IMG/VR virus record: IMGVR_UViG_3300008517_000150
Coordinates: 1-28,478 of that record
Source of the DNA: a virus
Strand: one strand, 5' to 3'
DNA length: 28,478 nt
Part shown: one piece after another, positions 1 through 28,478 of the stretch
Position numbering within the stretch: position 1 is the first letter of the stretch
Layout of the letters: every line of letters starts with the position of its first letter
Program-made: the position numbers and the translations under genes
Notes under the pieces: generated by a model
What the model was told of the DNA's origin: nothing
Seen by the model: the letters and a program-made list of their open reading frames with translations, nothing else
Databases searched by the model: none

Positions 1-410
1 TGCTCTTCTATTTCCTTGTAGCTTATTATATCATCAAAATCTATTCCTAAATCATCACACAAGAATTTAATCATCTCACCATTTGATTTACTTCTTGAAT
101 ATTTATCCGGTATTATAAATCTTAATTTCTTGAATAATTTTGGATAATATTTCTTGAATCGTCTAAGTTTAGTTTTATCTTCTGGTCGAAACCATCCCTT
201 ACATTCTACCCATAAATCTATTATAGGTAAATAAAAATCTGGTTTATAATATCGATTACCACGTTTAATGGTCTTAAATTCAAATTCTTTCGGTTCATAG
301 ATATAGTCGATCTCAGTAAGTTTATAATACCTGCAAATATTAGCCTCCATCTTTGACCTGAAATATTGTTTTAAATCTTCCCGGTAACCGCCCCTCGCTA
401 CATTCCTCAT
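1..410 (-). CDS. PD-(D/E)XK nuclease-like protein (DUF1064/VSR-like), 3' end cut by window
   Basis: The frame begins at an ATG at 410, with an in-frame stop just upstream, and runs off the left edge, leaving about 136 residues without a stop. The core reads YKPDFYLP at residues 55-62, then WVECKG at 67-72. This is the PD...(E)xK arrangement of small phage endonucleases that resemble VSR and Holliday-junction nucleases: D58, E69 and K71 would bind the metal, and E33 could be the upstream helix acid. Such enzymes act in phage recombination or restriction. The start overlaps the stop of the upstream gene by one base, so translation is probably coupled. The nuclease fold is well supported; the substrate cannot be told. 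Confidence 0.7.
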   Translation of the reverse strand, partial: MRNVARGGYREDLKQYFRSKMEANICRYYKLTEIDYIYEPKEFEFKTIKRGNRYYKPDFYLPIIDLWVECKGWFRPEDKTKLRRFKKYYPKLFKKLRFIIPDKYSRSKSNGEMIKFLCDDLGIDFDDIISYKEIEE

Positions 411-656
411 TATCTATACCATCCAGCTCTATTCATTTCTTTCTCATCCAGATATTCTAAATTAACATCTCCGGCAAGGAATATAATGAGATTATCCGGA
501 AATATCTTACGCCACTGATCTACAAAATTTTTTTTAATATAATCTCCAATAGGAGATACAGATTCAATTACTATTACATCATCCTTTTTAATCCCTGTTT
601 TTAAGTTTTCCTAATTTTATATCGCTATTTATTTTTAACCATTTAATAAGATTCAT
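410..656 (-). pseudogene. Small phage gene split by a frameshift in an A5 run
   Basis: An ATG at 656-654 overlaps the stop of the radical-SAM gene (ATGA), the usual coupling in this window. It opens a frame beginning MNLIKWLKINSD that stops after 22 codons. The adjacent frame is then open to the TAA at 412-410 and reads like real protein (KKDDVIVIESVSPIGDYIKK..., ending AGWYR). Deleting one base from the A5 run (plus-strand T5 at 598-602) joins both parts into one protein of about 81 residues. The gene is therefore broken, misread in sequencing, or joined by ribosomal frameshifting. The site does not form a textbook X-XXY-YYZ slippery heptamer in the starting frame, so an indel is more likely. 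Function unknown. Confidence 0.55.
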
Positions 657-1528
657 TTATTATCACTGCTCCTTTTATAATTATCCCAATCGCAAACCTT
701 ATATAATCTCTTATTTACCCACCGGGCAAAGTCTCTTATTTTTTTATTCCCATTTTCATAAATCATTATAAAGGGATCTATGCCTAAATTGATTAATTCT
801 TCAAACCGATACATATCTTCTTTAAAATTAGTATTGTAGTTGCATAAGATATATACCATTATCCTATACGGCTTGACTCTTGCTTTAAATAATATTTTTA
901 ATCCTTCTTTTACTTCTTTTTCATAATCCATCAGGTCCCAGGCAAAATGTATTTGCTTTAGATGTTTCACTCTGGCCAGCAATTCAGCATTCTCTTCATT
1001 AATCAATCTTATATCCAGCCCCTGGTTAAAATCCATTATCCAGCCCTTATCTATATATTTTTTTAATTTTTTAATATGGCTCGGTAAGGCTAAAAAGTTA
1101 TTATCCAACAGAACCACTACATTTGATTTAGAATTTAAAAATTCCTCCACTTCTGCGTGTTCCTTTATGTAGCCTTCCTTTTCCCTTACAATACAAAATT
1201 TGCAATTTCTTATACAGCCCCGGGTAGTAAAGCCCAGAGAATAATCAAGATTATAAAGAGAATAATCTGGCTTAATATGTTCCATATCATAAGGTAAAAC
1301 AGTTTTTAGATTAAAACCCGATCCGCCGATAATAGCATTTTCAGGAATATATTCTTCTTTAATATTTCCCTTTGAAAATATCTTTGAAACATAAACCTTA
1401 TCATAAGTTTTTTTCATTAATGGCAAATATATTTCCGTATGATCCCCAAAATTCTTATGCCATGCTGATAATTTCATCAAAGCTAAATTATGATATTTGC
1501 TATCAATATCAAAAATGCCAATTTTCAA
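653..1528 (-). CDS. Radical SAM protein with B12-binding-like N-terminus
   Basis: This 291-residue protein carries the radical-SAM iron-sulfur motif CIRNCKFC (C105, C109, C112; CxxxCxxC), preceded by the strand LGFTTRG typical of B12-dependent radical-SAM proteins. Residues 1-95 (HNLALMKLSAWHKNFGD...) look like a reduced cobalamin-binding domain. Such proteins recur in phage genomes with unknown substrates, probably modifying nucleotides or a host component. The start is TTG, chosen because GGGAG lies nine bases upstream and the N-terminus then reads MKIGIFDID. It is the last gene before a long non-coding array on its 5' side and is coupled by ATGA overlap to the next gene. Family assignment is firm, substrate unknown. 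Confidence 0.85.
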   Translation of the reverse strand: MKIGIFDIDSKYHNLALMKLSAWHKNFGDHTEIYLPLMKKTYDKVYVSKIFSKGNIKEEYIPENAIIGGSGFNLKTVLPYDMEHIKPDYSLYNLDYSLGFTTRGCIRNCKFCIVREKEGYIKEHAEVEEFLNSKSNVVVLLDNNFLALPSHIKKLKKYIDKGWIMDFNQGLDIRLINEENAELLARVKHLKQIHFAWDLMDYEKEVKEGLKILFKARVKPYRIMVYILCNYNTNFKEDMYRFEELINLGIDPFIMIYENGNKKIRDFARWVNKRLYKVCDWDNYKRSSDNK

Positions 1529-1573
1529 ATACTTTTTCTCCCAAATTTTCTTATTTTATTTTTACAATATTTT

Positions 1574-2463
1574 GGGCAGCAACATTCTGTCATTCGCAAA
1601 CAGTAAAACTACTTCTCTTTTTTTCCTTAAAAATATTTTAAGGTTTTTTCGAGCATTGCATTTGACCCCTTGCAGACCCAAAACCTACATCTCTTTTTTA
1701 CCTTCATTTTTACCGTTAGTTATTTTATTTTTGGCGTAGTTTTAGAGAAGTACAATTAAAACCTTTTTTAGTGTCTTGTAACTCTTTATTTATAAGCGTT
1801 TCAGCACCCGCAGAAATTCCCTTATTTTATTTTTCGTGCTTTTTCTATCGTCTTTCTAATGCTCCTGCAAGAGGTTAAAAAACGTCTTTCGTTTTCAGAA
1901 TTTTTAAATTTAGTTTCCGGGAAAAAAAAGAGATCTAGAATTCGGTTTTGCAGGTGGCTATTTCTATCTCTCGAAAAATCCCTATTTTTATTTTTAGCAT
2001 TTTTAGAGCACTACATTTCGGTTCTGCAAGACTCATTTCTAATGCTCAGATTTTCCTTAAAATATTTTTAAGAGATTTTGGAGCATTAGATCTTGTTTTT
2101 GCAAGACTCGATTCTAATGCTCATTTTTTTGTGATTTTCCGAATTTCGTTTTTTTTTTTTTTAAGGTGTAGATTAGAGTTTTGCAGAGGTCATTTTTAAT
2201 GCTGTTTTTTTCCTTAAAAATAAAATAAGATATTTTTGAGCACTGCGTTTGACCCCTTACAAACCCAAATTGTACTTCTCTTTTTTTATACTTTTTTAGC
2301 GTTTCGTTTCAATATTTTTAGTCTTTTTTCTAGAGGTACAATTAATTTTGTTTTTTGCACTCCGAAAGCCTTACATAATAAGCATTACAGAACTTCATTT
2401 TTAGGCATATCTTTATTTTTCATCAATTTTTAATAACATTCTAATGCTCTTGCAGGAGCATTA
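1574..2463 (-). repeat. Array of ~43-nt palindromic units at ~75-nt period
   Basis: About 900 bases hold no credible gene but a degenerate repeat array. Units on plus coordinates are 1574-1617, 1651-1693, 1930-1972, 2006-2047, 2081-2122, 2163-2203 and 2238-2280, and 2442-2463 is a short perfect hairpin (8-bp stem, 6-nt loop). Start-to-start distances of neighbours are 74-81. Read on the minus strand, a unit opens GAGNANTAG, has a core like TCTTGCA, and closes with a form of CTAATGCTC; the unit at 2081-2122 pairs over 10 bp. Spacers of about 32 nt are AT-rich with self-complementary CTTAAAA...TTTTAAGG. Less clear copies fill 1700-1900 and 2290-2440. A non-coding RNA array, DNA-structural array or protein-binding array are all possible. 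Confidence 0.75.
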
Positions 2464-2531
2464 TATTGTTATTTAATTTTCATCAATTTTATTTTTTCCT
2501 TTTCTTTCGAATGCCATCACAAATATGTGCA

Positions 2532-2858
2532 TCATAATTGCTCCTTATTAATATATTCTTCAATTGCCTCGTCTGAGTAGCCAAAAGCTTTACCTATAAT
2601 CCAATGATCATATATCGTCTTCGGCTTTTCCGGTAAATTTTTTATTACCTCCGACATAAATGTTTTTCTATAAATCCAAAATTCCCTCCAGCCATCTGAA
2701 AGATATTTGTTAATATAATATAAATCTTTATATCCCTCTACAATTTCCATTGCTTCATTGACATATCTATTTTGCACTGGCAGCATTGCAGAAGGTTTTC
2801 CTCTTTGTACCAGATAACAATATTCACCTATTTGAGTTTTTAAATTGTCATTTATCAT
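2532..2858 (-). CDS. Conserved phage-type protein of unknown function
   Basis: This is a soluble 108-residue protein rich in aromatic residues (GWREFWIYRKTF, YDHWIIGKAFGYSDEAIEEYI). I chose the ATG at 2858 because GGGGAAG lies just upstream and because it overlaps the stop of the membrane-protein gene upstream as ATGA. A longer frame is open upstream but would run through that gene in another register. It follows the style of small phage early proteins; I recognise no catalytic motif. Confidence 0.7.
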   Translation of the reverse strand: MINDNLKTQIGEYCYLVQRGKPSAMLPVQNRYVNEAMEIVEGYKDLYYINKYLSDGWREFWIYRKTFMSEVIKNLPEKPKTIYDHWIIGKAFGYSDEAIEEYINKEQL

Positions 2859-3007
2859 ATCTTCCCCAGCATTTTTAATATCACCAAAATTATCATAAAC
2901 ACTACTGCACCAAACAAAGTCCACCAACACCAATCGTTAGTTCTCTCTGCTTTTTTAACCGGATTGCTGAATCCTTTAATTTTTTCTTCGCCTATCTTTA
3001 ATTTCAT
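2855..3007 (-). CDS. Small single-span membrane protein (50 aa)
   Basis: An ATG at 3007, preceded by AGGAAGGTGA, opens a 50-codon frame. Residues 1-25 are polar and basic; about residues 29-46 form one hydrophobic helix (WWTLFGAVVFMIILVILKML). The stop overlaps the next start (ATGA). The strong ribosome binding site, helix and coupling make it a real gene. A single-span phage protein here could act at the host membrane, for example in exclusion, but nothing shows a specific function. Confidence 0.7.
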   Translation of the reverse strand: MKLKIGEEKIKGFSNPVKKAERTNDWCWWTLFGAVVFMIILVILKMLGKI

Positions 3008-3033
3008 TTAATCACCTTCCTCTTTAGTTTTAA

Positions 3034-3267
3034 TTATTCATTCTCTATAACTATCTTAACCGCTTTATTTAATTTCTCTAATAGCCTAAGACAATCATTA
3101 CAAACTATCACAAATCCGGTAATATATCCTTTGTCATTTCGATGTGCTACTAAATTTATATTTCGTTCTTTTCTGCAATTAACACATTGCAAATTATAAT
3201 CCGTCATCCTATTTTTATTCCCTAACCTATGTAATTTTTCACTACCGTTCAGTCCTTCAATACCCAT
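3034..3267 (-). CDS. Small zinc-ribbon protein
   Basis: A 77-residue protein with two CxxC pairs, CVNC (C28, C31) and CNDC (C56, C59), about 25 residues apart, which should bind one zinc. GGGGAGGAGA lies eight bases before the ATG. Proteins of this shape often bind nucleic acid or a protein partner; no target can be read from the sequence. Confidence 0.75.
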   Translation of the reverse strand: MGIEGLNGSEKLHRLGNKNRMTDYNLQCVNCRKERNINLVAHRNDKGYITGFVIVCNDCLRLLEKLNKAVKIVIENE

Positions 3268-3285
3268 TTGATTACTCTCCTCCCC

Positions 3286-3543
3286 TTAATCTGGATGGCT
3301 AAATTCACCAGGTAAATGGCCAGACCCACCGGGGAGCTCTTTTTTCTCCCCTTGCATCTTTGCTCTACTTTTGACGATGAGCTGTCCTTCATCGATCCAT
3401 GCACTCTTGATAATCTTGCCATCCTTTAATCCTTTAGGTTGAATTTCATATTGAATACAACCGTTCATATAAATAATCTTAGCAACAACCATACCTTCAA
3501 GTCCTGTAACCGTATCTTTTACTTTATCGCCTATTTTAATCAT
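3286..3543 (-). CDS. Small SH3-like beta-barrel phage protein
   Basis: An 85-residue protein opening KIGDKVKDTVTGLEGMVVAK, the pattern of small phage proteins with an SH3/KOW-like fold: a start that forms a barrel, a GLEG turn, then alternating strands to about residue 57. The last 25 residues are polar and probably disordered. AGGAGG precedes the ATG. Related proteins are common in phage early regions; their role is unknown. Confidence 0.7.
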   Translation of the reverse strand: MIKIGDKVKDTVTGLEGMVVAKIIYMNGCIQYEIQPKGLKDGKIIKSAWIDEGQLIVKSRAKMQGEKKELPGGSGHLPGEFSHPD

Positions 3544-3564
3544 CGTTTTACCTCCTTTCTTATT

Positions 3565-3930
3565 TTATTTATATTCCTCAATATCCCTCCTAACAGATTG
3601 ATAGATCTGATTTAGCTCATGTCTAAAATAAGAGATCTCTTCCTTTTCATCCATACTTTCTTGATTTAATTCCTCTAACCTATTCTTCAAATTAAGGTAT
3701 TTGGCAAATAGATTCATGAACTTCCTCATAAAAAGCCCGGCTACCTCTTCATTACTACGCCTTCTGATATCTATTATGTTCCTATGCCTTCCCTCAATCT
3801 CTTTCATGTAAAGCTTTAATTTTCCTGCAGTATTACCCACTTTTTTATCTTCGTAATATACTATTTCATCACCGAACATCTCTTCAATTTCCTTCCAAGC
3901 CTTTTCGTAATCACATTTCAAGGACGTCAT
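3565..3930 (-). CDS. Helical, charged phage protein
   Basis: The 121-residue product is strongly charged and mostly helical, with heptad-like stretches in residues 60-118 (NLFAKYLNLKNRLEELNQES...). The ATG at 3930 overlaps the end of the upstream gene by 20 bases; GGGAGGAG inside that gene lies about 13 bases upstream, rather far, so coupling may help. I recognise no family. Confidence 0.6.
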   Translation of the reverse strand: MTSLKCDYEKAWKEIEEMFGDEIVYYEDKKVGNTAGKLKLYMKEIEGRHRNIIDIRRRSNEEVAGLFMRKFMNLFAKYLNLKNRLEELNQESMDEKEEISYFRHELNQIYQSVRRDIEEYK

Positions 3931-4165
3931 ATTTCTTAATTAACTCCTCCCTATATTTATCAAATTCCTCCTGGCTCATTCTCCAGTTATTCATAATCTT
4001 TCTAAGTTGAGTCTCTGATAGTGGCCAAGCCAAAACGTCCCCTCTGCATAAATAAACATATTGGGTCCCCATACTTATAAATCCCTTATGAAGTTTTAGC
4101 TTCGGATAGGTGAGGGTCTTATCAGTAGTAAAAATTTGTCCAGGTTCAACTTCATTTACCTTCAA
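3911..4165 (-). CDS. Conserved phage-type protein, TTG start
   Basis: An 84-residue protein whose first half (VNEVEPGQIFTTDKTLTYPKLKL) reads as a small beta domain and second half as helices. The start is TTG at 4165, chosen because a perfect AGGAGG lies eight bases upstream and no ATG fits. The 3' end overlaps the next gene. Function unknown. Confidence 0.65.
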   Translation of the reverse strand: MKVNEVEPGQIFTTDKTLTYPKLKLHKGFISMGTQYVYLCRGDVLAWPLSETQLRKIMNNWRMSQEEFDKYREELIKKYDVLEM

Positions 4166-4191
4166 TTAAAAAACCTCCTGATCGCTATTTT

Positions 4192-4446
4192 TTAAAATAT
4201 TTTTTCACATATCTTGTCAATTCTTTCTACAACCGATATTAAAATAGAACCTATACGGGTTCCTCTCATGGCTACCACAAGTTCACGATAAGCCTTCCTC
4301 AACTGCCATCTCTGGAATGAAAAAGTATTCCTCATCACTATAATTTGCTCCTCACAAAGTGATACTGCCCTAATATCTACTTCTTCGTTTAGCCATTGTA
4401 AAATGTCTTTATATTCTTCGTCACTTACCGGTCTATGTTTTCTCAT
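4192..4446 (-). CDS. Small helical protein of unknown function
   Basis: An 84-residue protein with a basic middle (SFQRWQLRKAYRELVVAMRG) and predicted helices throughout. AGGAGG lies nine bases before the ATG. No enzymatic motif is seen; the basic helix could bind nucleic acid. Confidence 0.6.
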   Translation of the reverse strand: MRKHRPVSDEEYKDILQWLNEEVDIRAVSLCEEQIIVMRNTFSFQRWQLRKAYRELVVAMRGTRIGSILISVVERIDKICEKIF

Positions 4447-4459
4447 CTATTACTTCCTC

Positions 4460-5302
4460 CTAAGTTTCTATCGTGGGATCATATTCATCCTTTTCTAATC
4501 CAAAGGTCCAGGCTTTTGCCTCTTGCACACTACACATATCAGGAGGCACCTTGAGAAAATATCGTTTGCCAGTTGAAGAATCTTTAACCTGTAAAAATGC
4601 TATGCCATCTGTTAAGATTATGATTTTATCCTCTCTGTCATTAAAATACCCTCTTGGAATACTACCATAAAAATCAGGAGGATACTGAAAGGTGGCATCT
4701 CCAAGAATGATATATTGAATTTTATTCATCTCAAATCCTTCTCTTATATAGTTCCCATAGCCAAATTTCCTTAATGCCTGCTCCCTTAATTCTAGATTTT
4801 CTGTTCCTTCTATATCCCCAAATGTTATAGGATAATCCATCTCCAGTTTTATTTTCGTCTCTATATCCTGGAGATACCGTTCCAGATAAGTTTTAAATCC
4901 ACGAGAAATAATACTATCTCTTCCCAAACTCAAACTCTCCCCAAGAATTAATCTTATATCCAGAAAGTTACTAAATAAGCTCATATCCTCGGAGAGGATT
5001 TCAGCTAAGTTCCTCTTGTTTAGAATTCCTAGAGTTATATCCCAGGGAAAAAATATTATGGTATGAATTCTACTTGCCACATTTATCGGAGGTATCCCTA
5101 TATGATAACTACATAATCTTTCCTCTCCCACCTCAAAATATAATTCAATAACATAAGGATTAAAATGTGATGATCTTAAATCCGATTCACTTACTCTCCC
5201 CTCCAGTATGTAGTAGACCCCATATTCGGTATGCCTTACATTCTCCCCAGTTTTCCATGAATTTAATCTAGTCCTCAACGAATTTGATATAATCTGTATC
5301 AT
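4460..5302 (-). CDS. DUF6745-like protein
   Basis: About 280 residues. The C-terminus reads YFLKVPPDMCSVQEAKAWTF followed by GL, EYDP and ET, resembling from memory the ending of DUF6745 proteins. The N-terminal half is a mixed alpha/beta domain I do not recognise. The start is uncertain: the ATG at 5302 has AGGAG ten bases upstream; an alternative start lies at 5335, and both overlap the upstream gene. DUF6745-type genes often sit beside a gene for an RQREY-type protein, exactly as here, so the two may work together. Biochemical role unknown. Confidence 0.6.
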   Translation of the reverse strand: MIQIISNSLRTRLNSWKTGENVRHTEYGVYYILEGRVSESDLRSSHFNPYVIELYFEVGEERLCSYHIGIPPINVASRIHTIIFFPWDITLGILNKRNLAEILSEDMSLFSNFLDIRLILGESLSLGRDSIISRGFKTYLERYLQDIETKIKLEMDYPITFGDIEGTENLELREQALRKFGYGNYIREGFEMNKIQYIILGDATFQYPPDFYGSIPRGYFNDREDKIIILTDGIAFLQVKDSSTGKRYFLKVPPDMCSVQEAKAWTFGLEKDEYDPTIET

Positions 5303-5654
5303 ACTCTCTTTGTCTCCTAATTTCATAAGTTCCAACAGGCAAAGTTATGGCATTATGCTCTTCATGGATTAATTCTGTTGGCTCTTTAACCATTGCGTAG
5401 CCTATTACCTGTGATTTTGGTTCTGCCGTAACGGGGTTCACCACGAGCATCTGCCCATCCCAAACTCCAATCGGATTATTAGCAATCCTTTCGGCTACTT
5501 CCAATATCTTAGCATTTCCCTTTAATCTGTGAGCATGCCCGGTAACTTCTCCTCTTAGAATTATTTTATCCTCTTCAGCCTTAAATTTTATGTTTTCAGG
5601 TAATTTATCAATTTTAATTAACAAAATATCTCCGTGTCTATAGTGTTTATCCAT
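5268..5654 (-). CDS. RQREY-type small protein, partner of the DUF6745-like gene
   Basis: A 128-residue protein with the conserved stretches HGDILLI (residues 6-12), GEVTGHAHRL, LIHEEHNAITLPVGTYEI and RRQREYDTDYIKF. I recognise this pattern from small bacterial proteins encoded next to DUF6745 genes. The GHAH and HEEH segments could form a metal site, but that is inference. AAGGAG ten bases before the ATG at 5654 sets the start; a longer open frame upstream is not needed. The 3' end overlaps the next gene. Confidence 0.65.
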   Translation of the reverse strand: MDKHYRHGDILLIKIDKLPENIKFKAEEDKIILRGEVTGHAHRLKGNAKILEVAERIANNPIGVWDGQMLVVNPVTAEPKSQVIGYAMVKEPTELIHEEHNAITLPVGTYEIRRQREYDTDYIKFVED

Positions 5655-5700
5655 GATAAGAAATCTCCTTTTCTTTTTTTTTAAATATCTTCCCCAAATT

Positions 5701-6321
5701 TTAAACAATGATTTCATCCACCAAACCATATTCCTTGCATTGGCCAGCGTCAAACCAAAGGTCATGCTTCAATATTCCGTCAAGTTTGCTCATGGGAATC
5801 TGCGTATATTCTTTATAGACTTGCTTTATCATCACCATAATCTTATCCAGATTCTGGATCTCATCCTTAAACTCCTCATACTTGCCCCACATAAAGGAAC
5901 TCAGTTGATGGATGAGCATATAAGCATGACGATTGATAAATCTCCTTTTTCCACAAACGCTCAAGAAGGTTGCTGCACTAGCACAACACCCATCAATCAT
6001 TGTATGGACAGGAACAACGCTCTTAATTATTTCATCCATTCCCGCCATCCCTGCAAAGATACTGCCACCGTAACTTTGGATATGAAGATAGATATTAGCA
6101 GGCTCCCGATTTTGAATTGTGGCCTCGCGTTGCAAATTAATTCCCATGCTCAATATATTTCTATTAAGTTGTAATATTTTTTCTGTTTCAATACGAGAAT
6201 AGAAATAAATCCTATTTTCTACCACTTCGACAAAAGACGGACGGGCTTTCTCTTCCTGCTGAGACTTCGAGTCCTCTTTGGGTGGTATTTCTTCTTTCTT
6301 CCCCCAATAAAAATCGCTCAT
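5701..6321 (-). CDS. ClpP-like serine protease
   Basis: A 206-residue protein of normal ClpP length, with a complete catalytic triad in the usual contexts: S115 in GCCASAATF, H138 in YMLIHQLSS and D191 in LWFDAGQCKEYGLVDEI. The SPGG-like turn reads QSYGGSIFAG. The first 30 residues are a charged extension (KKEEIPPKEDSKSQQEE) not typical of housekeeping ClpP. It should form ring-shaped oligomers degrading or maturing proteins. It is encoded among early genes, not next to a portal or capsid gene, so a head-maturation role is unproven. GGAGA nine bases before the ATG supports the start. Confidence 0.88.
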   Translation of the reverse strand: MSDFYWGKKEEIPPKEDSKSQQEEKARPSFVEVVENRIYFYSRIETEKILQLNRNILSMGINLQREATIQNREPANIYLHIQSYGGSIFAGMAGMDEIIKSVVPVHTMIDGCCASAATFLSVCGKRRFINRHAYMLIHQLSSFMWGKYEEFKDEIQNLDKIMVMIKQVYKEYTQIPMSKLDGILKHDLWFDAGQCKEYGLVDEIIV

Positions 6322-6323
6322 TT

Positions 6324-6608
6324 TTAAAATTCTCCTTTCTTAATCTCGAACAAATGAAATACTAATGCCCCATTTTCTATTTGAAAAGTTCCTATATAAT
6401 TAATTATTCTGAGGTAATCTTCACCCAAAGGATGACCGGTCCCACTTAGCCTAAAATACCTAGTTTCCTTTTCTGTTTCTGAATCTACCATTGCCCATAA
6501 ATAAGGAGCGCCTCTTTGAGTTTGGACCGTCAGTATTTTAGCATCCTTAGGCAATTCTAAAGTGAAATGGTCTTCTACAGGGATCGGATATTTATAGATG
6601 GTTAACAT
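6324..6608 (-). CDS. DUF7352-like phage protein
   Basis: A 94-residue protein with the sequence style I associate with the DUF7352 phage family: IYKYPIPVEDHFTLELPKDA, then ILTVQTQRGAPYLWAMVD, then GTGHPLG, NYIGTFQ and ALVFHLFE near the end. AGGAGG precedes the ATG, and the stop is two bases from the ClpP-like start. Members are small beta-rich proteins of unknown role. Confidence 0.7.
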   Translation of the reverse strand: MLTIYKYPIPVEDHFTLELPKDAKILTVQTQRGAPYLWAMVDSETEKETRYFRLSGTGHPLGEDYLRIINYIGTFQIENGALVFHLFEIKKGEF

Positions 6609-7056
6609 ATTTATTCCTCCTTTTCTTAGAAATAAGCATATTCTAATTAGCTTAAAAGCACTTCATCTGTAGCATTATCTCTCTATTCTTTTTTTTCCTA
6701 TATCATTCTGTTTAGAGCAGATTAAAAATAACGTCATCTCAACAGCTCAGTTCGTCATTGTCAGCCTCTCATTGTCAGCCTCTCTCCACCATTTTCATTT
6801 CCTTATCCCTTCCCTATATTATTCCGTTACAGTAGCTCAGACTGGATTATGAGGAGGCACAAGACCAGCAGTAAATATTTTATTACATGCAATATCTAAC
6901 ATTCCTTATAACCCGGCCCCTCAGTTAGAAAGTCAAAAAGCAACAAGTTATTAATGATATGCTAATTCACATTTACATCCTAACATTTTCAACTTTCCAT
7001 TTTTTTATCGGAGATGAGCAATCATACTCTAGCCTAAGGGCACATTGCTTTTAGCA
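6609..7056 (-). repeat. Non-coding stretch with hairpin units and a 14-bp tandem repeat
   Basis: No gene fits here. The unit at 7011-7063 folds as a 7-bp stem (GAGATGA/TCATCTC) with one bulged T and two GC pairs, the same design as the array on the other side of the transposase-like gene; its right arm overlaps that gene's last codons and stop. A weaker unit spans 6928-6997 (GAAAGT...ACTTTC) and a longer one about 6851-6924. At 6757-6784 a 14-bp sequence is repeated in tandem exactly. TCTCTCCACCAT occurs both at about 6781 and 7060, the latter at the end of the transposase-like gene, so part of that end was copied. Possible relics of insertion-element ends. Confidence 0.6.
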
Positions 7057-7989
7057 TCATCTCTCCACCATCTTTATCTCTTCGAATAATTCATTCAAGA
7101 ATCGTGTTTCTATAAACTTTTTGCTGTAATTATTTATCTTGCCTTTACTCCAATCCGGGTGTTTATTGCCATAAAAAATCTTCATATCATCATATAGCTT
7201 TCGCCAGATCGGAGTATTCTGTCGTATAACCTGTTCGGCAAAATGAAATAATGCCCTCTTCAATTGGTGGTTAAATCTCTGATTCCCCTTCTTGGCTACC
7301 ATTCCGGCATAATGTCTCAGGGCATACTTATCGCTAAACCGGGAAGCCCTTTTAATACCGGTTATCAGGCCACCGGCTACTGCAGGTCCGACTCCCTTTA
7401 TCCCCTTTAGATAATCCTTCCAGACAGGATGTTTCCTTACTTCTGCTTGTAATAGTTTAGTTTGAAGTTCGAAATCTTCTTCTAGGGCCTGGATAACTGC
7501 CTCCTTTTTCTCCACCGCCTCTTTCTCGTATCCGTTCAGATTCACCAATTCTAATCTATTCTTTAGAGCGAACAGCCTTAATTTAGTCGCCACCATAATC
7601 TTTTCAGTATCAGCACGCTCTTTGAATATTATGCTGATCCGGGCAGTCATTTCGTCTAGCTCTTTGAATTCATAAAAATCTTCAGGGTGCTCCTTAATTA
7701 AATGTTTTACGGCAAAAGCGTCGTTCTTGTCTGTTTTTGGTAGCTTCAGGTTCTCCCGGCACTCCTTAGTTCTGATTCCCGGCAGTGTAAATACCTGATG
7801 GCCCCTTCTCCTAGCTAAGAGTTTAAAGGAGTCTCCGCCACCTTCCTCGAAATAGAAGGAATTTTCCTTTTCAATCTTATCCAGAAATTTGGAGAATTCT
7901 CCGACGCTCGGGGCCATGGTTTTGGATTTCTCATTCGCGAGATCAAAGACCTTTAATTCCTTTTTAATGGACCATTTAACAAAATACAT
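7057..7989 (-). CDS. IS110-family transposase-like protein lacking the catalytic-serine segment
   Basis: 310 residues with both IS110 domains. The RuvC-like DEDD domain is at the N-terminus: D16 in KVFDLANEK, E48/E49 in FYFEEGGG, and D87 and D90 in LPKTDKNDAFAVKHL. The Transposase_20-like domain contains GIKGVGPAVAGGLITGI (about 195-211) and RHYAGMVAKKGNQRF. In typical members about 15 residues with an SG motif, holding the nucleophilic serine, lie between YAGL and KxGN; here that segment is absent and no serine replaces it. Typical IS110 enzymes recombine DNA guided by a bridge RNA encoded in the element's non-coding end. AGGTGA precedes the ATG. Hairpin arrays lie on both sides. It may be an inactive relic, a lineage variant or a repurposed protein. 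Confidence 0.85.
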   Translation of the reverse strand: MYFVKWSIKKELKVFDLANEKSKTMAPSVGEFSKFLDKIEKENSFYFEEGGGDSFKLLARRRGHQVFTLPGIRTKECRENLKLPKTDKNDAFAVKHLIKEHPEDFYEFKELDEMTARISIIFKERADTEKIMVATKLRLFALKNRLELVNLNGYEKEAVEKKEAVIQALEEDFELQTKLLQAEVRKHPVWKDYLKGIKGVGPAVAGGLITGIKRASRFSDKYALRHYAGMVAKKGNQRFNHQLKRALFHFAEQVIRQNTPIWRKLYDDMKIFYGNKHPDWSKGKINNYSKKFIETRFLNELFEEIKMVER

Positions 7990-8014
7990 TTTAAATCACC
8001 TTTCTTTCTTTAGC

Positions 8015-8856
8015 GAGGCAGAAGCAATCTATAAATAGCTTTTTCGTATTCTTACGCTAGCATTCTGTCTGCAGTATTTTATTCGGAAGCAATTCTTGAT
8101 CAGCACATTAAACATTATCGCTTTAACTTTCCGTTTTGTCAGTCAGAGACATATTTCTATTAGTAATCCCTTCGAATATAATGCTATAATAGTTCTCCTT
8201 CCCTTTTTTTCTAATATCTAAGATAGACAAAAGGCAATTTTGGCCTAAACGAATAAGTCATTATAATTTTAGCTCTTTGCCTGTCCCAGCTTTTATTAAG
8301 GCAGAAGCAAACATTCTTTAGTCTATCGATATCGAATTAGTAGCATTCTGCCCACAGTATCTTCTTCTCGGAAGTAACCTCGCTAATAGCATGTTAAGCA
8401 TCTTCCTTTTAGCTTTCCGAGGAGATTTAGGCAGAGACATAAGGCTTTTATCTATCTTCGGAATAAAATGTTTTTCAGTACTCCGCCTCCCCATCCTTAG
8501 AGACGGACAGAGGCATTCGCCAACTAAATAAATCAATACCATCCTAGCTCTCTGCCCATCTCTTTGATCTTTCTGTCATCTAATAATAGAAGCATATATT
8601 TAGTAGCAATTCTCCAGTCTACAGTTCCCTATTAGCGTTCTATCTCTCAATTTTCTTTTTTTTGGGAGGCAAAAGCAGATATATTACAAGCTTTTTTATA
8701 TCACCATTCCTTTAGCATTCTGCCTCACGATCCTCTACCGGAAGCATCTTTATTGTAGCAATTTAAGCAATTTTATTATAGCTTTCCGGTCCACTAGGAC
8801 AGAGACATGCCTCTTCTATTAGCTCTTTAGACATAACATACCAATAGTACTCCGCC
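8015..8856 (-). repeat. Array of 12 hairpin units in A-B-C-D order, upstream of the IS110-like gene
   Basis: Units lie at 8015-8070, 8084-8133, 8144-8197, 8226-8285, 8300-8352, 8367-8421, 8430-8487, 8500-8562, 8586-8643, 8666-8726, 8737-8790 and 8797-8856. On the minus strand most share one plan: a 5-10 bp stem, one bulged base, GC (or AC), then T, a variable 25-40-nt interior, GC (or GT), and the closing stem. Stems fall into types: A GGCAGAA/TTCTGCC, B CGGAA/TTCCG, C GGCGGAG/CTCTGCC, D GGGCAGAG/CTCTGTCC, plus one E (ATAGAA/TTCTAT). Order is A-B-C-D, A-B-C-D, E, A-B-C; A to B is 67-71 nt and B to C 60-63 nt each time. The third unit is weak. No gene is supported inside. Confidence 0.8.
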
Positions 8857-8868
8857 CCATTCTCATTT

Positions 8869-8940
8869 CTATCTTCTTTTTAATATTAAATATGTTACTA
8901 TTGCCACCACTACTACAATTCCTATGAACCAATACCACAT
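8869..8940 (-). CDS. Very small membrane protein (23 aa)
   Basis: An ATG at 8940 with GAGAGGTG upstream opens a 23-codon frame: MWYWFIGI, a run of valine, isoleucine and alanine, then a basic KRR tail. It is almost entirely one transmembrane helix with a positive C-terminus. Shine-Dalgarno sequence and composition support translation, but the size makes this less certain. It lies between the hairpin array and the next small gene. Confidence 0.55.
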   Translation of the reverse strand: MWYWFIGIVVVVAIVTYLILKRR

Positions 8941-8955
8941 CTTTGTTCACCTCTC

Positions 8956-9252
8956 TTATTTCTCCGTCTTTAGCCGGCTTTTTAATAACTGCATTCTCTC
9001 TGATACTCTATTCATTTGTTCTCTAATTTCGCAGAGTCTTTTATATTCATTTTCAATCCATCCTTCGGAAGCCTTCTTGGCAAGATCCTTTTCCTCTTGC
9101 ACTTCCATCGGGGAACCAACTAGCTCGCTATTTACTTCAGATATAATTATATTCAGTTCTTTAGCCCGATCTAATACGGAAAAAACGACTTTTGATATAT
9201 CCCCAGTAGTCGCTGGTTTCTTACTTTCTCCACTGCTTAATTCTCCTGTCAT
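8956..9252 (-). CDS. Small coiled-coil protein
   Basis: A 98-residue protein: the first 18 residues are flexible (SSGESKKPATTGD), then two long helices follow with heptad character (IENEYKRLCEIREQMNRVSE). AGGAGG lies nine bases before the ATG. It resembles small coiled-coil accessory proteins of phages; function unknown. Confidence 0.65.
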   Translation of the reverse strand: MTGELSSGESKKPATTGDISKVVFSVLDRAKELNIIISEVNSELVGSPMEVQEEKDLAKKASEGWIENEYKRLCEIREQMNRVSERMQLLKSRLKTEK

Positions 9253-9270
9253 CTCTTCTTTCCTCCTTTC

Positions 9271-9999
9271 TTAATTAATTTTAGGAAACATTTTTATCTT
9301 TTCCGGATAGATTTCTTTCAGACTATCTTTCAAGTAGACCGAGATATTATTCCATTTACAATAATTTACTATATTCTCTACCCAATCTCTTTTTGGTATG
9401 ACCTTCCCCTTCCTCTTCCCGGTCTCTGCTCCCAGGATCACCCAATCAATATTTGCATTTAAAAAAGGTCCGGGGTTAATATATTCGAGTATAGGTTCGA
9501 TTGACACAAAGGTTATATTGCAGCTCGTAATAAATAGATAAGGGATCCCTCTCTCAAAATCTTTTTCTCTTGTTATGGTTACTCCCAGCCAGCAGTTTCT
9601 CGGGAAAATATATCTATCATAAACCTCCGGATATCTTGTCAGAAATTGGAAGATATGTTGGGGATATTGTTTTACTTTTTCCAACACTTTTTCTAACCAC
9701 TCATCTTTCCAATGAGCTATTTCGCTCATTGATCCCACGAATATCTTTTGGGTCTTTTGGGGAAATTTTTTAGCATATTGAGAATATAAAAATGTAGGTT
9801 TAAAATTCTTTAAACCCGATAAGTAACCTCCTGTCCAAACCCAATTAGGATGTGCCATATAATAAAAATTAAACTCATCACTATATCTCTGTTTCCAAAA
9901 CCTCTTTGCTATTGCCCTGGCGTAACAATAGCTACAGTTGTTCCTGCAGCCCCAGCACGGATTCCACGTCATCGAACACCACCCGATTTTATTTTTCAT
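9271..9999 (-). CDS. DUF5131 (gp37/gp68-like) radical-SAM-like protein
   Basis: 242 residues. The N-terminus reads MTWNPCWGCRNNCSYCYARA, the hallmark of DUF5131 phage proteins, with CxxxCxxC at C18, C22 and C25 and an extra Cys at 15. Later segments fit the same family: IFVGSMSEIAHW, FQFLTRYPEVY, CWLGVTI, IEPILEYI and WVILGAETG. The family is a radical-SAM branch common in phages; its reaction is not known to me. The start overlaps the stop region of the upstream gene, so translation is probably coupled. Confidence 0.85.
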   Translation of the reverse strand: MKNKIGWCSMTWNPCWGCRNNCSYCYARAIAKRFWKQRYSDEFNFYYMAHPNWVWTGGYLSGLKNFKPTFLYSQYAKKFPQKTQKIFVGSMSEIAHWKDEWLEKVLEKVKQYPQHIFQFLTRYPEVYDRYIFPRNCWLGVTITREKDFERGIPYLFITSCNITFVSIEPILEYINPGPFLNANIDWVILGAETGKRKGKVIPKRDWVENIVNYCKWNNISVYLKDSLKEIYPEKIKMFPKIN

Positions 10000-10171
10000 T
10001 TTCTTCCACCGCAGCCTTTCTAAAATTTACGTCAGCTTCATCTTCCCAGGAATATTTCTTATCCTTCACCACTAATTTCTCAATATTTTTTTTAAGTCTC
10101 TTCGAAAAATCATTGAATTCACTGTTTCTTTTTATCTGCTCATAATAAGTCTTTATGGTAGGAAACATCAT
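9989..10171 (-). CDS. Small charged helical protein (60 aa)
   Basis: A 60-residue, lysine- and glutamate-rich protein with a probable helix in residues 5-35. AGGAGG stands just upstream of two adjacent ATG codons; either may be used. Its end overlaps the DUF5131 start. Function unknown. Confidence 0.6.
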   Translation of the reverse strand: MMFPTIKTYYEQIKRNSEFNDFSKRLKKNIEKLVVKDKKYSWEDEADVNFRKAAVEENEK

Positions 10172-10180
10172 CTTGCCTCC

Positions 10181-10513
10181 TCATAATTTTTTATATGCTT
10201 CAAATGTAATAAAATCGGCCTCTCCAATAACTATTCTCTGGCCACACCTTAAACATATTCTTGTCTGCCCCTTCCTTCCAGCTTTTGCGCGGATAACATG
10301 AATCGGTCTTGGTAGTTCTTTATTGATATCGAATGGGCAGCCACTTTTATAATTTGTCACACAACGCATTACCGTTATCCATTTACCATTGCCTGCTCGG
10401 TACCCGCAATCGTGGGGATTCCAACAGACCCGGCAAGGGCACATTTTATCTGCTGCCCCAGTCAATCGCCCTTTATATTCTCTTTTATCTAAAAGCCGGT
10501 TTCTAATTTTCAT
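10181..10513 (-). CDS. Cysteine-rich zinc-binding protein
   Basis: 110 residues with CPCRVC (C25, C27, C30), C36, C51, CPF (C59) and a C-terminal CLRCGQR (C87, C90), enough for two zinc sites. The N-terminus is basic and the core carries WNPHDCGYR. It probably binds nucleic acid. It sits between small phage genes without a strong upstream Shine-Dalgarno sequence (AGGCTAAGA is the best), so coupling may help. Confidence 0.65.
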   Translation of the reverse strand: MKIRNRLLDKREYKGRLTGAADKMCPCRVCWNPHDCGYRAGNGKWITVMRCVTNYKSGCPFDINKELPRPIHVIRAKAGRKGQTRICLRCGQRIVIGEADFITFEAYKKL

Positions 10514-10527
10514 TCTTAGCCTGCATT

Positions 10528-10701
10528 CTAACCTCTTTTTAATATTGGATCTCGCATCTCTGGTTTTAATTTTTGCTTACTATCAATTATTCTTTTTTTT
10601 CGTCTTTCATTCAGCATTCTACTTCTTTTAAATTGGTCTATTAAGACAAATAACATAAAAAGTAGAAGTAAACCAATAATAATATTCCTAATTATTATCA
10701 T
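10528..10701 (-). CDS. Small single-span membrane protein (57 aa)
   Basis: The ATG at 10701 is chosen because GGAGGT stands eight bases upstream. The protein then starts directly with a transmembrane helix (IIIRNIIIGLLLLFMLFVL), followed by a very basic tail (KRSRMLNERRKKR). A longer frame from 10743 is open but unneeded. Likely an inner-membrane protein with a cytoplasmic basic tail; role unknown. Confidence 0.65.
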   Translation of the reverse strand: MIIIRNIIIGLLLLFMLFVLIDQFKRSRMLNERRKKRIIDSKQKLKPEMRDPILKRG

Positions 10702-10752
10702 TTTATTTAACCTCCAATAAAAATACTTTTTTTTAAATTTCATTTCTTCTTT

Positions 10753-10971
10753 TTAATCTCTTCCTATAACTTTTTTGAAATCTATCACGCTTAATTCATG
10801 ACCTTTGAATATCGCTGATTCGCCATTCCCCCCGACATAATAAATATTATTAGCGTCTAGATCACTTAGCATTTCTGTATATACAGCATCAATACAGTCT
10901 AAATCTGTTATGATTTTAATTTCATCCCCATAAATTGTAATCAGATTAAATTCTTCTCTTTTATTTGTCAT
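10753..10971 (-). CDS. Small conserved-type protein of unknown function
   Basis: A 72-residue acidic protein with alternating strands (FNLITIYGDEIKIITDLD) and a C-terminal helix. Its ATG overlaps the stop of the gene upstream as ATGA, so it is coupled to it. No motif recognised. Confidence 0.6.
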   Translation of the reverse strand: MTNKREEFNLITIYGDEIKIITDLDCIDAVYTEMLSDLDANNIYYVGGNGESAIFKGHELSVIDFKKVIGRD

Positions 10972-11201
10972 CTTCTCGACCTCCCTTTTAACCTTCTTTT
11001 CTTATCATGCCCGCAGTTCATTTTCTCTATTCGCTTCCATTCTCCTAACTTCTTCCTTCTGGCCCTCTTAATTTCCCTTCTCTTTGCCTTGTCGATCTCA
11101 GAATCGAGCATATCGAAGGTCTGATTAATATAGTCCTTACCCATGCTACTATCTATCCTTTCAGCCTCTTTCTTGAGATATTTTCTAATCGCTTTCTGCA
11201 T
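10968..11201 (-). CDS. Very basic small protein
   Basis: 77 residues, with a strongly basic second half (KRREIKRARRKKLGEWKR, then KKRRLKGRSRR at the end) and helical propensity. GGAAGG precedes the ATG. Likely nucleic-acid binding by charge alone. It is coupled to the next gene by ATGA. Confidence 0.6.
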   Translation of the reverse strand: MQKAIRKYLKKEAERIDSSMGKDYINQTFDMLDSEIDKAKRREIKRARRKKLGEWKRIEKMNCGHDKKRRLKGRSRR

Positions 11202-11254
11202 ACTGCCTTCCTTTCTAATTTAGTTTTCTGCCTCTTATTTGCTCAATACATTAG

Positions 11255-11497
11255 TCAAGGATATCCTCTTAACAGTAGCAATCCTCTGTTCTCTTTAAAA
11301 TCACTGTACCTTTCTTCCAGCCTCTCCAGCCTGTCCTGTATTGCTCCAATCAGCTCTACGTTGGTCCCATCCCGGCTAATTAAAATCTTAATTAGAAGTT
11401 CATTCTTTTCTATCTTAAAGCTCAAATACGAGACCCATAATCCTACTAAAACCATTATGACTATAAGCACAATTAATAGATTCTCGAACTTTCTCAT
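11255..11497 (-). CDS. Membrane-anchored coiled-coil protein
   Basis: 80 residues: a transmembrane helix at about 7-27 (LLIVLIVIMVLVGLWVSYLSF), then a coiled coil (IGAIQDRLERLEERYSDF). Its ATG overlaps the upstream gene's stop. The shape fits small phage proteins that sit in the host membrane; function unknown. Confidence 0.6.
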   Translation of the reverse strand: MRKFENLLIVLIVIMVLVGLWVSYLSFKIEKNELLIKILISRDGTNVELIGAIQDRLERLEERYSDFKENRGLLLLRGYP

Positions 11498-11679
11498 CTC
11501 TCCACCTCTTTAATCCGTTTTTCCAACTGTCTTCTCATGCTATTATCTGGGGATAAATTCTTAATTAGCTTCTTCCATTTCCTGATCTTATTCTCTTCCC
11601 TCCGATTCGCTTCCTTATATTTTTGGCATTTTTCCTTATTCCGGCCGTGCTTCTTTGCTCCTCCAGATGTTTTTCTCAT
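11494..11679 (-). CDS. Small basic phage protein (61 aa)
   Basis: Starts at the ATG at 11679, after GAGAGGGA, as MRKTSGGAKKHGRNKEKCQK, a pattern seen in small phage proteins (KCxxYxxxNRREENKIRK). A longer frame is open to 11799, but its first 40 residues read over the neighbouring small gene in another register. Highly basic and helical; probably binds nucleic acid. Confidence 0.65.
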   Translation of the reverse strand: MRKTSGGAKKHGRNKEKCQKYKEANRREENKIRKWKKLIKNLSPDNSMRRQLEKRIKEVER

Positions 11680-11726
11680 CGCTACATCCCTCTCCTCTCC
11701 CTTAAAAAGTTCCTTTTTATTGGATC

Positions 11727-11900
11727 TTATAATTTCATTATCTTGCATAACAACTTTACTGCCCGCCCATATCTGCCCGGATTCTGTTTCGAATCCCAAC
11801 CATATTTATGGGATAATTTTTTCTTGTTCTGCTCATAGGTCTCCCATTTATTATCTCTATGCATCTTATTCTTTTGATTTGCGAACGGTTTAATACTCAT
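11727..11900 (-). CDS. Small conserved-type protein (57 aa)
   Basis: An ATG at 11900 overlaps the end of the helicase gene and opens 57 codons: MSIKPFANQKNK, then KWETYEQNKKKL and HKYGWDSKQNPGRYGRAVKL. GGGA lies about twelve bases upstream, so the ribosome binding site is modest and coupling to the helicase is likely. The composition is that of a real polar phage protein. Function unknown. Confidence 0.55.
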   Translation of the reverse strand: MSIKPFANQKNKMHRDNKWETYEQNKKKLSHKYGWDSKQNPGRYGRAVKLLCKIMKL

Positions 11901-13170
11901 GTGCTGTATATTCCCTTTCTTTTATCCGGCAATATTCTGGATAAAAATCTAAGGCAAATTTTCCAATCGTCCCATCTCTATTCTTCGCAATCAGAATTTC
12001 CATCTTTTCTGGTAATTCGCCACCTGTCCTCATCTCAATCTTTTCTTTGAGTCGCTCTTCCCAGTAAACAAAAAGGACGATGGGAGAGCATTCCTCAATT
12101 CTTCCACTATCCCTAAGGTCAGAGAGTCTAGGTTTTCTAATTATGTTCTTATTGCCTCGTGATAGTTGACTCACCACAAAAGTGGATATTTCTCGTCCCA
12201 GGGTTATGCCCTGCAAGTCTTTTATGTTCCCAGTCACTTTCTGATAATCGGTTAGTGCCTTCTTCCTATCTAGGTTCTGGAGGTAATCCATGAATACTAT
12301 TTCAGGATTATATTTTTGAATATATCTTCTTATGTCCTCTATATCAAATACCTTCTTGATATTCAAATTCCAATGATCCCCTACTATGGTAGCGATGCTA
12401 TCCAGGGCCTCTCTCTCTCCTTTATCGAATATTCCCTTCCTAAAATCCATGATATTCTTGGGCATCAAGTTGGATAACAATCTTCGAGAAATTTCTAGTG
12501 CAGTCATCTCTGAAGATAAATAAAGAATCTTTTTTTCTTCCACCACATCTATAAAATCTATAGCCAGTTGTATAGCAAATGAGGTTTTCCCCTGGCTGGT
12601 AAATCCTCCAATAGTTATTATTTCTCCTTTGTCTATCCCCCCGAGGTATCTATTAAGATGTCCCATCTTAAACCGGTGGGCTACTCCTTCTGCCGATATT
12701 TTTAAGGTATTCTTCAATAGTGTTTTTAAGTTTTCTTCCTTTATCTCGATTATCGGTATCAGGGATATTTTTTCAAGTGCCTTCTGGGTGTCTATCTTCT
12801 CTAACTTTAGTTCCTCTAAAATAAATAATATTTTTCGTTGATTAGATTTTTTCTTAATAATCTGGTTATAGAATTCTATATTCTCGGGAGTAGGTACACT
12901 ATTAACCAGCTGGGTCAGATAGGTTATTCCTCCTATATCTATTAGTTTGTTTTTGTTCTGCAATTCTTCTGATAAAGTCACCAGATCCACAGCTATATTT
13001 TTATTGAATAGCTCGAGGATTACCTGGTATATTCTACTATGAGAAGTCTTATAGTAATCATTAGGCTCCAGAATTTCCACACTAGCATAGACGGCCCTCG
13101 GGGATAGTAACATCGAGCCTAAAGAGGCTTGTTCCGCCGAAATATTCCGTTCTGATTCTATCGGTAACAT
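11890..13170 (-). CDS. dnaB: Replicative DNA helicase (DnaB family)
   Basis: 426 residues from the ATG at 13170, which has AAGGAGA upstream; the frame is open further but its extra N-terminus would overlap the loader gene. The N-terminal domain is typical (SAEQASLGSMLL near residue 11-22). The ATPase core has Walker A GGFTSQGKTS at 188-197 and Walker B VFMDYLQN at about 292-299; the Walker A departs from the common GRPSMGKT. Downstream are FVVSQLSRG, LSDLRDSGRIEE and a C-terminal AKNRDGTIG, all helicase motifs. It should form a hexamer unwinding DNA at the fork. Upstream genes encode its probable loader and a DnaD-like initiator. Confidence 0.95.
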   Translation of the reverse strand: MLPIESERNISAEQASLGSMLLSPRAVYASVEILEPNDYYKTSHSRIYQVILELFNKNIAVDLVTLSEELQNKNKLIDIGGITYLTQLVNSVPTPENIEFYNQIIKKKSNQRKILFILEELKLEKIDTQKALEKISLIPIIEIKEENLKTLLKNTLKISAEGVAHRFKMGHLNRYLGGIDKGEIITIGGFTSQGKTSFAIQLAIDFIDVVEEKKILYLSSEMTALEISRRLLSNLMPKNIMDFRKGIFDKGEREALDSIATIVGDHWNLNIKKVFDIEDIRRYIQKYNPEIVFMDYLQNLDRKKALTDYQKVTGNIKDLQGITLGREISTFVVSQLSRGNKNIIRKPRLSDLRDSGRIEECSPIVLFVYWEERLKEKIEMRTGGELPEKMEILIAKNRDGTIGKFALDFYPEYCRIKEREYTAHEY

Positions 13171-13180
13171 AATTTTCTCC

Positions 13181-13417
13181 TTATTCCAGATCGGGTAAAT
13201 CAGAAGCTTGACCTTCCTCTTCAAGACACTCAAAAACATCGGCTGGTCTGGGAAAGTATCTGCACTTTTTAAGGCATTCTTTGGTAATAAATTCGGTTTT
13301 ATCGTCAGATATCTCTTTAAATATTTCAAAATATATTTTTAAGACATCGGGGTTCAGATTCTTTTCGTACACCTTACCGAATATCTTCATCATCTCGTTA
13401 AAATTTTTCTTATCCAT
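13181..13417 (-). CDS. Probable helicase loader (SPP1 gp39-like)
   Basis: 78 residues. A helical core (FNEMMKIFGKVYEKN, then ISDDKTEFITKECLKKC) is followed by the short motif RYFPRPADVFECLEE, like the FPPxxAEI segment of gp39-type loaders, and by an acidic tail. The position directly upstream of dnaB and downstream of a DnaD-like gene is the classic place. It would bind DnaB and deliver it to DNA. The assignment rests on pattern and context; a search against PF11417 would decide. Confidence 0.6.
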   Translation of the reverse strand: MDKKNFNEMMKIFGKVYEKNLNPDVLKIYFEIFKEISDDKTEFITKECLKKCRYFPRPADVFECLEEEGQASDLPDLE

Positions 13418-14279
13418 CTTCTTCCTCCATCTTTCTTAAAGATTCCTCCATTCCATCACCCTTATTTTTTCTCAAATTAAGCTTAGCCTTTTCTAGGTCT
13501 GCAAACTTATCGGTCCTCCCATTTTCGAAGCGGGTGAGAAATTCTTGAAAAGTCCAGGTATAAGTACATAAGTCATATTCTTCTCCCTTTAGTAAAATTG
13601 CATAATTAGATATTCGTTGCTTAACTTCTTTAATAGTGGTATATTTCAACATCCTTTTTATCCGGTCCTGGATATTTTTTTCGGTCTTGGGAGATAAACT
13701 GGTATGAATCACAATATCCCTACTATTCCAGAAATTTAGCAATCCGGAGTATATATGTATTATCTTCTTGTTAAGAACATTCTTGTTAGTGTCCTTTTCA
13801 ATTCGTTTGCGTTTTAGGGTAGGTGTCCCTGAAGTCGTCTCTTCTTTTTCTTTAAATTGATATGGCCCCCAATTTATAATAGTTACAAGCACCCCATAAG
13901 GTGTCCCTGAAGGTGTCCCAATTTTGATGCGATGGTGTCCTTTTTTCTTCATTTGCGACGCGTCATTTTCCTTTATTTTACCGTTGTTTCCGGCTAGTCC
14001 GTTTAAAAAATTGCTCACTTTATGTCTAGACCAGCCCCAATCTGTAGCCAGAGACTTCTTAAAAACAAAGATTTGCCCAGATTTTATCTTTATTTTCATG
14101 TTTTTTATTTGCCCAGATTTTATCTTTATTTTTGCAGCCTTAAAATCGAAAGTATAGTCATCGTGGCTGGCTCTGAGTAATAAGTCCACCCAAGCCTGCC
14201 CCTTAGAAAATGGCTTGCTCTTCCAGATATTACTATTTTGTAGCTTCCTCCAAAGCTTAATCCAGCCTTTTTTTTGCAT
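13410..14279 (-). CDS. DnaD-like replication initiation protein
   Basis: 289 residues. The N-terminus (GWIKLWRKLQNSNIWKSKPF followed by SKGQAWVDLLLRASHDD) matches the winged-helix domain of phage replisome organizers. The C-terminal part (KRMLKYTTIKEVKQRIS...YTWTFQEFLTRFENG) is like the end of DnaD-type initiators. A 36-bp in-frame tandem duplication gives KIKIKSGQI twice, at 14071-14142. It should bind the phage origin and recruit helicase. AGGGG lies ten bases before the ATG; the 3' end overlaps the loader gene by eight bases. Confidence 0.8.
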   Translation of the reverse strand: MQKKGWIKLWRKLQNSNIWKSKPFSKGQAWVDLLLRASHDDYTFDFKAAKIKIKSGQIKNMKIKIKSGQIFVFKKSLATDWGWSRHKVSNFLNGLAGNNGKIKENDASQMKKKGHHRIKIGTPSGTPYGVLVTIINWGPYQFKEKEETTSGTPTLKRKRIEKDTNKNVLNKKIIHIYSGLLNFWNSRDIVIHTSLSPKTEKNIQDRIKRMLKYTTIKEVKQRISNYAILLKGEEYDLCTYTWTFQEFLTRFENGRTDKFADLEKAKLNLRKNKGDGMEESLRKMEEEDG

Positions 14280-14312
14280 CAGATAAATACCCCTTTTTTT
14301 TAGATGGCTGAT

Positions 14313-14407
14313 ATAAAAAAATTAAGGCAAACACCCAACCGTGGAGGTGCTACCTGCTAATAGCAGGCTTATGAATCCACAATTTTATAAGAATGTTTGC
14401 CCTAATT
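14313..14407 (-). ncRNA. Structured RNA element, copy 1, with T tract
   Basis: Read on the minus strand: a 14-bp outer stem (AATTAGGGCAAACA with TGTTTGCCTTAATT), inside it TTGTGG pairing with CCACGG, and inside that a hairpin CCTGCT-ATT-AGCAGG. GGTAGCACCTCCACGG on the 3' side is identical in the second copy at 15185-15280. A run of T follows the outer stem, so the whole folds as an intrinsic terminator. One outer pair is G-U on the minus strand but would be an A-C mismatch on the plus strand, so the RNA is minus-sense. It lies 34 bases upstream of the DnaD-like start: an attenuator, a riboswitch-like leader or the 3' end of a small RNA. Confidence 0.75.
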
Positions 14408-14436
14408 AAGTCTTTATTTTTTGGTTCTTGCTTCAT
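14350..14436 (-). CDS. Possible 28-codon leader peptide overlapping the RNA element
   Basis: ATG at 14436 with AAGGTG seven bases upstream opens 28 codons (MKQEPKNKDLIRANILIK..., ending AISR) that run into the structured RNA and stop in its 3' half. Translation through the outer stem would change the fold, so it could be a regulatory leader peptide. The second RNA copy has no start codon in the matching frame, although a similar residue pattern (NLIKADKI) can be read. Evidence is one good ribosome binding site only. Confidence 0.35.
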   Translation of the reverse strand: MKQEPKNKDLIRANILIKLWIHKPAISR

Positions 14437-14496
14437 AATTAACACCTTCCAGGGGCAATGATATAACACTTTTCCACACTAATTCACTGATTTTTA

Positions 14497-14709
14497 TCAT
14501 TTTCTAAATCTATTTTTTAGCTCTTCTAACTTCCTATTTTCTGATATCAGCCTTCTAATTTCCCATCCTTTACTGTACCAGACCCGGCCTATCTTCCTGC
14601 CTTTCAATGTCCCCTTCCTCAATAGTAAGGTTATTTTATCCACCTTAAAACCAGTTATCTCCGCTATTTCAGTCACGGTAAATGACCTAAAATTATCAAA
14701 AAATTCCAT
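14497..14709 (-). CDS. HTH DNA-binding protein (excisionase/MerR-like)
   Basis: 70 residues: FTVTEIAEITGFKVDKITLL is a helix-turn-helix, followed by KGTLKGRKIGRVWYSKGWEI, the beta-wing of HTH_17/excisionase-type domains, then a short basic helix. GGGGAGA precedes the ATG. It could be an excisionase or a small regulator; no integrase is in the window to pair with. It lies between the two copies of the structured RNA. Confidence 0.75.
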   Translation of the reverse strand: MEFFDNFRSFTVTEIAEITGFKVDKITLLLRKGTLKGRKIGRVWYSKGWEIRRLISENRKLEELKNRFRK

Positions 14710-14731
14710 TAATCTCTCCCCTTATTTAATT

Positions 14732-15082
14732 TTAAAATTCTCTTAATATACCGACTGGATTAACTCCCCATTCCCCGTCCTTGCCAGGCTTATAAGGCTC
14801 AATTTCACAGATTACCCGGGCCCTAATCTTCGTTTCTCTTAGTTTTGAATCACCAAATACATATCTTATGCTGAGAAGTACATCCACACAAGATTCACTT
14901 ATTTGATTTATTTTTAATATTTTAAAAGTAAGTAAATCCTTTAAATAAAACCAGTTCTTTAGCAGTTCACTATTGTTATTTTCTTTACTTCTCCAGGTCT
15001 TCTGGGTATATTTAAGCATCTCTGACCAGTTGTTAGCTTTCCAGGCGTTCATAAAATTGGTTAATATATCTATTGCATCCAT
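14732..15082 (-). CDS. NTF2-like fold protein
   Basis: 116 residues starting MDAIDILTNFMNAWKANNWS, the first helices of a cystatin/NTF2-like fold, then a curved sheet (VDVLLSIRYVFGD, RETKIRARVICEIE) and a C-terminal GEWGVNPVGILREF. Proteins of this type bind small molecules or partners. GAGGT is six bases before the ATG. It is preceded by copy 2 of the structured RNA, which may control it. Confidence 0.55.
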   Translation of the reverse strand: MDAIDILTNFMNAWKANNWSEMLKYTQKTWRSKENNNSELLKNWFYLKDLLTFKILKINQISESCVDVLLSIRYVFGDSKLRETKIRARVICEIEPYKPGKDGEWGVNPVGILREF

Positions 15083-15184
15083 AAATTTACCTCTTTTTTT
15101 AATTCAGGTCTCCCGCCGGGACTCTGCCTAGTTAATCATATTATGTATCTTAGTTATCTAATTCTCTTTACGATCTAAATGTCC

Positions 15185-15280
15185 AAAAAATCAAGGCAAA
15201 CAAATAAAAACCGTGGAGGTGCTACCCGCTAAATTAGCAGGCTTTTGGACCCACAATCTATTATTTTATCTGCCTTGATT
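15185..15280 (-). ncRNA. Structured RNA element, copy 2, with T tract
   Basis: Same architecture as copy 1. The outer stem is AATCAAGGCA with TGCCTTGATT (10 perfect pairs), then an AT-rich internal loop, TTGTGG with CCACGG, and the hairpin CCTGCTA-ATT-TAGCGGG. Outer-stem bases differ from copy 1 but still pair, which supports selection on structure. A T6 tract follows. It lies about 100 bases upstream of the NTF2-like gene. Apart from this element the stretch 15083-15359 shows no gene. Confidence 0.75.
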
Positions 15281-15359
15281 AAATTTTTATCTTTCTGACG
15301 CCCAGCTTACTGATCTGCCAGACTCTACTATGCCAAATACGGCCTAAATTTATCTCCTT

Positions 15360-15626
15360 TTAGTCTAAATTCAAAACTCTCTTAGAATACTTAATTGTTT
15401 TGTATCCTAATTTTTTCATAAACTCAATATCTTTATCATCAACCCCTATATAGCCTTTTTTAATATTGTGCCCACAACAACAACCATTTGTACTAATTTT
15501 TAATGACCACAAATGTTTGATTTCTTCAGCTATACATTTGTCTATCCCCATCAACTCACCATTAGGCATTTTTAATGTAATTTGATTATCATAACTATCC
15601 ATTTTTACATTAATACAATCACACAT
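15360..15626 (-). CDS. Cysteine-rich conserved phage protein
   Basis: 88 residues starting MCDCINVKMDSYDNQI, with IDKCIAEEIKHLWSL and GCCCGHNIKKGYIGVDDKDI, and ending in a helix (LGYKTIKY). I have the impression of a widespread small phage protein with this pattern. The C2/C4 and CCCGHN cysteines and histidine suggest metal binding. The start lies five bases after the upstream stop; AGAGGA is about 14 bases away, so coupling is likely. Confidence 0.65.
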   Translation of the reverse strand: MCDCINVKMDSYDNQITLKMPNGELMGIDKCIAEEIKHLWSLKISTNGCCCGHNIKKGYIGVDDKDIEFMKKLGYKTIKYSKRVLNLD

Positions 15627-15631
15627 TTTTA

Positions 15632-15889
15632 CTATTCATTTCCTCTTTTTTCCTTAGGTAAACCTAGGTAACATTTTTCACAGATTATTTTATTCTTTCC
15701 CTTTTTAGTAATGCAGGCTATCGGTTTATCTCCATCTTTGAATTTGCCACCACATATAAAACATTTTTTTTTGCCCCAAATAAACCTTGTTAATTCGGTT
15801 TTCATTGAACATTTTACTTTAACAAAATGCGTAACCTCAACCTTAGAACTTACCAGTTTTTTTTTATATTCTTTGCCTATTATTTCCAT
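15632..15889 (-). CDS. Small zinc-ribbon protein
   Basis: 85 residues; a basic N-terminal half, then CFICGGKF (C43, C46) and CEKC (C70, C73) forming one zinc site in the second half. GGAGGAT precedes the ATG. The stop is five bases before the next gene. Probably binds nucleic acid or protein; target unknown. Confidence 0.7.
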   Translation of the reverse strand: MEIIGKEYKKKLVSSKVEVTHFVKVKCSMKTELTRFIWGKKKCFICGGKFKDGDKPIACITKKGKNKIICEKCYLGLPKEKRGNE

Positions 15890-16576
15890 TTATTCATCCT
15901 CCACCTCAACATCCATTTTTCTTGGCTTGAATGCATTCGGGTTAAATGGAATAACGTGTTCAAAAGTACCATCTAAATAATGAAGAATTACAGTGCCATA
16001 AACACCGCTTGGAGGACCAATGAACTCTGCCGTTTGTACGTATTTGAATTTCCTGTCTTGTTTTGCCAACTTACAATATTTCCCTTCCCACCATCTTTTA
16101 TATCTTTCCCGTACTGTTTCATCTCTTCTCATTCTTTTAATCCCCCCTAATACATAAACTTTGATTCTTTTAATTCCCCATTCTTTGGCCTGTTCATAAT
16201 TTTCTTTATAGACATCAAGATTCCAGATATCGAAATGAAAATCTTTCTCAGTAAATGGCCCCGTGTCTTCTACACTAAAATATCCCATTCCTTCAATATA
16301 TATCTTTTGACCAAGTTTGAGAGGACTTTTAACTACCCATTTACCATCAATCAGATCCACATTAATAGCTACAATACCTTCCCTTATAGGGGTCCCAGTT
16401 GCAGTTTTGCCATCCCGCCATTTATCAGCAATACAATTTTGGTGATTACTATAAGCCGTCGAAGTCATAATAAAGTATTTTGACTCTTCGGCTTCTATCG
16501 GGATTGGCAGGGTATAAATAGCATAGGTTATTGATAGTAGCATGCCTATAAGCACTATATAAATCAATCTATTCAT
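15890..16576 (-). CDS. Secreted 3D-domain protein fused to a small RWW-GKYC domain
   Basis: 228 residues from the ATG at 16576 (GGTGG upstream). Residues 1-20 are a signal peptide or membrane anchor (LIYIVLIGMLLSITYAIYT). A 3D (triple-aspartate) domain follows, with TSTAYS, TATGTPI and aspartates near 74 (INVDL), 104 (EDTGP) and 116 (HFDIW). Such domains resemble MltA and act on peptidoglycan outside the membrane. From about residue 148 the protein reads RERYKRWWEGKYCKL...IGPPSGVYG...HYLDGT, clearly related to the separate gene at 22218-22463. The join lies beside a G6 run (plus 16142-16147): with one G fewer, the 3D protein would end in TGA overlapping an ATG for the second part. Confidence 0.75.
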   Translation of the reverse strand: MNRLIYIVLIGMLLSITYAIYTLPIPIEAEESKYFIMTSTAYSNHQNCIADKWRDGKTATGTPIREGIVAINVDLIDGKWVVKSPLKLGQKIYIEGMGYFSVEDTGPFTEKDFHFDIWNLDVYKENYEQAKEWGIKRIKVYVLGGIKRMRRDETVRERYKRWWEGKYCKLAKQDRKFKYVQTAEFIGPPSGVYGTVILHYLDGTFEHVIPFNPNAFKPRKMDVEVEDE

Positions 16577-16578
16577 TG

Positions 16579-16671
16579 CTACCACCGCAGTTTGCATCCC
16601 CGTCCAAAATTATCGAGGATCCTTATTATAAAATCAGACATTACCTTAAATATCTGGATTGTTTTAATCAT
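16579..16671 (-). CDS. Possible 30-codon ORF
   Basis: An ATG at 16671, with AAGGG ten bases upstream, opens 30 codons ending just before the 3D-domain gene. The peptide is amphipathic and basic. Nothing but the weak ribosome binding site and tight fit supports it; it may be only a leader. Confidence 0.25.
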   Translation of the reverse strand: MIKTIQIFKVMSDFIIRILDNFGRGCKLRW

Positions 16672-16722
16672 ATTTCATCAGCCCTTTTATTTTTTTCTCC
16701 TTAGTAATTTTTAATAATTATT

Positions 16723-19311
16723 CTAATCCTTAGTGATTTTGTAGCGGGACCCTATTTCTGGAAGTTTAGTTACTTCAATCCTTACCGGGAAGGCCTCTTT
16801 TATTGATTCCAGGTGGGTAATGACTAATATCTTATCGAAATCATCACTTATGGACTGGATAGCCTGTACTATATTATCCAGGCCCTCTTCATCCTGAGTT
16901 CCAAACCCCTCATCTATGACCAAGCTCCTCAGTCTAGTCCCAGCCCTTCTAGCCAGTAATTTAGATAGAGCAATCCTTATAGAAAAATCTATCCGAAAAG
17001 CCTCTCCCCCACTATACATCTCATAGTCCCGGACGCCCATCTCATCACTTATCTTTATATCTAAAGTCTCTTTTATCCTCCCGCTCTTTAGGTCTCGAAG
17101 AGATTCAATGGTTATCTGAGTTCCATTATTGGTTAATTTAGCCAAGAGGTTATTAGCTTCTTCTTCAATTTCAGGTAAAGCATTTTCGATGATCAGGGCC
17201 TGAATTCCATTCTTCCCGAAGGCCACCACCAATTTTTCATAGATGTTTTTCTCCTGCCGACTTTTTTCTAATTCTTCTTCTATATCTTTCTTCTCTTTTT
17301 CTAATTTTAGGCACTGCTCAAATTTGCCCTGATACCCGCCTCTTTCTTCTAGGATCCCTTCCCTGGAGATGAGGTCAGATTTCAATAATTGTTCTTCTTG
17401 GGCTAGCCTTTCTTTCAGTGAAGGTAATTCCTTTAATTCTATTTTTATTTCCTCTATCTTTTTTTCCAGATCTTTAAAATCCAAGTCTTTCTGTTGGTAA
17501 TTTTCCAGCCATTCAGCAAGTGCTGTCCTTAAAGAATCAATCTTCTTTTCCGCCTCTTCTAGTCTCGCTCTCTCCACCGGAGCATTATGCAGCTCTTCAA
17601 TCTTACGATTAAGCTGACGATACCTTTCTTCATCATAACCGATATTTTTAATCTGTTCCTCAAGCCCTTTTAATTCTTTCTGTTCCTCCAGGGCATAATT
17701 CTTCTCTGCTATTATTTTTTCAATTTTTTTAATCTCCTCCTGCAAACCGATTATCACCTTTGTTGCTTGCTCAGATTCCTTAAGTCCAAACTGCGCCTTG
17801 CTTAATTGCTGTTGCCAAGCATCTTTATCTTTTATGCCCTCTCTAATCTCTTTCCATCTATTTACCAATTTTTCTCTTTGAATATCTGATTCTTCTTCCT
17901 CTCTCTTTAATTTCTCTATCCCAGTAAGGTTTAACTTTATTTCTCCGTCTAGATTGGCTTCAATCTTCTTCTTTCTATCGGCATTTAACTTAGCCTCACA
18001 CAAAGGACATTCTCCTTCCGGATTCTCTCTTAATAGACGTATTTTTTCTTCATTATCCCCAATGTCCTTTTCTAGTCCTGCTATCTGATTTTTAAGACTA
18101 CTTAACCTCACCTTAAGTTTATTACCTTTCTCCTGAATCTCTTCGCTCTCCTTTTCGAGAGATTTTATATCTTTAATCTTTTTTTCTAATTTTGAAAGCT
18201 CGGTTTTCCATTCCTCTATCTGGAAAGCCTTAATCTGTAAATCTTTATGCCTATCTTCTTTATTCCTAATCTCTATTACCAGATCAGCCCTCTCACCTTC
18301 TATCTTTCTCTCGATAAGAATCTTCTCCTCTTCCACTTTTCTGATCTTCTGTAGCTTTAAAACAAGCTCATTATTTTCGCTATTGAATCTCTGGTAATCC
18401 TTAAATCCAAGCAGGATAGTCTCTTTCTGGGAGATTATCCCTTCACAAGATATTATCTCTTCCTTCTTTGATTCAATCTCCTTCTGCCCTCGCGTAATCT
18501 CCTGTCCTAGCCGTTCTATCCTTCTTATCGATTCATCAAATTGTTCACCTTTATGTTTTAAGAAGTTTACTCTATCTTTTAATTTATTTATCTGTTCTTC
18601 TTTTTCTTCTATTTTTTGTGAGACCCGGGAATGATCCTCGGATAATTCCTTTATCCTCTCTTTATAAAAATCGACCTGGGCCAATTCCTGAGCGATATAT
18701 TCTAACCTGCTATCTTTGGTCATAATAATATTGTTTACTTCTTTAAGGTGGGATTTAGCCAGATCGACCAGTTCATCATAGCGAGAAAGCCCTAAAATCT
18801 CGGATAAAACTTCTTTCCTTTCCCGAGCACCTTTTCGGCTAAACTCGTCTATCCGTCCTTGGAGAATAAAGGCGGAATTAATGAAGGTCTGATAGTCTAT
18901 CCCTAAAGTTTTAATAATCCTCTCCTGAGTTTTGCGAACGGTGGGGCAAGTAAGAGAGACGTATTTATTATCTTCTTGGTCATAAACTTGAAATTCCAAG
19001 CTAGAGCGAGAGCTCTTCGGGGCTAGGAAAAAACCTCTAATAACACGATATCTATCACCCTCTAAATCAAATACAAATTCTGTTTGCATGTCCCTCTGGC
19101 CCATCCGAATAAGACTGTTATCGGCCTTCTTCTCCTGGCTGGCCTTTCTTCCTTCTCCCCATACCGTCCAGGTTAAGGCGTCCAGTAGGGCGGATTTGCC
19201 CTGTCCGTTATTTCCGGCTAGACAGGCTACATGGAACTGGGTAAAATCAAGAGGGGGCACATCTTCACCGTAACTTAAAAAATTTTTCAGAGTTAATTTT
19301 ACTGGTATCAT
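16723..19311 (-). CDS. sbcC: SbcC/Rad50-like ATPase (phage gp46 type)
   Basis: 862 residues, shorter than E. coli SbcC. Walker A is GNNGQGKS at 33-40. A long coiled coil follows, broken by the zinc hook CPLC at about 434-437. The C-terminal lobe carries the ABC signature YSGGEAFRIDFSIRIALS and Walker B LRSLVIDEGFGTQDEEG near 795. With SbcD it forms a nuclease that opens and resects DNA ends and hairpins, which phages use in recombination-dependent replication. AGGAGG lies in the end of sbcD, so translation is coupled. All key elements are present. Confidence 0.95.
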   Translation of the reverse strand: MIPVKLTLKNFLSYGEDVPPLDFTQFHVACLAGNNGQGKSALLDALTWTVWGEGRKASQEKKADNSLIRMGQRDMQTEFVFDLEGDRYRVIRGFFLAPKSSRSSLEFQVYDQEDNKYVSLTCPTVRKTQERIIKTLGIDYQTFINSAFILQGRIDEFSRKGARERKEVLSEILGLSRYDELVDLAKSHLKEVNNIIMTKDSRLEYIAQELAQVDFYKERIKELSEDHSRVSQKIEEKEEQINKLKDRVNFLKHKGEQFDESIRRIERLGQEITRGQKEIESKKEEIISCEGIISQKETILLGFKDYQRFNSENNELVLKLQKIRKVEEEKILIERKIEGERADLVIEIRNKEDRHKDLQIKAFQIEEWKTELSKLEKKIKDIKSLEKESEEIQEKGNKLKVRLSSLKNQIAGLEKDIGDNEEKIRLLRENPEGECPLCEAKLNADRKKKIEANLDGEIKLNLTGIEKLKREEEESDIQREKLVNRWKEIREGIKDKDAWQQQLSKAQFGLKESEQATKVIIGLQEEIKKIEKIIAEKNYALEEQKELKGLEEQIKNIGYDEERYRQLNRKIEELHNAPVERARLEEAEKKIDSLRTALAEWLENYQQKDLDFKDLEKKIEEIKIELKELPSLKERLAQEEQLLKSDLISREGILEERGGYQGKFEQCLKLEKEKKDIEEELEKSRQEKNIYEKLVVAFGKNGIQALIIENALPEIEEEANNLLAKLTNNGTQITIESLRDLKSGRIKETLDIKISDEMGVRDYEMYSGGEAFRIDFSIRIALSKLLARRAGTRLRSLVIDEGFGTQDEEGLDNIVQAIQSISDDFDKILVITHLESIKEAFPVRIEVTKLPEIGSRYKITKD

Positions 19312-19315
19312 TCTT

Positions 19316-20545
19316 TTATCCTCCTTCCGTATCTTCTAATTCTCGCTCAAGTTTCTGGGCGTAAGTTTTTAATTCGCCAGACAAAGGAACTAAATCAGGA
19401 TTATTCTGGATATATTTATCCATGGCTTCTAGCATCCCTAAGTTCTCCGAAATTTCTACCCTTTGAACTCGCTCAAGAGGTCTAGTCTTTTCGGCAATGG
19501 TGGTTATCAAGAAAGCCTCTTCTAAAGCAGTATTTATTCTATTAAAATCCAGTAAGTTCTTTTTCTCTCCTGGCAGGGTATAAAATATTCTTGCTACTGC
19601 TTCAGCTAAGTCACACTTTTCGATCTCCTTAATTAAAGTATCGGTAGGGTCTTGCCCTTGGGGAATAGTAACGTCTATAGTAACGAACTTTCTGGCGGGG
19701 ACCGGAATAAATTCATAAGAAGTCTGGCCTTTTTCTATATTTACCAAACAGACTCCTTTGTCATCCTTCTCTTCACCAAAATTTATTCTTTCGATACTCC
19801 CCGGATAGACTACCGGAGGGTGATTGTTAAGATTTAAATCCTGAAATTTATGGATATGTCCCAAAGCTACATAATCAAATTCTTTTTGAGCCAATACCTG
19901 AGTGGAAAATACCGGATCCCTCCCTATTATTGCCGACCTCTCTGAACCGGAATAAGTTGCTTCTGCAGCAGCCAGGTGAGCAGCAAAAATCGCGGGAATA
20001 CCCGGCTTCATCATCAGGGCATATTTCTTAATCTTTTTACCCGCCCTTTTCTGAATCTCCTTAGTAATTTCCTCATCAGTAAAACCCCTATATTCTTCCT
20101 TGCTAAGAAATAGATTCTTGGTGGGCCAGGGCAGACCAAAAACTTGAACCGGTCCCCCTTTAGTTTCAATATCTAATAACTCGGGTGCGGTTACTATCCT
20201 TATCCCGGAGACGTTTAAAGTATCGAAGATATCCAAAGAGGTAGCTTTACCAAAAGATACCGGATTATCGTGATTCCCATTTATCATTACTACTGGAATC
20301 TGGGCTTTACTTAGTCGGTAGGCCTGCTGGGCAAATTCACGTTGATGGGTAGGATTGGGATTGCTATTTTTATAGGCATCACCGGTGAATATCACTAAAT
20401 CCACTTTTTCATCCAGGGCAATATCGATAGCAAAACTAAAACATTTTATAAAATCTTTTAATCGGGTGTGCAGTCCGGTAGAGGGATCCACCCGCCCATA
20501 ATTTTCCATACCTAAATGAACATCAGCTATATGAAGAAATTTCAT
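19316..20545 (-). CDS. sbcD: SbcD/Mre11-like nuclease (phage gp47 type)
   Basis: 409 residues with all calcineurin-like metal motifs: D8 and H10 in IADVHLG, D56 in FTGDAY, N91 and H92 in INGNHDN, H190 in FAAHLAA, and H230 and H232 in LGHIHKF. The C-terminus is the capping and SbcC-binding part. It is the nuclease partner of the next gene, cutting hairpins and DNA ends. GGAGGTGA precedes the ATG. Confidence 0.95.
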   Translation of the reverse strand: MKFLHIADVHLGMENYGRVDPSTGLHTRLKDFIKCFSFAIDIALDEKVDLVIFTGDAYKNSNPNPTHQREFAQQAYRLSKAQIPVVMINGNHDNPVSFGKATSLDIFDTLNVSGIRIVTAPELLDIETKGGPVQVFGLPWPTKNLFLSKEEYRGFTDEEITKEIQKRAGKKIKKYALMMKPGIPAIFAAHLAAAEATYSGSERSAIIGRDPVFSTQVLAQKEFDYVALGHIHKFQDLNLNNHPPVVYPGSIERINFGEEKDDKGVCLVNIEKGQTSYEFIPVPARKFVTIDVTIPQGQDPTDTLIKEIEKCDLAEAVARIFYTLPGEKKNLLDFNRINTALEEAFLITTIAEKTRPLERVQRVEISENLGMLEAMDKYIQNNPDLVPLSGELKTYAQKLERELEDTEGG

Positions 20546-20588
20546 CTAATTTCACCTCCTAAAATTATTTTTTTACTCTTTTTCATCC

Positions 20589-21131
20589 CTATCTGTAGAT
20601 GGTATCTTGCAGGATTTTCTCCAATAATCCCTTCTGGTTTTTATGGATTTTGAAATTGACTTCGATATAGCCGTCATTATCCACAGACAAGTTTACTGAT
20701 GATGTTTTGAATACTACCATTGGTTCTTTCGGTTTAGTGACCCTTTTGCCAGTTAGACTTTTAAATGCACTTTCCAGTATCTCAAAGGTGGTAGAAAGCA
20801 TTGCTGACTTCTCCGAGAGATAATCTCTTTGGTCATCGAAGGTTATCATCACCCCAGGCCGTCGTGAAGTAGCTTCGTAATCACGGACAAACAGTGGAAC
20901 GGGGCCCTCCAAACTTGAATAGGGAATTTTAGCCCAGATTTTTAAAATTTCTCCTTTCCGGATTTGTATGTAAGTAAATAGTAATCCCGAAAAACTATAC
21001 TTGATGTAGGTTTGCAGATACCCCTTTCTAATTCCAGGCTTCAGAGATATAATATATTTATCCAACTCAAGATAAAGGTCATTTATCCATTCTGGGCGTC
21101 CTTCTAAGTGATACTCCTCATTGAAAGCCAT
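20589..21131 (-). CDS. DUF5655-like protein
   Basis: 180 residues from the ATG at 21131, chosen because AGGAGG stands just upstream; a TTG-started extension to 21233 is open but overlaps the upstream gene. The pattern LYLELDKYIISLKPGIRKG, then YIKYSFSGLLFTYIQIRKG, then LKIWAKI and LEILESAF resembles DUF5655 and related predicted transport-protein domains, small alpha/beta units often linked with nucleases. It sits directly upstream of sbcD and may be an accessory factor. Confidence 0.55.
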   Translation of the reverse strand: MAFNEEYHLEGRPEWINDLYLELDKYIISLKPGIRKGYLQTYIKYSFSGLLFTYIQIRKGEILKIWAKIPYSSLEGPVPLFVRDYEATSRRPGVMITFDDQRDYLSEKSAMLSTTFEILESAFKSLTGKRVTKPKEPMVVFKTSSVNLSVDNDGYIEVNFKIHKNQKGLLEKILQDTIYR

Positions 21132-21213
21132 ATCTTTTCCTCCTTTCTTTTCTCCAATCCTATTTTTTCGTGCTTCAAAATCCTCGGCGATTGGTGAAAA
21201 AATATTTGAGAAT

Positions 21214-21474
21214 TCAAATGCTTCCTTCTTCAAGGTTTATTGTCCCCCTTTTTAAACTTATCTCTTTAGATATTCCTGCCTTTTCTAAAATCTCATTGAT
21301 AGCTTTCTGATATTCCGCAAGTATCTTATCCCATCTATCCTCTAATTTTTTTATCCTCATAATCCTCCCCAGGAAGAACCCCATAGCGAAAATTAATGCG
21401 ATAAAACAAATCACAGCTATCATAGTGCCCATCTCACTATCCAGGAGACTATTTAATTGCACGTAATTATTCAT
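21214..21474 (-). CDS. Small membrane protein with coiled-coil tail
   Basis: 86 residues; one transmembrane helix at about 17-38 (TMIAVICFIALIFAMGFFLG) followed by a charged helix (LEDRWDKILAEYQKAINEIL). The short N-terminus is probably outside. GGAGA precedes the ATG. The 80 bases after it, to 21132, hold no gene. Confidence 0.6.
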   Translation of the reverse strand: MNNYVQLNSLLDSEMGTMIAVICFIALIFAMGFFLGRIMRIKKLEDRWDKILAEYQKAINEILEKAGISKEISLKRGTINLEEGSI

Positions 21475-21478
21475 TTTT

Positions 21479-21811
21479 TTAATCTCCAGATTGCTTCTTA
21501 TTCGTATCCTTAGCTGGAGTTATAGTTAATATTTCTCCTTCACCCAAAATGCAGGATATGACCGTTAGAATTATAGATTCGATAAACTTAGTTGTTGTAT
21601 TGATATCCTCTTCGGTAGGATTCTCGGGAAGGGTTCTAAGTATTTCTTTTAAGCTACGTACTGTTAACCTGCGGAGTGCACCATGTTGTACATCTGAATA
21701 TAAGTTTCGTGATATTTTGTTTAGAATTTCGTCAGCCTCTTTTTGGCCTTTACTCCTCTGAAGTCCTTGTGTCCTTTCATACATTAATTTAATAAATTCT
21801 TCAGGTTTCAT
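21479..21811 (-). CDS. Helical protein of unknown function
   Basis: 110 residues, all-helical by eye, beginning MKPEEFIKLMYERTQGLQRS and ending in a flexible tail. GGGGGGAAG precedes the ATG, which overlaps the stop of the upstream gene as ATGA. No motif recognised. Confidence 0.6.
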   Translation of the reverse strand: MKPEEFIKLMYERTQGLQRSKGQKEADEILNKISRNLYSDVQHGALRRLTVRSLKEILRTLPENPTEEDINTTTKFIESIILTVISCILGEGEILTITPAKDTNKKQSGD

Positions 21812-22212
21812 TTTCTTCTTCCCCCCTTCTTTTTTTTATTTCCTATCTTGATGAGATCCGATTCCGTAAAGCTGGTGATCTCTAATTTATGCTTGCATTC
21901 TTCACATCCAAAATAAAAGGATAAGTTATACCAGTTAGACGCATAAATAAGCATGCGATATCCCTCTTCTTTCATCAGCGCCTTACCACATACTTTACAA
22001 TGAGCTTTCCTTTTGTTATTTTCTTCTACATCATCAAAAAATAGCTTTCCTTCAATAAACCATCTATTTGCCTTCTTCAATCCTAAAGGATGAAATCCTT
22101 CTCGACGTTTATACGCTCCCATCCTACCCCAGTGCTTTCCAGCTCTACTCATTCCTCTCAATATCGCTTCCTTTTCTTCTCTTTTTTTCTTTTCTTCCCA
22201 AACGTCTTTCAC
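21808..22212 (-). CDS. Zinc-binding protein with basic ends, GTG start
   Basis: 134 residues starting at GTG 22212, with AAGGAGA about 13 bases upstream inside the preceding gene. A basic N-terminal helix (WEEKKKREEKEAILRG) is followed by CKVCGKAL (C72, C75) and GCEECKHKL (C102, C105), one zinc site, and a basic tail (KKKKGGRRK). Probably nucleic-acid binding. Coupled to the next gene by ATGA. Confidence 0.6.
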   Translation of the reverse strand: MKDVWEEKKKREEKEAILRGMSRAGKHWGRMGAYKRREGFHPLGLKKANRWFIEGKLFFDDVEENNKRKAHCKVCGKALMKEEGYRMLIYASNWYNLSFYFGCEECKHKLEITSFTESDLIKIGNKKKKGGRRK

Positions 22213-22217
22213 TTTAT

Positions 22218-22463
22218 CTATTTCTCTCCTTCTACTATCACATCGCTTTTTCTTGGCCTGAATATACCAAAGGCAATAACCCTATCCCCCGTTCCGTCAA
22301 GATAATGAAGATGTACCGAGCCATAGAAGCCACTCGGTGGACCAATCCATTCGACCGTCTGTACATATTTAAATTTGCCATCGGGATTCTGTCTGAGCTT
22401 GCAGTATTTCCCTTTCCACCATCTTCTATATCTTTCCTGCACTGTTTCTTGATTTGTCATCAT
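22218..22463 (-). CDS. RWW-GKYC domain protein (stand-alone paralogue)
   Basis: 81 residues: ERYRRWWKGKYCKL near the start, KFKYVQTVEWIGPPSGFYGS in the middle, then HLHYLDGTGDRVIAF and FRPRKSDVIVEGE at the end. It matches the C-terminal part of the 3D-domain gene at 15890-16576 along its whole length, so the two are paralogues. The WIGPPSGFYG segment suggests a small beta-barrel. GAGGGAG precedes two adjacent ATG codons. Function unknown. Confidence 0.7.
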   Translation of the reverse strand: MMTNQETVQERYRRWWKGKYCKLRQNPDGKFKYVQTVEWIGPPSGFYGSVHLHYLDGTGDRVIAFGIFRPRKSDVIVEGEK

Positions 22464-22483
22464 TTTACTCCCTCTTTGTTTGT

Positions 22484-22720
22484 CTACCCTGATGGGATTA
22501 CCTCCAATTTAACAAGTTCCTTTCTCCATAATTGTTTTGTTCTCTCATCACAATGAGCCATTGCATCTTCCCAATTTGGAAATCGCCCATACTTTATTTT
22601 AAAATGCATTTGATAATAGAGGCTATCCTTATTATGAGGTTCATTTAGATGGTGTTTTGTAGCACACTCTTGACATAAATCAGATTTAGGTAGTAAGAGT
22701 TTTAATCCTTCATCTTTCAT
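22484..22720 (-). CDS. Conserved phage Cys/His protein
   Basis: 78 residues with CQECATKHHLNEPHNKDSLY, YQMHFKIKYGRFPNWEDAMAHC and a C-terminal helix. This C..C..H..HC arrangement is familiar from many phages of Gram-positive bacteria and probably binds zinc. AAGGA precedes the ATG, which overlaps the stop of the gene upstream. Role unknown. Confidence 0.75.
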   Translation of the reverse strand: MKDEGLKLLLPKSDLCQECATKHHLNEPHNKDSLYYQMHFKIKYGRFPNWEDAMAHCDERTKQLWRKELVKLEVIPSG

Positions 22721-22881
22721 TTTTTTTCCTTCTTTTTTATAAAATCTTTTAATCTTTCAAATGTCTCTGAACTTATCACTCGCCAATCTAATAGAGCGTA
22801 AATATATCCCATTACATAGTCTTCGGAATGGAATTTTAAACTATTCTTTACTGAAGTTATAATTATATTGTAGTCTTTCAT
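22717..22881 (-). CDS. Small protein of 54 residues
   Basis: An ATG at 22881, ten bases after GGAGG, opens a 54-codon frame: MKDYNIIITSVKNSLKFHSE, DYVMGYIYALLDWRVISSET and a lysine-rich end. It overlaps the neighbours on both sides by four bases (ATGA), the standard coupling here, so it is almost certainly translated. Helical; function unknown. Confidence 0.7.
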   Translation of the reverse strand: MKDYNIIITSVKNSLKFHSEDYVMGYIYALLDWRVISSETFERLKDFIKKKEKK

Positions 22882-23123
22882 TTTAAAAAATCCTCCACAG
22901 AGCTTTGTCCTTGTCTCTTACAGGCAGCAACAATTTTAACGTCTTTTAAACCTACATTGATTATATGAGCAACTTCAAATTCTGAAAGCTCCACAATGCA
23001 CTGCCCGCTTCCGGAATCAAAATCCAATTTTAGCCAAAATATATCATTGGTGACATCCACCGTCATCAAGCCATTTACCTTTGAATATTTAGATATTCTT
23101 TTGCCTCTGGTGATTATTTTCAT
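22878..23123 (-). CDS. Small beta-rich protein of unknown function
   Basis: 81 residues with alternating strands (GLMTVDVTNDIFWLKLDFD, then CIVELSEFEVAHIINVGL). GGAGG precedes the ATG and the stop is coupled to the next gene. I recognise no family; the 45 bases before it hold no gene. Confidence 0.65.
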   Translation of the reverse strand: MKIITRGKRISKYSKVNGLMTVDVTNDIFWLKLDFDSGSGQCIVELSEFEVAHIINVGLKDVKIVAACKRQGQSSVEDFLK

Positions 23124-23168
23124 TTTTTACCTCCAAATATCTTTCACTTAAATTTTTTCCTTATTGCT

Positions 23169-23552
23169 TTAAATGTTCCATACCCGGAATCCACAACGTC
23201 GTATTGCGTTTCTGATCTCCTGTGTGCATTTACGCCCCAAATTCTTCATTTTCAATAGATTAAATAGGCCACTTTCGAGTATATCCCCTACTGTATTTAT
23301 ACCAGATTTCCTTAGGCAGTTATCTGCTCTGAGGGATAGTTCCAGTCTTTCAATGTCTGATTCCACAGTCACTGGGCCCTCCCCTTTAAACCTCTTGCTT
23401 AGTGCGATTCTCCTTAAAGCCTTCGCTTCGATCTGACGGATCCTTTCTCTAGTTACTCCGAACATTTCACCTATTTCTTCTAGTGTATGATCGGCTCTCA
23501 GTTGTAATATCTTTTTTTCTCGCTCTCTAATTTTAATTTGTGTCATTCCCAT
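23169..23552 (-). CDS. Fusion of sigma-70 region 4 and RNA polymerase alpha C-terminal domain
   Basis: 127 residues built of two host-RNA-polymerase domains. Residues 7-52 are sigma region 4: [20 protein letters not shown] followed by EAKALRRI is the -35-binding helix-turn-helix of sigma-70. Residues 65-121 are an alpha-[23 protein letters not shown], then TVGDIL and [19 protein letters not shown], with the NLG/KC turn that touches DNA. Sigma regions 2 and 3 and the alpha N-terminal domain are missing, so it cannot open promoters alone. It could compete for or add to host polymerase at phage promoters. GGAGGTGA precedes the ATG; a structured GC-rich leader lies upstream. Confidence 0.88.
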
Positions 23553-23733
23553 TTCTTCACCTCCAAGGCATGCCTACCCCGGCAGGGCTACCCCCACCCT
23601 GCGACCTTCTCCACACCTACTGCACCGTAGTCCAAACCTGGCATTAATATTAATCACTAAAGATTAAATATAACACCACAGGATAGGCAATTTAATTTAC
23701 TTTACATAATATATCCTACAGGCTAATGCCTTA
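23553..23733 (-). promoter_or_regulatory. Intergenic control region with GC-rich hairpin leader
   Basis: This 180-base gap is the largest within the right-hand operon. On the minus strand the first half is AT-rich and contains TATGTAAAGTAAATTA (plus 23693-23708), found again on the plus strand at 28392-28407. The second half is unusually G-rich and can fold as GCAGGG...CCCTGC, followed by the palindrome AGGCATGCCT just before the Shine-Dalgarno sequence. It may hold a promoter and a leader controlling the sigma/alpha fusion gene; I see no consensus promoter. Confidence 0.4.
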
Positions 23734-25170
23734 TTACTCCGGTATATCCTCGTCGGCAATTTCCTGCTCTTCTTTTTCTTCGATTTTTGCCATCTCTATT
23801 ATTTTTTCCACCGCTTCCGGATTATCGAGTAAGGTTCGTTGCAGTTCTTCAACCGGGCTTCCTGGTTCTTTTAAATCCGCTTTACAGGCAATCCAAGCTA
23901 TCTCTTTCCAGGTAGACATCCCTGCTTTTTTAAAGATCTTAAATATCTTATCTAACTTCACTTTCTCTTCCTCAGACTCTGTTGGTTCCAGGGCCTTCAT
24001 TAAGCGATTATATATATCCTTATTGGTGGTCAAGACCTTCTTGAACGAGGTTTCTGAAAGTGTAGTCTGTAGTAACCCCTTCTTTATGGTAAAATTTATA
24101 ATCTGTCCCCAATTTTTAAGACCGACCTCAGAGGCCTTTTTCAGCACCCCTTCGATAACTTGAGCCTCCTCTTCTTTTTTATTTTGGAAGATGGTCTTAC
24201 TCTCCTGGTATGATTTGACTTTATGCTTACCTTTAGCCACCTCCTCCTGTAACTTGGCCTCACGTTCTTTTGATTCCTCAAAATCTTTTTTGGAGTTCTC
24301 TCTCTCTGTTCGTTCTGTTGCTGCCTCCTCTATTTCTTTTGATTCTCTTAATTCCTCCACAGTTATCCCCCTTGCCTCTGCTTCTTTTCGTTCTTCTTTT
24401 TCCAGCTCCTCCTGGGTATAAACTTTTCTACTTTCGTCTTTTTGTTCTGATAGATCGGGGATTTCGAGCTCATATTTTCTACGTTGGCCCAGATATAATA
24501 TTTCCCCGGCAGCAACCCTCTTGACTTCTTCTAAAGTAGCCATAAGCTCTAAAGTTACCACCCAATGTGTTTTCATTTTAGCTGTTCCCGGTATCTTCAA
24601 TCTTTTTTGTACCCTTCGCATCTTAAAGGGGACCATAGCCCAGTAGCCTCCAGTGGTTCTTTCAGCGAGAAAAAAAGCACTATTTAGTTCTTGGAAAGAA
24701 ACCGTCCCCCCAACTTGGCATTCATAGAATTTTCCTATGGAGACTGAAGGCATCATAAAACGCAGATGCCCCCTTTTGTCACAACTTTTTCCTAAATATT
24801 CACAGGGACATTTTCTATCTTCCCAACTCCCATCTTCGAGATTTTTCCGTTGTGCGGTAATCCCGTCTCCCCAACATAGCATGGCCTTATTCTTCCCATA
24901 TTTTTCATAAGATTGTTGAAAAACTATTTTTCGATCAGCTATCGGAAAGAACACGGTAATTTCGGTGGGCTCATCCCCGAATACCTCTCTGACTTCCTTT
25001 GGACATTTGAAGTAGTCTAACTCAACTGGATATTCCTCACCGGTTCTAGGTGATATCCTTATTTCTCCCAGTCTAATTTTCTCCTCCGCCATGGGCAACT
25101 TTACTACACTGGTTACATCTTTAATCTCACTATACCTACTAATATCGAATTTTTTCTTATTATTATTCAT
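23734..25170 (-). CDS. Recombination directionality factor-like protein (phiC31 gp3-like) with charged C-terminus
   Basis: 478 residues. Residues 20-235 follow the gp3-like pattern: KIRLGEIRISPRTGEEYPVE, an IVFQQSYEKYGKNKAMLCWG step, CPC...C cysteines (KCPCEYLGKSC), LRFMMPSVSIGKFYECQVG, then FQELNSAFFLAERTTGGYWA and MVPFKMRRV. The second half is a long charged coiled coil and two small helical units. In phiC31 this family turns serine integrase towards excision; many homologues occur in phages without a nearby integrase and may have another DNA-binding job. AGGAGG precedes the ATG. Its first codons are duplicated at 25707-25787. Confidence 0.65.
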   Translation of the reverse strand: MNNNKKKFDISRYSEIKDVTSVVKLPMAEEKIRLGEIRISPRTGEEYPVELDYFKCPKEVREVFGDEPTEITVFFPIADRKIVFQQSYEKYGKNKAMLCWGDGITAQRKNLEDGSWEDRKCPCEYLGKSCDKRGHLRFMMPSVSIGKFYECQVGGTVSFQELNSAFFLAERTTGGYWAMVPFKMRRVQKRLKIPGTAKMKTHWVVTLELMATLEEVKRVAAGEILYLGQRRKYELEIPDLSEQKDESRKVYTQEELEKEERKEAEARGITVEELRESKEIEEAATERTERENSKKDFEESKEREAKLQEEVAKGKHKVKSYQESKTIFQNKKEEEAQVIEGVLKKASEVGLKNWGQIINFTIKKGLLQTTLSETSFKKVLTTNKDIYNRLMKALEPTESEEEKVKLDKIFKIFKKAGMSTWKEIAWIACKADLKEPGSPVEELQRTLLDNPEAVEKIIEMAKIEEKEEQEIADEDIPE

Positions 25171-25202
25171 TTAAGAATTACCTCCTTAAAATTTTTTAAA
25201 TT

Positions 25203-25649
25203 TTAATCTCCTGTATATTTATATTCAAATTTCCTTTCCTGAGTCTCTCTGGTCATTTCCATCAGCACAATTTCGCCAGATTCGATGTCTCTTTTGAGTG
25301 GTTTTAACTTTAGGCTCTTCTCTGTCTTGACATATCTGTCTGATTCTGCAGGATATTTTGTTTCGACTTCTTCTATCGTCTTATCAGTAAACACGATTTT
25401 ATCCTTCAGTATTTTCCAATGAGTCCAACCACATTTAACTTTGATCACATTCTCTTCAGACTTGGTTAAGATCTCTTTGAGCTGATTTTCTGTAAATATT
25501 AGTTTCTTTTGGAGACCATCAATCATTTTATCATTCTCTTCGGTCATTTCTTGATTATCGTGCCTTAAACGCTTAATCTGAAAACTAATATCATCAGTTA
25601 TCTTTAGTAGCGAACTTATCGATTCCTTGTAGTCTTTATCATTATTCAT
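25203..25649 (-). CDS. Coiled-coil protein, possibly Gam/gp157-like
   Basis: 148 residues: a coiled coil over residues 8-65 (ISFQIKRLRHDNQEMTEEND...), then a small sheet domain with CGWTHWKILKDKIVFTD, a helix and LKLKPLKRDIESGEI. This layout (coiled coil, a GxxxW strand, then LK repeats) resembles Gam-type nuclease inhibitors and siphovirus gp157, which protect DNA ends. With SbcCD and the RDF-like gene nearby this is plausible but unproven. GGAGG precedes the ATG. Confidence 0.45.
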   Translation of the reverse strand: MNNDKDYKESISSLLKITDDISFQIKRLRHDNQEMTEENDKMIDGLQKKLIFTENQLKEILTKSEENVIKVKCGWTHWKILKDKIVFTDKTIEEVETKYPAESDRYVKTEKSLKLKPLKRDIESGEIVLMEMTRETQERKFEYKYTGD

Positions 25650-25706
25650 TTTATCCCTCCTCCAAAATGTCTCTTACTATTCTTATACCACCTATAGTCA
25701 TAACAT

Positions 25707-25787
25707 CTAAATCTTGGCCACATTCACATCTACATCTTTAATCTCACTATACCTACTAATATCGAATTTTTTTTTATTATTATCCAT
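25707..25787 (-). pseudogene. Duplicated 5' end of the RDF-like gene
   Basis: A 26-codon frame starting MDNNKKKFDISRYSEIKD repeats the first 18 codons of the gene at 23734-25170 (MNNNKKKFDISRYSEIKD), with a similar ribosome binding site, then diverges (VDVNVAKI, stop). About 50 bases agree with few changes. It looks like a recent partial segmental duplication. The copy could still make a short peptide. The rest of 25650-25814 shows no gene. Confidence 0.65.
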
Positions 25788-25814
25788 TAAGATTTCCTCC
25801 TTATTTTATATTTT

Positions 25815-26018
25815 CTAAAAAGTTTTATCCTGGCACTTTTTGACAAATGCCCGAGATTTTATACTCTCTCTCAGATAACTCATCCCTGAAGTCAGACATT
25901 TTGATTTCTTTGCCACAGAAACACAGACTTGTTTTTCTTCGGCCTTGGCCGGGGATCTACCGAAGGCTTTTTTCGCAAATTTATCGATAAACTTTTGTGG
26001 TTCTTTAGCCCTTGCCAA
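25815..26018 (-). CDS. Small basic protein, TTG start
   Basis: 67 residues, strongly basic (FIDKFAKKAFGRSPAKAEEK...SIKSRAFVKKCQDKTF) with two well-spaced cysteines and one near the end. The start is TTG at 26018 with GGTGGAG upstream. Probably nucleic-acid or membrane associated by charge; no family recognised. Confidence 0.5.
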   Translation of the reverse strand: MARAKEPQKFIDKFAKKAFGRSPAKAEEKQVCVSVAKKSKCLTSGMSYLRESIKSRAFVKKCQDKTF

Positions 26019-26051
26019 TTTGCTCCACCCCCTTTCTGATTAAGTTAAATA

Positions 26052-26276
26052 TCAGACCTTATTATAATTAGAAATCTGCTTCAGTGGTGAAATATATTGT
26101 TTCTTGAATAATCTGATTAATTCCCGTTTTACTGGATCATCAAAACTTATAATGATATCTCCTTCAATCGTGATGGAGATGTTACCGTGAACCCGTCCGG
26201 CTTGCTCGGGAAGTCCTTCAAAAATTTCGGTTATCTTTTTCACTAGCATCTGCTCTGTCTCTTCTGTCATTTTCAT
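26052..26276 (-). CDS. First gene of the main leftward operon, small acidic protein
   Basis: 74 residues from the ATG at 26276, after AGGTGG: MKMTEETEQMLVKKITEIFE, a strand pair (GNISITIEGDIIISFD) and a C-terminal helix. A longer open frame to 26423 runs straight through a perfect promoter, so the shorter start is right. Function unknown; its place next to the promoter would make it one of the earliest products. Confidence 0.65.
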   Translation of the reverse strand: MKMTEETEQMLVKKITEIFEGLPEQAGRVHGNISITIEGDIIISFDDPVKRELIRLFKKQYISPLKQISNYNKV

Positions 26277-26339
26277 ACATTTACCACCTATTTTTAAGAT
26301 TAAATTTTGCCAGTTCAGGATTTCCTTATTCCTGACTAC

Positions 26340-26369
26340 ATTATAAGCGTTTGCATAGTCATTTGTCAA
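26340..26369 (-). promoter_or_regulatory. Consensus sigma-70 promoter for the leftward operon
   Basis: On the minus strand TTGACA (plus 26364-26369) is followed after 18 bases by TATAAT (plus 26340-26345). Both hexamers are perfect. Transcription should start near 26333 and run into the 74-residue protein gene. It is the only perfect promoter I found. Confidence 0.85.
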
Positions 26370-26535
26370 GTGTTTTATCGAAAAATACTCATATTTATCA
26401 ATATTCTCCAAATATTTTATCATTTTGTTAGTTTTCTCTTATTTAAGCCATCCGGGAAAATTTTGGCCTTCAAATTTCGCTTTTAAGCCCCCTCTTTTGC
26501 CCCTTCCTAGCCAACCCTACCAGCCCCTTTCAAAT

Positions 26536-26717
26536 AATGCCGTGTGGGCGCTCGTGGTGCATCGGCAAAAAAACGATGAAACCCTTATAAACAAAGGCTT
26601 TCATCGATTCAGCGAAAAATCATCCCAAAAAATGCCTTGTGGACGCTCTGGTCGAATCGGATATAATCACTGAAACCCTTATAAATAAAGCGTTACATTG
26701 ATTATCGGCAAAAAAAG
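26536..26717. repeat. Two tandem ~95-bp repeats in a 300-base gap
   Basis: Copies at about 26536-26625 and 26631-26717 share, in order, AATGCC.TGTGG, CGCTC, TGGT, ATCGG, GAAACCCTTATAAA and AAAG, with a 94-95-base offset. Each contains an imperfect hairpin whose arms flank CCCTTATAAA: CGATGAAA/TTTCATCG in the first, AATCACTGAAA/TTACATTGATT in the second. They fill the gap between the right-hand genes and the main promoter. They may be protein-binding sites, an attachment region or a structured RNA; I cannot decide. The rest of the gap (26425-26535) shows no gene. Confidence 0.6.
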
Positions 26718-26724
26718 AGACTTC

Positions 26725-27291
26725 CTACCACTCACCCCAGTCGGGTTTTAACCCTAGCTTATTGTCTATTTTTATTAACATTTTTATATCCAGCTCCTGC
26801 GATTCTGCAAAGTGAAAATTTAATTTCAGTTTATTATTCACTGCCATTAATATCTCTTCAGTTAGCTCCCGGAGCCTTTCAACATCTTTTAAAGCATAGA
26901 TAGTACCCCTTGTATAGCAGGCTATCCCATGGCCCATCTCCAAGCCTGAATCTTGTAATATTTTTACTTTCTCTCTTACCTCATTCCATTCTTTTCCTTC
27001 TGGTGCTTCTATTTCGTAGAGGTGATCCGAGGCGCCATTAGCCCATAAAGTGATTCCCTGGTTCAGAGCTTTTTCTTCATTGCCATAATAGGAAGAAAGT
27101 GCTTCTTTGCAAATATTTATTTCTTTTAAATATTCTGGAGAAAAGTGCTGATAGAATTTAGCCAGGCAAACTACCAGACCTCTGCCGAATTCACTTTTCT
27201 CTTTTTTAAAGTATTTATTTATAAAGTGCTGACAAAATTTTACTAGACTCACTATCAAATCCCTGCAGAATTTACCCCTCTCTTTTTTCAT
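26725..27291 (-). CDS. Conserved phage-type protein with internal N-terminal repeat
   Basis: 188 residues. The first 58 are two copies of a 28-residue unit: KKERGKFCRDLIVSLVKFCQ... and KKEKSEFGRGLVVCLAKFYQ..., both followed by HF. The remainder (ALNQGITLWANGASDHLYEI, then GLEMGHG and a C-terminal helical part) is a single domain I do not recognise. AAGGAGA precedes the ATG, which overlaps the upstream stop as ATGA. Confidence 0.65.
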   Translation of the reverse strand: MKKERGKFCRDLIVSLVKFCQHFINKYFKKEKSEFGRGLVVCLAKFYQHFSPEYLKEINICKEALSSYYGNEEKALNQGITLWANGASDHLYEIEAPEGKEWNEVREKVKILQDSGLEMGHGIACYTRGTIYALKDVERLRELTEEILMAVNNKLKLNFHFAESQELDIKMLIKIDNKLGLKPDWGEW

Positions 27292-27680
27292 GCTTTAGTT
27301 CTCCTTTTGCTCTGACAGTGCATACAATTGCAGCCGATACCATGCTCCTCTGCTTTTAATTCTGGAAATGGTTTATCTTCTGGCCAGACCGCCTTTAAGA
27401 GTTTTTTTAGTTGTATATCCGTATGATCATGCCAGGGAGAACGAATATACAATTTATTCTCTTTTCTAAATGCGGTCATCTTGCAGGCCCGGCCTTTGAT
27501 GTAATCCATATCTAAGGCAAATTGTTTATCATTTTTCCATACATCTAATATTTCCTTTGCCTCTTCATCAGTCAGCTCACCTTCGGTAAAATGTAGCCAG
27601 CCCAAACCTGCCGGAACTGATAGCCCATATACCTCTTTAACAAATTCAATTAAATTTACTCCGGTAATGTTTATTTCCAT
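27288..27680 (-). CDS. Conserved phage-type protein with C-terminal CNCMHC
   Basis: 130 residues: YGLSVPAGLGWLHF near residue 18, LDMDYIKGRACKMTAFRKEN, then SPWHDHTDIQLKKLL, and a C-terminal CNCMHC likely to bind zinc. It reads like a small conserved phage family whose name I do not know. It is coupled to the next gene. Confidence 0.65.
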   Translation of the reverse strand: MEINITGVNLIEFVKEVYGLSVPAGLGWLHFTEGELTDEEAKEILDVWKNDKQFALDMDYIKGRACKMTAFRKENKLYIRSPWHDHTDIQLKKLLKAVWPEDKPFPELKAEEHGIGCNCMHCQSKRRTKA

Positions 27681-27704
27681 CTGTTCTTCTCTCTCTTTCT
27701 TCTA

Positions 27705-27950
27705 TTATTTGTCTGTTAAGATATCAAGCAGTTGTTTCCTGCCCCGGTAAGTATCCATTAGACCTCTCAAAAAATCTTTTTCTTCTGCTGAAAAGAGCTC
27801 CCAGCCTTGCTTATTTCTTTTCAAACCTAGCTTTCTTAACCGATAGGCTATAGTCCCTATCTTGCATTTATGCTTAAGGGCAATTTCTGCATAAAGCTTG
27901 CCTTCATGAAAGTCTTTGATTAATTGGGTTTCGTCTATTTTTTTGGTCAT
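27705..27950 (-). CDS. Helix-turn-helix DNA-binding protein
   Basis: 81 residues: LIKDFHEGKLYAEIALKHKC, then KIGTIAYRLRKLGLKR is a resolvase-like helix-turn-helix with a basic recognition helix; the rest is a helical tail. AGGA precedes the ATG. It could regulate the right-hand genes or bind the palindromes near 28.3 kb; that is inference. Confidence 0.65.
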   Translation of the reverse strand: MTKKIDETQLIKDFHEGKLYAEIALKHKCKIGTIAYRLRKLGLKRNKQGWELFSAEEKDFLRGLMDTYRGRKQLLDILTDK

Positions 27951-28038
27951 ATTTTCCTAAAAAACAGCCCTTTTATTTTTTCAATTAAAGTTCTGGTATG
28001 AATGTATCAATCAGCTCAAATTCTTTCAATTACGATGG

Positions 28039-28230
28039 TCAGGATTGTCTTATTTTTGATTTTTTCGATGGTTTTCTAATTTTCCTTTCCGGTTGTTTTG
28101 GTCTTTTACCCAGTCGAAAGGGATGCAGGGGGCAATCTGTTATATCGCATGATTCCCGTTCCTTATAACTATTCCCTGAGCATTCAAAACAGAATTGTTT
28201 TATTGCTTGTAGAGGTGTTTTATATTTCAT
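28039..28230 (-). CDS. Small phage zinc-finger protein
   Basis: 63 residues starting MKYKTPLQAIKQFCFECSGN and continuing SYKERESCDITDCPLHPFRL. The C14-x2-C17, C28, C33 arrangement with PLHPFRLGKRP is a familiar small phage protein. The tail is very basic (KIRKPSKKSKIRQ). AAGGAAC lies about 11 bases before the ATG. A terminator-like hairpin stands just upstream. Confidence 0.75.
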   Translation of the reverse strand: MKYKTPLQAIKQFCFECSGNSYKERESCDITDCPLHPFRLGKRPKQPERKIRKPSKKSKIRQS

Positions 28231-28256
28231 AAATATATAGTTCCTTATTTTTTCTT

Positions 28257-28336
28257 CTAAAAAAAAATAACGACCAGATAAACACCTAAATACTTCTCTT
28301 TTTTTAGAGAAGTGTTTAGGTTATCTGATCGTTATT
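28257..28336 (-). terminator. Long-stem intrinsic terminator or attenuator
   Basis: The plus segment 28266-28336 is a long, nearly complete inverted repeat (AATAACGA, CAGATAA and ACTTCTCT on one side, their complements on the other, loop TTTTTTT). On the minus strand it is followed directly by nine T (plus A run 28259-28267). It ends only about 30 bases before the start of the 63-residue zinc-finger gene, so it would stop transcription just before it unless overcome. Confidence 0.75.
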
Positions 28337-28478
28337 ATTCTTAGGTTATTGGCTTTTTTAAGGTGTCAGATGACAGGTCATATACATATTTTATGTAAAG
28401 TAAATTATCTAAGGTATTCTGCCTTCTAATTCATTACATAATACATCATATGAGTAGTCCTATAATATATCTTATGTA
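28337..28478. promoter_or_regulatory. Gene-free control region with palindrome and shared 16-mer
   Basis: No gene is visible. TGTCAGATGACA (28364-28375) has half-sites TGTCA/TGACA around a 2-base centre, fit for a dimeric regulator. TATGTAAAGTAAATTA at 28392-28407 recurs in reverse orientation at 23693-23708. The end of the window has further TATG/CATA-rich sequence (CATATGAG, TATAATATATC). No consensus promoter with correct spacing is seen on either strand. Confidence 0.45.

What the first reader, a model, noticed from the sequence alone, without database searches (positions are those of the whole stretch)
8015..8856. Twelve-unit hairpin array with conserved bulged base next to an IS110-like gene
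Most units fold on the minus strand as stem, one unpaired base, two base pairs (GC/GC or AC/GT), then a variable 25-40-nt interior. Stem sequences differ between units but still pair (for example GGCAGAA/TTCTGCC, CGGAA/TTCCG, GAGATGGGCAGAG/CTCTGTCCGTCTC), the mark of selection for structure. The order A-B-C-D repeats, with A to B always 67-71 nt and B to C 60-63 nt. Constant stems with variable interiors upstream of a recombinase whose relatives use bridge RNAs suggests, but does not prove, an array of guide-like RNAs or structured recombination sites.
Basis: partly seen in the sequence, partly recalled or inferred. Interest (0 to 1): 0.85.

Follow-up and report, generated by a model that had tools for sequence, protein, structure and literature searches.

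The report
Phage stem-loop TIGR guide-RNA array
The hairpins are a phage's array of about sixteen two-part RNA guides for a neighbouring TIGR-Tas protein whose DNA-cutting site looks disabled, so the phage may use them to aim a protein at chosen DNA without cutting it.

Summary
The array is real. It is a stem-loop TIGR array, a guide-RNA architecture described in 2025 (PMC12045711), not an IS110 bridge RNA or a set of recombination sites. On the minus strand each unit reads: stem, one bulged base, box C (GCTA/ACTA), spacer A (9 nt), box D', loop, box C', spacer B (9-12 nt), box D (TGC/TGT), stem. Twelve units lie upstream of the gene as reported; three clear units and one doubtful unit lie downstream. 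The "IS110-like" protein is a Tas protein: its best solved match by sequence and by fold is TasR (9mty; E 3e-13, Z 22.1). Its RuvC domain has Lys where relatives have the first catalytic Asp, so it is predicted to be nuclease-dead. Stem covariation is strong, and the G-U bias points to minus-strand RNA. Between two phages about 80% identical here, some guide pairs are kept and others replaced inside conserved stems. Units repeat in A-B-C-D blocks, which suggests block duplication followed by guide rewriting. No natural target could be shown. A relative (L067) carries three guide units inside its own tasR reading frame.

The parts
7057..7989 (-). tasR-like gene, 310 aa: RuvC-fold domain (about 1-107) with Lys5 in place of the first catalytic Asp, plus Nop domain (about 109-310)
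8016..8070 (-). stem-loop tigRNA unit A1
8081..8136 (-). stem-loop tigRNA unit B1
8141..8202 (-). stem-loop tigRNA unit C1 (9/12-nt spacers)
8226..8282 (-). stem-loop tigRNA unit D1
8299..8353 (-). stem-loop tigRNA unit A2
8366..8422 (-). stem-loop tigRNA unit B2 (box D reads TAC; 9/10-nt spacers; missed by the strict grammar)
8429..8488 (-). stem-loop tigRNA unit C2 (inner boxes degenerate)
8505..8557 (-). stem-loop tigRNA unit D2
8584..8645 (-). stem-loop tigRNA unit E (both spacers identical in L002)
8667..8725 (-). stem-loop tigRNA unit A3
8736..8791 (-). stem-loop tigRNA unit B3 (both spacers identical in L002)
8797..8857 (-). stem-loop tigRNA unit C3 (9/12-nt spacers)
7010..7064 (-). downstream unit F; overlaps the end of the gene; spacers kept in L002 except one base
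6932..6993 (-). downstream unit G
6861..6920 (-). downstream unit H, doubtful: outer grammar only, not matched by the covariance model
   Evidence: absent
6628..6682 (-). downstream unit I

Best explanation
This is a TIGR-Tas locus of the stem-loop kind in a tailed phage. The array is transcribed on the minus strand with the tasR-like gene (inferred). It is cut into single hairpins, each an RNA with two spacers of 9 nt (9/12 nt in C-type units) held between box C/D pairs (anatomy shown; cutting inferred from the published stem-loop system). Two Tas protomers bind one such RNA, and its two spacers pair with opposite strands of adjacent DNA (inferred from the solved TasR complex). Because Lys replaces the first RuvC Asp, the complex should bind and bend its targets without cutting them, acting as a programmable block, repressor or architectural factor (inferred). 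The array grew by duplication of a four-unit block, and guides were rewritten within conserved stems, boxes and loops (pattern shown; process inferred).
For: Protein: best PDB hit by sequence is 9mty, the TasR structure (E 3.3e-13). NCBIfam TIGR_Tas_endo gives 9e-22 (78 bits) against IS110 1.8e-12 (47 bits). AlphaFold model pLDDT 92.9; fold Z 22.1 over 271 residues to TasR, against 17.8 over 281 to IS621. Of the homologues fetched with a KG[IV]GP-type motif, the three examined closely (L016, L023, L024) have 36-nt dual-repeat TIGR arrays beside the gene, and in the wider set 26 of 38 Tas-like loci (own records and the IS110 row left out; some duplicates; some contigs end near the gene) have an 8-mer repeated at least five times at 26-130-nt steps. 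RNA: boxes and spacers seen unit by unit. Covariation. Minus-strand sense over 28 window and L002 units: 154 Watson-Crick, 24 G-U, 4 A-C, 14 other, so the selected structure is RNA on the gene's own strand. All model matches in window, L002's record and L067 lie on the gene's strand; a model built without L002 finds 12 of 13 of its units at E up to 0.033 and, apart from copies of its training units, nothing below E 0.2 in 66 loci. Dead RuvC: YFVKW in window and L002 against YAIDW, YAVDW and YSIDW in L067, L023 and L035, with E49, D87 and D90 kept. Guides: of 11 unit pairs compared with L002, E and B3 are identical, D1 and F differ at 1 of 18 spacer bases, B1, C1 and C3 at 4-5 of 18-21, and A1, A3 and D2 at 11-12 of 18 and C2 at 12 of 21; stems are 84-85% identical and loops of equal length 82%.
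Against: The protein scores below the curated NCBIfam cut-off (78 against 100 bits), so it is a divergent Tas. No expression, processing or binding data exist here. No guide target was shown: self-targeting is at background except one 17-of-18 match, and exact scans of IMG/VR for guides E and F gave 3 and 10 stretches, two of the three for E being one phage. Spacers were cut out by eye; some units lack good inner boxes (C2, A3, H), and the inner boxes themselves are only 77-79% identical between window and L002, lower than the stems. A single Asp-to-Lys change predicts but does not prove loss of cutting. Nuclease-dead TasR with stem arrays is described for a CPR clade with large Nop insertions, which this protein lacks. 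I set the confidence to leave room for the rival of a still-active TasR.
Confidence: 0.85

Rival explanations
1. A TIGR array whose TasR still cuts, with another acidic residue (for example D16) taking the place of the lost Asp.
For: Three acidic positions are kept (E49, D87, D90); the relative L067 has the full set.
Against: D16 ends the second strand of the model (E12-16), while the Asp of L067, L023 and L035 aligns on the first. K5 is kept in both phages.
Confidence: 0.1
2. An IS110 element whose bridge RNA has been multiplied into an array that programs DNA recombination.
For: Pfam Transposase_20 match, and DEDD_Tnp_IS110 below its cut-off; the fold is also close to IS621 (Z 17.8); bridge RNAs share the tandem-guide and box C/D logic (PMC12045711 discussion).
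Against: A gap replaces the segment that holds the serine in one IS110 relative. The first catalytic Asp is Lys. Tas models and structures score higher. Units have one loop with two spacers. The genes on both sides are kept in L002. Element ends were not searched for.
Confidence: 0.03
3. The hairpins act as DNA: structured recombination or cruciform sites, comparable to attC, bound by the RuvC-like protein.
For: Palindromic arms, a conserved bulged base, and a RuvC-like fold (residues 1-107 match Thermus RuvC at Z 8.0, a level the tool calls middling).
Against: Departures from Watson-Crick in the stems are G-U rather than A-C on the minus strand (24 to 4), as expected for RNA. Inner boxes sit at exactly 9 nt from each end in 10 of 16 units. 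Homologous proteins sit beside RNA-guide arrays.
Confidence: 0.02
4. A large structured phage RNA with no guide role (comparable to giant ornate phage RNAs, recalled).
For: Repeated covarying hairpins in a phage intergenic region; no Rfam match at gathering thresholds.
Against: The unit grammar is that of stem-loop TIGR; units neighbour a Tas gene in three loci; spacers change most between relatives and between units of one type.
Confidence: 0.01

Closest known systems
TIGR-Tas, stem-loop array type (TasA locus from the Peromyscus leucopus gut; PMC12045711 section 9)
   [quoted passage not shown] 15-16 here).
   Different: Here the effector has a RuvC-fold domain (TasR-like), not a bare Nop domain. 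Box C reads CUA-like (GCTA) where the solved TasR repeats end in CCA. C-type units have 9/12-nt spacers. The box sequences of the Peromyscus units were not seen (figure).
TasR with inactive RuvC in CPR bacteria (PMC12045711 discussion)
   Same: A RuvC domain predicted inactive, with stem arrays.
   Different: Found in a tailed phage; compact 310-aa protein without large Nop insertions; nearest relative with the same units (L067) keeps the catalytic Asp.
TaTasR (PDB 9mty), dual-repeat TIGR
   Same: RuvC plus Nop architecture, best sequence and fold match, 9-nt tandem spacers.
   Different: Dual-repeat array with constant edge and loop repeats; active nuclease (D11).
IS110/IS621 bridge RNA recombinases
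   Same: Shared Nop-like RNA-binding fold and tandem guide logic.
   Different: Serine segment missing, single-loop units in an array; element ends not searched for.
Box C/D snoRNPs (Nop5, Nop56/58)
   Same: Nop fold (Z 8.9 for 3id5), box C/D-flanked dual guides.
   Different: No K-turn or fibrillarin partner was sought; DNA rather than RNA targeting is expected.

Membership tests
TIGR-Tas | Effector with Tas-type Nop domain | tested here: met
   caveat: 78 bits against a curated cut-off of 100 in NCBIfam
[quoted passage not shown]
   9/9 in most units, 9/12 in C units, 9/10 in B2; inner boxes exact in 10 of 16 units at each end
TIGR-Tas, stem-loop type | Variable but consistently palindromic stems in place of edge repeats | tested here: met
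TIGR-Tas | Array transcribed and processed into Tas-bound tigRNAs | not testable with these tools
   Only indirect: G-U against A-C bias for minus-strand RNA
TIGR-Tas | Tandem spacers direct binding to opposite strands of DNA | not testable with these tools
   Target scans found no convincing natural target
TasR (RuvC-bearing Tas) | N-terminal RuvC fold | tested here: met
   9mty over residues 1-310 (271 aligned), RuvC 4ep5 over 1-107 (Z 8.0)
TasR, active nuclease | First catalytic Asp (D11 of TaTasR) and further acidic residues | tested here: not met
   K5 in window and L002; E49, D87, D90 kept. That the Asp of L023, L035 and L067 is the counterpart of D11 is inferred
[quoted passage not shown]
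   the Nop part is shorter than in L023 and L035
IS110 transposase | Serine in the C-terminal (Tnp) domain | tested here: not met
   the QSG segment of L026, the one IS110 row compared, falls in a gap in window, L002 and L067; that this serine is catalytic is recalled
IS110 element | Mobile element with ends and one two-loop bridge RNA | tested here: inconclusive
   neighbouring genes kept in L002; many single-loop units; ends and a separate bridge RNA were not searched for

The most novel reading that the evidence does not exclude
TIGR guides are rewritten in place. The array keeps stems, boxes and loops as a scaffold, grows by copying blocks of units, and swaps mainly the 9-nt spacers while a few guide pairs are held fixed. 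In this phage lineage the effector has become a cutting-dead, RNA-programmed DNA binder. In a relative, guide units sit in frame inside the effector's own gene, so that making guides would destroy the effector's message, a built-in feedback.
Probability: 0.3. Interest if true: 0.8.

Novelty: new member of a known kind. Interest (0 to 1): 0.6.

Why it matters
How TIGR arrays arise, grow and change, and what their natural targets are, were named open questions in the paper that described them. This locus and its 80%-identical relative give a direct natural comparison: which guides are held, which are replaced, and that replacement largely spares the frame. Few shared spacers were also seen in all four pairs of dual-repeat relatives that I compared. 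A natural dead TasR beside an intact-looking relative with the same guide format (L067) also gives a clean pair for testing what non-cutting TIGR systems do.

Tried and rejected
Rfam: no match at gathering thresholds. tRNAs: none. PADLOC: no match. Direct tblastn of the protein in the phage collection: nothing at 1e-3, five weak partial matches at E up to 10. In plasmids, 414 records with weak partial matches; the 15 listed are labelled IS110 or carry no annotation. The search for related loci with the protein, its pair alignment or TasR-informed alignments found only the two near copies in viral contigs and nothing in genome contigs. Degenerate DNA patterns of the KG[IV]GP motif worked where that failed. 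The first structure model, from two sequences, was useless (pLDDT 38.7).

Guide targets. A first scan of G001 with rough spacer borders gave 4 of 15 guides within two mismatches in the expected orientation, against 4 of 90 for mispaired controls (2 and 1 of 15 in two other orientations). With better borders and the array masked, 2 of 15 remained (A3, E), which shuffled guides reach in 8 of 100 sets, so I do not count it. Guide A3 matches 17 of 18 bases with no gap at window 16276-16293 (letters checked). A match this good for any guide occurred in 1 of 100 sets of shuffled guides, but it was picked after the fact. No counterpart of that site was found in the G002 fragment. L002's guides against G002: none within two mismatches. 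The orientation assumed (spacer A followed by the reverse complement of spacer B, gap 0-2) was derived from the reported 8-nt 3' overhangs and the C-5 rule, not read from a figure; the paper states the cut once as 3' of and once as 5' to the fifth-base partner, which leaves some doubt. Exact IMG/VR scans for guides E and F gave chance-like numbers; the two E hits L079 and L080 are the same sequence. Allowing G-U in guide pairing made hits too common to mean anything.

Counts with rows left out. One search compares 11 of 13 orthologous units (A2, wholly replaced, and B2, of unequal spacer length, left out; loops of unequal length not counted). One search leaves out unit E and the downstream units, and its frame test is circular because types were named from frames; only its spacer result is free of that. 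One search uses 21 units (15 window, 6 L067; H left out). The 15 window and 6 L067 units match the model by construction; only G002 is a held-out test, where C2 was missed. One search counts only spacers after the GCGAG[CT]C repeat; L025's contig ends early and one of its five entries is empty. Spacer borders were set by eye from the boxes.

Full report
What is there. The window is an IMG/VR virus record. A 76-kb record, G001, contains all 28,478 bases of it without a mismatch and carries portal, head morphogenesis and large terminase genes, so this is a tailed phage. The region 8015-8860 holds twelve hairpins on the minus strand, between a small ORF (8956-9252) and the 310-aa "IS110-like" gene (7057-7989), all on the same strand. 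The grammar behind the hairpins is exceptional: 12 hits in 6991-8870 against a mean of 0.22 in 300 dinucleotide shuffles.

Anatomy of a unit (minus strand). Stem of about 4-14 bp; one bulged base; box C (GCTA, or ACTA in C-type units, with variants); spacer A; box D' (mostly TGN); a loop of 4-13 nt; box C' (mostly NYTA); spacer B; box D (TGC or TGT), whose last two bases pair with the first two of box C; stem. In my reading spacers are 9/9 nt in A, B, D, E, F, G and I units except B2 (9/10), and 9/12 in C units. The inner TG falls exactly 9 nt after box C in 10 of 16 units, and at most 3 units share any other offset; the inner NYTA falls exactly 9 nt before box D in 10 of 16.

It is an RNA structure on the gene's strand. 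On 21 units from two distant loci, 93.3% of stem cells pair, against 72.6% when partners are shuffled; 9 of 10 pairs show changes on both sides; sliding the partners destroys the signal. Over 28 window and L002 units, non-Watson-Crick cells are 24 G-U and 4 A-C on the minus strand, with 14 others; the reverse would be expected for RNA of the plus strand. Orthologous units are not independent, so this ratio should not be read as a probability. A covariance model built from window and L067 units finds 12 of 13 units in the held-out relative G002 (E up to 0.033) and, apart from copies of its training units, no match below E 0.2 in 66 loci of 710,596 bases.

What the protein is. Pfam calls it IS110, but the best solved match by sequence is 9mty, the TasR structure (3.3e-13). 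NCBIfam ranks TIGR_Tas_endo (78 bits, under its cut-off of 100) above IS110 (47 bits, cut-off 140). A degenerate pattern for its KG[IV]GP motif pulled 9 stretches from the IMG/VR collection: its own record, its 90% relative L002/G002, and seven others. L016, L023 and L024 were examined and have 36-nt dual-repeat TIGR arrays next to the gene. A wider pattern gave 52 stretches, of which 40 (both own records and some duplicates included) score below 1e-11 against a profile of the window, L002 and three Tas proteins. With 26 of these sequences aligned, AlphaFold gave a confident model (pLDDT 92.9, pTM 0.88), matching TasR along its length (Z 22.1, 271 residues) ahead of TasH (18.9, 191 residues) and IS621 (17.8, 281 residues); residues 1-107 also match RuvC (Z 8.0). 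In the Nop-domain tree the window, L002 and L067 form one well-supported clade (100/100) on a long stem; its relation to other Tas groups is unresolved.

A natural dead TasR. Window and L002 read YFVKW where L067, L023 and L035 read YAIDW, YAVDW and YSIDW. I take that Asp to be the counterpart of D11, the residue mutated (D11A) to kill TaTasR in PMC12045711; the N-terminus of TaTasR itself was not in my alignment. E49, D87 and D90 remain. Loss of the Asp in a clade whose sister keeps it predicts binding without cutting.

How it most likely works. Shown here: unit anatomy, RNA-level covariation, Tas identity, loss of the Asp, guide turnover. Taken from PMC12045711 (seen: outline and abstract, parts 1-2 of 12 of the text, sections 8, 9, 10, 23, 24 and 49, and found passages; supplements not seen): stem-loop arrays are expressed and cut into single hairpins bound by the Tas protein, and one RNA sits in a Tas dimer with its two spacers pairing to opposite DNA strands while the DNA turns about 180 degrees. 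Inferred: this phage uses the complex to occupy chosen DNA sites, to block transcription or replication of a competitor or of the host, or to shape DNA, without cutting it.

How the array changes. Units recur in the order A-B-C-D, A-B-C-D, E, A-B-C. Units of one type share stems, boxes and loop style, but their spacers are no more alike than those of different types (0.33 against 0.31). Against L002, about 80% identical here, guide pairs E and B3 are identical and D1 and F differ by one base; B1, C1 and C3 are intermediate (4-5 differences); A1, A3, D2 and C2 are largely replaced inside stems that are 84-85% identical overall; inner boxes are 77-79% identical. A2 is replaced whole. In four pairs of dual-repeat relatives with tas genes 90-94% identical, 2, 1, 0 and 3 spacers are shared out of arrays of 12/8, 11/9, 5/9 and 12/25 counted units. 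This is what guides tracking moving targets would look like, and it speaks to the paper's open question of how arrays without adaptation genes change.

What I could not show. No natural target. Self-matches are at background except one, and database scans of two fixed guides gave chance-like numbers. Expression, processing and binding need experiments.

Guides inside the effector gene. L067's six units include three inside the tasR reading frame (3595-4695), at 3712-3768, 3943-4002 and 4024-4080, which coincide with two in-frame protein inserts absent from the window, L002, L023 and L035. L051's TasA frame holds eight in-phase 36-nt units read as 12-residue repeats. A census of the 52 frames for the one repeat GCGAG[CT]C found only L051 with three or more; other repeat sequences were not counted. 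PMC12045711 places arrays upstream or downstream of the gene, and the terms open reading frame and in-frame do not occur in its main text; I have not seen its supplements.

Novelty. Stem-loop TIGR arrays are published, so this is a new member of a known kind: divergent in protein (below the curated cut-off), with a predicted dead nuclease in a phage, and with 9/12 units. Whether this very contig is in the paper's table S1 could not be checked. Searches for other papers: (open-licence PMC only); of those listed I read only PMC12045711.

Noticed in passing
L067:3712-3768, 3943-4002, 4024-4080 (+): Three stem-loop tigRNA units lie in frame inside the tasR coding sequence, at protein inserts absent from relatives; units also sit just upstream (3516-3575) and downstream (4712-4768, 4790-4845). 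Three of the six units share a near-constant loop ([TC]GAC[CT]AAAAGTTCAA).
   Followed up: partly
L051:1457-1756 (+): Eight in-phase 36-nt dual-repeat TIGR units read in frame within a TasA gene as 12-residue repeats (ERA...); arrays also lie on both sides of the gene.
   Followed up: partly
L016/L022, L017/L020, L025/L048, L031/L054: Pairs of Tas loci with 90-94% identical genes share only 0-3 counted spacers: fast guide turnover in dual-repeat arrays, with a few guides kept.
   Followed up: partly
L055, L056: Nop-like proteins with CxxC pairs and no clear dual-repeat array (at most four copies of an 8-mer); L056 sits on a long branch of the tree. Possibly a further Nop family in viruses.
   Followed up: no
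window 23169-23552 (-): 127-aa protein that reads like a sigma-factor region 4 helix-turn-helix followed by a segment resembling the RNA polymerase alpha C-terminal domain (from reading the sequence, no search run).
   Followed up: no
window 16276-16293: 17 of 18 bases match guide pair A3 with no gap, inside an ORF (15890-16597) of the same phage; weak evidence for self-targeting.
   Followed up: partly
window 26531-26703: Tandem repeat of period 94 (1.8 copies, 78% matches), not examined.
   Followed up: no
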